From the NCBI RefSeq assembly GCF_023703795.1, contig NZ_CP098518.1, positions 1,984,001-2,048,000 of the forward strand: a stretch of 64,000 nt of DNA, written 5' to 3'. This DNA is from Haloplanus sp. HW8-1. Lineage in GTDB: Archaea; Halobacteriota; Halobacteria; Halobacteriales; Haloferacaceae. Made by a program: the position numbers and the translations under genes. Below, piece by piece: positions 1 through 64,000 of this stretch; positions within the stretch are counted from its first letter, which is position 1, and each line of letters opens with the position of its first letter. The notes beneath the pieces were generated by a model. It did not search any database and had not been told where the DNA came from. It saw only the letters and a list, made by a program, of their open reading frames with translations.

Positions 1-822
1 CCACGCGGCTCCGCGGGCGGTCGCCCGCAGGAAGGCCCGGACGGCCTCGGGATTCGAGTCCGCCCAGTCCCGCTTGGCCGCGATCACGTGGCCGTAGGAG
101 GGAATCGTCTCCGCGACGGGGACGCTGTCGACCGTGTACCCCTGGGCCTCGGCACTGATGGCGTCACCGAAGACCCCACCCGCGGCGTCGACCTTTCCCG
201 AGAGGAGTTGCTGGACCGTGTCGTAGCCCGTATCGACCATCTCCACGTCCTCCCGAACGCCCGCTTCCTCCAAGAGTAGCGATGTGAGCCTCCGAACCAT
301 CCCGGGACCGGTACCCACCGTCCTGCCGGCGAGTTGTTCGACGTCCGTCAGTTCCCCGCCGAAGGTCTCCCGGGTCGAGAACACCACCGCTGGACTCTTC
401 TGCATCACGACACTCACCGACTGCGGCGAGAGCCCCCGACTGTTGATGTTCAACACCTGATCGCTACTGGTGACCGCGAAGTCGACGTTGCCGAGGCCGA
501 CCTGCTTCGCCGAGAACGTCGATCCCTCGCCGGTTTCGATCGAACCGAGCGTCAGTCCCTCCTCCTCGTAGAACCCCTTTGCCTTCGCGGTGAAGTACGG
601 CACGTGGAGGCCGCTCGGCTTCCAGTTGAGGAGCAGCGACGACTCGTCCGGAATCGGCGTTCCCGTGGCGGTGCCGGTCGGCGTGTCCGTGTCGGTCGGC
701 GCCTCCGTGTCGGTCCCGTTGCCCCCACCGCCGTTCGTTCCGCCGAGACACCCCGCGAGTCCCGTCGTTCCCGCCGCCCCCGCCGCGACGAGAAAGGACC
801 GTCTCGTCGGTGTCGATTGCAT
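1..822 (-). CDS. NMT1/THI5-like ABC transporter substrate-binding lipoprotein (3' end cut by window)
   Basis: Periplasmic-type solute-binding protein of an ABC importer, anchored outside the cell membrane. The N-terminus has a twin-arginine motif (R7-R8, RRSFL) and a lipobox LAGC with the lipidated Cys at residue 25, followed by a Gly/Thr/Asp-rich linker. The mature part begins LLLNWKPSGLHVPYFTAK, as in the NMT1/THI5 and SsuA/TauA families that bind pyrimidines, sulfonates or nitrate-like ligands. The frame is still open at base 1, so the C-terminus and any permease or ATPase genes lie outside the window. A TATA-like box (TTTTTATAC) lies about 25-35 bases before the ATG. The ligand cannot be told from sequence; a second protein of this type is at 27814. 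Confidence 0.85.
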   Translation of the reverse strand, partial: MQSTPTRRSFLVAAGAAGTTGLAGCLGGTNGGGGNGTDTEAPTDTDTPTGTATGTPIPDESSLLLNWKPSGLHVPYFTAKAKGFYEEEGLTLGSIETGEGSTFSAKQVGLGNVDFAVTSSDQVLNINSRGLSPQSVSVVMQKSPAVVFSTRETFGGELTDVEQLAGRTVGTGPGMVRRLTSLLLEEAGVREDVEMVDTGYDTVQQLLSGKVDAAGGVFGDAISAEAQGYTVDSVPVAETIPSYGHVIAAKRDWADSNPEAVRAFLRATARGAAW

Positions 823-871
823 ACGCGGCTATCAGGTCACCTTTAGTATAAAAATTCCGGTGAATTATTTA

Positions 872-1162
872 TTAACTAACGCCGATCTCGTCCTCCGGTG
901 GCGACCACTCGAACTCGAGTTCGAGTTCGAGTTGGCGGTGGGTCTCGCCCACGAACTCCACCTCAACCTCGATGGGCTCGTCGAACTCGAAGGGGATCTC
1001 CCACTCGTCGGTCGAGATGGTGAGACGCGGTTCCGATTCGATCTGATCGGCGAGGTCACGGAGGAACCCCGCCGTCGACTCCCGCGAGAGGCGTACCTCC
1101 CGCTCGAAGTAGCCGTCGGTCACGGTCCGTGGCCCGTCGTTCGCGTCCGGCAGGTCGGCCAT
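872..1162 (-). CDS. amphi-Trp domain protein
   Basis: Small acidic haloarchaeal protein of 96 residues. The order FEREVRLSRESTAGFLRDLA, then a run of alternating acidic and hydrophobic residues (VEVEVEF, LELELEFEW), matches the amphi-Trp domain, a family of unknown function named for conserved Trp on amphipathic strands. The ATG at 1162 (MADLPD) was chosen over an upstream frame extension because the extension is Arg-rich and lacks haloarchaeal composition. It is transcribed away from the ArsR-type regulator at 1219, with only 56 bases between the two starts, so they share a promoter region containing a TAAAATAG box. Confidence 0.75.
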   Translation of the reverse strand: MADLPDANDGPRTVTDGYFEREVRLSRESTAGFLRDLADQIESEPRLTISTDEWEIPFEFDEPIEVEVEFVGETHRQLELELEFEWSPPEDEIGVS

Positions 1163-1218
1163 ACGGCTTCTACGGGGAGAGAGGTAAAATAGTGTGCGTC
1201 CCAAGGACGGCACGACAG

Positions 1219-1509
1219 ATGTCTTTGTTCGATATCCTCGGGAGCAAGGCACGACTGCAGATCATCCGCGAGCTAGCCACGGAGCCCCGGTACGTCTCCG
1301 AACTCGCCGATCGGGTGGGGATGGACGGCAAGACGGCCGTCCACCACCTCTCGACGCTCGAGGAGGCGGATATCGTCGAGAGCTACCGCACGAGCCGCCG
1401 CAAGTACTACCGACTGACCAAGCGCATCGAACTCCGGGCGTCGCCCGACCCCGACCCCATGTTTCTCCTGCACGCCGACGACGTCGACGAAGCGGAGCGG
1501 TCTCAGTAG
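1219..1509 (+). CDS. ArsR-type winged-helix transcriptional regulator
   Basis: DNA-binding regulator of 96 residues. The sequence LFDILGSKARLQIIRELATE followed by YVSELADRVGMDGKTAVHHL is a classic winged HTH of the ArsR/HTH_20 kind, with the recognition helix at about residues 31-45 and a basic wing (SRRKYYRL) at about 60-68. No cysteine metal site is visible, so it is probably not a metal sensor. The C-terminal tail is short and acidic. The start at 1219 (MSLFDILG) puts the HTH at the usual distance from the N-terminus. It is divergent from the amphi-Trp gene, which is a plausible target; the exchanger gene downstream at 1609 could also be. Confidence 0.85.
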   Translation: MSLFDILGSKARLQIIRELATEPRYVSELADRVGMDGKTAVHHLSTLEEADIVESYRTSRRKYYRLTKRIELRASPDPDPMFLLHADDVDEAERSQ

Positions 1510-1608
1510 TCCGCCGTCCGCCGCGCTCCCGGCTGCGTGTATACTAATTCAATAGATGTTACTACTCACGTACTAACATACATCACAGTCGACCGCTAGC
1601 GACTGGTC

Positions 1609-2862
1609 ATGGTACGAACGCGGATGGTCGTCGGTATCGTGTTGTTACTGTCGCTGCTCGTCGCCTCTCCGGCCACGTCCGCGGTCGCTCAGGATTTCGG
1701 GGTCGACGGCCCGGCCGGGACGGTCGTCGCACAGGACGCGGGCGAAGGGGGCGAGGAAGGCGAAGCGGGTGACGGGGAAGAAGGCGGAATCGAGGGTGCC
1801 ATCGAAGGCTTCATCGAGGCGCAGGGAACCATCGGCGCGGTGATCGTCCTTCTCGGCGGTATCCTCCTCCTGACGGCGTGTACGGAGAAACTCATCAGCT
1901 ACCTCGCCCGTGCGTCGCTCAACATGAAGATGTCGCTGTTCGCACTCGCGATCGTCTTCACCGGCTTCGAGTTCGACGACACGATCCTCGCCTTGGTCCT
2001 GTCGAGTGGCGGACTAGAGCAGGCAGCGCTCGGGACGGCACTCGGCACTGGCCTGGCGATCATCGGTATCACGCTCGCGGTGGCCGCAATCATCAAACCG
2101 TTCCCGGTCGACTTGCCGACGGACTACATCGTCATCTTCGGACTCGCGCCGCTCATCCTCGTCCCGTTCGTCCTGCTCGGGACGCTGACGTTCGTCCACG
2201 GTGTCATCCTGACCGCCTTCTTCGTGTTCTCGTTCGCGTACTTCATCGTCCGCGAACGGCAGCGCGACATCCCGGTCTTCCGAAACACCGAACTCGGACA
2301 GGAACTCGAGGATCTGCGAACCGACGGTGGGATGGCACGCCCCAACTCGGTCGAAGAGATCCCCGAAGACCATCTCCTCGGTGACCTCGCCAACTCCGGC
2401 ATCGTCTGGATCGGCCTCTCCCTCCTCGCGCTCGCGGGTATCGTCTTCGCTGCAATGTTGCTCGAAGGCGGGTCCGAAGTCGTGATCGAAGGGTTCGGCA
2501 TCGAGGAGACCGTCTTCGGGGCGACGTTCCTCACACTGGTCCTCACGTTCGAGGACATCATGCTCACCATCGAACCGGTCCGCCGTGGCTTCCCCGAGAT
2601 CGGCGTCGGCAACGTCATCGGAAGCGTGCTGTTCTCCGTGACCGGCAACATCGGCGTCATCATGTTCCTCAGCGAGGTGGACATCTCGTCGTCCGTGCTC
2701 ACGTTCCACCTCCCGGCCATGATCATCGTGACCGTGCTGGCGGCCTACTTCTTCTACGAGGGGGCGATGAAGCGCTGGCACGGCGCCTTGCTCGGCGGTC
2801 TCTACGTCGCCTACTGGATCGTCGCGCTCGTCGTGTTCAGCGGCGTGCCGATCGGGGAGTGA
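1609..2862 (+). CDS. Atypical sodium/calcium exchanger (CaCA)-type membrane protein
   Basis: Integral membrane antiporter-like protein, 417 residues. It begins with a cleavable-looking signal (VVGIVLLLSLLVASPATSAVAQ), then a Gly/Glu-rich stretch (about residues 43-65) and roughly ten membrane segments in two halves. The second half contains FGATFLTLVLTFEDIMLTIE and IGVGNVIGSVLFS, which resemble the alpha-2 repeat of CaCA exchangers, but the usual SLPE core is replaced by TFED. The first half (TGFEFDDTILALVLSSGG) is the corresponding alpha-1 repeat. It ends one base from the stop of a related exchanger on the other strand, so the pair is convergent. The transported ion is uncertain because the conserved acidic motif differs. 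Confidence 0.8.
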   Translation: MVRTRMVVGIVLLLSLLVASPATSAVAQDFGVDGPAGTVVAQDAGEGGEEGEAGDGEEGGIEGAIEGFIEAQGTIGAVIVLLGGILLLTACTEKLISYLARASLNMKMSLFALAIVFTGFEFDDTILALVLSSGGLEQAALGTALGTGLAIIGITLAVAAIIKPFPVDLPTDYIVIFGLAPLILVPFVLLGTLTFVHGVILTAFFVFSFAYFIVRERQRDIPVFRNTELGQELEDLRTDGGMARPNSVEEIPEDHLLGDLANSGIVWIGLSLLALAGIVFAAMLLEGGSEVVIEGFGIEETVFGATFLTLVLTFEDIMLTIEPVRRGFPEIGVGNVIGSVLFSVTGNIGVIMFLSEVDISSSVLTFHLPAMIIVTVLAAYFFYEGAMKRWHGALLGGLYVAYWIVALVVFSGVPIGE

Positions 2863-2863
2863 G

Positions 2864-3940
2864 TCAGACCGCGTAGTTCGCCACCCAGTACGCGGCGTAG
2901 GCGGCAAGCAAGAGCGCGCCTGTCGGGCGTCCCACCTTCCCGCGGTAGAAGGCGATGGCGACGATCAGTAGCGTGCCGAAAAAGAACGGCCAGTGGACGG
3001 TGACGACGGTTCCGGCCGTGTTCAGGGGCCGGACCATCGCGATCAGACCCGCGTTGGCGCTGACGAAAAAGAGCATGCTCCCCACGACGTTGCCGACGCC
3101 GATGTGGGGACGCCCCTGCCGGACGGGTTCGACCGTCAGAAACAGTTCTTCGAGCGACGCGATGAAGCTCATCACCGTCGCGCCGAAGGCGAGTCCGGTC
3201 ACGCCGAGGAGTGTCAGCAGTTCTTTGGCCCCCTCGACGGCGAGTTCGGAGCCGACCGTCATGCCCACCGCAGCGACGAGGGCGACGCCGAGAAACGCCG
3301 GTCCCTCGTATCGTTCGGGGACGTGGTCCTCCACGAGTCCGTCGACGTCGAGGTCCGGATCCACGTCCAGACCGAACCACGTCCCGTCCTCGTCCTCCCC
3401 TCGCTCGTCACTGTTTTCGGCCGTGGCCTCGCGTTCCTCCTCCATGATCTCGACGTCCTCGGCCGAGAGGTAACGGGTGTCCGTGTAGCGTTCGAGCGTG
3501 TAGATGATGCCGAGGTACGGGACGAACGTCGCGGTCAGGACGGCGCCGTCGAACCGCGAGAGCGTGCCGTCGAGGGCCAGACCGAAGAAGAGAAACGGGG
3601 CGAGCAGCGTGATGCCGAGGTAGTTGCGAGGGACGTCCGTCTCGAAGGGGACCAACACGCCGGCGAGGCCGACGGCCGCCCCGAGGATGAAGAGCGCCTC
3701 GCCGAAGACGGTGCCGAGCGCCAAGTCGGGCAACCTGTCGTACGCCGCCGCGATGCCGAGAATGACGTTCTCGAGGTCCGTCCCCGCGAGAACGACAGTC
3801 AGGAAGAACCCGGAAACGCCGAGCGCGAGTGCCCCCTCGGCGACGGCCTCGATGAACGTCTCGACGCTGACGATGACGATGACGACCCCGACCAGAAACA
3901 GCGCGACCGACACCAACTCGCCCGGCAGTCCGAGTACCAT
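2864..3940 (-). CDS. Atypical sodium/calcium exchanger (CaCA)-type membrane protein
   Basis: Integral membrane antiporter-like protein of 358 residues with about ten predicted segments and a central acidic cytoplasmic loop (roughly residues 165-210, rich in Glu/Asp). The alpha-1-like repeat reads GFFLTVVLAGTDLENVILG, and the alpha-2-like repeat reads MSFIASLEELFLTVEP then GVGNVVGSMLFF. It is clearly related to the convergent gene at 1609, sharing the T(V/I)EPVR and (H/E)IGVGNV(V/I)GS signatures, but it has no signal peptide. The start at 3940 (MVLGLPGELVSVALF) places a hydrophobic segment right at the N-terminus, and the upstream in-frame extension is Arg-rich and unlikely to be translated. 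Substrate unknown; Na+/Ca2+ or another cation. Confidence 0.8.
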   Translation of the reverse strand: MVLGLPGELVSVALFLVGVVIVIVSVETFIEAVAEGALALGVSGFFLTVVLAGTDLENVILGIAAAYDRLPDLALGTVFGEALFILGAAVGLAGVLVPFETDVPRNYLGITLLAPFLFFGLALDGTLSRFDGAVLTATFVPYLGIIYTLERYTDTRYLSAEDVEIMEEEREATAENSDERGEDEDGTWFGLDVDPDLDVDGLVEDHVPERYEGPAFLGVALVAAVGMTVGSELAVEGAKELLTLLGVTGLAFGATVMSFIASLEELFLTVEPVRQGRPHIGVGNVVGSMLFFVSANAGLIAMVRPLNTAGTVVTVHWPFFFGTLLIVAIAFYRGKVGRPTGALLLAAYAAYWVANYAV

Positions 3941-4197
3941 GCGACGGGGAGGTACGCCCACCACCACATAAAGTCCTCGCCGACCCCCTCGTGGAGTGTG
4001 GGTCGTTCTCGCGACGTCCCACACGCGAGCCCCGACGGCCGCCGTGGTCGGGGCCGCGCGTCGCCGCCGTCGGTGACCCGGTCCCAAACGGTAAAGTCGA
4101 TCCGCCTCCGGAGAGTGGACATGAACGGGTACGTCGGCGCCGTGTGGCGGTCGACCGCCGTCCACACGGCCACGACTCCGCGAGTCGAGGTGGTGGG

Positions 4198-4845
4198 ATG
4201 AGCCTCATCGCGGTCGTCGAAATCGGTCATCCGGATCTGGCGCTCACGCCCACCATCCGCTCGACCGACGCGTCGGTGGAGGTGGTGTCTCACACTGCGA
4301 CCGATCCCGAGACGGGGATGTTCTTCTTTCTCGTCGAATCGGACTCCTTTCCAACGTTCGAGGCGGCCCTCGAACGCGACCATACGGTCGAGGAATCGAT
4401 GCTGGTCGCCGAGGCGTCGTCGACGCGTATCTACCGACTCCGTCACTCCCCCGGGACGAAACTCGTCTCCCCGACCACGATCGAGATGGGGGGACTCATG
4501 CTCGAAGCCGAGAGCACTGATACCGGCTGGTCGATTCGGACGCAACTTCCCGACCGCGAGACGCTCGGTAGGCTCTGGGAATACTGCGACGGTGAGGGAA
4601 TCGACTTCGAGATCGATCACATCTACAGCCTCGACGAGTTCTCGGTCGACGACGGCGTCGGACTCACCGACGCCCAGCGTGATGCCCTGCTGACTGCCTA
4701 CGAGGCGGGGTACTTCGAGGAACCCCGTGGTACCTCGCTACAGGAACTGGCCGACGACCTCGGCATCTCGCCGACCGCCGTCGGCGGTCGCATCCGTCGG
4801 GGGACGTCCCGACTCATCGAGCGGACGCTCGTCGAGGACGAGTGA
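4198..4845 (+). CDS. Bacterio-opsin-activator-like HTH-10 transcriptional regulator
   Basis: Haloarchaeal regulator of 215 residues with the family layout: an N-terminal ligand or sensor region (about residues 1-150) and a C-terminal HTH_10 module. The signature LTDAQRDALLTAYEAGYFEEPR, then LQELADDLGISPTAVGGRIR and a basic end (RRGTSRLIERTL), is diagnostic for Bat-type regulators. The start codon ATG at 4198 is preceded by GTGGG, and the in-frame upstream extension has non-coding composition. It is followed after 76 bases by a HalOD1 protein on the same strand, so the two may be co-transcribed. The target genes cannot be read from sequence. Confidence 0.85.
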   Translation: MSLIAVVEIGHPDLALTPTIRSTDASVEVVSHTATDPETGMFFFLVESDSFPTFEAALERDHTVEESMLVAEASSTRIYRLRHSPGTKLVSPTTIEMGGLMLEAESTDTGWSIRTQLPDRETLGRLWEYCDGEGIDFEIDHIYSLDEFSVDDGVGLTDAQRDALLTAYEAGYFEEPRGTSLQELADDLGISPTAVGGRIRRGTSRLIERTLVEDE

Positions 4846-4921
4846 GGCGCCACAGGGATAAACGCCACAGATGAGACACCCGCAGAGTCAACCCGCCGCT
4901 CGAACATCTTCGATCAGGAGC

Positions 4922-5209
4922 ATGGCTATCACGGAACTCGACGCGATCCACCACGTCCACCACGACGCGGACGGCGACGAGCGACTGAGCGCCACCCTCG
5001 TCGACGCCGTCGCTTCCCTCGCCGACACCGATCCCGCCGATCTGCCGCCGCTCGAAACGCGGATCAACGTGGCCGCGCTCGATGGTCTCTGGGACACCGA
5101 CTCCCCGGAGCCACCCGCATCCGGTTGCCTCACGTTCACTTACGCCGGGTACGTCGTCGTTGTCCGGAGCACCGGCACCGTGTTTCTCCGGGAGCGGGAT
5201 GGGGACTAA
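4922..5209 (+). CDS. HalOD1 output-domain protein
   Basis: Cytoplasmic protein of 95 residues made almost wholly of a HalOD1 domain, the haloarchaeal output module usually found alone or after a receiver domain. Visible family traits are the ETRINVAALDGLWD stretch in the middle and the ending LTFTYAGYVVVVRSTGTVFLRE, a beta pair with conserved Gly. The ATG at 4922 (MAITELDAIHHVH) is chosen because the upstream extension is short and unrelated. It sits 76 bases after the Bat-like regulator and could serve as its partner. A second HalOD1 copy, fused to a receiver, is at 59778. No catalytic residues are known for this domain. Confidence 0.8.
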   Translation: MAITELDAIHHVHHDADGDERLSATLVDAVASLADTDPADLPPLETRINVAALDGLWDTDSPEPPASGCLTFTYAGYVVVVRSTGTVFLRERDGD

Positions 5210-5373
5210 CCGGCGACAGCGACATCCCTATCTCGCGCCGTCGACCGATAGCCGATCCCCCGAACGGCTTCACACCGCCTGTCGAGGTCCGTCTTCGAAA
5301 ACCGGGAGAGCCTCGATTCGCCCACCGTCCGAGCACCAACGACGGACGCGTCCGCATCGACCCATGCGGTTCG

Positions 5374-6231
5374 TCAGTCCTCGAGTCGGCCACGCCGCCA
5401 CGCCTCGGTATCGGCCGCCTGGTTGAACGTGTAGATGTGGAGCCCCCGGATGTCGTACTCGGGGTCGGCGGCGTAGGGGGCCAATCCGTCGACGATCGCA
5501 TCGGGCGTGTACTTCCCGCGCGAGCCGACGAGTTGGCGAACGAACCCCACGATGCCGCTCGTCTTCCGCAGGAAGCGCACGGAGTCGCCGACGCCGACTT
5601 TCTGAGAGATGTTCAACAAGCGCTGGTACTTCATCACGCCCGGAATCCCCACCTCGACCGGAAGGTCGATTTCCCGGTCGCGCACCGTCTCGATCCAGCG
5701 GCGGATAGCCTCGGGATCGTAACAGAGCTGTGTCGTGAGATACGTGGCGTGGGGAGCTTTCCGCTCCATCGCCTCGGCCAGCGTCCGGTCGTCGAGGAAG
5801 TCGTGGCCCTCGGGGTAGCCGGTGATGCCCACCTCGTCGAAGGCGTAGCCGAGGTCTTCGAGCGCAACGAGGAGGTCGTGGGCCGACTCGAACTCGCCGA
5901 CGGGGTCTTCGCGGTCGCCACCGGGAACGAAGACGTCGGTGACGCCGGCGTCATCGAGGCGGCCGGCAACCTCGTCGAGATGGTCGTCGTCGCGCACGTA
6001 CCGGGCGGCGACGTGAGGGATCGGCTCGTACCCCCGGGCGGCCGCCTTCTCGGACCACTCAACCGTCGCGTCGAGGCCGAGTTGGGGCGAGGCCGTGATC
6101 GCGATCTCGGCACCCTCCGGGAGCCGTTCCATCTGCCCCTCGACGCTGTCGAAGGGCATGAGCTCGAACCGGGGATCGGTGAGCAGTCTCGATGCACCGT
6201 CGGCGGTATCGGTCGATGTGGTGAGGGACAT
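5374..6231 (-). CDS. Methylenetetrahydrofolate reductase-like protein
   Basis: TIM-barrel protein of 285 residues related to MetF, which reduces 5,10-methylene-THF to 5-methyl-THF. Supporting stretches are AITASPQLGLDATVEWSEKA, YEPIPHVAARYV, FVPGGDRED and VGITGYPEGH, which follow the barrel strands of the family, plus YLTTQLCYDPEAI, matching the T/Q-x-F/Y-D element. The N-terminal Glu of canonical MetF (E-x-x-P) appears replaced (ITASPQ), so the reaction may differ from housekeeping MetF. It lies 60 bases after the DmdA-like gene on the same strand and is probably in its operon. That context suggests it processes methyl- or methylene-THF produced by demethylation. Confidence 0.83.
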   Translation of the reverse strand: MSLTTSTDTADGASRLLTDPRFELMPFDSVEGQMERLPEGAEIAITASPQLGLDATVEWSEKAAARGYEPIPHVAARYVRDDDHLDEVAGRLDDAGVTDVFVPGGDREDPVGEFESAHDLLVALEDLGYAFDEVGITGYPEGHDFLDDRTLAEAMERKAPHATYLTTQLCYDPEAIRRWIETVRDREIDLPVEVGIPGVMKYQRLLNISQKVGVGDSVRFLRKTSGIVGFVRQLVGSRGKYTPDAIVDGLAPYAADPEYDIRGLHIYTFNQAADTEAWRRGRLED

Positions 6232-6291
6232 GTCGAATCGGTTCGGCGTCGTCGTCGGTTAGGCCGGGTGATGGTTAGGGCTGTCGGGGGA

Positions 6292-7677
6292 CTACTCCTC
6301 GGCGTCCTGCCGGGCGTTCAGTTTTGCCTGCTCCCTGGCGCTGGGGTTCACGGACTCCTTGAACGGCACCTCGGCGACCGTCGCGTACGCGGGTTCGCCC
6401 GCCTCCTCGGCGTACTCGTCTGGCAGGTGAACCGCGAACTCCAAGTCGAGGTTCTCCTCGTAGATCTCGTCGTTGAGGAGGGCGTCGGTCTCGGCCTGTA
6501 GCTTCTCCGCGGGGACGAAGCCCAGCCCGATGTTCGTCTCCAGATCGGGGTTCCACCACGGCGAGGTCATGTATCCACACTCCGTGCCGGTGTCCGGATC
6601 CGAGACGATCCAGAAGTCGGGGGCGTAGTCGCGGATCGGTTCGCCCGCGATCTTCAGGCCGACCATCTTGAGGTTGAACGGGTACTCCCCGTTCTCGACG
6701 AGTCGTTGCTGGCGTTCGAGTTCCGCCTTGCCGATGTAATCACCGTCCTTGTCGTTGGGGACCTGATAGCCGAGGTTGACCTGGAACGGCGAGGTCTCGT
6801 GGTCCATATCCTGTCCCCACGAGAGGATGCCCGCTGCGATACGGCGGTGGTGTCCGGGCGCGATCTGGCGGCCGCCGTGGTCCTTGACCGACTCCATCAC
6901 CGGGTCCCAGACCCGTTCGGCGTTTTCGCTCGCGTCCTTGACGTAGACCTCGAAGCCCTTCTCACCGGAGAAGCCCGTCTGACTCACCAACACCGGGCAG
7001 CCGTTGATCTCGGCGTCCATCAGCCCGTAGTAGGGGATGTCGCTGACCGCCTCGCCGACGACGTCGACCATCACGTCCTCGGACAGAGGCCCCTGAATCT
7101 GCATCGGCGCCACGTCGATCTCGTCGATCTCCACGTCGAAGTCCATGCCGACGTTGACGCCCTGAAGCCACTGCATGAGCGTCGAATCCGAGATGGAAAA
7201 CCAGAACTCGTCCTCGGCGACCCGCAGGAGGACCGGATCGTTCAGGATGCCGCCGTCCTCGTTACAGAGGATGACGTACTTGCCGGACATCGGGTCGATC
7301 TCCGTGGCATCCCGGGTGATGACGTAGTCCGTCAGCGCCTCGGCGTCCGGCCCCTTCACCCGGATCTGGCGCTCGACCGCCACGTCCCACAGCGTCACGC
7401 TCTCTGTAAGCGCCTCGTACTCCTTCATCGCGCCGCCGTCTTCGGGTTCGACCAGACCCCGCGGGTGGTAGATCCGGTTGTAGACCGTACAGCGCCACGC
7501 TCCCTCCTCGTTGAAGGACTTGTGGAAGAAGGGCGACTTCCGAACGCGGGTCGAGACGAGCATCTCGATGCCCGGGTCGCCGGTCTGTCGCAGGTTCCGT
7601 GGAAGGACACGGTCGGACTGGTCGATTTCCGGATGGTTCGGGTGGCCGTCGGGCGCGGTGGAGTCATCGTTTGTCAT
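6292..7677 (-). CDS. DmdA-like tetrahydrofolate-dependent demethylase (GcvT fold)
   Basis: Aminomethyltransferase-family protein of 461 residues, predicted to move a methyl group from a substrate to tetrahydrofolate. The N-terminus (STRVRKSPF..., WRCTVYNRIYHPRG) and the core features (VERQIRVKGPDAEAL, GGILNDPVLLRVAEDEFWF, AGILSWGQDMDHETSPFQVN) follow the DMSP demethylase DmdA pattern more closely than GcvT itself. There is a longer C-terminal tail (about residues 400-461) than in bacterial DmdA. The ATG at 7677 was chosen over the TTG two codons upstream. It leads an operon with the MTHFR-like gene and is divergent from sarcosine oxidase. From context the substrate could be DMSP, glycine betaine or another methylated osmolyte; this is inference. 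Confidence 0.85.
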   Translation of the reverse strand: MTNDDSTAPDGHPNHPEIDQSDRVLPRNLRQTGDPGIEMLVSTRVRKSPFFHKSFNEEGAWRCTVYNRIYHPRGLVEPEDGGAMKEYEALTESVTLWDVAVERQIRVKGPDAEALTDYVITRDATEIDPMSGKYVILCNEDGGILNDPVLLRVAEDEFWFSISDSTLMQWLQGVNVGMDFDVEIDEIDVAPMQIQGPLSEDVMVDVVGEAVSDIPYYGLMDAEINGCPVLVSQTGFSGEKGFEVYVKDASENAERVWDPVMESVKDHGGRQIAPGHHRRIAAGILSWGQDMDHETSPFQVNLGYQVPNDKDGDYIGKAELERQQRLVENGEYPFNLKMVGLKIAGEPIRDYAPDFWIVSDPDTGTECGYMTSPWWNPDLETNIGLGFVPAEKLQAETDALLNDEIYEENLDLEFAVHLPDEYAEEAGEPAYATVAEVPFKESVNPSAREQAKLNARQDAEE

Positions 7678-7774
7678 CGACAATTAACGCCGATCCCCAC
7701 CCGGATAAGGTTGGACCACAGCTATCTCGGATGTATAAGTACCCTCGACCGATCGCGGCCGGGGCCGGCGAGAA

Positions 7775-7800
7775 AATTAACACGTATAGTGTTGTTAATT
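7775..7800. promoter_or_regulatory. Imperfect palindrome in the divergent dmdA-like/sarcosine oxidase promoter
   Basis: The 191-base divergent intergenic region holds an A+T-rich imperfect inverted repeat with arms AATTAACA and TGTTAATT around a short centre, followed by a run of eight G. It lies about 70 bases before the sarcosine oxidase ATG and about 100 before the dmdA-like ATG. Its symmetry and position suit an operator for a dimeric regulator of both operons. No regulator gene lies adjacent, so this is an inference. A CTTATCC box at about 7708-7714 may be the TATA element of the leftward operon. Confidence 0.4.
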
Positions 7801-7868
7801 GGGGGGGGTCGCCGACCGACGGGTGACGGGACCCAAGGGTCAATACCCTCCCCTCCGAACCCCTGCGT

Positions 7869-9014
7869 ATGCGTTCGAGCGACGAGCGCCGCGACGTCAT
7901 CGTCGTCGGCGTCGGCGGCATGGGTAGTGCAACCGCGTACCACCTCGCCGAACGAGGGGTTGACGTACTGGGACTGGAGCGGTTCGACATCCCCCACACC
8001 GAGGGATCATCCCACGGGATCACCCGTATCATCCGGAGAGCGTACTACGAGCATCCCTCGTACATCCCGCTGATCGAACGGGCGTACGAACTCTGGGACG
8101 ACCTGGCCGAGGAGACGGGGCGACCGGTCATCCACCGTACCGGGTCCATCGACGCGGCCCCCCAGGGGCACGACGTCTTCGAGGGGTCGCGACGCTCCTG
8201 TGAGGAACACGACATTCCACACGAGGTGTTGACGGGGGCTGAACTGAACGAGCGGTTCCCGGGCTACGACCTCCCCGCGGAGTATCGCGCCGTCTATCAG
8301 GAGGACGGCGGGTTCGTCGTCCCCGAGCAGTCGATCGTCGGCCACGTCGAGGCCGCACAGGCCGCTGGCGCCGAGATCCGTGCTCGGGAAGGCGTCTACG
8401 ACTGGGCCCCGACGCCGGACGGCGGCGTCCGCGTCTGGACGGACAGGGACACGTACGAGGCCGACCGGCTCGTCCTCGCCGCCGGCGCCTGGAACTACAA
8501 ACTCGCCGACGCCCTCTCCGGGCTGGCCGTCCCCGAACGACAGGTGCTCGCGTGGTTCCAACCCGAGACGCCCGAACTGTTCGACCCCGATCACCTCCCG
8601 GTGTGGAACATCGAGGTCCCCGAGGGGCGCTTCTACGGCCTGCCGATCTACGACGTGCCGGGATTCAAACTGGGGAAATACCACCACCTCGACGAGTCGG
8701 TCGATCCGGACGACTACGACACCGACCCCGGACCCGCCGACGAGGTGCTCCTCCGTGACTTCACGGAGAAGTACTTCCCGCAGGCCGCCGGGCCGACGAT
8801 GCGCCTCGCGACCTGCATGTTCACGAACTCCCCCGACGAGCACTTCATCCTCGATACGCTCCCCGACCATCCGCAGGTGACCGTCGGCGCGGGCTTCTCG
8901 GGGCACGGCTTCAAGTTCGCGACCGTCATCGGCGAAATCCTCGCGGATCTGGCCGCCGACGGCGACACCGACCACCCCACCGAGATGTTCCGACTCGACC
9001 GGTTCGAATCATAA
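7869..9014 (+). CDS. Monomeric sarcosine oxidase-type FAD oxidoreductase
   Basis: Flavoprotein of 381 residues that oxidatively demethylates N-methyl amino acids such as sarcosine to glycine. The Rossmann motif GVGGMGSATAYHL is at residues 14-26. SSHGITRIIRRAYYEHPSY matches the MSOX/SolA active-site segment. TCMFTNSPDEHF carries Cys316, equivalent to the cysteine that links covalently to FAD in MSOX, and GAGFSGHGFKF near the C-terminus is also conserved. The length equals the family norm. It is 56 bases before the dimethylglycine oxidase-like gene on the same strand, consistent with sequential removal of methyl groups. N-methyltryptophan oxidase is a close alternative, but the neighbours favour sarcosine. 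Confidence 0.88.
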   Translation: MRSSDERRDVIVVGVGGMGSATAYHLAERGVDVLGLERFDIPHTEGSSHGITRIIRRAYYEHPSYIPLIERAYELWDDLAEETGRPVIHRTGSIDAAPQGHDVFEGSRRSCEEHDIPHEVLTGAELNERFPGYDLPAEYRAVYQEDGGFVVPEQSIVGHVEAAQAAGAEIRAREGVYDWAPTPDGGVRVWTDRDTYEADRLVLAAGAWNYKLADALSGLAVPERQVLAWFQPETPELFDPDHLPVWNIEVPEGRFYGLPIYDVPGFKLGKYHHLDESVDPDDYDTDPGPADEVLLRDFTEKYFPQAAGPTMRLATCMFTNSPDEHFILDTLPDHPQVTVGAGFSGHGFKFATVIGEILADLAADGDTDHPTEMFRLDRFES

Positions 9015-9070
9015 AGGCCGCAGGTGAGGCACCCGGAACCTTTTGACGGGTTCGGTGACACGTATGTGTC

Positions 9071-11626
9071 ATGAGCGCGGACACCACACTCCCGGAGTCG
9101 GCACGAACGGTCGTCATCGGCGCCGGGGCAGTCGGCTGTAGCGTCGCGTACCACCTCTCCGAACTCGGTGCCGAGGACGTGGTCGCGGTCGATCAGGGGC
9201 CCCTGCCGGTCACCGGCGGATCGTCGACCCACGCCCCCGGCATCATGTTCCAGACGTCGCCGTCGAAGCTCATGACGAAGACCGCTCACTACACCAGTCG
9301 ACTGCTCGACGACGCGGGCGTCTACGACGAGGTCGGCGGCATCGAAGTCGCCCGATCCGAGGAGCGTATGGACTTCCTCCAGCGGCGGGTCGAACATGCC
9401 ACCGCCTACGGGCTTCCCGATCCGCAGTTGTTGACCCCCGCGGAGGTCACCGACCACCTCCCGCTGGTGAACGAGGACGCCATCCTCGGCGGGTACTACT
9501 CGCCGACCGACGGCCGCGTCGACGGGGTCGCCGCCCTCCAGTGGTACATCGAGGAGTCGGACGCCGACTTCTACGGCCACACGTCGGTGACCGACCTCGA
9601 CGTGGCCGGCGGCGAGGTGACCGCCGTCGAGACGGACCGGGGCCGCATCGAGTGTGACCGCTGTGTGATCGCCACCAACAACTGGGGCTACCGGACCGGC
9701 CAACTCGCCGGTGTCGACCTCCCCATCGCCCCCGTCGAACACCAGTACGTAGTCACGGACCCGCTCGACGAACTGGCGGGTGCGGACCCTGCGACCCGCG
9801 TCGACACCGGCGGCCTGGAGGTACCCGGCGACCACCGTATCGCCGACGCCATGGGTCGGGCGCCACATCGCCCGGTCGGCCGCGATCAGGACCACTCGCT
9901 GTACTTCCGCACCCACGGCGACAGCCTCGGCCTCGGGTCGTACAACCACGAGTCGCTCAGCGTCGACCCCGACGCGATGGGGACGAACACCGAGACGCGG
10001 CAGGCCTCGGTCCACGACTTCACCGACGAACACTGGGAGCGGGCGACCCATCCCGACCGCGACGTCTCGCCGAAACGGGCGTTCGAGGAACTCCTCCCCG
10101 TCACCGAGGACGCGTCGTTCGAAGCCACAGAGAACGGTATCTTCGTGTTCACTCCCGACGGCATGCCGGTCCTCGGCGAGACGGCGGCCGTCGACGGACT
10201 GTGGACTGCCCTCGCCATCTGGTGGACGCACTCCGGGGGGTACGGGAAGATTCTCGCGGAGTGGATGGAGACGGGCGTGCCGAAACTCCCCGACGGCCCG
10301 GTCGACACCGGCGCCATCCACGTCAACCGGTTCGAACCCCACGCCGGCAGCAAGGACTACTTCGTCGACCGCGGCGCGACGCGGTACCGACAGGTGTACA
10401 GCATCGTCGAACCCAACTGGCAGCACGACGACCACCGTGGCCTCCGCCGGAGCCCATTCTACCGCCAGCAGGCGGACCTCGGCGCCGAGTTCGTCCAGAG
10501 CGGCGGGTGGGAGTCGGCTCAGTGGTACGACGCCAACGCCGACTTGGTCGACCGCTACGCGGACCGCATCCCCGAACAGGCGGGCTGGCGGGGGATCAAC
10601 CGCTCGCCGATCGAGGGCGCCGAACATCTTCACACCCGAGAGCACGTCTCCATGTTCGACATGACGTCGTTCAGTTCGATCATGGTCGAGGGGGGCCGGG
10701 CCGGCGCCTTCCTCCAGCGAGTCTGCAGCAACGACGTCGACATCGACGTTGGCACGGTGCGGTACTCGCTGCTCCTGAACGAGGGTGGCAACGTTCTGGC
10801 GGACGTCACCGTCGTCCGCCTCGACGAGGACGAGTACATGGTCACCACCGGCGGCGGCAACTCGCCGGGCATCCACGGGTCCTGGCTGCAAGCCCACGCC
10901 CCGGAGACCGTCTCGGTCACCGTCGAAGAGGGCGCCCGCTCTACTATCGGGCTCTGGGGGCCGAAATCGCGGCTCCTCCTCCAGCGCGTCACCGAGGCCG
11001 ACGTCTCCGACGATGGCTTTCCCTACTTCTCGGCCAAGCGCCTGTACGTCGGCGAGGTGCCCGTAATCGCGCTACGGGTGTCCTACGTCGGCGAACTCGG
11101 CTGGGAGTTGTGGGCGCCGGCCGAGTACGGCGCACGCCTCTGGGAGACGCTGTGGGAGGCGGGCCAGGACCTCGACGTGCGCCCGATGGGTGGCGGCGCA
11201 CTGGAGTCGATGCGTCTGGAGAAGGGCTACCGGCTCTGGGGGACGGACATCGACACCGACACCAACCCCTTCGCCGCAGGCCTCCCGTTCGCCGTCGACA
11301 TGGACACGGAGTTCGTCGGGCGGGCGGCGCTGGCGGAGATCCGCGGGTCGGGTCCCGACAGCCGTATCGTCCCGCTCACGCTCGACGACTCGACGGACCG
11401 CCTGCTGAGCGGCCGCCCCGTCACGAAGGGCGGCGAGACGCTCGGCTACGTCCAGGCCGGTGACTACGGCTACAGTGTCGGCGCGTCCATCGGCTACACG
11501 TACGTACCGAGCGAGTACGCGGACCCCGGCACCGCCGTCCAGGTCACCTGCGAGGGCGAGACGTACGACGCCACCGTCCGCGAGGAACCCCTGTTCGATC
11601 CGGGTCGGGAGAAGATCCTGCGATAG
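9071..11626 (+). CDS. Dimethylglycine oxidase/dehydrogenase-type FAD-GcvT fusion
   Basis: Two-domain enzyme of 851 residues. Residues 1-430 form a DAO-type FAD domain with GAGAVG at 17-22, and the STHAPG segment has His54 at the place where FAD is attached covalently in dimethylglycine dehydrogenases. The rest is an aminomethyltransferase pair (GcvT plus GcvT C-terminal barrel, e.g. GHYRLWGTD-like YRLWGTDIDTD). The family oxidises dimethylglycine or sarcosine and passes the formaldehyde-level carbon to THF in the second domain. It follows sarcosine oxidase by 56 bases and precedes a BCCT transporter. Whether the substrate is dimethylglycine or sarcosine is not certain. Confidence 0.87.
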   Translation: MSADTTLPESARTVVIGAGAVGCSVAYHLSELGAEDVVAVDQGPLPVTGGSSTHAPGIMFQTSPSKLMTKTAHYTSRLLDDAGVYDEVGGIEVARSEERMDFLQRRVEHATAYGLPDPQLLTPAEVTDHLPLVNEDAILGGYYSPTDGRVDGVAALQWYIEESDADFYGHTSVTDLDVAGGEVTAVETDRGRIECDRCVIATNNWGYRTGQLAGVDLPIAPVEHQYVVTDPLDELAGADPATRVDTGGLEVPGDHRIADAMGRAPHRPVGRDQDHSLYFRTHGDSLGLGSYNHESLSVDPDAMGTNTETRQASVHDFTDEHWERATHPDRDVSPKRAFEELLPVTEDASFEATENGIFVFTPDGMPVLGETAAVDGLWTALAIWWTHSGGYGKILAEWMETGVPKLPDGPVDTGAIHVNRFEPHAGSKDYFVDRGATRYRQVYSIVEPNWQHDDHRGLRRSPFYRQQADLGAEFVQSGGWESAQWYDANADLVDRYADRIPEQAGWRGINRSPIEGAEHLHTREHVSMFDMTSFSSIMVEGGRAGAFLQRVCSNDVDIDVGTVRYSLLLNEGGNVLADVTVVRLDEDEYMVTTGGGNSPGIHGSWLQAHAPETVSVTVEEGARSTIGLWGPKSRLLLQRVTEADVSDDGFPYFSAKRLYVGEVPVIALRVSYVGELGWELWAPAEYGARLWETLWEAGQDLDVRPMGGGALESMRLEKGYRLWGTDIDTDTNPFAAGLPFAVDMDTEFVGRAALAEIRGSGPDSRIVPLTLDDSTDRLLSGRPVTKGGETLGYVQAGDYGYSVGASIGYTYVPSEYADPGTAVQVTCEGETYDATVREEPLFDPGREKILR

Positions 11627-11694
11627 CGGGCGCTCGGCCGGGCAACACGGGGCGCTGGATCCGCCCGGTCCCTGAACACGGGCCGATTATTCAA

Positions 11695-11915
11695 AAAAAT
11701 ACCAAGATTTATTTGACATAACGAGTAGGTGTCTATGTGGCTCCCTGTCATGGTGGCGGCTACCTATGCCCACGAAGTTCGTGGGGCCGCTCGTGACGGG
11801 GGATGGCGGTCGACTGGGACGGCGTACCGCACGACAACCGACGGTTCAGACACGAACGGACGACCCATGAGCAATTCACCACAGACGACCGGCACCCGCC
11901 GGACGGAGGAACGGT
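11695..11915 (+). promoter_or_regulatory. Promoter and leader of the first BCCT transporter
   Basis: The 289 bases after the dimethylglycine oxidase stop contain an A+T-rich segment at about 11695-11722 (CAAGATTTATTTGAC), the only TATA-like sequence in the gap. A GGAGG lies 8 bases before the ATG at 11916. Between them is a leader of about 190 bases with an 18-codon frame (11868-11923) that overlaps the transporter start in another frame. A translated leader peptide is possible but unproven. Confidence 0.35.
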
Positions 11916-13667
11916 ATGGCTGACGCAGACGAAACTACCGGGTCGATGTCCGATGGACTCCAGGTGGAACTGTTCCACCCGGAATCGGACCGCGAACCCG
12001 GAGACACCAACATCCAGGCGCTCGGCTTCGACATCCACCCGGTCGTGTTCCCGGTCGCACTGGTCATCATCGCCCTCTTCATCGCCGTCACGGTGATCCT
12101 CGGTGACCAGGCTGCGTCGGCGTACACGGCCCTGTTCAACTTCATCGGCGAGAACTTCGGCTGGTTCTACCTACTGGCGGTGAACGTCTTCATCGTCGTC
12201 TTGCTGTTTTTCGCGTTCAGCAGGTACGGCAAGATCAAGATCGGCGGCGTCGAAGCGGAAAAGGAGTTCAGCGACTTCTCGTGGATGGCGATGCTGTTCA
12301 GCGCCGGCATGGGGATCGGTCTCATGTTCTTCAGCGTCTCCGAACCGCTGTACTACTTCCAGAACGTCCCCGGCTTCTTCGGCGCCGAGGCCGAGACCGG
12401 TGCGGCGGCCTCGGCGGCGATGGCCCAGACGTTCTTCCACTGGGGCTTTCACCCGTGGGCCGTCTACGGCCTCGTCGGTCTCGGCCTCGCCTTCTTTTCG
12501 TTCAACCGCGGCCTGCCGCTCACCTTCCGGTCGATCTTCTGGCCCCTGCTCGGCGAGCGCATCTACGGCTGGCCGGGCCACCTGATCGACCTCGTCACCG
12601 TGTTCGCGACCCTGTTCGGCCTCGCGACGTCGCTCGGCCTCGGGGTGGCCCAGGTCAACACCGGCCTCTCCTACGTCGGCGGCGACCTCCTCGGACTCGT
12701 CTCGGTGCCGACCAACCCGCTGGTTCAGGTGCTCCTGATCGCGGGCATCACCGGCATCGCGACCCTCTCGGTCGCCGCGGGCCTCGACGGCGGCGTCAAG
12801 CGTCTGAGCACGATCAACCTCTATCTGATGTTCGCGCTGCTCGGGTTCCTGCTGCTCGTGGGCCCGACGGTGTTCATCCTCGGCTCCTGGGTCGAGGGGC
12901 TCGGCGCCTACTTCAACAACATCCTCGCGCTCGGGTTCTTCCGTGGCACGCTCGCCCCCGGCGGCGGGACGGTCACCGCGTGGACCGTCTTCTACTGGGG
13001 CTGGTGGATCGCCTGGTCGCCCTTCGTCGGCATGTTCATCGCCCGCATCTCGAAGGGCCGCACCGTCCGGGAGTTCGTCCTCGGGGTGCTGGTGTTGCCG
13101 GCGATGTTCTCGACCATCTGGCTCTCGACGTTCGGCGGGAGCGCGCTCTACAACTCGATCGCGGGTAACGGTGCGGCGCTCGCCACCTACAACGAGGTCG
13201 GTCAGACGGTCGCCATGTTCGCCATGCTCGAACAGTTCCCGCTCGGTGCGATCTCGGGCATCCTCGCGACCCTGCTGGTGATCACCTTCTTCGTCACCTC
13301 CTCGGACTCCGGGTCGCTGGTCATCGACCACCTGACCTCGGGCGGCAAGCACGACGTGCCGAAGGTCCAGCGCATCTTCTGGGCGATCACCGAGGGACTC
13401 GTCGCCGCCATCCTGCTGTACGGCGGCGGCCTGACCGCCCTGCAGACGGCGGCCATCACGACCGGTCTGCCCTTCGCGGTCATCCTCTGTCTGATGTGTT
13501 ACACCGTCTACCTCGGGCTCAGGAACGAGTACGAGATCCTCGAATCCGAGGAGTTCGCCGAGACCATCGAGGAACTCTCGGACCGCGAGGACGTCGACGT
13601 GGTCACCGCGGGCGACGAGATGGTGACCGACATCCGAGATGGTGACGACCCGGCGAGCAGCGACTGA
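11916..13667 (+). CDS. BCCT family betaine/choline/carnitine transporter
   Basis: Secondary carrier of 583 residues with about 12 membrane segments, which imports quaternary ammonium or sulfonium solutes with Na+ or H+. Family signatures are FGWFYLLAVNVFIVVLLFFA, FSAGMGIGLMFFSVSEPLYY and WTVFYWGWWIAWSPFVGMF, then ISKGRTVREF and a TSSDSGSLVID segment in the tenth helix region. The aromatic residues of the betaine-binding box are present. A hydrophilic N-terminal tail (about 35 residues) and an acidic C-terminal tail of about 50 residues could be osmosensing regions. It lies downstream of the demethylating oxidases, so it probably feeds them. A paralogue is at 16867. Confidence 0.92.
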   Translation: MADADETTGSMSDGLQVELFHPESDREPGDTNIQALGFDIHPVVFPVALVIIALFIAVTVILGDQAASAYTALFNFIGENFGWFYLLAVNVFIVVLLFFAFSRYGKIKIGGVEAEKEFSDFSWMAMLFSAGMGIGLMFFSVSEPLYYFQNVPGFFGAEAETGAAASAAMAQTFFHWGFHPWAVYGLVGLGLAFFSFNRGLPLTFRSIFWPLLGERIYGWPGHLIDLVTVFATLFGLATSLGLGVAQVNTGLSYVGGDLLGLVSVPTNPLVQVLLIAGITGIATLSVAAGLDGGVKRLSTINLYLMFALLGFLLLVGPTVFILGSWVEGLGAYFNNILALGFFRGTLAPGGGTVTAWTVFYWGWWIAWSPFVGMFIARISKGRTVREFVLGVLVLPAMFSTIWLSTFGGSALYNSIAGNGAALATYNEVGQTVAMFAMLEQFPLGAISGILATLLVITFFVTSSDSGSLVIDHLTSGGKHDVPKVQRIFWAITEGLVAAILLYGGGLTALQTAAITTGLPFAVILCLMCYTVYLGLRNEYEILESEEFAETIEELSDREDVDVVTAGDEMVTDIRDGDDPASSD

Positions 13668-13699
13668 CGGCCCCACGGCGTGGCTGCTCCCTTCTCCAC

Positions 13700-14278
13700 T
13701 CACCCGTCGACGGCCCGTTCGACCGACTGTGACGCGTGAACCCACCGCCGTGCCGGGCCGCCGACGCCGACCGCGGCCAGCAGGAGCCAGACGGCGAGAC
13801 CCGGGCCGAACGGCAACGCCAGCCACGCGAGGCCGCTGATGGCCGCGCCGACGAACGGCCCGGCCCACGCCCACCCGCGGTCGAGAATCGTCACCACGGT
13901 CGTGCCGACGACGACGAAGCCGGCGGCGACGACCACGAGGGCTCCGGCCGTCCCCAGTGCGACCGCCGCGGTGCCGAGGGCCGTGCCGAGACGGAACGCC
14001 TGCGCGAAGGCGTACGCCACCATGAGCCATCCGAACACGACGGCAGCGACGCCGTAGATCGTTCCCCGCGCCGGGCGCTCGACGGTCGCCTCCACGGATC
14101 GGTCGAGGACGTCGCCCCACCGATACCGGATCGCGGTCCCGACGACGAGGACGAGGAGAAACGACGCCACCGCGCGGGTCGGCCCGCCGACACCGACGAC
14201 GTCGATCGGTCCGCCCCCGACGGTCCGGAGGGGGACGATTCCGACGACGGCGCCGCCACGCGTTCGCCAGGTGGGCAT
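13700..14278 (-). CDS. Haloarchaeal membrane protein, unknown function
   Basis: I do not recognise the family with confidence. The protein has 192 residues from the ATG at 14278. It has a hydrophilic Gly/Arg-containing N-terminus with GGAVVGIVPLRTVGGGPIDV, then about four to five membrane segments (for example AVASFLLVLVVGTAIRY, TIYGVAAVVFGWLMVAYAFA and two Gly/Ala/Val-rich helices). A GTG at 14332 is an alternative start that would add 18 residues. It is divergent from the zinc-ribbon gene at 14412 and convergent with the BCCT gene, whose stop is 33 bases away. No catalytic motif is visible. Confidence 0.6.
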   Translation of the reverse strand: MPTWRTRGGAVVGIVPLRTVGGGPIDVVGVGGPTRAVASFLLVLVVGTAIRYRWGDVLDRSVEATVERPARGTIYGVAAVVFGWLMVAYAFAQAFRLGTALGTAAVALGTAGALVVVAAGFVVVGTTVVTILDRGWAWAGPFVGAAISGLAWLALPFGPGLAVWLLLAAVGVGGPARRWVHASQSVERAVDG

Positions 14279-14411
14279 CGCTGCGCGGCGTTCGGCGTCT
14301 CCCGTGGCCGACAGTCGACGAGGGTTCGACACGCGTTCCCCTTGAGTGGGCGCCGTGGAAAGCCTATCCCCGACGAGCGTTTTATGCCGCTCGCTCCCCA
14401 ACTGAACCACG

Positions 14412-14861
14412 GTGGCCGATGATTCTCACGGCCTCGTGGCGACGCTCGCTGCGGCGGGGAGCCGGATACTCGCGCCGTTCGCGTGGCTCCTCGGACGGCT
14501 GATCGAGCCACTTCGGACCGGCGACGGACCCAACAAGTTCCGACTGTCGAGCGTCGAGACCCACACGACGACCATCGACGGCGACACCGGATGGGCGTAC
14601 CGACCGCCCGCGATGCTCGGGTGTCCGGAGTGTGGGGCCGGCATCCTCCAGTCTGACCCGCGGGACGACATCGACTGTCCGTCCTGTTCGGCGACGTTCC
14701 CGCCGGGGGAGATGACCGATCTGGAACTCCGATTGTTGATCTGTCCGGTCTGCCGAGCGCGGATGGAACACGGCCAGCGTCATCCGGAGGCGTTCGACGT
14801 TCCGGAGTGGGCGACCTGCCACAACTGCCAGTATCACTGGGAGTTCAAGCACTTCTACTGA
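14412..14861 (+). CDS. Double zinc-ribbon protein
   Basis: Cytosolic or membrane-associated protein of 149 residues starting with GTG. It has an N-terminal hydrophobic-basic stretch (about residues 8-35) that may be an amphipathic membrane helix. Two Cys4 knuckles follow: CPECGAG...CPSCSA at about residues 75-95 and CPVCRAR...CHNC at about 115-140, together able to bind two zinc ions. The end is WEFKHFY. Known zinc-ribbon families include many nucleic-acid and protein-interaction modules; which applies here is unknown. A T-run at 14864-14868 right after the stop may end its transcript. It is divergent from the membrane protein at 13700. Confidence 0.7.
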   Translation: MADDSHGLVATLAAAGSRILAPFAWLLGRLIEPLRTGDGPNKFRLSSVETHTTTIDGDTGWAYRPPAMLGCPECGAGILQSDPRDDIDCPSCSATFPPGEMTDLELRLLICPVCRARMEHGQRHPEAFDVPEWATCHNCQYHWEFKHFY

Positions 14862-14893
14862 CGTTTTTGTCCCCCCGGGCCGTGGACCCGTCC

Positions 14894-15067
14894 ATGCCCG
14901 ATCCCGTTCCGACGGCCCTGGCGTTGCTGACGGTCGCCGCGTTCGCCGCCGCGCTGTGGCTGCTGGCCGCGGGCCGACTCACCGTCGCCGGCCTCTCCTT
15001 TCTGAGTGCCAGCATCCTCATCTACTTTCGGGAGCGCTGGCTCGGGCGGCGCGCGCCCCGCGGCTAG
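14894..15067 (+). CDS. Small two-helix membrane protein
   Basis: Protein of 57 residues from ATG 14894 (MPDPVPTALALL). Two hydrophobic helices (about residues 6-26 and 30-48) are followed by a basic tail (RERWLGRRAPRG), suggesting a hairpin with its C-terminus in the cytoplasm. It lies 32 bases after the zinc-ribbon gene and its last four bases overlap the stop of the UspA gene on the opposite strand. No family recognised; coding status rests on composition, hydrophobicity and placement. Confidence 0.55.
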   Translation: MPDPVPTALALLTVAAFAAALWLLAAGRLTVAGLSFLSASILIYFRERWLGRRAPRG

Positions 15068-15504
15068 TCGTTCATCTGCTCGCGAACCGTGACCACGGGC
15101 ACTCCGGACGTCCGGACGACCTTCTCGGCGGTGCTGCCGAGGAGTGCCCCGAGTTTGCCCCGGTACGCGCTGCCGAGGACGATCGCGCCCATGCCTTCTG
15201 CCTTCGCGTAGTCGACGATCTCCTCGCCGGGTGAGCCGCTCCGGATGACCGTCGTGCAGTCGAGGCCCTCCGCGTTCGCCATCTCACACAGTTCGCCCGT
15301 CACCTCCTCACCGTACTCGCGATAGCGTTCGCGCATCTCGTCCTCGTCGTCCCTGATGTACACCGTCCGTGGTGCGCCCGGGAGATCGATGACGTACAGC
15401 GCGTGGACCGTCGCCCCACACGCGGCCGCGAGGTCGATGCCATGTTCGGCCCCTTTCCGTGCCTCGTCGCTGCCGTCGAACGGGATCAGGATGTTCTCGT
15501 ACAT
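15064..15504 (-). CDS. Universal stress protein UspA family
   Basis: Cytosolic nucleotide-binding stress protein of 146 residues. It starts with MYENILIPFDGSDEARKGAEH, the usual first strand and helix. The ATP-binding pattern G-x2-G-x9-G-S/T appears near the end (GSAYRGKLGALLGSTAEKVV), so it is likely an ATP-binding Usp. The start ATG at 15504 agrees with the family N-terminus. It follows the K+ channel gene on the same strand after 62 bases; Usp proteins next to channels and transporters are common in archaea and may sense energy state, though that link is an inference here. Confidence 0.92.
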   Translation of the reverse strand: MYENILIPFDGSDEARKGAEHGIDLAAACGATVHALYVIDLPGAPRTVYIRDDEDEMRERYREYGEEVTGELCEMANAEGLDCTTVIRSGSPGEEIVDYAKAEGMGAIVLGSAYRGKLGALLGSTAEKVVRTSGVPVVTVREQMND

Positions 15505-15566
15505 CGGTCTCTTATTGGTCGTTCTCCTGACGGGAGCAAATAACTTGGGGACGGCAACGGCACACG

Positions 15567-16814
15567 CTACTCCCCGCTGGTCCCGTCAGACGCCCCCTCG
15601 TCGAAGAGCCCATCGAGGGACGCTCCGCGCTCCCCCAGAACCGTTCGACCGAGGAGCCGTCCCCCGATGACCGCCGGGCTGACGACCACGTCGGCGCCGA
15701 CGGCTTCGAGTTTGTCGACGTGTCGCTGGTCGGTTGCTGCCGCGACGATCCGTACGTCCGGGTTGGCCTGTCGGGCCGCGACGACCGCCAGTGCGTCCCG
15801 GGCGTCGTCGTCGGTGGCGACGACCACGCCCCTCGCGGCGTCGATGCGGGCGTCGAGCAGCGGTTCCTCGTCGGTCGGGTCGGCCGTCAGGACGTTCACT
15901 GCCCGGTCGTCGAGTGTGGCTGCCAGGTCGGCCTCGGGCGTCACGACGACCACGTCCGTCGTCGTATCGAGTTCGTCCAGAAGCGGTTCCGTCAGTTCGC
16001 CGTAGCCCAGGACCAGGACGTGGTCCTCGAGCAGTGTGAGTTCCGAGGCGGTCATGGTTCCGAACGCACTGGAGATCCGTGATTCGAGGGCCGGGACGAT
16101 CAGCGACCCCGTCGCAACGGTGAACGCGCCCGTCCCGAGGACGATCACCGAGAGCGTGAACAGTTTGGTCACCTGCGTCGTCGGCGTCGCGTCGCCGTAG
16201 CCGACTGTCGTGCCGGTGACGATGATGTAGTAGAACGCGTCGGTCAGGCTCTCGACGCCCGTGAAGTCCTCCCGCATCGCGTACGTTCCGACGGTGCCGT
16301 ACACCTGCACCGCGACGAACGAGAGCAACGCGGTCGTCTGGAACGGGGAGAGGTCGAGCGCCCGGTCGAACCCACTCCGGTTCGCCGTCACCAGCGGCAG
16401 GCCGACCGCGCCGCCCACGAACAGGGCGACGTCGGTGGCGTCCCCGGTCACCAGCGGTACGACGAGGAGGACCGGAAACAGGACGAGCGCCCCGTACCAC
16501 GCGAGGCGGTAGCCCGCCCGCAGTCCCGCGGCGGCGACGGTGAGCAGGAAGGCACCGAGGATGCTCGCGAGCGGTATCACCGCGGCCGTTCCGGGCGGAA
16601 GGAGGCCGGCGAGCGGTCCCACCGGGACGACCGACGCCTGACTGAGATGTGAGAGCCCGGCAATAAAGGCGAGCACGGCGGCCGCGCCAGTCACCCACAC
16701 CGCGGTCCGCGCGCCGGAGAACGCCCGCCAGTAGACGAGCGGTACCCGTTCGGGCCGGTGAAACAGCTCTTCGAGAGCCGTATCGTCCGGCCGTTCGTCC
16801 GTATCGGTCGCCAC
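15567..16814 (-). CDS. Potassium channel with RCK (TrkA-N) domain
   Basis: Ion channel of 415 residues. Several N-terminal membrane segments (about residues 35-145) precede a pore module with the selectivity filter TVGYGD at 203-208 and the last pore helix. An RCK/TrkA-N cytoplasmic domain starts near residue 260 (VLVLGYGELTEPLLDEL), which gates channels through nucleotides or Ca2+. A GTG start at 16814 was chosen because the sequence CTTTTTAT lies about 25 bases upstream, consistent with leaderless transcription; the longer frame starting at 16862 would begin upstream of that box. It is divergent from BCCT gene 2. K+ flux is central to salt-in osmoadaptation. Confidence 0.88.
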   Translation of the reverse strand: MATDTDERPDDTALEELFHRPERVPLVYWRAFSGARTAVWVTGAAAVLAFIAGLSHLSQASVVPVGPLAGLLPPGTAAVIPLASILGAFLLTVAAAGLRAGYRLAWYGALVLFPVLLVVPLVTGDATDVALFVGGAVGLPLVTANRSGFDRALDLSPFQTTALLSFVAVQVYGTVGTYAMREDFTGVESLTDAFYYIIVTGTTVGYGDATPTTQVTKLFTLSVIVLGTGAFTVATGSLIVPALESRISSAFGTMTASELTLLEDHVLVLGYGELTEPLLDELDTTTDVVVVTPEADLAATLDDRAVNVLTADPTDEEPLLDARIDAARGVVVATDDDARDALAVVAARQANPDVRIVAAATDQRHVDKLEAVGADVVVSPAVIGGRLLGRTVLGERGASLDGLFDEGASDGTSGE

Positions 16815-16838
16815 GGCGCTCCTCTTCGTGACGGGGAG

Positions 16839-16846
16839 ATAAAAAG
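16839..16846. promoter_or_regulatory. Shared TATA-like element of channel and BCCT genes
   Basis: An ATAAAAAG/CTTTTTAT box lies between the divergent starts at 16814 and 16867, about 25 and 21 bases from each. This spacing fits leaderless transcripts on both sides. If used in both directions, the two promoters would overlap and compete. Seen directly: the box and spacings; its use is inferred. Confidence 0.45.
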
Positions 16847-16866
16847 TGTGAGTCGACGACACACCT

Positions 16867-18768
16867 ATGGTTGGGGCCGTCGACGGATGTGATATGGCGA
16901 CACATGGCGCGACCGGCGTCGAGCGCCTCGTTCGTGCGGCGTTGCTGCCCGTGTGTGCGGCCTCGGGAATGGTCGTCGTCTCCGGATTTTTCTTCCCGTG
17001 GATCGTCGGTTCCGTCGTGACCGGCCGAGGGTGGCTCGCCGTCGCGCTTCTCTTTTTCGGGTCCGGGTTGGCCTACCTCGCGCTCCTCCCCCTCGACGAC
17101 GTCGCGCCCGACGACGAGCGCCCCGGGGCTCCCTACCTCCTCCGGGTCCGGCACGTCCCCTGGCGACACTGGGCGAGCGGCTTTCTCGCCCGTCAGGACC
17201 CCGTCACGTTCGGCGTTCCGGTTCTCGTCCTCCTGGCTTTCTTCGTCACCCGACTCGCCGCTCCCGGAACGACGACCGCTGCCGTGGCTGCCGTCGACGG
17301 CATCCTCTTCGACGACGCCGCTCCACTCTTTCTCGGTGCGATGTTTCTGGCGGTCCTGTACTGTCTTTTCTTACTCGTGGGGCCGTGGGGGGCGATCAAA
17401 CTCGGCGGCCCCGACGCGGAGCCGACCTACACCTATCCGACGTACTTCGCGATGGTTTTCACCGCCGGCATCGCCGCGGGCATCGTCTTCTGGGGCCCGG
17501 CCGAGTCACTCTTCCATTACGGCTCGCCGCCACCCGCGGCCGACGTCGCCCCTCGGTCCGCCGCCGCCGTCGTCGTCGCGGTGAGCTACGCCCTCTTTCA
17601 CTGGGGACTCTCGGCTTGGAGTGCCTACCTCGTCGTCGGCCTGCCCATCGCCTACTTCACTTACCGGCACGGCGCCCCGCTTCGCGTGTCGACCATCCTG
17701 ACGCCCTTCCTCGGGGTGGACGGCCTCGACGGAACCGTGGCGAAACTCGTCGACGTGCTCGCCATCTTCGCCACCATCGGCGGCGTCGCCACCTCCGTGG
17801 CCATCGTCGGCCGGCAGTTCCTGGCCGGCGTGGCGTTCCAGTGGGGCGTCGGCTTCGGCGGCGTCGGCGCCTTGCTGTTCGTCGCCGGCCTCGTCGTCAT
17901 CTACAGCATCTCCGCCGAGAGCGGCGTCCAGCGGGGGATCCGGCGCATCGCCGGCGTCAACATCCTCCTCTTTGCCCTCTTTTCGGCCCTCCTGTTCGCC
18001 GTCGGTCCGCGGGGGTTCGTCCTCGACTCCGGGGTGGCCGCGCTCGGCCGCTACGCGACCCGGTTCGTCCCGATGAGCCTCCAGTACGGCGGCGACTGGG
18101 CCGCAGAGTGGACGGTCTGGAACTGGTCGTGGTGGTTCTCCTGGGCGCCCTTCGCCGGCCTCTTTCTCGCGGCACTCTCGAAGGGCCGCCGGGTACGGAC
18201 CGTCGTGTTCACCGGCGTCGTCGCCACGTCGGCGGCCTCCGTCTGCTGGCACCTCCTCCTCGGTGGTACCGCCCTCTCGCTTCAGCACTCGGGGCGGGCG
18301 GACGCCCTCGCCGCCGTCGACGCCGGTGGCGGCTCCGAGGCCGTCGCGGGCTTTCCCGTCTTCGCGGCCCTGCCGCTCAGCCGACTCCTGATGTTCCTGT
18401 TTCTCGCGCTCATCGTCGTCTTCATCGTCACGTCGGCCGATACGTCGACGCTCGTCGTGTCGATCCTGGCGACCGAGCGGGGGCACGCTCCCACCACCGG
18501 AAGCATCGTCTTCTGGGGGGTGCTTCAGGGCGTCGTTGCCGTCGCCGTGTTGCTCGTCGGCGGCGGCGAGTCGTTACAGACCGCGGCAGTCGCGACCGGC
18601 GGCCCCTTCGCCGTCCTCTCGCTCGTGTCGCTTCTGGGGCTGACCCGGACCTTTCGCCGCCACGAACGGGGCCACCCGACGCTTCTGGACCGCGCGGCCG
18701 TCGTCCTCGCGGACACGCCGCTCGGTCGGCTCCTGTCGCCCGGGAGCGACGATCAACGGGAGCGGTAG
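16867..18768 (+). CDS. BCCT family transporter (second copy)
   Basis: Carrier of 633 residues, about 12 membrane segments. Family marks: GPWGAIKLGGPDAEPTYTY, FTAGIAAGIVFWGPAESLFH, the signature EWTVWNWSWWFSWAPFAGLF, LSKGRRVRTV and VTSADTSTLVVSI. It is only distantly similar to the first BCCT protein, with a longer N-terminal region holding two extra hydrophobic stretches (about residues 20-75). ATG 16867 lies 21 bases after a TATA-like box; a later ATG at 16894 is possible. The last 16 bases overlap the end of a small gene on the other strand. Divergence from a K+ channel suggests a role in osmotic balance, but the substrate is not determined. Confidence 0.88.
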   Translation: MVGAVDGCDMATHGATGVERLVRAALLPVCAASGMVVVSGFFFPWIVGSVVTGRGWLAVALLFFGSGLAYLALLPLDDVAPDDERPGAPYLLRVRHVPWRHWASGFLARQDPVTFGVPVLVLLAFFVTRLAAPGTTTAAVAAVDGILFDDAAPLFLGAMFLAVLYCLFLLVGPWGAIKLGGPDAEPTYTYPTYFAMVFTAGIAAGIVFWGPAESLFHYGSPPPAADVAPRSAAAVVVAVSYALFHWGLSAWSAYLVVGLPIAYFTYRHGAPLRVSTILTPFLGVDGLDGTVAKLVDVLAIFATIGGVATSVAIVGRQFLAGVAFQWGVGFGGVGALLFVAGLVVIYSISAESGVQRGIRRIAGVNILLFALFSALLFAVGPRGFVLDSGVAALGRYATRFVPMSLQYGGDWAAEWTVWNWSWWFSWAPFAGLFLAALSKGRRVRTVVFTGVVATSAASVCWHLLLGGTALSLQHSGRADALAAVDAGGGSEAVAGFPVFAALPLSRLLMFLFLALIVVFIVTSADTSTLVVSILATERGHAPTTGSIVFWGVLQGVVAVAVLLVGGGESLQTAAVATGGPFAVLSLVSLLGLTRTFRRHERGHPTLLDRAAVVLADTPLGRLLSPGSDDQRER

Positions 18769-19031
18769 ACCGACTGGAGATCCGTGGGGCCCTTGTCGTA
18801 GCCGAGCCAGACGCTCAGCACTGACGCGACGACCAGCAGATACACGGGAAAGAGGGCAACCGTGACGTACACCGCCGTCGTGGTGGTGAGCGTGCCGGTC
18901 CGGTAGAGCCAGGCGAGGACGGTGAGGCCGGCGACACTCGCCACGAGGACGCCGAGTCGGAAGGCGCTCCGGGCGGCCGGCCCGGGTGCCGGCGTGAGGT
19001 CGGGGGTCGAATCGGGGTCCGCTGTCGTCAT
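18753..19031 (-). CDS. Small two-helix membrane protein
   Basis: Protein of 92 residues from ATG 19031 (MTTADPDSTPDLTP). A disordered acidic start is followed by two membrane helices (LGVLVASVAGLTVLAWLY and VYVTVALFPVYLLVVASVL) and a short cytoplasmic end. The 3' ends of this gene and the BCCT gene overlap by 16 bases tail to tail. No named family recognised. Composition and hydrophobic pattern support coding; the overlap suggests antisense effects are possible but nothing more can be said. Confidence 0.6.
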   Translation of the reverse strand: MTTADPDSTPDLTPAPGPAARSAFRLGVLVASVAGLTVLAWLYRTGTLTTTTAVYVTVALFPVYLLVVASVLSVWLGYDKGPTDLQSVYRSR

Positions 19032-19103
19032 CGATGGCCGGAGTACGCCGCCGGGAGGGATAAATCGGTGGATTTCTGCCCGCCGTGACACACGGACACA
19101 GTC

Positions 19104-21059
19104 TCACTGACGGGCGATTCCGGGTGTTTCGAGGGCGACGGTGTCGAACGTCGTCCGGAGGCGGTCGGCCTCTTCGGGGAGGACCGCCGCCACGACGTAG
19201 CGGGCGTGTTCGTCGAAGAAGTCCAGCAGGCCACGGATCCGTTCGGCGTCGAGCATCTCGATGGCGTCGACGACGACGACGGGCACCGACGCCGCAACGT
19301 CGTGGACCAGATACCCCGCCAGCGCGATGACCAGGCCGACGACCTCGCGCTCGCTCTTACTGAGGGTGTCGACGGCGGCCCGGTAGACGGTGCCGTCGTC
19401 GGTCGTCCGCACCACCTGCAGGTCGAACGCTGTCTCGCCGTCCGTCTCGCGACGGTCGATCCAGACCCGCTCGATCGCGCGGTAGTCCAGCCGATCCAGC
19501 ACGCGAGCCATACACTCGTTGACCGTCTCGACGGCCTCGCGTTCGATACGGTCGATCCGCTCGCGGAGGTCTGCTAGGCGGTCGCTCACTTCGGCCCGCT
19601 CGGCGCGGAGCGAGTCGGCCTCCGACCGGGCGGCCTCCGCGGCCTCGATGTCGTCCTCGACCGCCGCGAGTTCGCGTTCGAGTCGGCCGCGCTCGTACTC
19701 CAGATCGCTCACCTCGCGGTGGCGATGCAGCAGGTCGTCGTCGGTCTCGGCCTCGGCGAGGTTCGCCTCCAGGTCGCGGATACGCTCCTCGACCGTCTCG
19801 ATCCGTTCCTCGATCCCCGAGAGCGCCCGCTCGCGGTCCTCGATCTGGCGTTCGAGGCACCGTCGCCGCTCCTCGAGCTCCGCCCGCTCGTCGAGTCGCG
19901 CTTCGAGATCCGCTCGCGTCCGTTGACGCTCCTCGATCCGCGCCTCGACGGCCTTCCGCTCCTCCCGTTTCCCCTGCAGGATCGACTCGACGGCCTCGAT
20001 TTGCTCCCGGATCTCGCCCCGCTCGACCGACTGGCCGCAGGTCCAGCAGTTGATCGCCTCCGACGCCGGATCGAGTCGGTCGACCACGTCGCTCTCGTCG
20101 AACCCCTCCGGCAGCCGACTGTCCGCGAGCAACGCCTGGTTCACCTCGACGATGGGACGCAGGGCGTCGATCGTCTCGTCGAGGCGTCCCTTGCGCTCCC
20201 TGAGGGTCGTCAACTCCGCGTCCACGCCGTCGAGTCGGTCACGGACGGTCCCCCCGTCGACGTCCGCCGCGAGCGACGACAGGTCCGCCTCGACGGACGC
20301 GAGGTCGTCCTCGAGGGAGTCGATCGCTCGCCGTTTGGTCTCCTGCCTGTCGCGGAGGCGTTCCCGCTCCGTGCGGGCGTCCTCGAGGTCGTCGAGGAGG
20401 TCGCGGGTCTCCTCGGCGGCCGCCCGGCGATCCATCTCGCTCAGAGCCGCTCGCTTCTCCTCGAGGCGCGTCGTGACCTCGTCGTGCTCCTCTCGGAGCC
20501 GCCGGGCGCGAACCTCCAGTTCCGGCAGGGTGTCGATCTGCTCGTCGAGGGCGGCGAGTCGCTCGTCGAGGTTGTCCCGTCGTCCCCGCAACTCCTCGAT
20601 CTCGGCGTCGATCTCCTCGGTGTCGATCGGCCGCATGAGCAGGTCGTGGAGGTCGCTCCCGGCGACGACGGCCCGTCGGATCGGGTTGTCCTCGTCGAGG
20701 CGGACGAAGCAATCGACGAGCGTCGCGGCCCCGGTATACGGCGTCGCCTCGGCGACGACGGTTTCCCCCTCTTCGCGGACGAGATCGAGTTCGTACCGCT
20801 CCCCGTCGAGGTCGAGCGCCACCGTCCCCGTCTCGGCCCCACCTCGGAGCGGCGGATGCGATCCGCCGAGCACGGCCCCCAGGCTCCCGAGTAGCGAGGA
20901 CTTGTTCGAGGCGTTCTCCCCGGTGACGACCGTGACGCCGGGATCGAAACTCGCCGATGCGTGTTCGATGCCGCCGACGTTCCGGACGCTGACTGCCAAT
21001 CTCTCCCCGTCCTCGTCTCCGTCCCAGTCCCCGTCCGCGTTCGAATCGTCGGCTGTCAT
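19104..21059 (-). CDS. Archaea-specific SMC-related protein (Rad50-like ATPase)
   Basis: Coiled-coil ATPase of 651 residues. The N-terminal ABC half has a Walker A-like loop GENASNKSS at about 47-55. Two long Glu/Arg-rich coiled coils (about 150-320 and 355-530) flank a zinc hook CWTC near residue 338-341. The C-terminal half has a signature-like LSKSEREVVGLVIALAG and a Walker B-like VVVVDAIEMLD, in which the usual DE pair is altered. This layout fits the archaeal SMC-related family, distinct from SMC and Rad50. Upstream on the same strand after 65 bases is rdfA, a neighbour pair I recall from other haloarchaea. A role in chromosome organisation or shape is inferred, not shown. Confidence 0.85.
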   Translation of the reverse strand: MTADDSNADGDWDGDEDGERLAVSVRNVGGIEHASASFDPGVTVVTGENASNKSSLLGSLGAVLGGSHPPLRGGAETGTVALDLDGERYELDLVREEGETVVAEATPYTGAATLVDCFVRLDEDNPIRRAVVAGSDLHDLLMRPIDTEEIDAEIEELRGRRDNLDERLAALDEQIDTLPELEVRARRLREEHDEVTTRLEEKRAALSEMDRRAAAEETRDLLDDLEDARTERERLRDRQETKRRAIDSLEDDLASVEADLSSLAADVDGGTVRDRLDGVDAELTTLRERKGRLDETIDALRPIVEVNQALLADSRLPEGFDESDVVDRLDPASEAINCWTCGQSVERGEIREQIEAVESILQGKREERKAVEARIEERQRTRADLEARLDERAELEERRRCLERQIEDRERALSGIEERIETVEERIRDLEANLAEAETDDDLLHRHREVSDLEYERGRLERELAAVEDDIEAAEAARSEADSLRAERAEVSDRLADLRERIDRIEREAVETVNECMARVLDRLDYRAIERVWIDRRETDGETAFDLQVVRTTDDGTVYRAAVDTLSKSEREVVGLVIALAGYLVHDVAASVPVVVVDAIEMLDAERIRGLLDFFDEHARYVVAAVLPEEADRLRTTFDTVALETPGIARQ

Positions 21060-21124
21060 CGTGGATGGCGTCCGATCCCTTTGCGATCGGACGAACGTAC
21101 TCGCCGTACGATCGGGCTGACGTA

Positions 21125-21733
21125 TTACGTTTGTGACTCCGTTCCCGCGCAGGCACACTCACCGCGTTCGAGCAGGTGGAGGAGGCGATACTCCTCACCG
21201 CAGGACTCGCAGGTCACGCGGGCGGTTAGCGTCACCGACAGGTCGCCCGTCTCCAGCGCCGGCGTTCCGGCCAGGCGCGACAGTTCCCGCTCGGTGACGG
21301 CCTCCGTGCGGCCGAATAGTTCGAACACCGTGTCGGTGACGCTCCCCGCGTCCACCGGCGTCGACTCCCGGGCCGTGTCGACCCCCGCACACTCCCGGAG
21401 ATGCGTGCGGACGGTGCCGTAGGTCACGAAGTCCGTTCGGAGCGCGGCAACGTCGACGCCGGCCCGGGAGAGCCGATCCCGCGCCTCCGTGCGTGCGGCC
21501 TCGCTCACGTCCTCGTCGGTCAACAGCCGATAGACGTTCGCGGCTCCGGCGTCGAGTAGTTCCATCCCCGCGGCCCGCATCGCCGCCGCCAACAGCTCTC
21601 GGTTGAAGAAGCGTTCGAGGTCGCGAAGGCTGTCGTCGTCCTCCGTCCGACGCCGGACCAGTCGATCGGGCAGTGTCGGCAGCCCCCGGCGGGCACACAC
21701 CTCGTCGATCTTGCAGCCGTTCCCCTCGGCCAT
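21125..21733 (-). CDS. rdfA: Rod-determining factor RdfA family protein
   Basis: Cytosolic haloarchaeal protein of 202 residues. The pattern CKIDEVCARRGLPTLPDRLV, SLRDLERFFNRELLAAAM, YRLLTDEDVSEAARTEA, GVDVAALRTDFVTYGTVRTH is that of the RdfA family, which in Haloferax volcanii is needed for rod shape. The C-terminus has two cysteine pairs (CESC and CAC) that may bind zinc. The start is ATG 21733. It precedes the SMC-related gene and is likely co-transcribed, which suggests that the two act together. Family assignment rests on remembered sequence pattern, so the symbol should be read as family level; paralogues exist in many haloarchaea. Confidence 0.75.
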   Translation of the reverse strand: MAEGNGCKIDEVCARRGLPTLPDRLVRRRTEDDDSLRDLERFFNRELLAAAMRAAGMELLDAGAANVYRLLTDEDVSEAARTEARDRLSRAGVDVAALRTDFVTYGTVRTHLRECAGVDTARESTPVDAGSVTDTVFELFGRTEAVTERELSRLAGTPALETGDLSVTLTARVTCESCGEEYRLLHLLERGECACAGTESQT

Positions 21734-21824
21734 CGGTCTCCGTGGCTACGCGGGTCGGGCGCATAAGTTCCGCGCCCACTCTCCGAGCCAAGGCTTAACC
21801 GAACCGTGTGAAAACTGTTACACG

Positions 21825-23486
21825 ATGGCGTCGCTCCGCGCTCGCGTCGGATCGTTCTCCGGCCCCGAACTCGCGGTGTTCGTCTCCGGCGTGGCCAGTA
21901 TGGGGTTGGAGATCCTCGCTGGGCGGCTCGTTGCCCCCCAGTTCGGCTCCAGCATCTACACTTGGGGGAGTATCATCGGCATCTTCCTCGCCGCGCTCTC
22001 CCTCGGCTACCATCTCGGCGGCAAACGCGCGGCCGAGCGGGCCTCCGGCGAGCGCCTCGTGTGGCTTCTCGTCGGCACGGCCGCCTACGTCGCCCTCGTG
22101 GTGTTCGCGAGCGACGTGTTGCTAGCGACGGCTGCCGCCGTTCCCCTTCCCGGGCGATTCGCCTCCGTCCCTGCCGTGACACTCCTGTTTGGGCCGCCAA
22201 CGTACCTCCTCGGATTCATCAGCCCGTACGCCGCCGAACTCTCCGGAACCGAGGGAGTCGGCGAGGCCTCCGGTCACGTTTACGCCGTCGGCACCGTCGG
22301 CAGCATCGTCGGCGCGTTCGGCACGACGTTCGTGTTGATCCCCGAACTGAGCGTCGAGGCTATCGGCGTCGGCTTCGGCCTGTTGCTCGTCGGCACGGCG
22401 CTGTGGCTGGCCCGGGGGACCGACCGCCGCGAACCGACGGTCGCGAGCGTCGCCGTCGCTCTCCTCGTCGTCGGTGCCGGCGTCACCGGTACGCTCGGCG
22501 TCTCGGTCGGCGGTCCCGTCCTCTATCACACCCAGACGCCGTATCAGGAACTCGAAGTCACGCAACTCGGCGACGTGCGGACGCTCTACCTCGACGGCCA
22601 GCCCCACAGCGCGATGGACGTCTCGGATCCCGATCGTCACGTCTTCGATTACACCCGATACTTCCATCTGTCCTTGCTCATGACCGAGGACGTCGACCGG
22701 GTGCTGTTCGTCGGCGGCGGAGGGTTCACCGGGCCGAAACACTTCGCTGCCGAGTACGACGTTACCGTCGACGTGGCCGAAATCGACCCCGCGGTGATCC
22801 GGACGGCGAAACGCTACTTCCGTCTCGAGGAGTCCGAGAACCTGAACGTCTACAACGTCGGCGGCCGGCAGTTCCTGCAGGAGACGAACCGCACCTACGA
22901 CCTGATCGTCCTCGACGCCTACAAGAAGGACAAGGTCCCTTTCCAGTTGACCACCGTCGAGTTCATGCGACTCGCCGAGTCCCGCCTCGACGAGGACGGC
23001 GTCCTCTTCGCGAACCTGATCTCCGCCCCCGGCGGTCCGGCCTCGAAGTTCTACCGCGCCGAGTACAAGACGATGGCTCGGGCGTTCCCTCAGGTGTACA
23101 CCTTCCCGACCGCGCCCGGCAACGCCGTCCAGAACGTCGAGGTGATCGCTACGAAACGGGACGAACGGCTCACGGAACGAACCTTGCAACGCCGCAACGA
23201 CCGCCGTGACGTCGGAATCGATCTGCGTCGGGAGATCTCCCGCTATCGATCCTCGCCACCAACGGACGACGTCCCAGTCCTCCGCGACGACCGGGCGCCC
23301 GTCGACGCCCTCCTCGACCCGATGGTCGGGCGGCGCTACGTCGTCCAGCGAACCACGGAGAACGAGACGCCGACGGCTCGCCCGGCGGCGACCGCCGGCC
23401 TCCCCACGACACCGTCGCTCGTCGGGCAGTATCACAAAAAACGCAGACGTACGCTGTCGCCTCGCGGCGACGGTATCCCTGCTTAG
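21825..23486 (+). CDS. Membrane-bound spermidine-synthase-like protein
   Basis: Protein of 553 residues. The N-terminal half (about 10-235) has seven or so membrane segments (LGYHLGGKRA after a conserved MGLEILAGRLVAPQFG). The C-terminal half is a polyamine-synthase-type Rossmann domain with FVGGGGFTGPKHFAAEYD, VDVAEIDPAVI and DLIVLDAYKKDKVPF. Fused forms of this kind are widespread in haloarchaea and annotated as spermidine synthase, but the true product is uncertain because many lack the putrescine site. The ATG at 21825 is used; upstream in-frame sequence belongs to the divergent rdfA region. Its last four bases overlap the stop of the cold-shock gene on the other strand. Confidence 0.82.
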   Translation: MASLRARVGSFSGPELAVFVSGVASMGLEILAGRLVAPQFGSSIYTWGSIIGIFLAALSLGYHLGGKRAAERASGERLVWLLVGTAAYVALVVFASDVLLATAAAVPLPGRFASVPAVTLLFGPPTYLLGFISPYAAELSGTEGVGEASGHVYAVGTVGSIVGAFGTTFVLIPELSVEAIGVGFGLLLVGTALWLARGTDRREPTVASVAVALLVVGAGVTGTLGVSVGGPVLYHTQTPYQELEVTQLGDVRTLYLDGQPHSAMDVSDPDRHVFDYTRYFHLSLLMTEDVDRVLFVGGGGFTGPKHFAAEYDVTVDVAEIDPAVIRTAKRYFRLEESENLNVYNVGGRQFLQETNRTYDLIVLDAYKKDKVPFQLTTVEFMRLAESRLDEDGVLFANLISAPGGPASKFYRAEYKTMARAFPQVYTFPTAPGNAVQNVEVIATKRDERLTERTLQRRNDRRDVGIDLRREISRYRSSPPTDDVPVLRDDRAPVDALLDPMVGRRYVVQRTTENETPTARPAATAGLPTTPSLVGQYHKKRRRTLSPRGDGIPA

Positions 23487-23677
23487 ACGCGGACGACGTT
23501 CGTCGCGCGCGGGCCCTTGGGGGCCTGTTCGATGTCGAATTCGATCTCGGTCCCCTCGGTCAGATCCTCGCCGCCAACGTCTTCCATGTGGAAGAACACG
23601 TCGTCGTCAGCATCCTCAGTCTCGATGAAACCGTAGCCGCCAGTGTCGTTGAAGAAATCAACCTTACCGTTTGCCAT
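23483..23677 (-). CDS. Cold-shock domain protein (CspA family)
   Basis: Single-stranded nucleic acid-binding protein of 64 residues. RNP1-like GGYGFIETEDA and RNP2-like DVFFHMEDV motifs are present, with the usual start GKVDFFNDTGGYGF and end GPRATNVVRV. The length is typical for haloarchaeal Csp. Such proteins act as RNA chaperones at low temperature or in growth transitions. It is convergent with the spermidine-synthase-like gene, overlapping by four bases, and is preceded by a long gene-free stretch that would hold its promoter. Confidence 0.93.
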   Translation of the reverse strand: MANGKVDFFNDTGGYGFIETEDADDDVFFHMEDVGGEDLTEGTEIEFDIEQAPKGPRATNVVRV

Positions 23678-24754
23678 TGCAATTACGAACAGTTTGACTG
23701 CACGGTTAAGGATTGTGTATTCGTACTCTCGATCGGAGGAGACGTGAACGGGCGTTGTGAACTTCTGCTACCCGTGACCGAACGTCCGTTACGGAACTTC
23801 CAAGCCGGATCGTCGTCCGATCGGTAGGTTCTCTCCGATCCTCGCTGGTCCCGAATCCACACTTGCGGACGAGAGCAGTGTCCGGATTACGGCTACGAGC
23901 GGCAATAGTATCATATTTACAGACAATATAATATTCTGGTAACAAGGGAAAACGCGAGTGTCGGTTCGCTTCACGGCCCTCGCGACGCGTCCGTGGTCCG
24001 ACTCGTCTATCGATGGTGGTGACCGTCGTCGAAACGTTGGGTAGAGCGATCAAGCGGCCGTCGTGTGCCGATCGTACCGACCGATCATCTGTCGATCGGG
24101 ACCCGACGATCCCGCCGGCAGTACGCCGACTAGGAGGCCGCCACCGGTTACCCAACGATCGGTGCTGTCCGGTGACCTCCCGGAACGCGGCGGTTCGGCG
24201 TCCGTTCGAAAATCGTTAAGCATCGCCCCGTTCGGTCGTCGGGTTCGGCGTCGCGACTTCGACGACGCCACCCTCGGCTGCAGCGACCGACCCGCGGGAC
24301 ACACGACGACTCATGCCGCCGTTCGACGGCCCGGGGACCCGACACCGGTCGCGGTCCCTGGCACTGCGGGACGGGTGACGGCACGGCGACCCCGTCCTGC
24401 CCTCGGTTTGATCAGCCTCCGGCACACATTACTATTCTATGACTGTTCATCACTAATATAAAATATATGATATATCTGGCCCCGTACTCGAGTGTCGCGT
24501 CGGGTGCCGGGCGTAGGTCGTCGGTACCGGTCCTGATCAGTGTCGAGTCCCACCTCCTCGGAATCGGTTCCGTTCCGGATGCTACGCCACTCCATGTTTC
24601 GCGTACCCGCCCTTATCATAACATCTGTACGTTTGTTATTTCGCGGTCTTCGCTCGCGATCCGTCACCCGACCAAGTCAGTTCGAACATGTAGAACGCTC
24701 GCTGTCGACGTCCCGTGAGGCGTTTTGAAACGGGTCGGTCGTGGTCCGGCTCTC
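23678..24754. other. 1.08-kb stretch without a supported gene
   Basis: No convincing coding region, tRNA or repeat was seen. Frames of up to about 150 codons exist on both strands but have the Arg/Pro/Ser-rich make-up of chance frames in G+C-rich DNA. The first 60 bases must carry the cspA promoter. An A+T-rich segment at about 24450-24480 with TATA-like sequence is isolated. An untranslated RNA could hide here; nothing in the sequence proves it. Confidence 0.5.
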
Positions 24755-25381
24755 TCACTTTCCGGGGAAGTTGACGTACCGGTCGAGTTTGTCGCTGGCG
24801 TTCTCGATCACCGAGGATCCGTGGAAGACGAGGCCAACGTCGAACTCGTACGACAGCAACCGTTCGAGACTCTCTTCGGCCTGATTCAGACTCTGCGAGT
24901 AGACGGCGGGCGGCAGGTGGAACTGTCCCGAGGGAAGTCCACGCTGATCTGCCCCCGACACGGCGTCGCCGAGGACGGCGATTCCGGCCTCCTCGTCGAC
25001 GAGCGCGTGATTGTCCGGCGCGTGCCCGGGTACGTGGACCGCGGTGAACCTTCCGATCGTATCCCCGCCCTGGTATCGGTGGGTCGGCTCGGGCGTCAGT
25101 TCGTCGTCGGTCCGGGTGGGAACCCAGGTTTCGAGGTCGTACGTATCGACCAGTGAACTGTATCCGCCGACGTGGTCGCCGTCGCTGTGCGTGACGACGA
25201 GTCGTTTCGGTTCGACACCGATCTCGTCGATCGCTGCACGCACCGTGTCGACCGTGTCCGCGAAGCCGGTATCGAACAGCGTCGGTGTTCCGTCGGTGAA
25301 GAGGTAGACCCGATAGCGATCCCCCTCCGGTCCTTCTCGACACGTAATGTCGTACACGTGGTCAGTGACTTGGGTTGGCAC
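24755..25381 (-). CDS. MBL-fold metallo-hydrolase
   Basis: Predicted soluble hydrolase of 208 residues. The metal-binding loop is THSDGDHVGG (H65, D67, D69, H70), where the second His of the canonical H-x-H-x-D-H motif is an Asp, a variant I have seen in haloarchaeal members. Further ligand positions appear in HVPGHAPDNHALVDE and VLGDAVSGAD, and a late His (VFHGSS). The family includes lactonases, glyoxalase II and other hydrolases. It lies divergent from the CoA-ester lyase gene, with about 230 bases between starts, and may belong to the same catabolic set. The true substrate is unknown. Confidence 0.85.
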   Translation of the reverse strand: MPTQVTDHVYDITCREGPEGDRYRVYLFTDGTPTLFDTGFADTVDTVRAAIDEIGVEPKRLVVTHSDGDHVGGYSSLVDTYDLETWVPTRTDDELTPEPTHRYQGGDTIGRFTAVHVPGHAPDNHALVDEEAGIAVLGDAVSGADQRGLPSGQFHLPPAVYSQSLNQAEESLERLLSYEFDVGLVFHGSSVIENASDKLDRYVNFPGK

Positions 25382-25508
25382 ACGTCAAACACTCCCACGA
25401 GACTACAAAACTCCACCGACGGCTGCCCCCGATCACCGGTTCCGGCGTCGAATCCGGGTCTTTGCCCCTACTGCCCGCGTGCTCTCCCGGACGGTGTGAT
25501 GATTAACC

Positions 25509-25525
25509 GTTCCATATAGTAGAAC
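25509..25525. promoter_or_regulatory. Putative IclR operator (site 1)
   Basis: A 17-base imperfect palindrome, GTTCCATATAGTAGAAC, lies about 60 bases before the TATA-like box CTTATTTTATT (25581-25591) of the lyase gene at 25611. Sites with the same RTTC-N9-GAAC layout occur at 27388 and 27509. They flank the iclR gene, which suggests that the IclR protein binds them. Symmetry and spacing are seen in the sequence; binding is inferred. Confidence 0.5.
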
Positions 25526-25610
25526 GCACGGGGGTATCGGAGTCCTTTCACGCCCGGAATCACCGGCGGGCGAGGGCAACCTTATTTTATTACCAGTCTG
25601 ATTGTCGAAC

Positions 25611-26522
25611 ATGACCAACGCAACCCTCCGCCGCTCGCAACTCGTGGTGCCGGGAAACGACGTGGAGGTTCTCGACCACGCCGCCGCTAGTCCGGCCGAC
25701 GAGGTCATCCTCGATCTGGAGGACTCCGTCAGGTCGAGCGAGAAGACCGAAGCGCGGGAACGGATCGTCGATGCACTGATCGAAAACGATTGGGACGACA
25801 AACTCGTGAGCTGTCGCATCAACGGCCTGAACACTCGCTGGTGGTACGACGACGTGGTGACGCTCGGAACGAACGCCGGGGAGCATATCGATTCGTTCGT
25901 CCTGCCGAAGACGGATAGCGCCGATATGGTGACGGGACTCGACTTCCTGTTGACGCAAGTCGAGGTGAACGCCGGACTCCCATCCGGATCGATCGGCGTC
26001 GAGGCACAGATCGAGAGCGCACTCGGGATGAGCAACGTAATCGAAGTGGCTCACGCGGAGGAGCGCCTCGACTCGCTGATCTTCGGGCCCGGGGACTACT
26101 CGGCCAGTATCGGCGTCGGCGGGCTCACCACGGGACACAGTAACCTGTATCCTGGCCACTACTGGCACTACGCTCTCTCCCGACTCGTCCACGCGGCGAA
26201 GGGGGCCGGCCTCCAAGCGATCGACGGACTGTACGCGGACTTCGAGGACGAAGAGGGATTCCAGGAGGCCTGTAACCGGGCCAAAATGTTGGGCTGTGAC
26301 GGGAAGTGGGTAATCCATCCGAAACAGGTCGAACACGCGAACACGGTGTTCGCCCCGACCGAAGAACAGGCCCGCTTGGCGACACAGATCACCGAGGCCT
26401 ACGAGGAGGCGAGACGGGAGGGACAACAGACGGCCACGTTCGAGGGAGAGATCATCGACGACGCGACGTTTCGGATGGCCAAGAACATCATGGAGCGTGC
26501 CGAGCGGGCGGGCGTCCTGTAA
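25611..26522 (+). CDS. HpcH/HpaI or citrate-lyase-beta-like CoA-ester lyase
   Basis: TIM-barrel lyase of 303 residues that cleaves or forms C-C bonds in 3-hydroxyacyl-CoA or citryl-type substrates (malyl-CoA, citramalyl-CoA). Family pattern: RSQLVVPGNDVEVLDHA, DEVILDLEDSVRSSEKTEAR (metal-site DLED), VSCRINGLNT, then GVEAQIESALGM with the Glu ligand, and KWVIHPKQVEHAN. Leaderless start ATG at 25611, about 25 bases after CTTATTTTATT. It is convergent with the iclR gene, the two stops being one base apart. The neighbouring ABC importer and FAH enzymes suggest a carboxylate degradation pathway; the exact substrate is unknown. Confidence 0.87.
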   Translation: MTNATLRRSQLVVPGNDVEVLDHAAASPADEVILDLEDSVRSSEKTEARERIVDALIENDWDDKLVSCRINGLNTRWWYDDVVTLGTNAGEHIDSFVLPKTDSADMVTGLDFLLTQVEVNAGLPSGSIGVEAQIESALGMSNVIEVAHAEERLDSLIFGPGDYSASIGVGGLTTGHSNLYPGHYWHYALSRLVHAAKGAGLQAIDGLYADFEDEEGFQEACNRAKMLGCDGKWVIHPKQVEHANTVFAPTEEQARLATQITEAYEEARREGQQTATFEGEIIDDATFRMAKNIMERAERAGVL

Positions 26523-26523
26523 C

Positions 26524-27345
26524 TCAAAACTCCTCGCCGTCGATCCCCGACGAATTCGAGCCCACGTACGCGCTCAGCGAATGCTTGGCCGTCACGACGT
26601 CCTCCGAGCCGTACCACGACTGTTCGAGACGGAGATTGATCTGGTTCGCCACGGTCGTCACCATCTCGATGAGGTCATCCGAGTCGGTACCGTCCGTGTC
26701 CCGCCGTTCGATCAGACCGAGCGCCCCCAGAACGTCGCTTTCGTCGCTGTGGATCGGGGCCGCGACGTGTCGGGCCTCGTCGCCCTGCTCGGTGGGGTAC
26801 GTGACGTATCCCCTGTCTCGCAGCGTCGCGAGGTACTCGAAGAGTTCGTCAACGTCGATTTCGGGCGCATCTTCGACGACCGATCGTATCCGATCGTCGG
26901 GGAAGCACGCCAGCATCGCTTCCCCCTCCGGGGTCCCGAGAAGCGAGAACCGCTTTCCGGCGTACCACTCGGTATCCCTCGGCTGTGCGCCGAGTTGCGC
27001 GAGGATGACCCCTTCGGTGAGCTCCTCGGTGGCGAGTACGATGGTTTTCGACTGCTCGGATGAGAGCGTCTCGACTTCGGGCCGTGCGGACCGGTACAGC
27101 TCCGTCCGCGAGCGCTCCAGACCGCCAAGCTTCAGGAACTTCAACCCGAGACGATAGTTGTCCCCGTCTTTGACCACGTATCCACAGTCCCGGAGCGTAC
27201 TCAGGTGGTTGTGGACGGTACTCTTGCTCATGTCTAGGTCGTCCGCGAGATGTGTAACCCGTCCCGTCCCGCGTTCGTGGAGTTCCTCGACCAACCGAAG
27301 CGATTTCATCGTCGTTTGCGCCCGTGATCGATCACTCGACGTCAT
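26524..27345 (-). CDS. IclR family transcriptional regulator
   Basis: Regulator of 273 residues: N-terminal winged HTH (about 8-70; VTHLADDLDMSKSTVHNHLSTL) and C-terminal effector domain (about 80-255; LLGTPEGEAMLACFPDD, YVTYPTEQGDEARHVAAPI). The family acts as dimers or tetramers on palindromic operators and senses small organic acids. It is divergent from the ABC importer operon, with 468 bases between, and tail-to-tail with the lyase. A 17-base palindrome (27388-27404) lies 43 bases upstream of its start and others lie nearby, fitting autoregulation and control of the two flanking operons. A second IclR gene is at 41438. Confidence 0.9.
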   Translation of the reverse strand: MTSSDRSRAQTTMKSLRLVEELHERGTGRVTHLADDLDMSKSTVHNHLSTLRDCGYVVKDGDNYRLGLKFLKLGGLERSRTELYRSARPEVETLSSEQSKTIVLATEELTEGVILAQLGAQPRDTEWYAGKRFSLLGTPEGEAMLACFPDDRIRSVVEDAPEIDVDELFEYLATLRDRGYVTYPTEQGDEARHVAAPIHSDESDVLGALGLIERRDTDGTDSDDLIEMVTTVANQINLRLEQSWYGSEDVVTAKHSLSAYVGSNSSGIDGEEF

Positions 27346-27387
27346 ACTCGTACCATTCGATCCCGTGAATATATAGTTTTTCAGTAA

Positions 27388-27404
27388 GTTCTAACATGTC
27401 GAAC
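27388..27404. promoter_or_regulatory. Putative IclR operator (site 2)
   Basis: GTTCTAACATGTCGAAC is a 17-base palindrome with a perfect ACATGT core and GTTC/GAAC ends. It lies just upstream of the TATA-like element of iclR, a position that suits autoregulation. It shares length and end bases with sites 1 and 3. Confidence 0.45.
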
Positions 27405-27508
27405 GACCCGGGCTCCCCACGTGGCGTCCCGAAACCACCCGACGTAACCGCTATGACGGTATATTCCCTGATCGGCAATGATAATAATAGTTCATTAATA
27501 ATAACGCG

Positions 27509-27525
27509 ATTCTATATGATAGAAC
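27509..27525. promoter_or_regulatory. Putative IclR operator (site 3)
   Basis: ATTCTATATGATAGAAC has arms TTCTAT/ATAGAA, a perfect 6-base match, and differs from site 1 at few positions. It lies about 290 bases before the importer's first gene and 164 before iclR. Either promoter could be controlled from it. Confidence 0.45.
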
Positions 27526-27813
27526 GTCATACTTCGTGACGTCGCTCGGGTTCGAACGGATCGAGTCCTCGGTGCGGTGCGACCGCCACCGGTCGGGCGC
27601 CGAGTTGCCCGAGTGTGTTCGCCGCGGACTCCCGGCGCGCGGGCCGAGTCCCCCGCCGGGCCCATCCCCTCGATGGCCGGTCGGCGACCATCGGAACGCC
27701 GGGAGACCGCCGGCCTCGTATCCGATCAGCCTCCCGCCCCGCTGCCGATTCACGAATCGGTTCCCCTTCGTGTGAGAAAATTATTTATATTAGTGTAATT
27801 AAGGAGTTCTCGT

Positions 27814-28950
27814 ATGACCCCTGATAACGGCGCACATAAGGGTCGGCGTAGCGTGCTCAAACTGACCGGTGCAGCGCTTGCCAGTTCGGCGCTTGCGGGC
27901 TGTTCCAGCCAAGGCGGATCGGACGAGGAGACGCCGACGTCGAGTGACTCGACGCCGACGTCGAGCGGTGGTGGTGATGGCGGTATGGAGGACACCGCCA
28001 CGGCGACGGAAGCCCCACCATCCTACGATGCACAGGTTCCGGAGGCTCACATCGAGATGGGAACCATTCCCCACCTGGCCGCGGTCCGGGAGATGATGCC
28101 GGATAACACGAACGGCCGGATGACGGGCTCGGTCCGACGGTTCGAGAACGTCCGTCTCATCATCACGGCACTGAACGCGGGGAGCGTCGACACGTACACG
28201 AACGCGCCCGCGAACCTGTACTTCTCACAGGCCGCCGGCAACGACTACCGCATCGTCGGGCCCAAAGTGATGGGAACGGACTACTACATCGTCGGGCACT
28301 CGGAGGAGGCAACGTCGCTGAGTGCATTCACCGAACGTCCGGACGAACTGACGTTCGCGATCAACCAGCCCGGGAACATCGACCACCTGCAGGTCGTCGG
28401 CGTGTACGACCAGGAGGGACTGGACTTCACCCAGGCGTCGACTGTCAACGTCGGCGGGTCGAGCGCCCGGATCAGCGCGTTCCTCTCCGGGCGTGCCCAG
28501 GGATTCACCTGCCACATCGAGCAGTTCGAGCGGCTCCAGTCTCAGGGCGAACCCGTCGAGCTTCTGGCGCGCGTCTCGGAGTACTTCCCGCAGTTCGTCC
28601 AGTCGTGTCTCGCCGTCCCTGCGGCGTCCCTCGAGGATCCGGAATTCGAGGCCTTCGTCCAAGAGTACGTCACGGCCGTCATGCAGGCCAACCAGCGCGC
28701 GATGAACGACTTCGACTGGGTCTTCGAGAACCTCCAGGCCTACCAGGCACAGCCGCTCGACCGCGACGAGGCTCGCGGCGCGTACGACGTCCTGGCCGGG
28801 GAGATGGAGGCCTGGGCGACCGAGTTCCCGAGCGAACCGTTCCAGTCGGTGTACGACATGCTCCGGAACAGCGGTCAGCTCGAACGCGAACTCGACATCG
28901 ATTCGATCATCGAGCCCCAGTACGCCGAGCAGGCGATGTCCGAGCTGTGA
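27814..28950 (+). CDS. NMT1/THI5-like ABC transporter substrate-binding lipoprotein
   Basis: Solute-binding protein of 378 residues, exported by Tat (R11-R12, RRSVLKL) and lipidated at Cys30 (LAGC), with a Thr/Ser/Asp-rich spacer up to about residue 65. Mature-domain elements such as HIEMGTIPHLAAVREM, LYFSQAAGNDYRIVGP and ISAFLSGRAQGFTCHIEQFE match the SsuA/NMT1 type that feeds SsuC-like permeases. It is followed by two permease genes on the same strand and, on the other strand, an ATPase at 30828, giving a full importer. GGAG 12 bases before the ATG could aid translation. The ligand is unidentified; the genes around point to an organic acid or aromatic compound. Confidence 0.88.
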   Translation: MTPDNGAHKGRRSVLKLTGAALASSALAGCSSQGGSDEETPTSSDSTPTSSGGGDGGMEDTATATEAPPSYDAQVPEAHIEMGTIPHLAAVREMMPDNTNGRMTGSVRRFENVRLIITALNAGSVDTYTNAPANLYFSQAAGNDYRIVGPKVMGTDYYIVGHSEEATSLSAFTERPDELTFAINQPGNIDHLQVVGVYDQEGLDFTQASTVNVGGSSARISAFLSGRAQGFTCHIEQFERLQSQGEPVELLARVSEYFPQFVQSCLAVPAASLEDPEFEAFVQEYVTAVMQANQRAMNDFDWVFENLQAYQAQPLDRDEARGAYDVLAGEMEAWATEFPSEPFQSVYDMLRNSGQLERELDIDSIIEPQYAEQAMSEL

Positions 28951-29075
28951 GACGGCGGACTCGCGTGCGTGGACGACCCCACGCACCGCTGCCCGCCCCG
29001 GTTCGGTCGAATCGGCGTGGAAACCCAGCGACGTCGGCTGCCTAGCCACAGGAACTCCGTTATATTTTGACACAC

Positions 29076-29891
29076 ATGGGAACTAACGTACAAAATAGGA
29101 CTACGATCGAGCAGTTAACCGAGCGCATACCGACGGGACGGGTGTTGTCGGCGCTCTCCGTGATCGCCGGCCTGCTGCTCTGGCAGGCCATCGGGTCAGG
29201 GATCATCTCACTCCCGATCACCTTCGCCCCGCCGACCGAAGTGGTCGTCGAGTGGGTCGAAATCGTCGCCGACGGCACGTTGCTGGGGGCGATGTTCAAC
29301 AGTCTCCAGCACATGCTCGCCGGCTACGTGATCGCCGCACTGATCGCGATTCCACTCGGCTTCTTCATGGCGCGGTCACAGATCATCGAGTGGGCGATGA
29401 ACCCGTTCATCGACGCGGGCTACTCGACGCCGGCGATCGCGTACATCCCCCTGATCATCGTCTGGTTCGGTCTGCATTTCGAGGCGCGCGTGTTCATGGT
29501 CTTCACCATGTGCTTTTTCGAGATGCTGATCAACACCCACCAGGGGATCAGCTCGATCGCCGAGGACTACGTCGACGTGGCCAGCTCCTTCGACGCCTCC
29601 TGGATGGAACTCCAGCGGAAGGTCCTGCTGCCGGCGTCGCTGCCGCACATCTTCGCCGGCCTCCGCCTCGGCGCCGGCCGCGCCGTCCGCGCGATGATCG
29701 TGGCGGAACTGTTCCTCGCCATCGTCAACCTCGGTGCGCTGCTCGAGGCTGCCGGTCGGACCTACGAGACTGACCAGATGATCGCGGTCATCATCTCCAT
29801 CACCATCGTCGGCGTGCTGTTCCAGCAGTTCGTCGTCTACGCCGAACACAAGGTGATCCCCTGGCACTTCACCGGGGAGGAGGGCCACTGA
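29076..29891 (+). CDS. ABC transporter permease (SsuC/TauC type)
   Basis: Integral membrane permease of 271 residues with about six helices. The binding-protein-dependent transport signature is present as MLINTHQGISSIAEDYVDVA then SFDASWMELQRKVLLPASLP, the EAA loop that contacts the ATPase. The ATG at 29076 (MGTNVQN) is used; a TATATTTT lies only about 12 bases upstream, so a separate promoter is doubtful and the gene is probably co-transcribed with the binding protein across a 125-base gap. The stop overlaps the start of the next permease (TGATG). Confidence 0.9.
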   Translation: MGTNVQNRTTIEQLTERIPTGRVLSALSVIAGLLLWQAIGSGIISLPITFAPPTEVVVEWVEIVADGTLLGAMFNSLQHMLAGYVIAALIAIPLGFFMARSQIIEWAMNPFIDAGYSTPAIAYIPLIIVWFGLHFEARVFMVFTMCFFEMLINTHQGISSIAEDYVDVASSFDASWMELQRKVLLPASLPHIFAGLRLGAGRAVRAMIVAELFLAIVNLGALLEAAGRTYETDQMIAVIISITIVGVLFQQFVVYAEHKVIPWHFTGEEGH

Positions 29892-30703
29892 TGGCGGTCA
29901 GGGACATCCCCGCCTTCGGTGGCTGGTTCGGCACGCTCAGCCGCCGGCAGAAGAAATCGATCGTCCAGATCACCGCGGTCCTGGCCGTCCTCCTCCTCTG
30001 GGAGGCGGTCGGTCAGGCGCTCGGTGCGAACCTCTTCGCACCGTTCACCGAGGTGGTCGCCTCGTACATCGACCTGTTCCAGCGCGGCGCGATGGTCGAT
30101 AGACTGATCAAGAGCGTCACCGAGATGTTCATGGGCTTCGGCCTCGCCGTCGCCTTCGCGGTGCCGGTCGGCCTGCTCATGGGCCGGAGCAGGAGGTTCG
30201 ACAGCATCATGACGCCGTGGGTGAGCGCGTTCTTCGCCACCTCGACGTCCGCGCTGCTCCCGCTGTTGATCGTCGTCCTCGGCATCGACCTGCCGTTCCG
30301 GATCACGATCATCTGGCTCGCCTGCGTCTGGCACATCCTGTTGAACCTCTATCACGGTGCGCGCGGGGTCAATCAGGAACTCATCGACGTGGGGCAGTCC
30401 TTCGACGCCTCGTCGCTGAAGATCTTCAAGGACATCACCCTGCCGGCCGTCATTCCGTTCCTCGTCGCCGGCCTCCGGATGGGGCTCACGCGGGCGATTC
30501 GCGGGTTCATCCTCGCGGAGACGTACATCCGGACCGGCTACGGCGGGTTCATCATGGACGTCGGGAACCAGTCCATCTCGACGGCCCCCGTCCTGGCGCT
30601 GATCATCAACATCATGCTGCTCGGGTACGTCACGCGGCGACTGCTCGATATGGCCCAGGAATGGCTGGCGCCGTGGGCCAGCGACATGGACACCGCGCTC
30701 TAA
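29891..30703 (+). CDS. ABC transporter permease (SsuC/TauC type), second subunit
   Basis: Membrane permease of 270 residues with about six helices; EAA loop NLYHGARGVNQELIDVGQSF then LKIFKDITLPAVIPFLVAGL. It overlaps the first permease by one base, so the two are translationally coupled and probably form a heterodimer. A T-run at 30718-30724 shortly after the stop probably ends the operon. The ATPase is encoded on the opposite strand and converges on this gene, unlike the usual same-operon arrangement. Confidence 0.9.
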   Translation: MAVRDIPAFGGWFGTLSRRQKKSIVQITAVLAVLLLWEAVGQALGANLFAPFTEVVASYIDLFQRGAMVDRLIKSVTEMFMGFGLAVAFAVPVGLLMGRSRRFDSIMTPWVSAFFATSTSALLPLLIVVLGIDLPFRITIIWLACVWHILLNLYHGARGVNQELIDVGQSFDASSLKIFKDITLPAVIPFLVAGLRMGLTRAIRGFILAETYIRTGYGGFIMDVGNQSISTAPVLALIINIMLLGYVTRRLLDMAQEWLAPWASDMDTAL

Positions 30704-30717
30704 CGCCGGTCGCGTTC

Positions 30718-30724
30718 TTTTTTT
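30718..30724 (+). terminator. T-run terminator after the permease operon
   Basis: Seven consecutive T (TTTTTTT) begin 15 bases after the second permease stop, the usual form of an archaeal intrinsic terminator. The convergent ATPase gene ends 104 bases further on. Confidence 0.5.
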
Positions 30725-30827
30725 CGGTCGATCGACGACGAGTGACGGCGAGGGGACGAGCCGTCGGCTTCAGACGCTCCACGATCGGACCGGAATCACG
30801 CAAAAGGAGTCGGACCGTCCGGCGCCG

Positions 30828-31610
30828 TTACTGGACCGTCGCGGGTTGTTCGGTGTCCTCGAACAGGAGGTCCCAGATGTGTTCGCGGAGTTCGCCGAAC
30901 TTCGGCTCTGCCTTGAGATCCCGGCCGAAGCGCGGGCGGTCGAACGGGACGTCGATGATCTCGTGGATCCGTCCGGGGCGGTCGGTCAGGACCACGACGC
31001 GATCGGAGAGGAAGATGGCCTCCTCGATGTCGTGGGTGACGAACACGCTCGTCTTCTGGTTCTCCGACCAGATCTTCAGCAGTTCCGTCTGCATGAGCTC
31101 GCGGGTCTGTGCGTCGAGCGCGCCGAAGGGTTCGTCCATCAGCAGGATCTCCGGGTCGATGGCGAGCGCGCGGGCCAGTCCGACCCGCTGTTGCATCCCG
31201 CCGGACAACTCCTTCGGGTAGGAGTCGCCGAAGTCCTGCAGTCCGACCAGGTCGATGTACTTCTGGGCTTCCTGCTTCCGTTCCTTTTTGCTCACGCCCG
31301 CCACCTCGAGCCCGAACTCGATGTTCTTTCGGACCGTCCGCCACGGGAACAGGTTGAACGACTGAAACACCATGCCACGGTCCTGCCCCGATCCACTCAC
31401 TTCGGTGCCGTCGATGGCGACGGTGCCCGACGTCGGTTCGAGCAACCCGTCTATGATCCGGAGCAGCGTACTCTTCCCACACCCGGACGGGCCGAGGACA
31501 CTGACGAACTCGGAGTCGTCGACGGTGAGCGAGACGTCGTCAAGCGCAGTCACGGCACTCTCTCCCGTTCCATACACCTTGCTGATATTCTGGAGCTCCA
31601 GTCGCGCCAT
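30828..31610 (-). CDS. ABC transporter ATP-binding protein (SsuB/TauB type)
   Basis: Cytoplasmic ATPase of 260 residues driving the adjacent importer. Walker A GPSGCGKST at 40-48, Q-loop VFQSFNLFPW at 81-90, signature LSGGMQQR at 135-142, Walker B LLMDEP at 156-161 and switch His in VTHDIEEA. The form is that of nitrate/sulfonate/taurine importers. It has its own promoter region upstream (31611-31753), shared divergently with the FAH gene at 31754. Convergent with the permease operon, so its amount may be set separately. Confidence 0.93.
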   Translation of the reverse strand: MARLELQNISKVYGTGESAVTALDDVSLTVDDSEFVSVLGPSGCGKSTLLRIIDGLLEPTSGTVAIDGTEVSGSGQDRGMVFQSFNLFPWRTVRKNIEFGLEVAGVSKKERKQEAQKYIDLVGLQDFGDSYPKELSGGMQQRVGLARALAIDPEILLMDEPFGALDAQTRELMQTELLKIWSENQKTSVFVTHDIEEAIFLSDRVVVLTDRPGRIHEIIDVPFDRPRFGRDLKAEPKFGELREHIWDLLFEDTEQPATVQ

Positions 31611-31753
31611 GCATTAATACTGTAATGGTATACCTTATCAATCTTGCTACGTGGTCGCACTGGATCGCCGCGAAACCGACGGGTCGCCGTCCTCGAGATC
31701 GACGACTCTGAGAGAAATCTTTTTATTACTCCTTCGTACATTCGTATCCGCAC

Positions 31754-32527
31754 ATGCGAAAAATACGCTTCCGCGACCCTGCTGGCTCCGTCCGAACCGG
31801 CGAACTGACCGACGGCGAGGTATCGTTCGGCGGGCGATCGTACGATATCGACGAAGTCGACGTCCTGCCGCCGACCGATCCGTCGAAGATCGTGTGTGTC
31901 GGTCTCAACTACTCCGACCACGCCGAGGAGACCGGGTCCGAGGTCCCCGACCGGCCGCTGCTGTTCCTGAAAACACCGAACACGGTGTCCTCCCACGGCG
32001 CCACCGTCGAACTTCCACGCGAGAAAGACCGGATCGACCACGAGGCGGAGTTGGGCGTGGTGATCGGTGAGCAGTGCCGGAACGTCCAGCCCGAGGACGC
32101 GGCGGACGTGATTGCGGGGTATACGTGTGTCAACGACCTCTCGAACCGGGAGGACCAGCGCCAGGAGCAAAACTGGGTGCGGGGGAAGGCCTTCGACAAC
32201 GCTGCGCCGATGGGCCCCGTGATGGCCACCCCCGACGAGGTTCCTGACGACGCGTCGATCGAACTTCGACTGAACGGGGAGACACAGCAGTCGTCCTCGC
32301 TCGACAACCTCATCTTCCCGGTCGACGAACTGATCGCGGAGATCACGACGCTCATGACGCTCGAACCCGGCGACGTCATCGCGACGGGGACGCCGGCCGG
32401 CGTCGGGCCGCTCTCCGACGGCGACGTCGTCGAGGTCGAGATCGAAGGCATCGGGACGCTCGAACACGACGTCACCGCCAGCGATTTCACGGGGACCGTC
32501 GACCACGACTTCATGCCGGACTTCTGA
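31754..32527 (+). CDS. Fumarylacetoacetate hydrolase (FAH) family protein, copy 1
   Basis: Enzyme of 257 residues with the FAH C-terminal-domain fold, which hydrolyses, decarboxylates or isomerises acylpyruvates and 2-oxo acids. KIVCVGLNYSDHAEE, the metal-site IDHEAELGVVIGEQC and YTCVNDLSNREDQ, and GDVIATGTPAGVGPLSDGD are all diagnostic. Leaderless start about 25 bases after TTTTTATTAC. The gene shares two nearly identical DNA blocks with copy 2 at 39386 while the rest has diverged. Neighbouring importer and reductase genes suggest a 2-oxo acid intermediate in a catabolic route; the substrate is unknown. Confidence 0.9.
   Translation: MRKIRFRDPAGSVRTGELTDGEVSFGGRSYDIDEVDVLPPTDPSKIVCVGLNYSDHAEETGSEVPDRPLLFLKTPNTVSSHGATVELPREKDRIDHEAELGVVIGEQCRNVQPEDAADVIAGYTCVNDLSNREDQRQEQNWVRGKAFDNAAPMGPVMATPDEVPDDASIELRLNGETQQSSSLDNLIFPVDELIAEITTLMTLEPGDVIATGTPAGVGPLSDGDVVEVEIEGIGTLEHDVTASDFTGTVDHDFMPDF
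32040..32244. repeat. Near-identical block 1 shared with the second FAH gene
   Basis: These 205 bases match the reverse complement of 39627-39831 with two mismatches (at 32051 and 32203), although the flanking parts of the two genes are much less similar. The block covers the metal-binding part of the enzyme. Confidence 0.9.
32330..32440. repeat. Near-identical block 2 shared with the second FAH gene
   Basis: These 111 bases match the reverse complement of 39431-39541 with one mismatch (at 32401). The 85 bases between blocks 1 and 2 are clearly diverged between the copies. Confidence 0.9.
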
Positions 32528-32556
32528 CGCCGGCCGCGAACGATCCACTCCCGTTC

Positions 32557-32562
32557 TTTTTT
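32557..32562 (+). terminator. T-run terminator after FAH copy 1
   Basis: Six T follow a G+C-rich stretch 30 bases after the FAH stop. The next gene on the other strand ends 39 bases later, so this may end transcription before the convergent gene. Confidence 0.45.
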
Positions 32563-32600
32563 GCCCACTGCCACGCCGACGAGAGGGGGCCCGGGACTGC

Positions 32601-33923
32601 TCAGAACAGGTCCGATTCGAGGACGAACAGTCCGCGGTTGGGGTCGGTACAGTAGATGTATCCGCGCGAGTCGACGGCGACGTCCTCGACCTGGGTGCCG
32701 AGTTCGTTACGCGGGCGCGGTCCGTACCGGTGTTCCGGCGGTTCGGGAACGTAGTGACCGGCCTCGAACGGGGCGGTCGGGTTCGAGATGTCGAAGACCC
32801 GGATCCCGGCGTTGAAATACGCCATCACGAGATACTCGTCGGAGTGGAACCGGGTGTCCTCGCCGCGGGGGTGGTGCTGGTTGTGCGGCCCGAACCGACC
32901 GGGTTTGTCGAAGTAGTCGTCGTACTCGACGTTGTCCGAGGGCGTCGGGACCGGCATCGAACCGATGACCCGCGGGCCGTGGTGGGTGACGTTCTCGAAG
33001 CCGGGATCGATCTCCTCGGAGACGTCGACGAGGAAGGTGTAGCCGAGCGGATCGCCGTTCTCGTGATCCCGGGGCCGTCCCTCGAGGATGGCCTCGCTGT
33101 TGACTGCCGCGAGGTCGGTTCCCGGGATCGGAATGAACGAGTGGACGCCGTTGTAGCCCCCGAGGGCGTTCCCGAAGCCGACCTCGTACAACTGCGTCGG
33201 ATTCTCGATGTCGGAGATGTCGAGCGCGATCATGCCGACGCGGCCGTAGCTGAGATACGCACGGTCGTCCATCGCGTAGGCCGGTCCGTGGAAGTAGCGG
33301 TTGTACAGATCCCCCTGGGGCGTATCTTCATCCGGCTCCTGTCCGGGATACATGTACGTCGATACCTCCGTCGGATCGCTCGGATCGGAGATGTCGACGA
33401 TTCGGAGGTGGAAGTTCTTGACCGGCTTCGTGGAGCGGTCGTCGATGGTCGGCTCGAACCCCTCCGGGCTGGCGCACATGAAGACGTAGTCGCCGCCGTT
33501 GTAGAAGTTCCGATGGGTTCCACGACCGCCGGTCTCGTACTGTCCGAGCAGTTCGGGGTCGGTCGGATCCGCTTCGAGATCCCAGATGGACGCGCCGGCC
33601 TCGTAGGGTTCGTTCCAGTCGGTCGCTTCACCGCGCTCGGGATCGGCCGTCGATGGCCGTTCCAATCCCGTGATCATCTTCCCGTCGGCGACCTGGATCT
33701 GCTTCGTCGTCGTGTTGTCCGGTCCCTCGACGAACCGCACGGTCTCCGGGTCCGTCGGGTCGGTGACGTCGACGATCGACCAGCCACGGTGCCACATCGA
33801 GCCGAGGTAGACGTACCATCGCCCGCCGACCTCGTCGATCGCGATTTTGAATCCCGGTTTGTCGTTCAGGTCGGTATAGCCGACGAGCGAGACGTTTCGC
33901 TGTTCGGTGGCTTCTGGTGCCAT
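32601..33923 (-). CDS. LVIVD-repeat beta-propeller-like protein
   Basis: Protein of 440 residues built of repeats in which I/L-V-D-(I/V)-(S/T)-(D/N)-P recurs, for example SIVDVTDPTDPETVRF, RIVDISDPSDPTEV, ALDISDIENPTQL and RVFDISNPTAPFEA. These are LVIVD repeats, expected to fold as a propeller. No signal peptide is visible, so it may be cytosolic or moonlight in binding. Several His (THRNFYNGGDY, HNQHHPRGED) resemble metal-site patterns of selenium-binding-like propellers. ATG 33923 is preceded by TTATTAT about 25 bases upstream. The upstream aldo/keto reductase is on the same strand after 66 bases. The function is unknown. Confidence 0.78.
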   Translation of the reverse strand: MAPEATEQRNVSLVGYTDLNDKPGFKIAIDEVGGRWYVYLGSMWHRGWSIVDVTDPTDPETVRFVEGPDNTTTKQIQVADGKMITGLERPSTADPERGEATDWNEPYEAGASIWDLEADPTDPELLGQYETGGRGTHRNFYNGGDYVFMCASPEGFEPTIDDRSTKPVKNFHLRIVDISDPSDPTEVSTYMYPGQEPDEDTPQGDLYNRYFHGPAYAMDDRAYLSYGRVGMIALDISDIENPTQLYEVGFGNALGGYNGVHSFIPIPGTDLAAVNSEAILEGRPRDHENGDPLGYTFLVDVSEEIDPGFENVTHHGPRVIGSMPVPTPSDNVEYDDYFDKPGRFGPHNQHHPRGEDTRFHSDEYLVMAYFNAGIRVFDISNPTAPFEAGHYVPEPPEHRYGPRPRNELGTQVEDVAVDSRGYIYCTDPNRGLFVLESDLF

Positions 33924-33989
33924 TGTCGACACATCCACCGCGGGGATAATAATGCTTCCCCACGGGCGTCGTCGGACGACGGCGCCCGG

Positions 33990-34808
33990 CTACCACTGCC
34001 AGGGGCCTTTCGGCCGGTCGACGATCCGAAACTCCCGGTCGATGTTTTCGATCGTCTCGATGTCCTCGGGGGTCAACTCGAGATCGCGTGCGCGGAAGTT
34101 CTCGACGAGGTGGTCCCCGCGTCCCTTCGGGATCGGGACCACGTTGTCCTTGCTCATGAGCCACGCCAGACTCACCTGTGCCGGCGTGGCGTCGTGTTTC
34201 GCGGCGATCTCGGTGAGTTCCGGGACCCTGCCGAGATCGCCGCGGAGGAGCGGGGAGTACGCGACGAGATACATGTCGTTGGCCTGTGCGTACTCGGCGA
34301 GTTCCGCCTGCTGGAGCAGGGGATGCATCTCCACCTGGTTCGCGAAGATCGGTGCTTCGACGCGGTCGTCGATCTCCTCGATGAGTTCGACCGAGAAGTT
34401 GGCCACGCCGAAGTGCCGAAACGCGCCGTCGTCGAACAGTTCGTTGAACGCCGGGATCGTCTCTTCGGGATCGTAACGATCCGTTTCCCCCGAGCTGGCC
34501 GGCCAGTGGATGTAGAGCAGGTCCACCGTGTCGAGACCGAGCCGTTCGAGGCTTCGGTCGGCCGTCTCGAGGACGTCGTCGTACCCCAGGTTCGACTCGG
34601 CGATCTTCGTCGCGACGAACAGGTCGTCACGAGGGACCGCCGCTCGGTCGAGTCCGTCCCCGACCAGCGATTCGTTGTCGTACTTCTGTGCGGTGTCGAT
34701 GTGTCGATAGCCCACCTCGACCGCACGGGCGACGGTCCGGGCGCACTGATCCGCGTCGATGTTCCGGAGCGTCCCCAGTCCGGGGGTTGGTAGCTCTTCG
34801 GCTGGCAT
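33990..34808 (-). CDS. Aldo/keto reductase
   Basis: NADPH-dependent oxidoreductase of 272 residues, TIM barrel. Catalytic tetrad residues are in GYRHIDTAQKYDNES (Asp, Tyr), ATKI (Lys) and LYIHWP (His). NADPH-site features follow in VANFS, NQVEMHPL and IPKGRGDHLVENF. It reduces aldehydes or keto groups; the substrate is not predictable. ATG 34808 (MPAEELPTPGLGT) is chosen because a longer frame has non-coding composition and a TTAATTG box lies upstream. It is likely the first gene of a short operon with the LVIVD gene. Confidence 0.9.
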   Translation of the reverse strand: MPAEELPTPGLGTLRNIDADQCARTVARAVEVGYRHIDTAQKYDNESLVGDGLDRAAVPRDDLFVATKIAESNLGYDDVLETADRSLERLGLDTVDLLYIHWPASSGETDRYDPEETIPAFNELFDDGAFRHFGVANFSVELIEEIDDRVEAPIFANQVEMHPLLQQAELAEYAQANDMYLVAYSPLLRGDLGRVPELTEIAAKHDATPAQVSLAWLMSKDNVVPIPKGRGDHLVENFRARDLELTPEDIETIENIDREFRIVDRPKGPWQW

Positions 34809-35362
34809 GACGCGGGTAGCAACACGCCCGATCGTGTTAATTGTTTTCGTGGCACGACCGACGTCACCGTGTGTTCGACCCGCGTCGCCGCCAGACACGG
34901 TCAGTCGTCCCACGCCGGTGCACCTATGAACGACTGACAAGATTAAAATACGGGTACTGCGAAAATGGCGATAGACCTGATAGCCAGATATGATCGATCC
35001 GAAGATAGCGGCTACTGCGAGCCAGCGAAGCGTCCACGTTACCGATCACGATTGCGCTCCACGGTGGACGGGAACGGCCGTCCGAGCAGGCGCGTCGCCG
35101 ACCGGAGACGTCCGACGGACGTGGACCGCCGGGAGCCCCCTGACCGCGTCGGCTGTCGACGTGTCACCGTCTCCTCCGTTCCCCCAGTCGCGTGTCGCAA
35201 TCGACACGCTGCGTGGAGATACGTCGTGAGTCGACATCGATGGACTGTGGGCGCCATCGGCCCGTCCCTCGCCCAGTCACGGGTCCGATGTCGGCTGCGG
35301 TGTCCCCGGGTCCCCCTAACAACCGATCAACCGAACGAACGTATGACTCAGGCACACGTATC
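34809..35362. other. 554-base gene-free stretch between reductase and MFS genes
   Basis: No supported gene, RNA or repeat. The left end has a TTAATTG TATA-like element for the reductase; an A+T-rich spot AAGATTAAAATAC occurs at 34940-34952. Overlapping chance frames on both strands at 34965-35366 are Arg-rich and do not look coding. The MFS gene starts at 35363 with a weak upstream A+T context. Confidence 0.45.
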
Positions 35363-36694
35363 ATGACAGACTCTGCCACAGCGCCGGACTTCGACTACAG
35401 CGCAGAAGCGCGCGAACTGCTCGGGTTCTCGCGGTGGTGGCTGATCGTTGCTGCCGGAGTGATGATGGGGATGGTGAGTCCCTACCAGTACGTGTGGTCC
35501 TCGATCGAGGGACCACTCGCGACGAGTCTCGGAATCCCGTTACCCGCCCTCGGGCTGGTGTTCACCCTCTTCGTGGTGTTTCAGGCGGGGTCCCAGTTTC
35601 CGGCGGGCTGGTGGCGTGACCGGTACGGTCCCCGACGACTGACTCTGCTGGCCAGCGTACTCGTCGGCGGCGGCTACGTCGGTCTCGCGTACGCCACGGA
35701 AGTTTGGCAACTCTACGTGCTGTACTCCGCCGGAGCGGTCGGCGTCGGCATCGTCTATACGATTGCGGTAAACACCGCGATCAAGTGGTTTCCGGACCGT
35801 CGAGGACTAACCACGGGCGTCGGGACGATGGCGTTCGCCGCGGGCAGCGCGCTTTTCATTCCGTACGTCCGGGCGAACGCGACGCCTGCCGGCTACGCCG
35901 ACGTCCTTCAGACCATGGGGATCCTCATGGGCGCGTGTATCTTCGTGGGGGCACTCGTCCTCCAGGATCCACCGCAAGGGTGGCACACGGAAGTGGACAC
36001 GACCTCTACCGGCACTGACTCCGACACCGGGACTGGGACTGGGACCGGAACGGGGGCCGAGCCGGAGGCTAAAGAGCCCGACGGCGGCGTGACACACTCG
36101 ACGTCCACCTTCACCTCGAAGGAGATGATCTCGACGTGGCAGTTCTGGGCGATGTATGCGATGTTTATCGGCGTGAGCGGAGCGGGGCTCATGCTGACGG
36201 CGAAGATCGTCTCGTTCGCCCAGAACTTCGAGATGGCGACCTCCGTGGCCACCGCGTCCGCGACCGTGTTACCGATCGCGGGCGGCGTCGGCCGTCTCGT
36301 CATCGGCGACCTCTCCGACCGGATCAACCGCGAGCGAGCGATGGCCGTCTCGTTCGTGTTGCTCGGTCTCTTTCTGTATCTCGTCGTCACCTTCGCGCGT
36401 CTCGATATGAACCTCGCGTTCATCGCCGCGGTGTTCCTGGCGACGTTCTTCTGGAGCCCACAGTACACCCTGTTCCCGAGCGTCGTCGGGGATTACTACG
36501 GCGAGCGCCACTCCTCCGCGAACTACGCGTTGCTCTACTCGGGAAAGATCTGGGGCGGCGTGTTCGGCGGGGTCATCACGGCCTGGCTCGTCACCCAACT
36601 GGACTGGACGCTCACCTTCGTCCTCGGCGGTACGATCGCACTGCTGTCCGGCATCGTCGCCCTCGTCCTCCGACCGCCCAAATCCGGGCCGTAG
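35363..36694 (+). CDS. MFS transporter, oxalate/formate antiporter-like
   Basis: Major facilitator of 443 residues with 12 predicted helices. The MFS loop signature appears as WWRDRYGPRRLT between helices 2 and 3 and again as IGDLSDRINRERAM in the second half. A Thr/Gly/Asp-rich, low-complexity central loop (residues about 215-245, a TG repeat) separates the halves. The OFA subfamily carries oxalate, formate or other monocarboxylates. ATG 35363 (MTDSATAPDFDYSAEAR) is chosen because the N-terminal frame extension is not coding-like. It is the first of three MFS genes in this region. Confidence 0.85.
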   Translation: MTDSATAPDFDYSAEARELLGFSRWWLIVAAGVMMGMVSPYQYVWSSIEGPLATSLGIPLPALGLVFTLFVVFQAGSQFPAGWWRDRYGPRRLTLLASVLVGGGYVGLAYATEVWQLYVLYSAGAVGVGIVYTIAVNTAIKWFPDRRGLTTGVGTMAFAAGSALFIPYVRANATPAGYADVLQTMGILMGACIFVGALVLQDPPQGWHTEVDTTSTGTDSDTGTGTGTGTGAEPEAKEPDGGVTHSTSTFTSKEMISTWQFWAMYAMFIGVSGAGLMLTAKIVSFAQNFEMATSVATASATVLPIAGGVGRLVIGDLSDRINRERAMAVSFVLLGLFLYLVVTFARLDMNLAFIAAVFLATFFWSPQYTLFPSVVGDYYGERHSSANYALLYSGKIWGGVFGGVITAWLVTQLDWTLTFVLGGTIALLSGIVALVLRPPKSGP

Positions 36695-36850
36695 ACGCTC
36701 GAAGAGGGTGCCGAACACAGCCGTCTCCCCCTCTCGGATCCGCGTCTCACGTTTCGGCCGCCACCTCTCGTAGTCCCCCGGCGATGGACCCCCGTGTCAC
36801 GAGGATACGACTCCTCGACTCCGGCATGTTCGGATTTCCGCAAGGGGCAG

Positions 36851-36858
36851 TTATAATT
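36851..36858 (+). promoter_or_regulatory. TATA-like box of the second MFS gene
   Basis: TTATAATT lies about 25-31 bases before the ATG at 36882, within an AGTTA...TAACT inverted repeat that might also be an operator. The spacing fits leaderless transcription. Confidence 0.45.
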
Positions 36859-36881
36859 GTGTAACTCGTCTCCGCTGGAAT

Positions 36882-38054
36882 ATGGCGGATCAGCACGAAA
36901 CCGTGTTCACTGGCTACACCGGGCGGATGTCGCTCATCCTTTCGTTCGGCTGGCTGGTCGCACTCCTCGGCAGAGGTGTCCTCTCACCGCTCCTTCCCGA
37001 GATCATCGACTCGCTCGCGATCTCCTCGTTTCAGGCCGGCCTCGTCCTCTCCGTGATGATGGCGTTGCACTCCCTCATCCAGTATCCGGCGGGTGCGTTC
37101 TCCGATCACCTCTCCCGGACGACCGTTCTCTCCGTGAGCCTCGGGGTCTTGACCCTCGGCTTCGGCCTGTTCGCGTTGTCGAACACGTACTGGACGTTCT
37201 TCCTCGGCGGCGCGTTCGTCGGTCTCGGGACCGGACTCTACTACACGCCACAGCGGTCGATGCTCTCGGACCTGTTCGTCGAGCGGCGCGGTCGGGCGTT
37301 CGGCGTCAACTTCGCGGCGGGTGCGTTCGGCAGCGCCCTCTCCGCTGGACTGGCCGTCGTCGTCCTCGGCACGTGGGCTTGGCAACGGTCGTTCCTGCCG
37401 CTCGTCGTCCTCTCTTTCGTCGTACTCCTCCTCTTGCATACCGTCAGCCGTGAGTCGTACGTCCTGGGTTGGGTGAAGCCCGACGTTGGTGGTACGGCCG
37501 GTCGCATCCTGCGGTCGCGGGAGATCAGGGGACTCATCCTCGCCTACGCGCTGTTCTCGTTCACCTGGCAAGGGGTGGTCGGCTTCCTGCCGACGTATCT
37601 CCAGGCGACGAAATCGCTGTCACCGACGGTCGCGAGCGCTGGGTTCGCACTCCTGTTCGTCGTGGCGATGGTCGTGATGCCCGTCGCCGGCAACCTGAGC
37701 GACTCGTTCCCCCGGCCGACGGTCGCGATCGTCGCCCTCGGCTGTGCCGTACTCGGTCTCGCGGCACTCCTCGCCGTCTCCGCCGTGCCGCTCGTGCTCG
37801 TAACGATCGTCGTGTTCTCGGTCGGGGTCCGCGCGTATCCGCCCGTGATGCAGGCCCACCTGATGGATCTCGTTCCCGACGAGAACACGGGCGGGGACTT
37901 CGGCGCGATCAAGACCGTCTACACGCTCATCGGCAGCGTCGGCCCCCTGTACGTCGGCTACGTCTCCGACGTGGCGTCGTATACGATCGCCTTCGCCGGA
38001 CTCGGCGTCAGCCTGCTGGCGAGCATCGTCATCAGTGCCTGGCTGACGCGGTAG
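36882..38054 (+). CDS. MFS transporter
   Basis: Carrier of 390 residues with about 12 helices. The signature loop is GAFSDHLSRTTVLSVSL between helices 2 and 3. The second half contains GNLSDSFPRPTVAIV and a final LMDLVPDENTGGDFGAIKTVY characteristic of the family. It starts at ATG 36882, 25 bases after TTATAATT. It follows the OFA-like gene on the same strand, with 187 bases between, so has its own promoter. It converges on the third MFS gene. The substrate is not known; the catabolic context suggests organic acids. Confidence 0.87.
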   Translation: MADQHETVFTGYTGRMSLILSFGWLVALLGRGVLSPLLPEIIDSLAISSFQAGLVLSVMMALHSLIQYPAGAFSDHLSRTTVLSVSLGVLTLGFGLFALSNTYWTFFLGGAFVGLGTGLYYTPQRSMLSDLFVERRGRAFGVNFAAGAFGSALSAGLAVVVLGTWAWQRSFLPLVVLSFVVLLLLHTVSRESYVLGWVKPDVGGTAGRILRSREIRGLILAYALFSFTWQGVVGFLPTYLQATKSLSPTVASAGFALLFVVAMVVMPVAGNLSDSFPRPTVAIVALGCAVLGLAALLAVSAVPLVLVTIVVFSVGVRAYPPVMQAHLMDLVPDENTGGDFGAIKTVYTLIGSVGPLYVGYVSDVASYTIAFAGLGVSLLASIVISAWLTR

Positions 38055-38085
38055 TTCCCCGCACGCCGGAGACGATTCGTCGCCG

Positions 38086-39309
38086 TCAGCCGTCGGACGC
38101 CCGGAGGAGGTCACTGAAGCCGATCGCCGCGACGATCACGGAGCTGCCCGCGAAGAAGATGGCGATCAGCAGAAAGGAGAGTCCGATCGACATCGTGTCT
38201 ATCACGAAGCCGAGTATCACCGGGCTGATGAATCCGCCGAGGGAGCCACCGGAGAAGACGAACCCGAAGCTGCGACCCGAAGACGCCGGCGGGGCGTAGG
38301 TACTCACGAGCCGGTCGCGTGCCGGGCGCATCACCCCACTGAACGCGCCGATGACCGCGAACGTTCCGAGGGCGACGACCGTCACGGGGGAAAGCATCCG
38401 CGTGGATAGCACGGCCGTCGTCGCGCCGGCGAGCAACAGCGCGACGACGATGACCCAGTGAACGTCGTACCGGTCGGTGATGAACCCGCCGGCGAGGACG
38501 CCGACCGCACTGAACGCGAAAAACGTCGTTAGCGCGTAGTTACCGACCGATTCGGGGAGCCCGTACCCCGTGACCAGAAAGACGGTGGTGAAACTCTGAA
38601 TGCCCGTCCCCGCCATGAACAGGAGCATGAAAAAGAGAAACAGGGCCACGAGCGTCGGCGAGAGCAGCTCCCGAAGCTCCGAGACGAGCCCCGCAGACGA
38701 CTGATCCGCGGTTCCATCGAGATGGTCGAGATAGACCCGGCCCATGGTGACGAACGCGAAGGCCGCGTAGAGTAGCCCGACGCCTCCGGTAACGAGGAGG
38801 GCCGTCCGCCACCCTGCGGCGACTCCGATTCCGCCGACGACGAGCGGCGCGGCGGCGAACCCCGCGTATCCACCGAAGGTGTGGACACTGAAGCCCTTGC
38901 CCTCGTTTTCGGCGTCGACGACGGCGGAGAGCAACGCGTAATCGCTCGGGTGGAAACACGACTGCCCGACCCCCGCGACGAACGCGGCTGCCAACAGCGC
39001 CAGATAGCCGGGGGACAGACCGGCGAGGAGTGTCGCCGCACTCGTGATCCCGACCCCACTGACGAACACGCGCTGTGCCCCGATGCGGTCGACGAGCTGC
39101 CCGACGGGCAACTGTAACACCATGATGGGGAACATCATTACCGAGACGATCAGACCGAGTTCGGTGTTCGAGAGGCCCAACTCGTCACGGAGGAGCGGAA
39201 ACAGGGGTGGGAACGCGAGGAGATAGAAGTGCGAAAGCAGATGACCGCCGCTGACGGCGCCGACGATGAACCGCTGATCGTTACGAACCGTTGGGAGCGG
39301 GAATCCCAC
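38086..39309 (-). CDS. MFS transporter
   Basis: Carrier of 407 residues, 12 predicted helices. The loop LPVGQLVDRIGAQRVFV carries the conserved D-R-x-G motif. The second half has GGFITDRYDVHWVIVV. The N-terminus FIVGAVSGGHLLSHFYLLAFPPLFPL resembles fosmidomycin-resistance-like carriers. It is convergent with the MFS gene at 36882 (31-base gap) and follows the second FAH gene on the same strand (76 bases). It may be co-transcribed with that enzyme and import its substrate. Confidence 0.87.
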   Translation of the reverse strand: MGFPLPTVRNDQRFIVGAVSGGHLLSHFYLLAFPPLFPLLRDELGLSNTELGLIVSVMMFPIMVLQLPVGQLVDRIGAQRVFVSGVGITSAATLLAGLSPGYLALLAAAFVAGVGQSCFHPSDYALLSAVVDAENEGKGFSVHTFGGYAGFAAAPLVVGGIGVAAGWRTALLVTGGVGLLYAAFAFVTMGRVYLDHLDGTADQSSAGLVSELRELLSPTLVALFLFFMLLFMAGTGIQSFTTVFLVTGYGLPESVGNYALTTFFAFSAVGVLAGGFITDRYDVHWVIVVALLLAGATTAVLSTRMLSPVTVVALGTFAVIGAFSGVMRPARDRLVSTYAPPASSGRSFGFVFSGGSLGGFISPVILGFVIDTMSIGLSFLLIAIFFAGSSVIVAAIGFSDLLRASDG

Positions 39310-39385
39310 GTTTCAGACACCCGCACCGACGTCGCGTGGGCGTGTCGGGCGAACTGCCGAACCGGAGCCCGTCCCTGCGATCATC

Positions 39386-40117
39386 TCAGTCGAATCGAAC
39401 GTGGGTGCGGAGCGTTCCGACACCCTCGACCTCGACCTCGACGACGTCGCCGTCGGAGAGCGGCCCGACACCGGCCGGCGTCCCCGTCGCGATGACGTCG
39501 CCGGGTTCGAGCGTCATGAGCGTCGTGATCTCCGCGATCAGGTCCGGAATCGGGAAGATCAGGTCGGCGGTCGTCGCGTTCTGCTTGACCTCGCCGTCGT
39601 GATGGAGCGTGACTTCGGGATGCTCCGGAACCTCGTCGGGGGTGGCCATCACGGGGCCCATCGGCGCGGCGTTGTCGAAGGCCTTCCCCCGCACCCAGTT
39701 TTGCTCCTGGCGCTGGTCCTCCCGGTTCGAGAGGTCGTTGACACACGTATACCCCGCAATCACGTCCGCCGCGTCCTCGGGCTGGACGTTCCGGCACTGC
39801 TCACCGATCACCACGCCCACCTCCGCCTCGTACTCGATCCGGCCCCTGTCGGACGGGAGCGTGACCGTATCGCCGTGACCCGAGAGCGCGTTCGGTGGCT
39901 TCAAAAAGAGGAGCGGCCGATCGGGGATGTCGGCGTTCCGCTCGTCCGCGTGGGGAGCGTAGTTCCGGCCGATACAGACGATCTTCGAGGGTTCGACCGG
40001 CGGGAGCACGTCGACCTCGTCGTGGTCGTACGATCGCCCGCCGAACGCGATACCGTCGTCGGTCCACTCGCCAGTGCGTATGGAACCCGCCGGGTCGACG
40101 AATCGAGTTACCTTCAT
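39386..40117 (-). CDS. Fumarylacetoacetate hydrolase (FAH) family protein, copy 2
   Basis: Paralogue of the enzyme at 31754, 243 residues. KIVCIGRNYAPHADE, the metal-site IEYEAEVGVVIGEQC, YTCVNDLSNREDQ and ATGTPAGVGPLSDGD are conserved. The first 100 residues are only moderately like copy 1, but the middle is almost identical at the DNA level (see the repeats). A TATTTATTAG box on its strand lies about 24-34 bases before the ATG, so it is leaderless. It ends 13-14 residues earlier than copy 1. It precedes an MFS gene on the same strand. Confidence 0.9.
   Translation of the reverse strand: MKVTRFVDPAGSIRTGEWTDDGIAFGGRSYDHDEVDVLPPVEPSKIVCIGRNYAPHADERNADIPDRPLLFLKPPNALSGHGDTVTLPSDRGRIEYEAEVGVVIGEQCRNVQPEDAADVIAGYTCVNDLSNREDQRQEQNWVRGKAFDNAAPMGPVMATPDEVPEHPEVTLHHDGEVKQNATTADLIFPIPDLIAEITTLMTLEPGDVIATGTPAGVGPLSDGDVVEVEVEGVGTLRTHVRFD
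39431..39541. repeat. Inverted copy of FAH block 2
   Basis: Inverted match of 32330-32440, 111 bases with one mismatch; see the first copy. Confidence 0.9.
39627..39831. repeat. Inverted copy of FAH block 1
   Basis: Inverted match of 32040-32244, 205 bases with two mismatches; see the first copy. Confidence 0.9.
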
Positions 40118-40258
40118 GCGTCCTTCTCGTATGAAATCCTCTAATAAATAGGTTCTTCATGACGTACGATCGGTCGGCGATGGGCGAAACGATCTCCGCC
40201 CGATGCGAACCGCGTGTAATGGTAACACATATTACTGTCACCGACGATACAAGGGACG

Positions 40259-41026
40259 ATGACGGGGGACATCGACAGTTTCCACTCCACGACCGCGGCC
40301 GAGCGAGTGCGAGCGGAGGTCGCGGTCGTCGAGGACGAACTGGACGCCTTCGAACGGTTCAAAGACCGGATCACCCGTCTCCAGTGTGTACCCGGTGCCG
40401 GATCGGAGTTCGCTCTCGCCGAAGGGGGACCCGCGGCGCAGTCGACGGCGCCGTCAGTCCGGAAACTGGAGCGAGCGTACCGGTCCACGATCATGTCGGT
40501 CCCTCACTACGAGTCGGAGTACGGTGACGGCTTCGAGGAGAGCGTGCGAGCCGAGTTCGACGAGTCGGTCGCACAGGTGCTCACGGGGGCGGTTCCGTAC
40601 ACTCCGCTGGCCAAGTCTCGGCTCGTCAGCGCCTGTGAGAACGCCCGACACAACCGATTCGAGTTGGTCGACGACCTCGAACGGGAACTCGAAGCGCTGT
40701 CCACGGCGGTCACCCGGTTCGACGAGTGGCTCACGGAGATCGAAGGGATTCGCGAACGGATCACACGGTGGGAACGCTGTCGGGCGAGCGAGGAACTGGA
40801 GCGGATCGAACGCCTCCGTGACGAGTGTGACTCGCTGTCGGCAGAGCGCCAACGCCGGATTCGCCGGCAACCCGCGGCACTAGGGAAGCAGTCCGAGCCG
40901 GACGCCTTCCTCCAGTACCTGTATCGAGATCTGTCCTGTTCGAAGCCGGTCCTCACCGACGTCAGCCTGATCGCGAGGCGGATCGACACCGAACACCGCC
41001 GACTGCAAAAGCGACTCATGTGGTGA
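40259..41026 (+). CDS. Haloarchaeal coiled-coil protein (DUF7260-like)
   Basis: Soluble, strongly charged protein of 255 residues with no signal or membrane segment. Long helices rich in Glu/Arg (VRAEVAVVEDELDAFERFKD; ELEALSTAVTRFDEWLTEIE; LERIERLRDECDSLSAERQR) alternate with Cys-containing linkers. The start and the SVPHYESEYGD/LVSACENARHNRFELV pattern resemble a haloarchaeal domain of unknown function that I tentatively place with DUF7260. It starts with ATG 40259 in a 141-base gap after the divergent FAH gene. Nothing about its role is known. Confidence 0.6.
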   Translation: MTGDIDSFHSTTAAERVRAEVAVVEDELDAFERFKDRITRLQCVPGAGSEFALAEGGPAAQSTAPSVRKLERAYRSTIMSVPHYESEYGDGFEESVRAEFDESVAQVLTGAVPYTPLAKSRLVSACENARHNRFELVDDLERELEALSTAVTRFDEWLTEIEGIRERITRWERCRASEELERIERLRDECDSLSAERQRRIRRQPAALGKQSEPDAFLQYLYRDLSCSKPVLTDVSLIARRIDTEHRRLQKRLMW

Positions 41027-41437
41027 CACCCTCCGCCGTGGTAGTATGTTTGATACTGTCAATCAAAATTTCGAGCAGTGAAACGCGTACGGAACAGCCG
41101 ACGGCCGAATCCAGTTCGGTCTCCCGAAACACCGAAACTGGGTCCTTTGGTCGCTGGACCCTTTGGTTCCCCTCCCGAGACTCCGACTCCGATCGGGTCG
41201 GAGCCGTCGCGGCCCTCGTCTTTTGACATCCCACTCTTTTCGAAAAGCGGCCGAGAGGGATTGATGATATCAAATGTACGATTTCGTAGTGGATATATCC
41301 AACGAATGAAAATATATTATGGTCTGTCGGTGATATTCACGATCTATTTTCTATTATTCCGTAAAATTATGTTTCATGAATTATATTGATGGTGAATTTT
41401 CACTCTATCTGATTAGAGTACATCAAATCACTGGCGA
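41027..41437. other. A+T-rich gene-free stretch
   Basis: 411 bases without a supported gene. The part at 41265-41410 is much richer in A+T than its surroundings, with TATATT and TTATTCCG stretches and stop codons in every frame. This looks like non-coding or imported DNA. It lies at the 3' end of the second iclR gene, so a terminator could be included, but no clear T-run was singled out. Confidence 0.45.
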
Positions 41438-42223
41438 TCACGTCGGTGACGTCTGGAGGTTGATCTCGACGACGTTCTGTGCGTACAGGAGACGTTCGGG
41501 AAGTTCTTCTTCAAAAAAGGATCCTTCCAGACGGCTCGTCGGACCGGAAACGCTCAGTGCCCCGACCGGTCTTCCGTTGGGACCGTGGATGGGAACACCG
41601 ATCGCACGGATACCGTGGATCTCCTCTTCGTCGTTGGTCGCATACCCTCGCTCTCTGATGGTTTCAAGCTCCTCAAAGAGAGTATCGGGATCAGTGATGG
41701 TCCGGTCAGTAAGCCGTCTCAGGTCCTCAATGTCGAGAAACTGCTCCACCCGCTCGTCGGGAAACGTCGAAAGTAGTGCCTTCCCCGACGCCGTACAGTG
41801 AAGCAAGTTCTGCGGCCGTTCCTGTTTTTTCTGGTAGAGTTCCGTTCCAACCGCGTTCTGACCGAACGCCTCATAGAGAGGAACGCGTTGTCCGTCGAAC
41901 TCGATGATCGCGTGGGCACACTCGCCAGTCTCGTCGGCGAGTTTGTCTACTTCCTCGCGGCCGGCCTCGTACAGTGGATGGCTGTTCCGGACTCGCCGGC
42001 CGATCGTCAGCAACTGTGGACCGAGTGAATATTCGCCGTCGTCGTTCGTCACGTATCCGTTCTGCTGGAGCGTCGCCAGTTGTGTATGGATCGCGCCGGG
42101 GGTCAGATCGATCCGGTCGCTCAGGGACGAGGGAGGGGTCGGCTGTGTCCGACTGAGCTGTTCGAGAATCGTGATGGCCCGCTCGACAGATCGGATCGTT
42201 CGTCGTCCGTCCTCGCTGTTCAT
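41438..42223 (-). CDS. IclR family transcriptional regulator (second copy)
   Basis: Regulator of 261 residues. HTH (about 8-70): SVERAITILEQLSRTQPTPPS then LTPGAIHTQLATLQQNGYV. Effector domain: LLHCTASGKALLSTFPDERVEQF and GYATNDEEEIHGIRAIGVPIHG, then SVSGPTSRLEG. It is only partly like the IclR at 26524. ATG 42223 follows an A+T-rich TTATGATT region. Its neighbours are hypothetical proteins, and it is separated from the FAH/MFS genes by the coiled-coil gene, so its target operon is not obvious. Confidence 0.88.
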   Translation of the reverse strand: MNSEDGRRTIRSVERAITILEQLSRTQPTPPSSLSDRIDLTPGAIHTQLATLQQNGYVTNDDGEYSLGPQLLTIGRRVRNSHPLYEAGREEVDKLADETGECAHAIIEFDGQRVPLYEAFGQNAVGTELYQKKQERPQNLLHCTASGKALLSTFPDERVEQFLDIEDLRRLTDRTITDPDTLFEELETIRERGYATNDEEEIHGIRAIGVPIHGPNGRPVGALSVSGPTSRLEGSFFEEELPERLLYAQNVVEINLQTSPT

Positions 42224-42493
42224 GGATTCGGATCATCATCCATGACCTTATGATTTTCTCCTCTCAAACGACAAGCTCTGGTAGCGGTCGTACGTCATCC
42301 TCATCTGATCGAACGACTGCGTGCGAGCAGGTGTGCAGACGGGGACAACCGCTACCGTGCCCGTCGACCCCGTTCCGTCCCGATTCCGTTTTCCCCGTCG
42401 GTACCGTTCCCGGTTGGCGCCGCATCGACGACCACGTGGTCGCTCGTTCGAACGGTCGTCGAGAGCGGTGCTATGGTGTCGTCGAGAGGAGAT

Positions 42494-42733
42494 TCAACTC
42501 TCGTAGATGAGATCCGTCCACGGCTTCCACCCCCCGAACAGCGAGTCCCGTTCCTCGCGTTCGACCGAACGGAGGCAGTCCCGACATTTCAGCGCGCTGA
42601 CCCAGCCGTCCTCGCTCAGGACGGGATAACGCTCGACGTTCGTCGACCCACACTCGGGACACTCCACACCGTCGACGGGTTCGCGCTCGACGGAGAGGTG
42701 TTCCTCGTCCGGGCGCGAGAAGTGTTGTGTCAT
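42494..42733 (-). CDS. Zinc-ribbon protein paired with SCP2-like protein
   Basis: Protein of 79 residues with one Cys4 zinc ribbon: VECPECGSTNVERYPVLSED and ALKCRDCLRSVE (residues about 24-55). The end is WKPWTDLIYES. The layout resembles subunit D of non-oxidative hydroxyarylic acid decarboxylases (VdcD/BsdD type), but no large decarboxylase subunit is near. Its start overlaps the stop of the gene at 42730 by four bases (ATGA), so the two are translationally coupled. The role is unknown; the likeness to subunit D is only a pattern-level observation. Confidence 0.65.
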   Translation of the reverse strand: MTQHFSRPDEEHLSVEREPVDGVECPECGSTNVERYPVLSEDGWVSALKCRDCLRSVEREERDSLFGGWKPWTDLIYES

Positions 42734-43053
42734 CGGTTCGTCACCCCCTTGCTCGACGCGGCGCGCATCTCCTCGCGACGCGTCTCGGTCGCCCCGTAAT
42801 CGATTTCGAGTCCCTCCCAGGCCTCGCGCGGGCCTTCGATCCCGAGCGTCCAGTCCTCTCCGATCCCGGGGTCCGCGACGACCTCCTCGACTTCCCCCTC
42901 GTACATCTTGATGAGATACCGATCATCGCCCACGTCGATGTAGAAGTTCTCGTCGAAGGTGTCGTGTCCCCTCGTGCTCATCTCGGGATCGTCGTTTACG
43001 ACCTCCCGATACCGGTCCCACCACTCTTCGTCCTCGAATGCTGTCAGACCCAT
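42730..43053 (-). CDS. SCP2 sterol-binding-like small protein
   Basis: Acidic soluble protein of 107 residues. The sequence WWDRYREVVNDDPEMSTRG, then YIDVGDDRYLIKMYEGEVEE and WTLGIEGPREAWEGL, fits the SCP2-like alpha/beta fold that binds hydrophobic ligands. It is first in a two-gene unit with the zinc-ribbon protein. Upstream the 4-helix membrane protein at 43103 is on the same strand, 49 bases away. Possibly a component of an enzyme that acts on aromatic or lipid substrates, with the larger subunit elsewhere; that is a guess. Confidence 0.6.
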   Translation of the reverse strand: MGLTAFEDEEWWDRYREVVNDDPEMSTRGHDTFDENFYIDVGDDRYLIKMYEGEVEEVVADPGIGEDWTLGIEGPREAWEGLEIDYGATETRREEMRAASSKGVTNR

Positions 43054-43102
43054 GGTGCGAGCGACTATTCAAAACAGCCGATTAAATAGTTTTGCCTGGC
43101 AC

Positions 43103-43468
43103 TCAGAGTTGGCGCTGGAAGTAGATCCGGACCGCGCCGACTATCGAAACGACGATGATGATCGCCCACGAAAGCCCCCCGAGGTCCCCGAAATCCAGCA
43201 GTTCCGCGACGAGATAGACGGCGGCCACCGAAAGGAGGAGGAACATCGACGCAACGTAGAGTGAAAACTTGTCCTGAGCGAAATACCCCGCCACGAGAGA
43301 GCCCACGATGAGGGCGCCGAAGACGATCCAGCCGGTACGGTCCGGAGCCACGCTGGATACCACGGGTGGAAGCGAAACGCCCCGAATCAACACGAGAGCG
43401 AGGGCTGCTACTGCCACGCCAAGTGCAATCTGAAGACCGAATTTGACCAGTTTGTCTCGCGAAGTCAT
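43103..43468 (-). CDS. Small four-helix membrane protein, unknown function
   Basis: Protein of 121 residues from ATG 43468 (MTSRDKLVKFGLQIALG). Four hydrophobic segments (about 8-30, 44-62, 68-90 and 98-115) are separated by short loops containing Asp and Lys. No family recognised and no motif stands out. It lies upstream of the SCP2-like pair on the same strand and may be in the same transcript. Confidence 0.6.
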   Translation of the reverse strand: MTSRDKLVKFGLQIALGVAVAALALVLIRGVSLPPVVSSVAPDRTGWIVFGALIVGSLVAGYFAQDKFSLYVASMFLLLSVAAVYLVAELLDFGDLGGLSWAIIIVVSIVGAVRIYFQRQL

Positions 43469-43828
43469 GTCACGGTCGGTGGATGCACGCCCGCTACTTG
43501 TGTGTTCTGCGTGCGGCCAAGTGGAGGTTGATCGGCCAACGGCACGGCGGACCGTCGCGAGCGACCGCCTCCACGCGACGGTAGCAGCGCTTCCCAAGTA
43601 CGGAGTCCAGTCCGGTGGTCATCCCGTCATCGATCGTCCCACCCATCGAAACGGTCTCTCGTCCGGGGATCCGCGGCCAGCCGCGCGCAACGAAGAGTAT
43701 ATCCGGTCAACGACTGCATAGTCGAACGAATGCCACTGAGTGATACCCCTCCATCGGCACGGTCGCATCGCGGACCGGTGCGAGCGTCGACTAGCCGCCC
43801 GAGGGCCATTCCCGACGGCGGGGAGGAG
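43469..43828. other. 360-base gene-free stretch (divergent promoters)
   Basis: Lies between the membrane gene at 43103 and the GRAM-like gene at 43829. An alternative in-frame start of the latter at 43730 would add 33 poorly conserved residues. The rest is G+C-rich with no clear TATA box; no RNA or repeat seen. Confidence 0.4.
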
Positions 43829-44182
43829 ATGACGGTGGATTCGGATTTCGACGAGGAACACACCGTCCACTGGCGGATCTCTGCCAATCGCGTCGGACGG
43901 ATCGTCTCGACGAGTGGCCAACTTTATCTGACGGACAATTATCTCGTGTTCAGTCCGTACCCAACGGGATTCGGGGACGTCAGAGAAACCGGGATCCCGT
44001 TCGCGGGGATTCGTTCGATCGACGTGGTTAAACCCGGTACGCGGGGGGTACTCGATACGATCCTCAAAGGAGGATTCCGCACCCGGATCCGTATCGAACT
44101 CGAGAACGACCGCGAGGAACTGTTTATCGTCCACGACGTCGACGAAGCACTCTCCAAGATACGGAACGCAATCCACGCCTGA
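43829..44182 (+). CDS. GRAM/PH-like domain protein
   Basis: Soluble protein of 117 residues. The core GRIVSTSGQLYLTDNYLVFSP then PFAGIRSIDVVKPG and LDTILKGGFRTRIRIELEN has the strand pattern and NG/TD turn of GRAM/bacterial PH domains, which bind membranes or proteins. A helix (VDEALSKIRNAIHA) ends the domain. GGAGGAG lies just before ATG 43829, which is why I prefer it over the ATG at 43730. No signal peptide. It stands next to the start of the degraded mobile region. Confidence 0.65.
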   Translation: MTVDSDFDEEHTVHWRISANRVGRIVSTSGQLYLTDNYLVFSPYPTGFGDVRETGIPFAGIRSIDVVKPGTRGVLDTILKGGFRTRIRIELENDREELFIVHDVDEALSKIRNAIHA

Positions 44183-44714
44183 GGCCACCAGCGGTATGGT
44201 TTCGTCAGGTCGGGGAGAGCGCGAACGTAATCGCACGTCGAGATCGAATGATACGATTTGTTACACTCTCCCGAATGTGATGCTCTCTAGTCAGTGATAC
44301 ACGAGAACTGAGAGGGGTGCTGTTCGGATAAGGCTCGAGGACGTGATTCGGAGAGAACTTTTCGTGTCTAGGCTCGAAATCCTACACCTTGGAGACACTA
44401 CCGGCCGATTCGAAATGTCTTCACCGGAGCGAGAGGCGGCACCTGATCCGGCGATTACCCTCGGGATCCGATTCCGTCTGTCCGGCCGATCTATTTTGGG
44501 TGCCGGTGGCGTTGCAATATGCAACGAGGCGGTCAAAGATGTGGGTGAGCCATGCTTTCGTTCGACTGCCCCGGCAGTGATAGCGGTTGTATCGAATTAG
44601 AATTTCCGGACACGAGAGACGATACCCGATCCGGCGATGACGCTCGGCGTCCGCCTTCATCTGATCATAATACCATTTCCACACACAATATATGTACTCG
44701 ATGTGTTGTGTGTC
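44183..44714. other. 532-base region with an imperfect direct repeat
   Basis: No intact gene. Two similar segments of about 50 bases (44424-44473 and 44606-44656) are direct repeats, roughly three-quarters identical, 182 bases apart. A+T-rich parts at 44660-44705 lead into the transposase relic at 44715. This is probably decayed mobile DNA. Confidence 0.4.
44424..44656. repeat. Imperfect direct repeat pair
   Basis: Copies at 44424-44473 and 44606-44656 share GATCCGGCGAT as their longest exact match and the surrounding pattern. Both read in the same orientation. They do not resemble a CRISPR array or known insertion-sequence end. Confidence 0.35.
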
Positions 44715-45130
44715 TGACGTCACCGAAGGACCGTTCATCGGTGGATGCAGAAGGCCGATTTACAGCCGACGAGTGGTGCTGATCCGAAGCACGTTGCGGT
44801 TGGTGAGACCGTGATTCAACTCGACGACACGCGATATTGGCCGTCCACTGCTGTCGATTCCGGCACCGACCGCCTGCTTCACGTCCATCTCTATCCGACG
44901 AAGACTACTGCGAATCCCTCGACGTTTCTCCTTGGACTCTGCGAGAAACATCGAGTCGACGATGCACTCTTTCTCGTCGCCAGTGTCCCCCGTTTGCGGA
45001 CGGCCTGCCGGCGGTATCGACTCCGATTCTAGCATGTCACACGTGGGAATCGGAGTGTCGGCAAACATCTATTTAACCGCGTAAAACGATGGAATAATCA
45101 ATTCTCGAATATATTCGACCCCGTCGAATC
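44715..45130 (+). pseudogene. IS6-type transposase relic (truncated, frameshifted)
   Basis: Reading from 44715 gives RHRRTVHRWMQKADLQPTSG then HVAVGETVIQLDDTRYW and HLYPTKTTANPSTFLLGLCE, which is the middle of an ISH14-like IS6 transposase. The stop at 45030 follows a frame loss, after which another frame continues GNRSVGKHLFNRVKRWNNQFS to about 45130, the expected C-terminal part. The N-terminal 70 residues are absent. The DDE triad is altered: Asp in VDET is a Gly (VGET). The element is inactive. The homologous and better-preserved copy is at 46660. Confidence 0.8.
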
Positions 45131-45303
45131 GAGTTCCTTGAAGAGGTCAAAAAGCTCGGAAGGGGATTCGATGGCGATTGAAATGACCTGCTCACACTCG
45201 GATATCCGGCCTCGGTGAAACGCGGGAAGCACCACAATCACGGTTTGAGAACTCTCCTGTGGCGCCCTCAAGCATTTACAATTGTGAGCGGAATACGGCT
45301 GGT

Positions 45304-46395
45304 ATGAGTGACAGTCATGGGGGTCGCCCGAGCGACACGATGCGGGAGCGCGTGCCGGAGGACAGTCGGAAGTTCTGGCTACTGCTGAACGCGAACCGGT
45401 GGCTGGTCGCCGCCGGGATCTCGGGCGGCGTGTTCCTCACGCTCGTCATCATCGGGCAACTCCACCCGACCGGAACGCCAGCACTGTTCAGCCGGGCGGA
45501 CCCCATCGAGACGTTGTTTCAGGGGCTGCTCACGGCTATCATCACGGGTGTCACGCTCGTGCTCACGCTCAGCCAACTTGTGCTCTCCCAGGAGCAGGGG
45601 CCGGTCGGGGACCAGCGCGAGCGCATGGAGGGCGCGATGGCGTTCCGGAACGACGTCGAGGACGTCATCGAGGATTCCGTTAGTCCCGCCCAGCCCTCGG
45701 CGTTCCTCCGGTCGCTCGTGACACTCACGAAGCGACACGCCGAAGCCGTCTCGGACGCCATCCAGGACATCGACGACGAGGCCCTCAACAACCGGGTGGC
45801 CGTGTTCACAGAGAACGTGACGGGGAACGCGGACGCCGTCGAGAACGGTCTCGAGGACGCCCAGTTCGGCGAGTTCGACGTGGTGTTCTCCGCGCTGAAC
45901 TTCAACTACTCGTGGAAGTTGTACGCGGCGCGCCGCCTCCGCGCGGAGAACGAAGACGTGCTCACTGACAAAGCGCACCACGCGTTCGACGAACTCATCA
46001 CCGCGCTCGAACTGTTCGGGCCAGCACGCGAGCATTTCAAGACACTGTACTTCCAGTGGGCGCTCATCGACCTTTCGCGGATGATGCTGTACGCGTCCAT
46101 CCCCGCGCTCCTCACGGCGGTTGCGGGCATTATCTACCTCGAACCGGCGCTGTTCCCAGGGACCGTGTTCGGCGTGCGCCCGCTCGTCGTGGTGGTGAGC
46201 GCGGGCGTGGCCGTTTCCCTGCTGCCGTTCGCGTTCCTGTTCTCCTACATTCTCCGCATCGTCACCGTGGCGAAGCACACCCTCTCCATCGGGCCGTTCA
46301 TCCTCCGGGAGACCGACCAGTCCCGCGATCTCGACTGGGGCGACCGCGAAACGAAAAGCGGGGAAAACGCGGGCGCCAGCGACGGGGGTGAGTAG
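45304..46395 (+). CDS. Haloarchaeal membrane protein, unknown function
   Basis: Protein of 363 residues from ATG 45304 (MSDSHGG). Two N-terminal membrane helices (about 33-52 and 74-95) precede a long soluble central part (100-245) rich in charged helices, then two C-terminal helices (about 258-280 and 290-315) and an acidic tail. This 2+2 arrangement without catalytic motifs is shared by many uncharacterised haloarchaeal proteins. It is flanked on both sides by transposase relics but its codon use is like the host, so it may be an old gene caught between insertions. TATA-like CATTTACAATTG lies about 20-30 bases upstream. Confidence 0.65.
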   Translation: MSDSHGGRPSDTMRERVPEDSRKFWLLLNANRWLVAAGISGGVFLTLVIIGQLHPTGTPALFSRADPIETLFQGLLTAIITGVTLVLTLSQLVLSQEQGPVGDQRERMEGAMAFRNDVEDVIEDSVSPAQPSAFLRSLVTLTKRHAEAVSDAIQDIDDEALNNRVAVFTENVTGNADAVENGLEDAQFGEFDVVFSALNFNYSWKLYAARRLRAENEDVLTDKAHHAFDELITALELFGPAREHFKTLYFQWALIDLSRMMLYASIPALLTAVAGIIYLEPALFPGTVFGVRPLVVVVSAGVAVSLLPFAFLFSYILRIVTVAKHTLSIGPFILRETDQSRDLDWGDRETKSGENAGASDGGE

Positions 46396-46659
46396 AGCGT
46401 ATCTCTGCCGTTCGCTCGGACTAGCGGACGTTCTCGGCGCTGCAGTAGCGTCCATCACGTCCTCGAACTCGCCCCCGAGAATCGCCCAGTATAGCCATTC
46501 GGATCTCAGGACGTCGCAGAACCGGTTACAGCCCGGATTCATACCAGTGCTAACGGACTTCGTTAGAAGCTCCGATTACGACGCGTGTAGAAGACTGCGA
46601 GGCCCACCTCGTGTTCAGTTAAGTGTGAAACGTGAGGCGTGGTGATTTTGTGCCGGTCT

Positions 46660-47299
46660 ATGGCAGAAATCACCCGCCTCAGCGGTGACTGCGACCGGCT
46701 CGATTTGGATTTTGTGGAGCGTCAGCGGACACCCGAGTTCGCGATGCGGCTCGGTATTCAGATGCACGTGGCAGGACTATCACTTTCGAATACCATCTCG
46801 ATTCTTGAGAGGTTGGGTGTCGAACGCTCTCGAACAGCCGTCCACAACTGGGTGCAGAAGGCCGATCTACAGCCCGAAGACGGTGCAAGCCTGAATCACG
46901 TTGCGCTTGACGAAACCGTGATTCGAATCAACGATCAACAATACTGGCTGTATGCCGCTATCGATCCTGAAACGAACAAATTCCTTCATATCCGGCTCTT
47001 TTAGCACGTATACGACCGGTCTAACCGAAATCTCCCTGAGTGAATTACGTGAGAAACACGACGTCGAAACCGCTGTGTTTCTCGTCGACGATGCTCAGTG
47101 GCTCAAAACTGCCCTCGACCGACACGGCCTCGATTGCAGATACGAAATCCATGGCAATCGGAATGCCGTCGAACGTGTCTTTAGAGAAGTAAAATGACAA
47201 ACCTTTTTGTTTTCAAATACGTTTAGTCACGTGGAGCCGACGACAGCAGAATCGTGGCTCCAAGCCCTCGCTGTCTGGTGGAATCGATGCCAAAGTTAA
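46660..47299 (+). pseudogene. IS6-type transposase relic (frameshift plus in-frame stop)
   Basis: A nearly full-length ISH14-like transposase. The first frame (46660-47004) gives FVERQRTPEFAMRLGIQMHV, VHNWVQKADLQPEDG, then VALDETVIRINDQQYWLYAA and ends RLF at a frameshift. The frame then continues LTEISLSELREKHDVETAVF, DDAQWLKTALDRHG and GNRNAVERVFREVK, and hits TGA at 47195, after which QTFLFSNTFSHVEPTTAESW continues to the true stop at 47297. Both lesions destroy the gene. First catalytic Asp of the DDE set is intact in this copy. No clear terminal inverted repeat was identified. Confidence 0.85.
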
Positions 47300-47326
47300 C
47301 ACGACCTGTCGCAAGACACAGGCCTG

Positions 47327-47855
47327 GTGAAAATCTATGTGCCGATGAGCCACAAGGAGACGTGGCAGCAAGAAGCGGACGAGAAAAATTATAAGAGTAC
47401 TAGTAAGTACCTGCACGAACTGATCCAAGAGGCCCGGGCGATCAGGGAGGAAGGTTTCCTCGCGCCCCAGGGCAGCGATCAGGAAGTTCAGCGACTCAAG
47501 AAGAAAATCGAGGAGTTGGAGGACCGACCGGTACAGGCGAACCAGCAGAACAGGGATTCGGTGACGATTGACGACGCGGCGTTCTTGAAGCAGTTTCTCA
47601 CTGAGGAGTACCAGACTTTCGACTATAGTAGCGTTTGGAACTGTTTGCACACCTGATCGCCAGACTGCGTGCGATCAGGTGTGCGATGACTTACAAAGGC
47701 TACTATAGCTTCTACAGCAGATCGTCGAGAGCGACACGGTAGATGAATTGCTTAGGGAGCCTGTCGAGGACGAGTTGTATTTCTTGGCGGCACGCGAGGA
47801 GGTCACGTTTGAGCACGGTCACGGGTGGCGGCTGGCCAGCGGAGGTGAGGAGTGA
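47327..47855 (+). pseudogene. Recombinase-partner gene split by a palindromic insertion
   Basis: The 5' part (GTG start at 47327) encodes KIYVPMSHKETWQQEADEKN, YLHELIQEARAIREEGFL and a Glu/Lys coiled coil, a haloarchaeal protein that normally precedes a phage-type integrase. After FLTEEYQTFD the frame meets stop codons inside an 86-base insertion. After it the frame resumes with LLQQIVESDTVDELLREPVE and ends GHGWRLASGGEE, with its stop overlapping the recombinase start (TGATG). The gene is therefore broken in this genome, while the downstream recombinase is intact. The coupling suggests the two proteins once worked together. Confidence 0.75.
47623..47708. mobile_element. MITE-like palindromic insertion
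   Basis: 86 bases that read CTATAGTAGC...GCTACTATAG at the ends and ACACCTGATCG...CGATCAGGTGT towards the centre. The arms are about 37 bases with a handful of mismatches and a small loop. No coding capacity. No clear target duplication was found around it. It fits a non-autonomous insertion mobilised by a haloarchaeal transposase with similar ends, though no such transposase is in the window. Confidence 0.7.
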
Positions 47856-48787
47856 TGGCCGACGACTGGTACGAGACGGTCTATGAGAACAAGCACGACG
47901 CGATCAACGACTTCATCAAGCAGAAGCAGACGACTGGCCGCAGTCCACGAACGTTGAACGAGTACAGTCGGGTGCTCAAACGGTACTATCACGAGCACTT
48001 CCCCGATCTCACACCGGAGGAGACGGAGGTGCGGCACATCGAGGGGTATCTGCGTATCCTGGACGACCGGGGCGTGAGTCAGAACACGAAGCGTCGCTAC
48101 CTCGAATCGTTGTCGGCGTTCTTCAGCTACGCGATGAAACGCCCCAGGTTCGAAGAGATCACGGGGAATCCGGCAGGTGTGGTGTTGGAGGAGATTCCGA
48201 AGCAGATCCGGGAGCGACCGGACTGTGCGACGTGGGAGAACGCGAAGAAGATCGTGAAGGCGATCCCGGATCCGAGGAACAAGGCTGTCGTCGTTTTACT
48301 GGCGAAAACCGGGTGTCGGTTGGGGGAAACCCTGGAGATCAAGACGGACGACTTGATGCTCGGCGACGGATTTGTTCGTCTTCGAGAGCGGAAGGGTGGG
48401 AAGCAGACGGTGGTTCCGATCGATCGTGAGACGGTTCGGACGATCCGGCGGTTCAAACTGATTCGTCGGGACACCGACTTGGACTACCTCTTCGTGAGTA
48501 TCCGTGACGATCGGCTGACGAAGACGGCGATCCAGCGTGCGGTGCGGCAGGCTGCGATCAGCGAGGGTGTTATCGACGACGGCGAGGATCGGTTTCACAA
48601 GAAGTTCACGCCACACACGTTTCGGACGGTGTTCACGACGTTGATGCGGAATCAAGGGATGAAGCAGCACGTCCTCCAGTACATCCGTGGGGATGCGGAA
48701 AGCGAGACGATGGACATCTACACGCGGGTCGACAGAGACGACGCACGAGAGGGGTATCTGGACTGCATCAAGCCACTGGGCTTGTAG
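47855..48787 (+). CDS. Tyrosine recombinase/integrase
   Basis: Site-specific recombinase of 310 residues. N-terminal SAM-like DNA-binding domain (about 10-110; RSPRTLNEYSRVLKRYYHEH) and catalytic domain with R155 in TGCRLGETLEI, Lys near 183, H254-x-x-R257 (HTFRTVF) and nucleophile Y289 (DIYTRV). The box I/II set is complete, so it could be active. ATG 47855 overlaps the TGA of the split upstream gene. Phage or plasmid type in origin. No tRNA or direct attachment repeat was recognised near it, so the borders of the integrated element are unclear. Confidence 0.9.
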   Translation: MADDWYETVYENKHDAINDFIKQKQTTGRSPRTLNEYSRVLKRYYHEHFPDLTPEETEVRHIEGYLRILDDRGVSQNTKRRYLESLSAFFSYAMKRPRFEEITGNPAGVVLEEIPKQIRERPDCATWENAKKIVKAIPDPRNKAVVVLLAKTGCRLGETLEIKTDDLMLGDGFVRLRERKGGKQTVVPIDRETVRTIRRFKLIRRDTDLDYLFVSIRDDRLTKTAIQRAVRQAAISEGVIDDGEDRFHKKFTPHTFRTVFTTLMRNQGMKQHVLQYIRGDAESETMDIYTRVDRDDAREGYLDCIKPLGL

Positions 48788-48810
48788 CTACGCGGATTCG
48801 GACGTAAAGC

Positions 48811-49074
48811 TCAGGGCGGGAGGTGTCGGTCGTAGATGTTCCGGCGGTGCCCGACGGCTTCGACGATCAGGCAGTCGTCTTCCCGATTCCACGTGATGAT
48901 CGCGCGGTAGTCGCCAGCTCGGAGTTTGTAGTAGGGGTAGCCGGTCAGTTTCTCCAGTCGGTGGGAAGTCCAGTCTTTCGCCTCGTCGAGTTTCTTCACC
49001 AGTCGCTCTTGGGCTTCGGTGTCGAGTCCTTCCAGTAAATCGAGTGCTTTCGGCGTCCCCTCGACCTCAGTCAT
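48811..49074 (-). CDS. RelE/ParE-type toxin
   Basis: Protein of 87 residues. ALDLLEGLDTEAQERLVKKL, then RLEKLTGYPYYKLRAGDYRA and IITWNREDDCLIVEAVGHRR, is the fold of RelE/ParE toxins, including the YRAIITW strand and the basic C-terminal end. It overlaps its antitoxin gene by eight bases and follows it on the same strand. RelE types cleave mRNA at the ribosome and ParE types poison gyrase; sequence alone does not decide between these. It converges on the recombinase gene. Confidence 0.85.
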   Translation of the reverse strand: MTEVEGTPKALDLLEGLDTEAQERLVKKLDEAKDWTSHRLEKLTGYPYYKLRAGDYRAIITWNREDDCLIVEAVGHRRNIYDRHLPP

Positions 49075-49345
49075 CGATGTCGAGTCGTTCCTTCACGTCT
49101 GCCTGGGACACCGTTTCGCCGTCGTCGCGTTGCTCGCGGCTCTCTGCGAGATGTTCCAGTGCCTCCTCGGAGAGTTGCATCGGCGGTTCGACGGCGTCGC
49201 GGAGCGCGTCGCGGATGAACTCGGACTTGTTCGCGTATCCGCGTTCCTCCCACGCGTCGTCGATGTCGGCGAGCAGCGTCTTCGGCACGCGGACGTTGAT
49301 CTTCTCCATCTCGCCGTCGGTACCGGCGTCGCTGTCGGTGCTCAT
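49067..49345 (-). CDS. Ribbon-helix-helix antitoxin
   Basis: Protein of 92 residues. Residues about 14-50 (EKINVRVPKTLLADIDDAWE then SEFIRDALRDAVE) form a ribbon-helix-helix DNA-binding domain; the acidic C-terminal part would wrap the toxin. ATG 49345 is used. Directly upstream is a palindrome (49350-49369) fitting autoregulation by the dimer. The gene leads a two-gene toxin-antitoxin operon, typical cargo of mobile regions. Confidence 0.85.
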   Translation of the reverse strand: MSTDSDAGTDGEMEKINVRVPKTLLADIDDAWEERGYANKSEFIRDALRDAVEPPMQLSEEALEHLAESREQRDDGETVSQADVKERLDIDD

Positions 49346-49349
49346 GTGC

Positions 49350-49369
49350 TGTGATACGACTGTATCACA
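49350..49369. promoter_or_regulatory. Palindromic operator of the toxin-antitoxin operon
   Basis: TGTGATACGACTGTATCACA has perfect 8-base arms around GACT, ending five bases upstream of the antitoxin ATG. RHH antitoxins bind such palindromes and repress their own operon. The symmetry is directly visible. Confidence 0.6.
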
Positions 49370-49595
49370 CAAGAAGGTTCGCACAAGGAACGAGTGAAAT
49401 CAGTATGCACAGACCATAGGTGTTGAGCCCGAAGAGGTAGATGTCGAGTGCTGGATGGAAGATGATAATAAGGGGCCGAGTACTTCGGCAGTGTTTACAG
49501 CTACGTGTGATTTTAGTTGAGAGATAGGTAACTCCGCCTACGAATTAGTGGAGTTTCCCTACTTTTTGTTATCATCGTCACCCCTTGTAAGCACG

Positions 49596-50280
49596 ATGGG
49601 TGACCGTTTGAACCGCCGAGCGGTGTTGCAGGGGGTCGGTGTCGGAGTGGCTGCTGGGTTAGCAGGGTGTTCAGGTAGTGGAGGCAGTGAGTCACCAGAG
49701 TCTGATACCAGCGGTGATGGCAGTAATGGAGGTGAGATACCCGATTCGGCCTCAGATACCACCACGGAACCTACTGAAACAGAATCTTCAACCTCAACCC
49801 AAGCCGAGTCGACAGGAGGTGAGGTGGTACACGTAGGAGAAGAGGAATTAGAGAATTACATCTCGACTGCTGGGAATCCTGAGGATCTGCCTGAGGGAGC
49901 TAGTAGTTATACTACGGTGGGTCAGTCTGAGTATGAGTGGGTTGAGTTTGAGGATATTCGTAATCAGGTTCGTTTTGATTTTGGTGATTTTGGGAATGAT
50001 GATCCTGCTCGTTTAGATGAGAGAGGGACTTTAGATTCGGTTGATACTTTTCATCTCGCTTTGAGAGATTCTGAGGGGTATGAGACGATTTGGGTTGGTC
50101 TTCAGGCTGATGAGTGGATGAAGACTTGTCTGCTGTCGAGAATTATCAGAACTTTTCAAAGGAAGTTCATCTGGTGAAAGCGAGGGCGCTTTAGAGTCAT
50201 TATTTAACCGGAATGTGAGTGGTTACAATGATTTATCGGATGATTTCCCTCAGGAATATCTTGATCTGATTGAAGAGTAA
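49596..50280 (+). pseudogene. Frameshifted haloarchaeal Tat lipoprotein gene
   Basis: The first frame codes for a lipoprotein: RRAVLQGVG twin-Arg signal, Cys at LAGC (residue about 27), then a Ser/Glu/Thr-rich linker and a domain ending VGLQADEWMKTCL. The frame then stops at 50175. In another frame the region from about 50124 to 50280 continues ELSELFKGSSSGESEGALES and DLSDDFPQEYLDLIEE, a plausible natural C-terminus. A single frameshift around 50120-50130 explains this. Codon use is A+T-rich and unlike that of the neighbours, so the gene looks imported. Confidence 0.7.
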
Positions 50281-50576
50281 TCATAGATTTTTCAGGGTAT
50301 TATTTGCCTCTCTAGGGTATATTTAGGAATGAGACCCCCAGATCGAAGCAGTGTGAGATCAGAGAACTCCCTCTTATTGTATTATTGACCGGAAAAGTGC
50401 CAACAAAAATTACTCTAGCTGCTGTTCTGGAAGTTATGGGACGAATGACGGTACCACTTCGAAAGGCCTCGGCACTCATAGGGCTCGTCGTCGCCGGGTG
50501 CCACCCCGACTCGGAGCGGTGCCCTCGTCATCGGCCATCCGGTCCTACGCCCCGACGGCGAAAAGAGGCTTGCGCC
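50281..50576. other. Gene-free end of the mobile region
   Basis: 296 bases. The first 130 are A+T-rich with stop codons in all frames, like the preceding lipoprotein; the rest returns to host base composition near 50430, which may mark the border of imported DNA. No attachment repeat or tRNA was seen. Confidence 0.45.
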
Positions 50577-51581
50577 CTACGGGAGTCGGTCGCGTGCGGC
50601 GGCGACGAGCAGCGGCAGGGTAATCGTGGCGTCGCCGAGGACGGTCACGTTCTTCGCCGATTTCTCTAGTTTCCCCCACGACCGCGCCTCGTCGAGGGTC
50701 GCCCCCGAGAGGCCGCCGGTCGAGGCGGGGTCCGTGGTGAGTTGGACGCCGTAGTCGTAGGCCTCCGGCACCGTGAGCATCGTCTGGAGGACGAAGTTCT
50801 TGGGGACGCCGCCGCCGACGACGGTGGCGCCCGCCCGTTCGGCGTCGAACGCAACGTCCGTGATGTTCGTCAGATCCGCGAGCGCGTCGAGCGTGAACGC
50901 CGAGACCTGTGAGTGCATCCACGCTTGGATGCCGAGCACGGAGTCCTGTATCCCGGGGACGAAGACGGGCACGTCGTGTTCGGCGGCGGCGGCGGCGATG
51001 CCCGCATCCTCGTCGACACCCTCGGCGTCGTTGACCTCGGCGTTGGCGCGGCCGAGTGCCCGCGTGAACTCGCTGGTGGCGACCGTTCCGTCGAACTCGG
51101 GGAACACGTGGTCGCGGAGGTGGCCCTCGAACAGCGTGAAATGTTCCTGCGGGAGATAGACGTTGTAGATGCGGTCGACGCCCTCGTCGCGGAGTCGTTC
51201 GTCGTGTTCGCGTTCGTGGCCGTCGGGGCCGGTCCGGCCGTGGTGATGTTTCCCACCGATCGCCTCGATGGCGTCGTGTGTGAGGTTCGCGCCCGTCGTC
51301 ACCAGTGCGTCGATGTGTCCGTCGCGGATCAGTCCCGTCACCACCTCCCGCATCCCACCGGGCACCATCGCGCCCGCGAGGCCGAAGAAGTTGGTCACGT
51401 CGTCCCGACCTATCATCTCGGCGTAGACGTCCACCGCCCGGCCCATGTCGGCCGCGCCGATTCCAGCCTTGCCGTACTCCGTCGCGAGGTCGCCGACGGA
51501 CATCCCCTTCCACACCGCGGCGTGGCCGATGGGGTCCTCGTGGAACTCCTCCCGGGTCGGTTCGTGTTCGTCGTCGGTCAT
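50577..51581 (-). CDS. dhs: Deoxyhypusine synthase
   Basis: Cytoplasmic enzyme of 334 residues that modifies a lysine of eIF5A on the route to hypusine. The active-site Lys is K261 in ATVVGGGVPKNFVLQ; NAD-binding features include VTTGANLTHDA and FFGLAGAMVPGGMR, and family elements IYNVYLPQE and VFVPGIQDSVLGIQAWMHSQ are present. Start ATG 51581. In haloarchaea the eIF5A pathway has been linked to agmatine rather than spermidine, and an agmatinase-like gene is close by. The 82-bp element at 51655 stands 73 bases upstream. Confidence 0.95.
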   Translation of the reverse strand: MTDDEHEPTREEFHEDPIGHAAVWKGMSVGDLATEYGKAGIGAADMGRAVDVYAEMIGRDDVTNFFGLAGAMVPGGMREVVTGLIRDGHIDALVTTGANLTHDAIEAIGGKHHHGRTGPDGHEREHDERLRDEGVDRIYNVYLPQEHFTLFEGHLRDHVFPEFDGTVATSEFTRALGRANAEVNDAEGVDEDAGIAAAAAEHDVPVFVPGIQDSVLGIQAWMHSQVSAFTLDALADLTNITDVAFDAERAGATVVGGGVPKNFVLQTMLTVPEAYDYGVQLTTDPASTGGLSGATLDEARSWGKLEKSAKNVTVLGDATITLPLLVAAARDRLP

Positions 51582-51654
51582 GGCCGGCTTTCCGCGACCG
51601 AACGGTTTCAACGGTCCGATCCGTCCCGCCCGGCGCGTCGCGGACGGCCCGATC

Positions 51655-51736
51655 ATACGGATTATTGTAACTGTTTACCGGTGGGTCGCCGGATCGTCTC
51701 GGCGACCCACCGGTACTGACTTACAATAAACCGTAT
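51655..51736. repeat. 82-bp hairpin element A, upstream of dhs
   Basis: A near-perfect inverted repeat: arms start ATACGG and end CCGTAT, with a central 9+8+9 stem-loop GGGTCGCCG...CGGCGACCC. Mismatches in the arm are confined to a few internal positions (AACTGTT opposite GTCAG). It begins exactly at the stop codon of the nif3-like gene (the first base of TCA is the last arm base) and ends 73 bases before the dhs start. The copy at 53846 is the same length and has the same loop size. Confidence 0.8.
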
Positions 51737-52494
51737 CAGAGTCCGGTCGGGTGTTCGACGTACGTCGTCTCGACACCCCACCCCTCGATCAGGTCGCCGA
51801 GCCGACGGACTCCGAACGTCTCCGTGGCGTAGTGGCCGGCAAGGAAGACGTTCATGCCCCGGTCCCGGGCCTCGTGGTACGCCTGTTGTTTCCCCTCGCC
51901 CGTGACGAGGGCGTCGAGGCCCGCGGCGGCCGCCTCCGCGATCCAGTCCACGCCACTTCCGGTGACGACGCCCACGTCCTCGATCTCGTCGGGGCCGAAC
52001 CCGAGGATCTGCGTCTCCGTCTCCAGTTCCCGATCCAGCAGGGCGGCCACTTCGTCGACGGTGTACGGGTCCGCCGCCCTCCCCCGCGTCCCGACGACCT
52101 CCGAGCCGTGGGCCCCGAAGGGGGCGCGCTCCGCGAGGCCGAGGACGTCGGCGACGCCCGCCGCGTTGCCGAGTTCCTGGTGGCCGTCGAGGGGCAGATG
52201 AGAGACGTACAGCGCCACGTCGTTTCGGACGAGCGGTTCGATCCGGTCGTAATGCAGGTCGGTGAGCCGGTCGAACCCACCCCACGCGAGGCCGTGGTGG
52301 ACGACGAGGAGGTCGGCACCGTGATCGACCGCCGCCTCGATGGTCGCCTCGGCGGCGTCGACGGCGAGGGCCACGCGATCGACCGCCCCGTCGCGCCGGC
52401 CCACCTGCAACCCGTTCGCACTCGCGTCCAGGTCGGCGTAGTCGTCGGTTCGGAGTCGCTCGTCCAGTCGGTCGACGAACTCGCTGCGGTCCAT
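51736..52494 (-). CDS. Nif3-like dinuclear metal centre protein
   Basis: Hexameric metal-binding protein of the NIF3/DUF34 family, 252 residues. Metal ligands: VVHHGLAWGG (two His), SHLPLDGHQELGN (Asp/His), and late VFLAGHYATETFG. NGLQVGR near the N-terminus is typical. It is thought to act in cofactor or nucleotide metabolism; GTP cyclohydrolase I type 2 has been claimed, but the true reaction is not settled. Start ATG 52494. It precedes dhs on the same strand, separated by element A, and may share its transcript. Confidence 0.9.
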   Translation of the reverse strand: MDRSEFVDRLDERLRTDDYADLDASANGLQVGRRDGAVDRVALAVDAAEATIEAAVDHGADLLVVHHGLAWGGFDRLTDLHYDRIEPLVRNDVALYVSHLPLDGHQELGNAAGVADVLGLAERAPFGAHGSEVVGTRGRAADPYTVDEVAALLDRELETETQILGFGPDEIEDVGVVTGSGVDWIAEAAAAGLDALVTGEGKQQAYHEARDRGMNVFLAGHYATETFGVRRLGDLIEGWGVETTYVEHPTGL

Positions 52495-52594
52495 ACCGAC
52501 CCGTCGGCCGGCGGGGACTAGTGCTCTTCGCTGGCGCCGTCGGTCGCTTCCGAGCGGACACAAGATATTTTTCGGCGAGGGGTAGGGGGCGAAC

Positions 52595-53002
52595 GTGACC
52601 CGTCGCCGATTTCTCGCACTTTGTGGAACGATTCTCGGCGCTGGTGCGGGGTGTCTCGACGGCACGGCCGACGAGCAACGGACTGCTCCGCCGACGGTGA
52701 CCGACACCCCGACGGTGGCACTGACCGACACTGTCTCGCCGGGGTCGGCGGACAGCGAACGGGCCGCGAGTCCCCACGAGTTCGTCCACGTTGAGCGGGT
52801 GTCGACCCGAACCGTACTGGCGGCTCCCGAGAACGAGACGGCGACCTTCGAGAATCTGAGTCGCCAGCGACGACGGACGTTCAGAGTGGCACTGAAGCGA
52901 GAGCGAGTGGCTGCCGACGGGTGAAGTTTTTACAACGAGTCCAGGCCGACGTACGTGCGCTACAACGGGGCCTGGTTTCGCGTCCTCGTCGCAGTCCACT
53001 GA
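52595..53002 (+). pseudogene. Tat lipoprotein gene with one in-frame TGA
   Basis: GTG start at 52595, then a Tat signal (TRRRFLALCG) and lipidated Cys in AGC, a Thr/Ser-rich linker and a domain with FVHVERVSTRTVLAAPENET and RRTFRVALKRERVAADG. At 52922 there is a TGA; the same frame then continues SFYNESRPTYVRYNGAWFRV and stops at 53000. The end YVRYNGAWFRVLVAVH is typical of the C-terminus of a haloarchaeal lipoprotein domain (DUF7979-like, tentative), so the stop has cut the gene. Whether it is a nonsense mutation, sequencing error or read-through cannot be decided here. Convergent with the agmatinase gene, whose stop lies five bases beyond. Confidence 0.65.
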
Positions 53003-53007
53003 TTCCG

Positions 53008-53844
53008 CTACGCGTCGGCGTGGGCGAAGACGAACGTCCGCAACAGGTGGCCGCCGAGCGTCGCCGCCTGCCCGTCGTCGCGGTCGTTCACCTCGACCAC
53101 GTCGGCGCCGTCGGCGTGTGGGGCGACGGCGCGGACCACGGCTTCCATCTCCCGTGCCGCCAGTCCGCCGGGCTCCATCGTTCCCGTTCCCGGCGCGACC
53201 CCGGGGTCGGCGGCGTCGATGTCGACACTCAGGTACGTCGTCGCGGCGTCGAGGGTCCCGACGGTCGCACCTGCGGCGTCGACGACGGCCGCCGCACCGC
53301 GCTCCCGGACCGTCTCGGGGGCGACGACGGTTACGTCATCCTCGCGCGCCCGTTCCCACTCGGCCTCGCTCCCGGCGCGGGCGCCCACGATCACGGCGTG
53401 ATCGGCCGTCTCGAGAACCCGCCGCGTCACGCAGGCGTGGCTCCACGGATCGCCGTCGAAGTCGGTCCGGAGGTCGAGGTGGGCGTCCAGACAGACGAAC
53501 AGGTCGGGGTCGACCGCCCGGACTCCCGCGACGGTGACGGTGTGTTCACCACCCAACAGGAGCGGGACGGCCCCCTCCCGGACGACGTCGGAGAGGTCGC
53601 CCGCGAGGAAGTCGACGTACTCGGCGACGTCGCTCCAGGCGTGGAGGTCCCCGGCGTCGTGGACGGCCAGTTCGGAGACGTGTCGATCGGTTCGGTGGTC
53701 GTAATCCTCGAACGATTCGGCGAAACGCCGCACCCGGTCAGGGCCGAACCGGGTGCCGGGCTGGAAGGTCGTGGAGACATCGAGCGGTGCGCCGACGACG
53801 ACGTAGGCCGCGTCCGCGCGGTCGGCGGTCGCACCGGGGAACAT
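53008..53844 (-). CDS. speB: Agmatinase-family ureohydrolase
   Basis: Manganese ureohydrolase of 278 residues. Metal motifs GGEH (98-101), DAHLD (D120, H122, D124) and SVDIDAADP (D208, D210) are intact. A late EVNDRDDG box is near the canonical E-x-N-P. Family members remove urea from agmatine. In haloarchaea, an agmatinase-like protein encoded beside eIF5A has been implicated in hypusine formation, removing urea from an agmatine-modified lysine. It directly follows eIF5A on this strand; between the two lies the 82-bp element B, which ends one base before its ATG (53844). Confidence 0.85.
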   Translation of the reverse strand: MFPGATADRADAAYVVVGAPLDVSTTFQPGTRFGPDRVRRFAESFEDYDHRTDRHVSELAVHDAGDLHAWSDVAEYVDFLAGDLSDVVREGAVPLLLGGEHTVTVAGVRAVDPDLFVCLDAHLDLRTDFDGDPWSHACVTRRVLETADHAVIVGARAGSEAEWERAREDDVTVVAPETVRERGAAAVVDAAGATVGTLDAATTYLSVDIDAADPGVAPGTGTMEPGGLAAREMEAVVRAVAPHADGADVVEVNDRDDGQAATLGGHLLRTFVFAHADA

Positions 53845-53845
53845 T

Positions 53846-53927
53846 ATGATGGTCGCTGTAACTGTCCGCCGGCGGGTCGCCGCGACGTTCCGGCGACCCG
53901 TCTGTACTGACTTACAGGCGTCATCAT
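53846..53927. repeat. 82-bp hairpin element B, between eIF5A and speB
   Basis: Second copy of the family. It is an inverted repeat with outer arms ATGATG/CATCAT, the same 9+8+9 stem-loop GGGTCGCCG...CGGCGACCC and the same asymmetric spots (AACTG and GTACTGACTTACA). It starts at the eIF5A stop codon (53927) and ends one base before the agmatinase ATG. Compared with A, the arms differ in sequence yet keep pairing, e.g. T-A in A is C-G in B beside the loop stem. Confidence 0.8.
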
Positions 53928-54301
53928 CACACGATCTTCCGCTGTCCCTCGTACTCCAAGTACTCGATTTCGTCGTCGGGCGACAGGTCCTCGCCGTCGG
54001 GAACCCGCATCGTGAACGTCTCGTAGGTGTCGAGGTCCATGATCTGGGCGTCGTCGCCGGAGACGGAGACGACCTGCCCGCCCTTCCGTTCGACGATGGG
54101 GACCCACACCTTCGCGTCGACCGGTTGGCTGAGCGAGCGCTTCTTGCTGTCGAAGACACCCTTGCCTTCGATTCGAGCCTTGGCACTGCCGTGTTTCCCG
54201 GGTTTGGCCGTGCTGTAGGCGTTGATCTTGCATGGGGAGTCTTCCATCATCACGTAGCTCCCTTCCTGCAGTTCTCGGACCTGCTTTTGCTCTCTCGCCA
54301 T
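53927..54301 (-). CDS. eif5a: Translation initiation factor 5A
   Basis: Factor of 124 residues that helps the ribosome join difficult peptide bonds. The modified lysine is K36 in [13 protein letters not shown], the invariant hypusination loop. N-terminal SH3-like and C-terminal OB-like parts fit the usual length. ATG 54301 ([17 protein letters not shown]). It is first in a two-gene unit with the agmatinase, separated from it only by hairpin element B. Together with dhs it forms the hypusine pathway in this window. Confidence 0.96.
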
Positions 54302-54355
54302 ATGCGTCGATAACGGAAGCCGGTGTATAAACCGTTTGGAAAGCCCTGCAGGCCG

Positions 54356-56029
54356 TTACTCGTCGCGACGCCGACGCATCTCCTGTCTGGTGAACTGGGG
54401 GCGTGCACGAACGCCGCGCTTCCGTCGGAGCGAGCGATAGAGCAGGACGCCGACAGGCAGGGTGATGACGCCGGCGACGATGGCCGCCTCCGGCGCTTGG
54501 TTGAACGAGTAGAGGATGGCCGTCGAGAGTACGCCGACCGCCGCTAGAATGCTGTAGGTGATGCGTTTGGCCAGTTGATCGAGGACGTCGTGTTCGTCGT
54601 CGAGTTGCACCTGGACCGTGAGGTCGTCGCGCTTGACCCGATCGAGGACGTCGTCGAGTTTCGGCGGGACGGTTACCAGCGAGCGGGCCGTCTCCTCCAG
54701 TTGGTCGCCCGCCGACTCCACGGCCTGCCGGACGCCCTCCTCGCGGTAGCCCTGTTCGGTGAGGTAGTCGGTCGCTACGGAGATGAAATCGAAGTCGGGA
54801 TCGAGGGTGACACACACCCCCTCGACAACCGTCGCGACCCGCAGGATGAGCGCGAAGTTCCGCGGCAGACGCAGCGGGAACTCGTAGATGGTGTCCTCGA
54901 CCTGCTGGATCACCTGCTGGACGCGATACTGTTCGAGGTCCTCGCCGCGCACATCGGCGATGGCCAGTTCCATCACCTGTCCCATCACCTCGCGGTCGGC
55001 CGTGGGACTCAGCGTCCCCATCTCGACCATCGCGTCGAGGATGCCGTCGATGTCCTGGTTGGCGACGGCGATGTAGAAATCGACGATCTTCCGCTGGAAG
55101 AACGCGTCGACCCGGCCGCTCATGCCGAAGTCATAGAAGATGATCGCCCCGTCCTCGTCGACCGACAGGTTCCCGGGGTGGGGATCGGCGTGGAAGACGC
55201 CGTCCTCGATGATCATCTGGAGGTAGATGCGCTGGAGACTCTCGGCAAGGTCGCTCCGATCCAGCCCCTGTTCGTCGAGACGGTCCACGTCGCTGATCTT
55301 GACGCCGCCGATGTACTCCATCACCAGGACGCGATCCCCCGAGAGTTCGTCGACGCCTTCGGGGATGCGGATGCGGTCGTTGTCGAGGAAGTTCTCGCGG
55401 ATCTCGCCGAGCATGCGACGCTCTCTGGCGTAGTCCATCTCCTCTCTGATTGTGTTGGAGAATTCGTCGGCGAGATTCGACACCGAGAAACTCCTGGCCT
55501 CGTCGGTAAAGCGGAGGAGAAGCGGCAGGAGCCACTCGATCGCTCGGAGGTCGGCCTCGACGAGGTCCTCGATCCCCGGGCGTCGGACCTTGATCGCCAC
55601 CTGTTCGTCCTCGTAGGTTGCCCGGTACACCTGACCGAGGCTGGCGCCACTGATGGCCTCCCGTTCGAAGTCGTCGAACACCTCGTCGACGGGCCCGACG
55701 TCGGCCTCCAGTACCGGTTTCGTCTCCGCCCACGGGGCCGGGGGGACGTCGTCCTGAAGCGTGGTCAGGACGTCGATGTAGGCGGGCGGGAGGACGTCCG
55801 GTCGAGTCGACAGCAACTGTCCGAGCTTGATGAACGTCGGCCCGAGAGTGAGCAGCGAGTCGAGGAGACGGTCGGCCCGCCGCCGCTGGGTTTCGGTATC
55901 CACGCTCCGCTGGCCGCCGAAGACGAGGTACCGCCGGCGGTCGCGGGCGTACGCGACGATGAGTGGGAAAAACTGGTAGAGGACACGGACGAAGCGCCAG
56001 TACGCGCGGAGATTGACCAGCGTAACCAC
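54356..56029 (-). CDS. ABC1/UbiB family protein kinase-like protein
   Basis: Protein of 557 residues. The UbiB-specific KxGQ motif (TFIKLGQLLSTRPDVLP) precedes an atypical kinase domain: Ala-rich loop ISGASLGQVYRA, VAIKVRRPG with the ATP-binding Lys, DPHPGN catalytic loop and IIFYDFG metal loop. Two C-terminal membrane helices (about 500-540) are as in UbiB/COQ8. Known members support quinone biosynthesis or lipid handling by ATPase activity. Start ATG 56029, near FRVLYQFFPLIVAYARD. It is six bases after the Hsp20 gene, so they share a transcript. Confidence 0.9.
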   Translation of the reverse strand: MVTLVNLRAYWRFVRVLYQFFPLIVAYARDRRRYLVFGGQRSVDTETQRRRADRLLDSLLTLGPTFIKLGQLLSTRPDVLPPAYIDVLTTLQDDVPPAPWAETKPVLEADVGPVDEVFDDFEREAISGASLGQVYRATYEDEQVAIKVRRPGIEDLVEADLRAIEWLLPLLLRFTDEARSFSVSNLADEFSNTIREEMDYARERRMLGEIRENFLDNDRIRIPEGVDELSGDRVLVMEYIGGVKISDVDRLDEQGLDRSDLAESLQRIYLQMIIEDGVFHADPHPGNLSVDEDGAIIFYDFGMSGRVDAFFQRKIVDFYIAVANQDIDGILDAMVEMGTLSPTADREVMGQVMELAIADVRGEDLEQYRVQQVIQQVEDTIYEFPLRLPRNFALILRVATVVEGVCVTLDPDFDFISVATDYLTEQGYREEGVRQAVESAGDQLEETARSLVTVPPKLDDVLDRVKRDDLTVQVQLDDEHDVLDQLAKRITYSILAAVGVLSTAILYSFNQAPEAAIVAGVITLPVGVLLYRSLRRKRGVRARPQFTRQEMRRRRDE

Positions 56030-56035
56030 CCGGGC

Positions 56036-56392
56036 TTACGCGTCCTCGATCGGGACGGACTGCTCCGGCGCGGCCTCGTACTTCGGGAGTCGGAGTTCGA
56101 GGACGCCTCGTTCCATCGACCCCTCGGCACCCGCTCCCGTCGCGTCCGGTGGCAGCGGTAACTCGGCGTCCAGAAAGAGCGGCCGATCCTCCCGCACGTA
56201 CTCGAACGCTCCCGGGAGCGACTTTTCCCGTCTGGCTTCGACGAGCAGCCGTCCCTTCTCGACGCGGACGTCGAGGGTGTCCGCCGTCGCGCCGGGGAGG
56301 TCGACGACAAGCAGGTAGGCGTCCTCGCTTTCGAGCAGATCCGCGAACACTGCCTCGGGAAGGTCCCGAAGCGCGTCCCGCAGTGCTGACAT
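56036..56392 (-). CDS. Hsp20/alpha-crystallin family small heat-shock protein
   Basis: Chaperone of 118 residues. The alpha-crystallin domain runs from YLLVVDLPGATADTLDVRV to RGVLELRLPKYE with the usual LPG near the start and the G-x-L near the end. It lacks a long N-terminal arm. The gene comes just before the UbiB-like kinase on the same strand and would be transcribed with it. Its promoter lies in the 98 bases shared with moeA. Confidence 0.85.
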   Translation of the reverse strand: MSALRDALRDLPEAVFADLLESEDAYLLVVDLPGATADTLDVRVEKGRLLVEARREKSLPGAFEYVREDRPLFLDAELPLPPDATGAGAEGSMERGVLELRLPKYEAAPEQSVPIEDA

Positions 56393-56490
56393 GGACCGAA
56401 GTAAGGGACGGGGATCGAAAAAGGCCGCGGTGTCTGCGAGGCTACGGACGCCGGCTACGGGTTTTTGTATCCCCGAACGTAAAGGCGGGT

Positions 56491-57714
56491 ATGAGTCACG
56501 ACGACCTCGAACGCGCGGGATTCAAGGACCGCACGCGCGTCGCTGAGGCCCTGGAGACCGTCCTCGGTGCGGTCTCGGGGCACGACAGAACCGACCGAGT
56601 GGCGCTCGGCCGGGCCGACGGCCGTACGCTCGCGGAGACGGTGACCGCCCCCTCGCCCGTCCCCGGCTACGACCGTGCGGCGATGGACGGCTACGCCGTC
56701 CAGGCCGCGGACACCTTCGGCGCGAGCGACCGGTCGCCGGCGGTCCTCCGCGAGAGCGACGACGGTGCCGTGACGCCCGACGCGGCCGTCCGCGTCCACA
56801 CCGGGAGCGACCTTCCCGACGGTGCCGACGCCGTCGTCATGATCGAGGAGACCGAGACCGTCGGCGACGAGATCGAGGTGTTCGACGCCGTCGCCGAGGG
56901 CGAGAACGTCGGCGACGTCGGCGAGGACGTGGCCGAGGGCACGGAACTCTACGATCCGGGACACCGGCTCCGCCCCTCGGATCTCGGCCTGTTGAAGTCC
57001 GTCGGCGTCGATCGGGTCGAGGTGTACGACCCGCCGACGGTCGGCGTGATCCCGACCGGCGAGGAACTCGTCCAGCGCGACCCCGCCCCCGGGGAGGTGA
57101 TCGAGACCAACGGCCTGACCGTCTCCCGACTGGCCGACCGCTGGGGGGCCGTCCCCACCTATCGGAACGTCGTCGACGACGACCCCAACGCCATCCGCGC
57201 CGCGATTCAGCGCGATCTCGCGAAGGACGTGGTCGTCACCACCGGTGGCTCGTCGGTCGGCGAACGCGACCACACGCCCGAGGTCGTCGACGACCTGGGT
57301 GAGGTCCTGGTCCACGGCGTCGCGCTCAAGCCCGGCCATCCCGTCGCGCTCGGCGTCGTCGAGGGGACGCCCGTGATCATGCTCCCCGGCTACCCCGTCG
57401 CTTGCATCGTCAACGCCGTCCAGTTCCTCCGTCCCGTCCTCAAACGCGCCGGCAACGCCCCCGTTCCCGACCTCCCGACCGTCGAGGCCGCCCTCTCGCG
57501 GAAGATTTCGAGCGAACCGGGGACGCGGACGTTCGCCCGGGTCCGACTGCGCGAGGCGGACGACGGCCGGATCGCCGAGCCCACCCGTGCCAGCGGGTCC
57601 GGCGTCCTCTCCAGTGTCGCCCTCGCCGACGGCTGGGTCGTCGTCCCCGAGGGCCGCGAGGGGTACGACGCCGGTGACACCGTCGCGGTCGAGAACTGGG
57701 AGTGGTCGGCATGA
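56491..57714 (+). CDS. moeA: Molybdopterin molybdotransferase MoeA, copy 1
   Basis: Enzyme of 407 residues that inserts molybdate into molybdopterin. Elements: VPGYDRAAMDGYAVQA, TGSDLPDGADAVVMIEE, the MoCF motif VVVTTGGSSVGERDHTPEVV and VALKPGHPVALGV, then LPGYPVACIVNAVQF. The C-terminal domain IV is present. ATG 56491 follows TTTTTGTAT by about 25 bases. The next gene is a second MoeA that overlaps by four bases. Needed for molybdo- or tungsto-enzymes. Confidence 0.93.
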   Translation: MSHDDLERAGFKDRTRVAEALETVLGAVSGHDRTDRVALGRADGRTLAETVTAPSPVPGYDRAAMDGYAVQAADTFGASDRSPAVLRESDDGAVTPDAAVRVHTGSDLPDGADAVVMIEETETVGDEIEVFDAVAEGENVGDVGEDVAEGTELYDPGHRLRPSDLGLLKSVGVDRVEVYDPPTVGVIPTGEELVQRDPAPGEVIETNGLTVSRLADRWGAVPTYRNVVDDDPNAIRAAIQRDLAKDVVVTTGGSSVGERDHTPEVVDDLGEVLVHGVALKPGHPVALGVVEGTPVIMLPGYPVACIVNAVQFLRPVLKRAGNAPVPDLPTVEAALSRKISSEPGTRTFARVRLREADDGRIAEPTRASGSGVLSSVALADGWVVVPEGREGYDAGDTVAVENWEWSA

Positions 57715-59594
57715 CGGACCGCAGACAGTTCCGCGACCTCGCCTCCCCTGCGGAGGCCCGCGAGGCCATCGGAAGCCTCGATCTGACGCCCGATCCCGAG
57801 GCGGTCCCACTGGACGACGCCCGGGGCCGCGTCCTCGCCGAACGGATCGACGCCGCCCTCGACGTGCCGGGATTCGACCGTGCGAGCGTCGACGGCTACG
57901 CCGTCCGCGCCCGCGATACCTTCGGCGCCGACGAGGCCGACCCGGTCGTCCTCGACCGGATCGGAACGGTCCACGCCGGTTCCGAACCCGACGTCGAGGT
58001 GCGGGAGGGGACCTGTGCCGAGATTTCGACCGGCGCGGTGCTGCCTCCCGGCGCCGACGCCGTCGTGATGGTGGAACGCACCGACGATACCGAGGCGGGC
58101 ATCGCGATCCGTACCTCGGTCGCACCGGGTGACCGCGTGATGGTCGCGGGCGCAGACGTGGCTGCCGGATCGCGCGCACTCGGTCCGGGCACCCTGCTCA
58201 CCCCCCGTGAGATCGGCCTGCTGTCCGCCCTCGGCGTCGACGAGGTGCCCGTCCGCGGCACGCCCACGGTCGGCATCGTCTCGACCGGCGACGAACTCGT
58301 CCGGCCCGGCGGGGACCTCCACAGCGAGGCCGGACAGATCTACGACGTGAACTCCTACACCATCGCCGCGGGCGTCGAGGAGGCGGGCGGCGAGGCCGTC
58401 CTCTACCCCCACGCCGGCGACGACTACGACGAGATGGAGCGTCTGCTCGTCGAGGCCGCCGACGAGTGTGACCTCGTCCTCTCCTCGGGGTCGACCTCCG
58501 CGAGCGCCGTCGACGTGATCTACCGCGTCATCGAGAGCGAAGGGGAACTCCTCTTGCACGGCGTCTCGGTCAAGCCGGGCAAGCCCATGCTCGTCGGTCG
58601 CCTGGAGGACTCGGCGTACGTCGGCCTCCCGGGGTATCCGGTCTCCGCGCTCACCATCTTCCGGACCTTCGTCGCGCCCGCGATCCGGGCGGCCGCCGGA
58701 CTTCCAGAGCCGCGGACGGCGACCGTCGAGGGACGGATGGCGGTCCAGGAGCGCTACAGCGAGGGTCGGACGCGGCTCATGCCGGCGGGGCTGATCGAGG
58801 CCGGCGGGGAGACTCTCGTCTACCCTGTCGACAAGGGAAGCGGCGCGACGACGAGCCTGGTCGAAGCCGACGGCGTCGTCGAGGTTGACGCCGACACCGA
58901 CTACCTCGCCGAGGGCGAGACGGTGACCGTCCAACTGTTCTCGCCGGACGTCCGTGCCCCCACCCTGCTCGGCGTCGGCGAGGACGACCCCGCCCTCTCT
59001 CGGCTGCTCGACGGACTGGAGCGCCCGCGCTACCTCGACGTGGGGAGTCGACAGGGACGGCGCCGCCTCCGGGACGGGGTGCCCGACGTGGCGGTCGTCT
59101 CCGGCCCCTCGGATCGCGACGTGGACGCCGTGGACCTGGGAGGGTGGACCCGCGAGTGGGGGCTCGTCGTCCCCGGCGGGAACCCTCGGGACGTGACGGG
59201 ACTGTCCGACCTGGTCGACCGCGACCTCAGGTTCGTCAACCGCTCGACCGACTCCGGGCTCCGTGCCAGCCTCGACGCCGCCCTCGACGACCTCGCCGCC
59301 GACCGCGACGTGACGGCCCGAGACCTCGCCGACGCCGTCGACGGCTACGACCTGACGGTCAAGGGATTCGAGAGCCCCGCACGGAAGGTTCTCGGCGGCG
59401 CGGCCGACGCCGGCCTCGGCCTCCGGGCGACGGCCGACGCACTCGACTGTGGGTTCGTCCCCCTCGGCACCGAATCCGTGCGCGTTCTGGCCCCCCCCGA
59501 CCGCACGGACAAACCGAGCGTCGCGGCGCTCGGACGGGCCATCGACACGGCCCTCGACGACGCCGTCTCGGATCTCTCCGGCTTCGACGGCTGA
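57711..59594 (+). CDS. MoeA fused to a periplasmic-binding-like domain
   Basis: Protein of 627 residues. The first about 400 are MoeA (VPGFDRASVDGYAVRA, STGAVLPPGADAVVMVE, LVLSSGSTSASAVDVIYRVI, SVKPGKPMLVG, LPGYPVSALTIFRTF). The MoCF motif is SGSTSAS rather than GGSSVG. The C-terminal about 220 residues form a PBP-like domain (VVPGGNPRDVTGLSDL, RFVNRSTDSGLRASLD, CGFVPLGTESVRVL), found in archaeal MoeA-PBP fusions, which may sense molybdate or a cofactor. Overlap with copy 1 by ATGA suggests translational coupling. Confidence 0.9.
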   Translation: MTDRRQFRDLASPAEAREAIGSLDLTPDPEAVPLDDARGRVLAERIDAALDVPGFDRASVDGYAVRARDTFGADEADPVVLDRIGTVHAGSEPDVEVREGTCAEISTGAVLPPGADAVVMVERTDDTEAGIAIRTSVAPGDRVMVAGADVAAGSRALGPGTLLTPREIGLLSALGVDEVPVRGTPTVGIVSTGDELVRPGGDLHSEAGQIYDVNSYTIAAGVEEAGGEAVLYPHAGDDYDEMERLLVEAADECDLVLSSGSTSASAVDVIYRVIESEGELLLHGVSVKPGKPMLVGRLEDSAYVGLPGYPVSALTIFRTFVAPAIRAAAGLPEPRTATVEGRMAVQERYSEGRTRLMPAGLIEAGGETLVYPVDKGSGATTSLVEADGVVEVDADTDYLAEGETVTVQLFSPDVRAPTLLGVGEDDPALSRLLDGLERPRYLDVGSRQGRRRLRDGVPDVAVVSGPSDRDVDAVDLGGWTREWGLVVPGGNPRDVTGLSDLVDRDLRFVNRSTDSGLRASLDAALDDLAADRDVTARDLADAVDGYDLTVKGFESPARKVLGGAADAGLGLRATADALDCGFVPLGTESVRVLAPPDRTDKPSVAALGRAIDTALDDAVSDLSGFDG

Positions 59595-59777
59595 CGCGTA
59601 CTCACTCCGAGCCGACGCTCCGATCGCCTGGGTCCCGGCCGGGACGTCTCGACCCTCCGTCCGTCTCGGCGGACCGACGGAGCGGGGTCGTCGAGGTAGT
59701 CGCGGCTCCACTCGCTTCGCCGAACACCCCATTCATGTGGCGGAGGCTATATGTGCCCACACTAGTTACGAGGGGTC

Positions 59778-60422
59778 GTGTCCGCCCACCCGACCATCCT
59801 CCACGTCGACGACGACCCGACGACGCTCGACCTCTCGAGCGACCGGGCCGACGACGAGGGACTGACGTGGCTGACGGCCTCCGATTCGGAGGCCGGACTG
59901 GCGATTCTGGCCGAGCGAGACGTGGACTGTCTGGTCAGTGATTCGTTCCGTACGCCCGACGGCGAGCCGTTCGTGACCCGTGCGACCGACGTCGACCCCG
60001 ATCTGCCAGTCGTCCTCTTTACCGCGGCCGACCGCGACGCGGTCGACGCCGAGGCCCGACGGACGGCCGCCCGGTACGTAAAAAAGGGGACGGCCGACGA
60101 GTTCGGTACCCTGCTCGATCACGTCTCGACGCTGCTCGACGGACCCCCGGACGGCTGGCGGTCCATCGGGCGCCACGACTGGGAAAAAGCGGGGACCAGC
60201 CTCGCGACGACCATCGTCACTGCCGTCGAGGCCGACACCGGTCGCGACGCCTCGACGATATCACCCCTCTACGAGAGCATCGACGCCGAGACGCTGGCGT
60301 CGCTCCTCCGGCGACCGGACGGCGAGGCACGTGACGGGATTCGAGTTCGATTCGGCTTCGCCGGGGAGGAACTCGCGGTGACGAGCGCGGGAGCGGTCCT
60401 CGTGCGGACCGAACGGGAGTAG
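59778..60422 (+). CDS. Receiver-HalOD1 response regulator
   Basis: Signal-transduction protein of 214 residues, GTG start. The receiver domain (about 5-120) has acidic HVDDDPT and phospho-Asp in CLVSDS (about 55), with Lys in RYVKKGT. The C-terminal part (about 135-214) is a HalOD1 output module (LATTIVTAVEADTGRDA, then LYESIDAETLASLLRRPDGE). No sensor kinase gene is next to it. Such combinations are known only in haloarchaea and their outputs are not well understood. The stop and the HAD gene's stop are two bases apart. Confidence 0.88.
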   Translation: MSAHPTILHVDDDPTTLDLSSDRADDEGLTWLTASDSEAGLAILAERDVDCLVSDSFRTPDGEPFVTRATDVDPDLPVVLFTAADRDAVDAEARRTAARYVKKGTADEFGTLLDHVSTLLDGPPDGWRSIGRHDWEKAGTSLATTIVTAVEADTGRDASTISPLYESIDAETLASLLRRPDGEARDGIRVRFGFAGEELAVTSAGAVLVRTERE

Positions 60423-60424
60423 CC

Positions 60425-61078
60425 TCAGTCTCCCGCCGCTCGGGGGGGCGTCCGCAGTTCGTCGAGCGACCGCACGCGGTAGTCCCCGAGGACACAGCGC
60501 CCCCGGCGGTACGGATCGTGGCGTTCGACGTGGACGCCGTCGAGGCCGGCGTTCCACGCCGCCCCCACGTCGTTCGGGCCGTCACCGGCGAGGGCGCCGG
60601 CCGCCGCGTCGTCGACGCCGAGATCCGACATCGCGAGGTAGACGGGGGCTGGGTCGGGCTTCCAGCCGACCTCGTGCGTACAGGAGACGACCGTGTCGAA
60701 CCAGTCTCGGATGTCGAGTCCGTCGAGCACCGGATCGACCAGATACTCCTGACAGTGGGTGACGAGGCCGACCGGCCGGTCCAGGTCGGCGACGAACGCG
60801 GCGTCGTCGTGGAGGAAGGTGGCCTCGGCGCGGGCGGCGGGGTCCTCGGCCTCGTGGAGCGCCGCCCAGAACGCGTCGGGATCGATCCCCCACTCGCGCA
60901 ACTGGGGCGTCCGCTCTCCGGAGAGCCCGTGCCAGAGGATCTCGATCTCGCGATCGGAGAACGACCGGCCCAGTCGGTCGCCGACGCGGTCGAACACGTC
61001 CGCGGCGTAGGAGGGCTCGACGTCGACGAGCGTGCCGTCGAGGTCGAACAGCCAGAAGTCGTAGGCGTCTGCGACCAT
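60425..61078 (-). CDS. HAD superfamily hydrolase
   Basis: Phosphatase-type enzyme of 217 residues with motif I FDLDGTLVD, motif II TH in VGLVTHCQE, the Lys in GWKPDPAPV and motif IV GDGPNDVGA. It most resembles phosphoglycolate phosphatase-like HADs with a helical cap (about 20-85). The substrate is unknown. Start ATG 61078 (MVADAYDFWLFDLDG). Convergent with the receiver-HalOD1 gene. Confidence 0.9.
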   Translation of the reverse strand: MVADAYDFWLFDLDGTLVDVEPSYAADVFDRVGDRLGRSFSDREIEILWHGLSGERTPQLREWGIDPDAFWAALHEAEDPAARAEATFLHDDAAFVADLDRPVGLVTHCQEYLVDPVLDGLDIRDWFDTVVSCTHEVGWKPDPAPVYLAMSDLGVDDAAAGALAGDGPNDVGAAWNAGLDGVHVERHDPYRRGRCVLGDYRVRSLDELRTPPRAAGD

Positions 61079-61125
61079 CCACGCCCACGTAGGCGTGGGC
61101 GGGACAAGTGTGTTCCGGCGTCCCG

Positions 61126-61485
61126 TCAGTCGGTCACACGGATCGAACTCCCCAGATGGGCGTGCAGCACCGCCCGCGGCGTGTCGTCGAACGACGGGTC
61201 GTCAGCGATGGCGTCACGGAGTGCGTCGAGATACGCCTCGTCGGCGCGCAACTCGCTGAAGCTCACGGCCGTCACGGGGACCGACAACCAGTCCTCGACC
61301 CGCTCCCGGAGGTACGCCTCGTCGCTCACCTCGCCGCGCCAGCAGACGTCGCGGAAGAACAGCCACCCCTCGGTCCCCGGGTCGACGGCGGGTCTGGTGA
61401 CGACCGTCTCGAACGTCTCGGGGTCGGCCGTCACGCCCGTCGGATCGAGTCGAAACGTCACGCGGAAGACGTAGGTGGCGTCCAT
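61126..61485 (-). CDS. LWR-salt protein
   Basis: Small haloarchaeal protein of 119 residues of unknown function. The family's signature region reads EGWLFFRDVCWRGEVSDEAY; the Leu of the L-W-R motif is a Cys here. The rest fits: FRVTFRLDP at the start and VLHAHLGSSIRVTD at the end. ATG 61485 chosen. It follows the pterin dehydratase on the same strand after 99 bases and may share regulation. There is no catalytic motif. Confidence 0.8.
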   Translation of the reverse strand: MDATYVFRVTFRLDPTGVTADPETFETVVTRPAVDPGTEGWLFFRDVCWRGEVSDEAYLRERVEDWLSVPVTAVSFSELRADEAYLDALRDAIADDPSFDDTPRAVLHAHLGSSIRVTD

Positions 61486-61584
61486 CGGGGACTCAGACGC
61501 GTCCCCGGGACTCATCGTCTCGCTCCACGACGGTGCGTGCGGGACCGCCGTAGCCGGCCGTCGCGGGAACCGCCGACACGGTCG

Positions 61585-61860
61585 TCACCGTTCGGCCTCG
61601 AACAGATCCGCGAGGCGGATGTCGGCGTCGGTGATTCCCCCGGCCTCGTGGCTGGTCAGTCGCACCTCGACCTCGTCGTAACGGATCGTGATCTCGGGGT
61701 GGTGAAACTCCTCGTCGGCCACCTCCCCGACGCGGGTGGCGAACGTGACCCCGTCGAGGTAGTCGTCGAACGGGTAGACGCGGACGATCTCGTCGCCGTC
61801 TCGCTCCCAACCCTCCGGAAGCCGTCGGTCGATCTCGTCGTCGTCGAGACGATTCGGCAT
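61585..61860 (-). CDS. 4a-hydroxytetrahydrobiopterin dehydratase (pterin carbinolamine dehydratase)
   Basis: Enzyme of 91 residues that recycles hydroxylated pterin cofactor. The family motif DEEFHHPEITIRYDEVEVRL includes the catalytic HHP and the conserved Tyr. The length is normal. ATG 61860. It lies 43 bases after hemA on the same strand and could be co-transcribed. No aromatic amino acid hydroxylase gene is near it, so the physiological pterin is uncertain. Confidence 0.92.
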   Translation of the reverse strand: MPNRLDDDEIDRRLPEGWERDGDEIVRVYPFDDYLDGVTFATRVGEVADEEFHHPEITIRYDEVEVRLTSHEAGGITDADIRLADLFEAER

Positions 61861-61903
61861 ATCCACTTTGTCGCCCGGCCGACGAATAACGGTTTGGGTG
61901 GTG

Positions 61904-63247
61904 CTACTCCTCGCGCAGACGGTCGACGACGTGCTGGGGGATGTCGGCGTCCTCGCTCTCTCTCCCTTCGCGCGGCGTCTCGGCACTCGCCGGCGCCGGC
62001 CGCTCGCCGCCGAAGTCGGGGTCGAACAGGCCGAGTGCGGTCTGGATCGTCGTCCAGTCGTCCTCCGCGGCGGCGTCGCGCAGACTCTTGGTCGGGGCCG
62101 CGAGCAACTGTCCGACGAGCGAGTCGGCCAGGGAGGCGATCGTCTCGCGCTGTTCGTCCGTCAACTCGCCCTGGGACTCCAGCCGCGACAGCGCGGTGTT
62201 GAGTTCGCGCTCCTTGACCATCTCGGCGCCCTCGTACATCGCACTGATGGCTTCGTCGGCCTGGCGTCGCTTGAACGAGTCGATCAGTCGTTCGAACTCC
62301 TCGTCGATCATGCGCTCGACCGTCTCGGCGGCCTCCCGGCGTCGCTCCCGGGTCTCGTCGGTGATCGCTTCCAGTGAATCGATGTCGAAGGCGTCGACAC
62401 CGTCGAGGTCGGCCACGGACGGATCCACGTCCCGGGGCTGAGCGAGGTCGATGACGAGCGTCTCTCCGGCGTCGGCCAGCGTCGAGCGGTCGAGGACGTA
62501 CGACGGACTACCGGTCGCCGTCACGAGGACGTCAGCCCGCTCGACCGCCGTCGGTGTCCGGTCGAGGCCGATCCCGTCGGCCGGCGTCTCCACCTCGTCG
62601 GCGAGGTGTTCGGCGTGGGAAACGGTTCGGTTGGCGATCACGAGTTCCGAGACGGCCGTGTCGTCGAACGCCTGTGCCGCGAGCCGCCCCATTTCGCCGG
62701 CTCCGACGACGAGGGCGGTTGCCTCCTCCAGGTCGCGCTCGCGGTCGGCGAGTTCGACCGCCGCGCTCCCCAGGGAGACGACGCCCTCGTTGATCGTCGT
62801 CTCGGTCCGCGCCCGCTCGCCGACGTGCAGGGCCTTCGTGATCGCCGGTTCGAGCACCGAGCCGATACCGCCGGCGCCGCGCGCCGTCTGGAACGCCGTG
62901 CGGAGTTGGCCGATGATCTGGTCCTCGCCGAGGACGAGCGACTCCAGCCCTGCGGCGACCCGCATCAGGTGCCGGAGGCTCGCCTCGTGGTCCAGTTCGC
63001 GGACCGCGCCGTCGCGGACCTGGGGTGCGAAATCCGCGATTGCCGCCCGTCCGGCCGCCGCGTCCTCGGTCACGACGTACGCCTCGGCGCGGTTGCACGT
63101 CTGGAGCGCGAACGCCTCGTCGACGCCGTCGCTCGCCAGGAGGTCGCGGACGACGGTCGATTCGTCGTCCGCGGCGGCGGACTCGATTTCGTCGACGGTC
63201 GCGCGCTGGTGTGACACCGTCACCCCGCTGATCACGCCCGTCGTCAC
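61904..63247 (-). CDS. hemA: Glutamyl-tRNA reductase
   Basis: First enzyme of tetrapyrrole synthesis by the C5 route; reduces glutamyl-tRNA to glutamate semialdehyde with NADPH. 447 residues, GTG start at 63247. The catalytic Cys51 is in ALQTCNRAEAY. GLESLVLGEDQIIGQL and the NADPH motif VVGAGEMGRLAAQAF follow, then a dimerisation helix and a long acidic C-terminal tail (about 395-447), as in haloarchaea. A siroheme synthase gene often stands before hemA in this group, but the space here holds none. Confidence 0.95.
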   Translation of the reverse strand: MTTGVISGVTVSHQRATVDEIESAAADDESTVVRDLLASDGVDEAFALQTCNRAEAYVVTEDAAAGRAAIADFAPQVRDGAVRELDHEASLRHLMRVAAGLESLVLGEDQIIGQLRTAFQTARGAGGIGSVLEPAITKALHVGERARTETTINEGVVSLGSAAVELADRERDLEEATALVVGAGEMGRLAAQAFDDTAVSELVIANRTVSHAEHLADEVETPADGIGLDRTPTAVERADVLVTATGSPSYVLDRSTLADAGETLVIDLAQPRDVDPSVADLDGVDAFDIDSLEAITDETRERRREAAETVERMIDEEFERLIDSFKRRQADEAISAMYEGAEMVKERELNTALSRLESQGELTDEQRETIASLADSLVGQLLAAPTKSLRDAAAEDDWTTIQTALGLFDPDFGGERPAPASAETPREGRESEDADIPQHVVDRLREE

Positions 63248-63561
63248 GGGGACTCACCTCGACACGTGCGGATCATACGCTCCGAATCACGCCCCCGTTC
63301 GCGTCCCCTTCACCTAAACTCTTCCAATGACGCCGTCGCTCCCACGCCGGCGGTCGCTCCCGGTTCGGGGTTCGACACGACCCGACCGACCCCGTCACCG
63401 GCGACTGGCCGCCCCCCTGGATCCGTTGCATACGCCACCTTCTGAGGTACGCCGGCTTAAAAGTCTCGTCGTCTCCCGATCGATGAAAACTCACTGACAG
63501 CGCACGCCCGGCGACGGCCGTGCGGAAGGCTCATCGGCGTCCGCTCCCTACCCCAGCGTCG
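63248..63561. other. 314-base gene-free stretch between hemA and the rhodanese gene
   Basis: Divergent promoter region. A CTTTTAAG box on the minus strand (about 63458-63465) is followed 27 bases later by an ATG that opens a 52-codon frame of unusual composition (Arg/Gly-rich), probably chance. TTAAAAGTC reads as a TATA-like element also on the plus side. No repeat or RNA seen. Confidence 0.4.
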
Positions 63562-64000
63562 ATGACGGCCTCTCGACGAACTTTCCTCGCGAGTACCGGT
63601 GTCGCCCTCGGCGGCGTCGCCGGCTGCCTCGGCGGTGGTCGAAGCGGTAGCGACTCGAACCTCGATGGCTACGAGACGACGACGACCGACGGCCAGTCGG
63701 TGCCCTTGGCGCCCCTGGCGGATGTCCACGAGTGGTACGAATCGGATCGGGCTCGCTTCGCCGACGCCCGCTCGCGGGCCGCCTACCGGAAGTCCCACAT
63801 CGAGGGTGCGGTCTGGAGTCCCGCCCGCCACGGCCAGGAGAGCGACGACCCGGTGGCCGACTGGGACGCCGACACCCTCATCGTCACGTACTGTGGCTGC
63901 CCGCATCACCTCTCCTCGATGCGCGCGGCGGCGCTCATCCAGGCGGGCTACGAGCGGGTGGCCGCCCTCGACGAGGGGTTCTGGGCGTGGAAAGACGAGA
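63562..64000 (+). CDS. Rhodanese-like Tat lipoprotein (cut by window end)
   Basis: Exported protein beginning MTASRRTFLASTG with twin Arg, lipobox AGC and a Gly/Ser-rich spacer. The rhodanese domain follows: HEWYESDRARFADARSRAAY, HIEGAVWSPAR and the active-site loop TYCGCPHHLSSM with Cys as the expected catalytic residue, then AALIQAGYERVAALDEGFWA. Members move sulfane sulfur or act as sulfurtransferases on the cell surface. The reading frame is still open at the last base, so the C-terminus is missing. Confidence 0.85.
   Translation, partial: MTASRRTFLASTGVALGGVAGCLGGGRSGSDSNLDGYETTTTDGQSVPLAPLADVHEWYESDRARFADARSRAAYRKSHIEGAVWSPARHGQESDDPVADWDADTLIVTYCGCPHHLSSMRAAALIQAGYERVAALDEGFWAWKDE

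Follow-up and report, generated by a model that had tools for sequence, protein, structure and literature searches.

A haloarchaeal locus predicted to demethylate glycine betaine through folate, with an oxygen-independent first step

Glycine betaine is a widespread osmolyte of salty habitats. Its first methyl group is known to be removed by an oxygenase (GbcAB), by betaine-homocysteine methyltransferase and by the cobalamin systems (MtgB). In acetogens, MtgB-type systems pass the betaine methyl group to tetrahydrofolate (THF) via a corrinoid, which makes a first step from betaine to THF feasible. An aminomethyltransferase of SAR11, SAR11_1303, was postulated in 2011 to take part in betaine metabolism (PMC3160333). 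In the same year, genes resembling that of dimethylglycine oxidase (DMGO) were described near BCCT transporters in four haloarchaea; betaine use was suggested, with no first step given (PMC3102087). Halobacteriales and a 'non-DmdA' clade also figure in a 2020 study of how DmdA evolved, apparently with no substrate assigned (PMC7487153). No report of the gene pair described below, of its exchange with an oxygenase or of its enzymatic activity in haloarchaea was found in the open-access literature.

The locus considered here belongs to a haloarchaeal genome of 3.84 Mb. It is divergently arranged and spans positions 4198-13667 of the window, by which we mean the whole stretch of 64,000 nucleotides that was analysed. 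Its features are as follows.

4198..4845, + strand: transcriptional regulator of the HTH_10/BAT type (Pfam HTH_10 and BAT, on a longer frame from 4045)
5374..6231, - strand: MTHFR-like protein, 285 aa (Pfam MTHFR 41.7 bits, cut-off 24)
6292..7677, frame open to 7683, - strand: DmdA-like THF methyltransferase, "DMDL" (GCV_T 147.7 bits)
7869..9014, + strand: flavoprotein of the monomeric sarcosine oxidase type (best PDB match MSOX)
9071..11626, + strand: DMGO-type fusion of an FAD oxidase and a folate domain (DAO, FAO_M, GCV_T, GCV_T_C)
11916..13667, + strand: BCCT-family transporter (Pfam BCCT 603 bits)

The last five of these genes had been named in an earlier note on this DNA; all are intact open frames and lie where that note put them. 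The functional unit is slightly larger, as the regulator at its left end belongs to it too. An orthologue of this HTH_10/BAT-type protein, the probable regulator of the locus, flanks it in relatives that carry either DMDL-MTHFR or a GbcA-like oxygenase. The DMDL frame opens with TTG at 7683, but the in-frame ATG two codons further in, at 7677, is the likelier start. The palindrome TTAACAACACTATACGTGTTAA, upstream of DMDL, was considered as an operator and rejected, other loci having no conserved counterpart (loose pattern). The locus as a whole is a real, conserved and coherent pathway unit. It stands far beyond chance, since DMDL is 75-92% conserved across haloarchaea (92% identity to the Haloplanus ruber protein) and co-occurs with the MTHFR-like gene with a Fisher p of 3e-30 in a sample of 145 Halobacteria genomes at least 90% complete.

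In the pathway that we propose, the BCCT transporter would bring in glycine betaine. DMDL would then move one methyl group to N5 of THF, with neither oxygen nor cobalamin, giving dimethylglycine and 5-methyl-THF. The latter would be converted into 5,10-methylene-THF by the MTHFR-like flavoprotein working in reverse. The DMGO fusion would turn dimethylglycine into sarcosine and 5,10-methylene-THF, and sarcosine oxidase would yield glycine and formaldehyde. FolD and formate-THF ligase, encoded elsewhere in the genome, could oxidise the C1 units with a yield of NAD(P)H and ATP, while glycine could go onward to serine and pyruvate. Each reaction, its direction and betaine as the substrate of DMDL we infer from what is observed in the genomes, i.e., gene content, protein families, phylogeny, co-occurrence and positional exchange. 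We put at roughly 0.7 the probability that the locus encodes a folate-linked route of glycine betaine demethylation whose first step is independent of oxygen. This independence is claimed for the first step only, since the two downstream oxidases may still need oxygen.

The downstream enzymes and the transporter resemble known proteins. The sarcosine oxidase-type protein is similar to MSOX over its full length (E 2e-88); the aligned residues include the flavin-linking Cys (T-C-M-F-T) as well as K and H from the MSOX motif K-L-G-x-H. Its substrate is not certain, as it stays under the cut-off of TIGR01377 (312 bits against 480) while exceeding that of NF008425, the model of N-methyltryptophan oxidase (493 bits against 257). 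The fusion protein, in which FAD oxidase and folate domains are joined as in DMGO, matches the N,N-dimethylglycine oxidase 1pj5 over its full length (E 8e-168) and is similar to the enzyme of A. globiformis. The transporter passes the general BCCT model TIGR00842 (482 bits, cut-off 407.55) and remains under the betaine-specific NF047988 (530 bits, cut-off 650); betaine uptake is its probable role. With an oxidase at hand for each of dimethylglycine and sarcosine, the gap left in the route is the conversion of betaine into dimethylglycine.

The wider setting points to C1 metabolism. Other haloarchaeal islands with the pair add folD, glyA, ilvA (threonine/serine ammonia-lyase), fhs (formate-THF ligase), folP, pabAB, DHFR and formate dehydrogenase. 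In 57 full-length loci, the genes near DMDL encode MTHFR (47), HTH_10 (37), DMGO (25), BCCT (19), FolD (19), GlyA (18) and IlvA (15). Because of these C1 genes, and of the FolD and formate-THF ligase (Fhs) of the genome itself, a route to CO2 or serine is plausible. Two Haloquadratum loci (L008 and L013) count against betaine, as DMDL stands there with no C1 genes nearby, and so does the finding that growth of H. walsbyi is not enhanced by betaine (PMC3102087).

DMDL and the MTHFR-like protein are almost strictly paired. DMDL is present in 30 and the MTHFR-like gene in 31 of the 145 genomes; both occur in 30, the MTHFR-like gene alone in one and neither in 114. Thus, 30 of the 31 genomes with the MTHFR-like gene have DMDL, the predicted THF-dependent demethylase, as its partner. 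In the exception (G057, which matches Halostagnicola larsenii by coordinates), the MTHFR gene belongs to a different folate island that also encodes FolP, PabAB, FolD and formyl-THF deformylase. Haloarcula strains carry the DMDL-MTHFR pair. In the genome studied here, the MTHFR-like protein is the sole PF02219 match, no second one having been found. Its closest solved structure is 7xg9 (117 bits, the next scoring 41), which we take to be the MTHFR of Sphingobium SYK-6; identity is 31% to 7xg9 and 20% to E. coli MetF, so that, if 7xg9 is indeed that enzyme, the sequence lies nearer to the SYK-6 type than to classical MetF. Relatives in Bosea and Sphingobium (45% and 47%) adjoin LigM-type or GcvT-named genes, and comparable demethylase-MTHFR pairs are seen in loci of Rhodococcus, Lichenihabitans, Bosea and Sphingobium. 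The earlier note had supposed that the protein lacks the usual E-x-x-P start and may run a special reaction. The first statement is mistaken, as the sequence reads R21-F-E23-L-M-P26, with E23 and D106 aligned with E28 and D120 of E. coli MetF. The second is better read as an MTHFR running in reverse, as known for the LigM-linked subfamily: the SYK-6 enzyme prefers methyl-THF oxidation and has co-evolved with a LigM-type demethylase (2026 review, PMC13001107). The haloarchaeal protein, too, probably oxidises 5-methyl-THF to 5,10-methylene-THF.

The distribution of the DMGO-type fusion brings in a second partner, a GbcA-like Rieske oxygenase. The fusion occurs in 42 of the 145 genomes, together with DMDL only (24), GbcA-like oxygenase only (11), both (6) or neither (1). 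It is present in all 30 DMDL genomes, DMDL never occurring without it, although in some of them it is only a distant relative (37-40%); the oxygenase occurs without the fusion in one genome. Among the 42 genomes, DMDL and the oxygenase are negatively associated, with a Fisher p of 3e-5 by genome and of 0.057 when genomes are collapsed to genera, which indicates that shared descent contributes to the exclusion signal. Nor is the exclusion strict, given the six genomes with both. The MTHFR-like gene is found in none of the 11 genomes that have the fusion and the oxygenase but no DMDL, as expected if its product serves only DMDL-made methyl-THF. A search of the genome studied here at E 1e-40 found no GbcA-like oxygenase.

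Gene order points the same way. In six genomes of the oxygenase type (L120-L125), the pair orf-GbcA, of which orf is a small ORF, lies between HTH_10 and MSOX-DMGO and is divergent from the latter, with BCCT lying between MSOX and DMGO in two of them (L123 and L124). In the window, MTHFR-DMDL fills the same interval, between HTH_10 and the divergent MSOX-DMGO-BCCT. In H. ruber, where the Rieske oxygenase adjoins the same cluster, the two pairs are arranged in tandem (L127; MSOX / DMDL-MTHFR-GbcA-orf / HTH_10), and a congener (L128) has a second DMGO paralogue in the position of sarcosine oxidase. This positional exchange is the strongest evidence that DMDL and the oxygenase carry out the same step, from betaine to dimethylglycine. 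Betaine as the oxygenase substrate is itself a prediction, since the GbcA-like protein, while resembling GbcA, reaches 139 bits against the NCBIfam GbcA cut-off of 670. Taken with the co-occurrence and the complementary distribution, the shared position is most simply explained if DMDL-MTHFR stands in for GbcA at the same site and without a need for oxygen, and would have replaced there the oxygenase that performs the first step in relatives. We lean, if with some reserve, towards the fuller proposal that in haloarchaea a betaine:THF methyltransferase of the GcvT fold, working without oxygen or cobalamin and coupled to a reverse MTHFR, displaced the oxygenase in place.

The best NCBIfam model of DMDL is that of DmdA (NF009133); the GcvT model TIGR00528 (129.7 bits, cut-off 235.85) and the LigM/DesA models NF047885 and NF047633 (36 and 47 bits, cut-offs 580 and 800) are not reached. 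The SAR11 DmdA structure 3tfh is its top PDB match by sequence and ranks first in a structure search with an AlphaFold model, whose moderate confidence (pLDDT 67) led us to use it for fold ranking only. In a maximum-likelihood tree of 33 sequences, the haloarchaeal proteins form one clade (support 100/100) outside DmdA and its bacterial kin; the branch uniting them with DmdA and the bacterial DmdA-like proteins as sisters has support of 98/92. GcvT, LigM (a long separate branch), Tdm and the DMGO folate domain all fall outside this grouping, an answer to the phylogenetic check proposed with the earlier note that favours its DmdA-like assignment. DMDL is neither DmdA, GcvT nor LigM. Features of its own are an N-terminal stretch at residues 14-43, which is conserved, and an extension at the C-terminus. 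No gcvH or gcvP gene lies beside it in the window, and a separate full-length GCV_T match of 372 aa is encoded elsewhere in the genome. Among 393 genomes drawn from the phylum, DMDL was confined to haloarchaea of the window's own order. Two possible substrate clues were discarded. The position matching W171 (PMC7487153) cannot discriminate DMSP from betaine, since SAR11 DmdA has W there and the Roseobacter enzyme has Y, and a paralogue, DMDL2 (66-70% identical), stands alone among varied neighbours.

The sister relationship with DmdA, the top structural match and the motifs RxRxSPF (N-terminal), VxERQ and WxSIxD, common to DMDL and DmdA and not found in GcvT, could also mean that DMDL is an archaeal outgroup of DmdA that demethylates DMSP, alone or besides betaine, to methylmercaptopropionate and methyl-THF. 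We consider this unlikely. The NF009133 score of 243.5 bits is far under the cut-off of 410, SGEKGFE stands where the alignment has the SKQGG(F/Y)E of DmdA, and no DmdB, DmdC or DmdD gene was seen in the window. Moreover, DMSP breakdown makes no use of the DMGO-type fusion that every DMDL genome carries, and the gene with which DMDL is exchanged encodes a GbcA-like oxygenase. The module of the earlier note, taking up betaine or DMSP and feeding folate with methyl groups, is supported for betaine and not for DMSP as an equal substrate. Its suggestion that the DmdA-like protein could be the missing first step is made likely by the phylogenetic profile, the exchange and the strict pairing with MTHFR.

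It is also improbable, to our mind, that betaine enters through another enzyme while DMDL acts on some other methylated compound of the pathway group, be it an amine or a zwitterion (dimethylglycine, sarcosine, proline betaine, carnitine or choline). GcvT-fold enzymes do accept varied substrates, carnitine monooxygenase is the PDB entry closest to the exchanged Rieske enzyme, and 12 of the 57 loci have creatininase-family genes in the vicinity of DMDL. However, a GbcA-like oxygenase is missing from the genome at the threshold given above, and dimethylglycine and sarcosine already have their oxidases in the locus. A role of the pair mainly in supplying methyl- or methylene-THF for the biosynthesis of methionine or thymidylate, and not in catabolism, would fit the folP, pabAB and DHFR genes that adjoin it in several islands; it is nonetheless very improbable. 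The 114 haloarchaea devoid of both genes argue that the pair meets no housekeeping need, and its partners in the locus are transporters and oxidases. A Mer homologue has been put forward as the biosynthetic MTHFR of haloarchaea (PMC8305020); the present genome has three Mer-like matches, all under the curated cut-off, and these could serve its methionine synthesis.

If the preferred reading, folate-linked demethylation of betaine, is true, the direct transfer to folate would add another chemistry to those known for betaine demethylation, one in which the methyl group is kept as reducing power and ATP and whose first step could proceed in brine and other places poor in oxygen. Proteins now annotated as 'aminomethyltransferase' or 'glycine cleavage T' in about one fifth of the sampled haloarchaeal genomes would thereby gain a function, and the presence of MTHFR in DMDL genomes, and almost only there, would be explained.

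Such a route is most likely a variant of demethylation of the DmdA/LigM kind, the wider idea having been postulated for SAR11 in 2011. DMDL shares with DmdA (SAR11, Roseobacter; 3tfh) the GcvT fold and the N-terminal and VxERQ motifs, and is its sister clade in the tree; it would also resemble DmdA in passing a methyl group from an onium zwitterion to THF. The two are about 31-36% identical, DMDL differing by its N-terminal (14-43) and C-terminal extensions and the missing SKQGG, and they keep different company: MTHFR, DMGO and sarcosine oxidase for DMDL, DmdBCD for DmdA. The LigM/DesA system with its catabolic MetF (Sphingobium SYK-6) likewise combines a THF-dependent demethylase with a dedicated MTHFR that re-oxidises methyl-THF, reactions that are predicted for the haloarchaeal pair, and the MTHFR-like protein is closest to the MTHFR group of that system. 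DMDL itself lies outside the LigM clade, has other neighbours and is not expected to use an aromatic ether. The GbcA-type Rieske oxygenase, proposed to perform the same step from the same position in the locus, is oxygen-dependent, releases formaldehyde and has an unrelated fold. Two SAR11 proteins are comparable by description, not by sequence: SAR11_1303, near betaine transport genes and a monomeric sarcosine oxidase, and the DmdA-like SAR11_1265, adjacent to metF (PMC3160333). Both are bacterial, unlike haloarchaeal DMDL, and are putative aminomethyltransferases. Finally, the Arthrobacter route through dimethylglycine oxidase and monomeric sarcosine oxidase has the same downstream enzymes, and differs in its first step and in its transporter context.

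Membrane proteins stand on both sides of the DmdA-like locus:

window 1609-2862, + strand, multi-helix membrane protein, adjoining the locus
window 2864-4165, - strand, multi-helix membrane protein, adjoining the locus
window 16867-18768, + strand, second BCCT transporter, divergent, 3 kb past the locus

The two multi-helix proteins are mutually related, their genes face each other and, judged by eye, they appear to be of the sodium/calcium-exchanger type. Relatives of the second BCCT type replace the first BCCT in oxygenase-type loci of other genomes (L120-L122, L125, L131), which encode a GbcA-like Rieske protein. All oxygenase loci inspected carry a small Cys-rich ORF beside the oxygenase gene:

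L060:11598-11945, + strand, small Cys-rich ORF of ~115 amino acids

Orthologues occur in L120-L125 and L129-L131. This ORF, for which NCBIfam gave no match, may encode a dedicated partner of the oxygenase.

Some islands (L042, L044, L058, L069) hold multiple copies of the dimethylglycine oxidase-type fusion. The paralogue types, which share about 78%, about 50% and about 38% identity with the fusion in the window, may divide dimethylglycine and sarcosine oxidation between them. Creatininase-family genes lie close to the DmdA-like gene in 12 of the 57 full-length loci, and could possibly supply sarcosine from creatinine to the same pathway.

L095:19267-20004, - strand, creatininase-family gene
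L025:9831-11177 and L113:7983-9350, second DmdA-like paralogue
L096:251-1705, + strand, MttB-family trimethylamine methyltransferase homologue (Halomicrococcus)
L099:11995-12849, + strand, MTHFR-like gene (Halostagnicola larsenii)

The second DmdA-like paralogue, present in several haloarchaea (also in L135-L140) and 66-70% identical to the first, is mostly solitary or adjoins an HTH_10-type regulator; in one case the two are in tandem, and in L113 TusA/DsrE/YeeE sulfur genes are close by.

The MTHFR-like gene of H. larsenii is found without a DmdA-like gene, in a folate island also holding VOC-family proteins and formyl-THF deformylase, perhaps for another THF-dependent demethylation. The Halomicrococcus MttB homologue adjoins formate-THF ligase, both genes lying within one folate island of that haloarchaeon; it may belong to a haloarchaeal route for quaternary amines that depends on cobalamin.

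Follow-up and report, generated by a model that had tools for sequence, protein, structure and literature searches.

The interrupted gene upstream of a tyrosine recombinase

The genome of Haloplanus sp. HW8-1 raises the question of what a short palindrome is doing inside a gene that runs into a tyrosine recombinase, and whether its arrival broke that gene. The stretch of 64,000 nucleotides that we analysed (hereafter the window; positions 1,984,001 to 2,048,000 of NZ_CP098518.1) lies on a contig of 3.5 Mb, within a genome totalling 3.84 Mb. An initial annotation, made from the letters alone, had described an 86-base MITE-like palindrome (47623-47708, no strand assigned) that recently split a coiled-coil protein gene and left the recombinase without its partner. 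The structural part of this description held. The palindrome is made of two arms of 38 nt each (47623-47660 and 47671-47708), 84% complementary and separated by a 10-nt loop, and its predicted fold reaches -28.9 kcal/mol, compared with -8.8 +/- 2.2 for shuffled versions (z = -9.0; 0/200 shuffles equal). The alignment with 12 relatives, namely the recombinase relatives found in named genomes, makes both halves of the gene recognisable on the forward strand: a 5' fragment at 47307-47622, which has lost its start codon, and a 3' fragment at 47709-47855. The TGA of the latter (47853-47855) overlaps the recombinase ATG at 47855 by 1 nt, as had been noticed before.

The reading frame originally reported for this gene, from a GTG at 47327, is incomplete. 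In the four closest relatives (L009-L012), the gene starts farther upstream, and homology with the relatives begins at 47307. The original start has been replaced in the window by a relic of the IS6 family (46609-47306, forward strand), which has a broken transposase frame and abuts the truncated gene. This relic matches the NCBIfam IS6 transposase model under its cut-off (E = 4e-28, profile positions 1-101 of 202). Among the 12 plasmid matches listed, homology with IS6-family sequences stops at 47304-47312 for 11, and at 47278 for the other. The longest plasmid match displayed 80.4% identity, and 9/150 records fell between 80 and 90%, with none higher. A second IS6-like transposase fragment was read in translation at 44745-45032, and the two relics flank a gene at 45.3-46.4 kb.

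The product of the interrupted gene gave nothing firm in Pfam, PHROGs, or NCBIfam, nor in a profile search of the PDB (best E 0.005). Its structural model is poor (pLDDT 65, pTM 0.35) and its fold matches are weak (best E 0.066), with winged-helix regulators mostly near the top. Going by this low-confidence model, the accessory protein may combine RHH-like, coiled-coil, and winged-helix-like parts. The recombinase (47855-48787, forward strand) keeps an intact frame, with a PF00589 domain (4e-25) preceded by SAM-like N-terminal domains (Phage_int_SAM). The catalytic residues of tyrosine recombinases (R, K, HxxR, and Y) are all present, in agreement with the initial annotation, and a position often occupied by H or W in tyrosine recombinases is D. 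This D is found in the window and in all 12 aligned relatives, and is thus a family trait.

The palindrome is a mobile element with TA at nearly all alignable targets

The palindrome is absent from the equivalent site in 12/12 relatives, all of which carry the coiled-coil gene upstream of the recombinase. The uninterrupted allele therefore exists; a palindrome present in all homologues would, according to the initial annotation, have been a natural part of the gene region. Among the 391 genomes of the class, the match extends over the upstream half of the gene in only four others (G137, G239, G252, and G319), and these also lack the palindrome (G137 and G319, which are arranged like L009 and L012, probably represent the same species). 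Meanwhile, other copies are abundant. The window genome holds the palindrome at 27 full-length places (BLAST, at least 80 of 86 positions aligned), and a pattern search added four inverted pairs of terminal repeats with the same spacing. One further copy is 100% identical over 86 nt and another is 100% identical over 85 nt, and the former fits the recent activity that had been proposed. Outside this genome, the element was detected in 14/59 other genomes of the genus, family, and order (E <= 1e-6), including 9/11 congeners, and in plasmids, where 45 records held similar repeats that spanned most of the length in 42 (E <= 1). The palindrome is a mobile element, multicopy and transposase-free, as the name MITE requires. 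In one congener (G003:C1:840940-844025), two inverted copies, each 99% identical to that of the window, lie about 3 kb apart, and a different IS630 element with a 311-aa frame (L224) sits between them.

The way in which the element inserts was read from empty sites. At seven other sites, the filled copy was compared with 25 empty versions, the flanks being joined by separate matches. Exactly four letters lay between the flanks in 11/25 empty versions, and 10 of these 11, from four sites, have TA in the middle (CTAG 4, TTAG 3, CTAA 1, ATAG 1, and ATAA 1). The exception is L092, at the site of L021, which reads GTTC and has a right flank poorly alignable at the junction. TA was also present in four empty versions with a small length change (L073, L081, L097, and L100), adding two sites, while 10/25 were set aside for longer gaps or overlaps. 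For 4 of the ten sites compared (L005, L007, L023, and L028), an empty site was not found.

The ends of the copies tell the same story. We examined 166 ends from 83 distinct copies, after dropping 7 loci as duplicates and 5 for a length other than 86. Of the ten terminal bases, the outermost varies most: it is C in 140/166 ends and otherwise A, G, or T, and differs even between copies otherwise 98-99% identical (L046 and L047). The next two bases are T and A, at 156 and 162 of the 166 ends, respectively. A variable outer base next to a constant TA suggests that the outer C and G are target and that TA is a duplication, and the four-letter empty targets suggest that the usual net gain is 82 bp, with the outer C, TA, and G belonging to the target. 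The simplest reading is a duplication of TA at a preferred CTAG by an element of 80 bp. Under this reading, the 86 bases would consist of the target C, a left TA (47624-47625), the MITE proper (47626-47705, TAGTAGC...GCTACTA), a right TA (47706-47707), and the target G.

Identical letters would result if 82 bp had been inserted bluntly between CT and AG. We prefer TA duplication because the outer base varies and because IS630 is known to behave in this way. Taken together, the empty targets, the terminal TA, and the variable outer base are those expected of an IS630-type MITE. IS630 reportedly prefers CTAG, going by the title of a 1991 paper by Tenzen and Ohtsubo; in the window, CTAG is rare, with 24 occurrences observed and 51 expected from trinucleotides. 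ISY100, another member of the IS630 family, is described in the available text of PMC2170065 as inserting almost only at TA, which is duplicated, with 2/39 products inserted at AA/TT and duplicating AA/TT instead, indicating that the TA requirement is not absolute. We also considered a general targeting of stop codons by the MITE, and evidence for this was weak: when an open frame was required over the 45 codons that lead to the target, the frame in which TAG is a codon was open on 82 of 176 sides, and the two others on 71 and 56.

A candidate source of transposase in two congeners

The initial annotation had suggested a search for a transposase with the ends of the palindrome. Such a transposase exists in two congeners. 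In the window genome, a search by catalytic domain revealed no IS630 element with these ends, and both DDE_3 (IS630-type) elements carry other ones. Searches of the window genome with the patterns CTATAGTAGCGNTTG (2 mismatches) and CTATAGTAGC returned MITE pairs and single sites, and no pair at the distance expected of an IS. The congeneric IS630-family elements with MITE-like ends (CTATAGTA...) are found in G003 (5 copies) and G002 (1 copy), as a unit of 1061 nt, flanking letters included. Their left ends read TATAGTAACCG or TATAGTAGTCG and their right ends CTACTATAG, and the elements share the terminal pattern (C/T/A)TATAGTA. At the left end, the outer base is C four times, and otherwise T and A, varying as it does in the MITE. 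The genome of G003 also holds many MITE copies with similar scores.

Similarity extends beyond the terminal motif. Eight end comparisons were made, uncorrected, of which six were better than shuffles. The inner 23 nt of the right MITE end matched the right end of the IS with p values of 0.0004 (the best of the 8) and 0.004. Beyond the first nine letters, the left MITE end matched the left end of the IS (p 0.009 and 0.007) and its right end (p 0.004 and 0.02), while the right MITE end against the left end of the IS gave p 0.06 and 0.12. These comparisons covered the G003 and G002 type, leaving out the other congeneric IS630-type elements L217 (G009), L218 (G007), L220 (G009), and L234 (G003). 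By its TATAGTA ends and the inner similarity of the right end, the palindrome thus has inverted ends that match an autonomous IS630 element. The type found in G003 and G002 is likely to be the source of transposase for the MITE, and would have acted in the window genome in trans.

Other explanations for the palindrome have to be weighed against this one. The closest description that we found is the SMR class of Haloquadratum, which, in the available text of PMC3119063, comprises repeats with terminal repeats, no target duplication, and an unknown mobilisation. An SMR would suit the size (HqIRS41 has 80 bp), the kind of host, and the lack of a flanking repeat obvious at first sight. Nevertheless, CTATAG appears to conceal a duplication of TA, and there is an IS whose ends match, although SMR ends should be unrelated to transposons; we regard this assignment as improbable. 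A fixed regulatory or structural element without mobility, such as a terminator or a REP-like sequence, would explain the very stable hairpin, and also the slight and unconvincing excess of TAG in frame at the copies. Yet the absence of the palindrome from all 12 relatives and the pairs of filled and empty sites elsewhere refute it as the sole explanation, and we give it next to no credence. Hence, the IS630-type MITE remains the preferred reading.

Compared to known systems, the element resembles the MITEs of the IS630/Tc1-mariner group (ISY100, IS630) in its insertion at TA with duplication, in inverted ends common with a full IS, and in its preference for CTAG. It differs from these in having only 80 bp, almost all in one hairpin, in being haloarchaeal, and in that its partner IS is found in congeners only. 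The SMRs, PATEs, and MITEs of Haloquadratum are likewise short, numerous, transposase-free, and haloarchaeal, as far as the available parts of PMC3119063 describe them. There, SMRs are presented with neither target duplication nor transposon match, whereas both occur here, and PATEs are presented as devoid of inverted ends, unlike the present element, whose 38-nt arms reach out to its extreme ends. An IS630-linked MITE in haloarchaea was not among the literature matches listed. The insertion is an event of an ordinary kind, by an IS630-type MITE, and the MITE family itself was not found described in the literature searched. A short haloarchaeal repeat that seems free of duplication thereby gains a concrete mechanism and a candidate transposase, and this mechanism may help with other short repeats that have been called enigmatic.

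The gene was probably dead before the element arrived

The rule for the target has consequences for the order of events. At the insertion point, the four closest relatives read TTC GAC GAA/GAG, followed by codons for V or I and for leucine, and then by CAG or CGC. In the window, TTC GAC precedes the MITE and CTT CTA CAG follows it. Duplication of TA alone leaves exactly TAG between GAC and CTT CTA CAG, with the frame of the relatives kept, so that the gene would have carried an in-frame stop before the MITE. All 12 relatives have sense codons at this point, with neither TAG nor TA, and the TAG that we infer is one letter off the codon of L012 at the equivalent position. Since TAG occurs in none of the relatives and the window genome's own pre-insertion sequence is unseen, the prior stop rests on the target rule. 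On these grounds, an in-frame TAG very probably preceded the MITE, and this mutation would also have made the CTAG that the transposase prefers.

The loss of the start codon fits in the same order. The IS6 event is likely the oldest lesion, and the most plausible place for the MITE is at the end of the series, in a gene already dead, as the TAG stop was very probably present and the start had been lost to the IS6 relic. The claim that the MITE broke the gene is therefore not supported and probably wrong. As for the recombinase being left without its partner, the partner has indeed been lost, but the MITE as the cause of this loss is unsupported. As we read it, the insertion is less the cause of the damage than a sign of a nonsense mutation, in which a stop codon made a rare CTAG.

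An alternative is that the gene was intact until the MITE entered and that the MITE alone broke it. This would agree with a gene that is open in 12/12 relatives, with another MITE copy identical to that of the window, with the one empty target without TA (L092), and with the divergence of the fragments, which is similar to that of intact relatives. The left fragment has 2 nonsynonymous and 5 synonymous private changes, as few as in the relatives, and the right fragment has 5 nonsynonymous to 4 synonymous, versus 6 to 11 pooled. Changes of this kind in the left fragment give no clear sign from selection of an old death. Nonetheless, TA was found in 10/11 four-letter empty targets while the sense codons of the relatives supply none at the insertion point, and an IS6 relic, by now decayed in its turn, had already taken the place of the start codon. 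We consider an intact gene at the time of insertion unlikely, though less so than the alternatives for the palindrome itself.

Based on these findings, we postulate that an 80-bp IS630-type MITE entered an already dead accessory gene of an integrase module, itself left from an element integrated at the sR-tMet gene described below, a scenario that we hold to be probable. Before the MITE, an IS6-family event would have removed the start codon of the accessory gene together with the left attachment site, and an in-frame codon would have mutated to TAG, creating the CTAG target. An IS630-family transposase would then have inserted the 80-bp MITE in trans at the TA within CTAG, and TA would have been duplicated to give CTATAG at both ends, with a net gain of 82 bp. 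The module would be part of an integrative element that had entered the 3' end of sR-tMet, and of this element only the right end (50465-50477) remains.

There are hints that the recombinase itself is decaying too. It carries an excess of private nonsynonymous changes (15 nonsynonymous to 21 synonymous, compared to 17 to 71 in four relatives pooled; Fisher p = 0.013, uncorrected).

A guide-RNA gene as the probable attachment site of the recombinase family

Downstream of the recombinase are, on the reverse strand, genes of a ParE-like toxin and an RHH antitoxin (48811-49384; PF05016 8e-7 and PF01402 1e-5), which lie between it and an att-like core of 13 nt, GGCCTCGGCACTC (50465-50477, no strand assigned). 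This core is the 3' end of a full-length gene of the C/D-box sRNA sR-tMet (50465-50536, reverse strand; Rfam RF02163, 74.9 bits, model positions 1-72), a guide RNA whose target is Cm34 of tRNA-Met. The exact core also occurs upstream of the accessory gene in 8/12 named loci (L009-L016). Exact copies stand on both sides in L010, separated by 4.65 kb, and in L012, separated by 3.2 kb, while the right copy of L014 has one mismatch; the downstream core of these three is the 3' end of an sR-tMet gene each time. In L017 and L018, sR-tMet lies downstream and the core is not found upstream. The window keeps the right copy only, with no second exact core and a one-mismatch copy at 145, which suggests that the left core is gone, presumably with the IS6 junction. 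Neither the window nor the 12 loci displayed a tRNA gene as attachment site.

A wider sample pointed in the same direction. Among 29 further loci, some of which are of the same species as the 12 named ones, 13 have the exact core no more than 1.2 kb upstream of the recombinase, in most cases at a distance of 584-627 nt. Allowing one mismatch, it was present in 14/29, and allowing two, in 15/29, with 0/29 for a control of reversed letters. The other 14/29 loci yielded no upstream core at up to two mismatches, so that in other subfamilies the left site may have diverged or be a different one.

The recombinase is present in 35/391 genomes of the class, from 23/86 genera, the window genome included, and is not fixed in the lineage. 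sR-tMet was detected in all 44 genomes searched, in one copy each except for two in G022, and under the cut-off in G203. Of the 35 recombinase genomes, 31 have sR-tMet on the same contig as the recombinase, with 21/35 within 10 kb and 27/35 within 50 kb, while chance, judged from genome size alone, would place under 1% within 10 kb. The 3' end of sR-tMet faces the recombinase in 27/27 linked genomes. In three genomes (G009, G075, and G386) the recombinase adjoins sR-tMet and reads away from it. The distant exceptions are G027 (95 kb), G268 (276 kb), G061 (512 kb), and G313, where the two lie at opposite contig ends and are perhaps adjacent if the contig is circular. In 4/35 genomes, the recombinase is on another contig, and the one in G170 has the coordinates of plasmid match H21.

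The proximity to sR-tMet might also be inherited synteny of a chromosomal resolvase of the XerA type, as the best NCBIfam match of the recombinase is the archaeal XerA. However, its score of 202.4 bits is under the cut-off of 220 for this curated equivalog model, its distribution is patchy, the 27 linked genomes place it at anything between 0.1 and 49 kb from sR-tMet, and a 13-nt repeat brackets the elements. We therefore deem a resolvase in inherited synteny very unlikely. The recombinase family is, by this genomic association, tied to the sR-tMet gene, and the linkage suggests that the recombinase itself performs the integration.

Collectively, these data indicate, in all likelihood, that a widespread family of haloarchaeal tyrosine integrases, together with an overlapping partner (RHH-like, coiled-coil, and winged-helix-like), has its attachment site at the 3' end of sR-tMet. 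Integration would re-create the end of the sRNA, as other integrases do at tRNAs, and several kinds of elements would pile up at this site. The element of the window would be one that is decaying, through loss to IS6, a nonsense mutation, and a MITE in the stop codon. We found no report of sR-tMet as an attachment site in a literature search that subscription journals mostly fell outside of, which is not proof of novelty. Among the matches listed, sR-tMet occurred in one paper, a review of tRNA methylation. A review of archaeal tyrosine recombinases (PMC8371274) gives tRNA genes, intergenic regions, and protein-coding genes as sites, and its available text does not contain the terms snoRNA and sRNA.

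The module has two counterparts in that review, both taken from its available text. By its description, the haloarchaeal tyrosine integrase of SNJ2 likewise lies beside a small coiled-coil helper gene, with a MarR-like helper in addition (PMC8371274). In our case, a single upstream gene overlaps the integrase and has RHH-like, coiled-coil, and winged-helix-like parts according to a low-confidence model, and the att-like core lies at a C/D-box sRNA and not at a tRNA. Integration at the 3' end of tRNAs is alike in that a conserved RNA gene provides a short core with its 3' end and stays whole beside the element, while the target here is the sR-tMet C/D-box sRNA, which is not named among the sites in the available text of PMC8371274. 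A small guide-RNA gene that serves as a hotspot of integration in haloarchaea would allow the ends of elements to be mapped across many genomes together. An integrase family tied to such a gene is a more interesting result than the insertion itself.

The surroundings of sR-tMet are consistent with repeated use of the site. The sequence past the 3' end of the sRNA recurs, as AGCTTTCTATCCATAC, in L192, L195, and L207, and nearly so in L186 and L198, and L009 and L015 carry an almost identical sequence on the left side of the core. Such recurring ends beside sR-tMet (L009-L018 and L185-L214) suggest tandem elements that share the site, that is, accretion. The module is common to L009, L010, L011, and L012 over about 1.5 kb, beyond which only L010 and L012 are alike, over 2.9 kb. 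In L013, two att cores lie in inverted orientation around the module, at 3374 and 5100. L014 has its own recombinase, about 72% identical to that of the window, and in addition its positions 7168-8061 correspond at 87% to 48572-49469 of the window, holding in inverted orientation the end of a window-type recombinase gene and the toxin-antitoxin region. We read this inverted piece as what is left of a second element that occupied this site.
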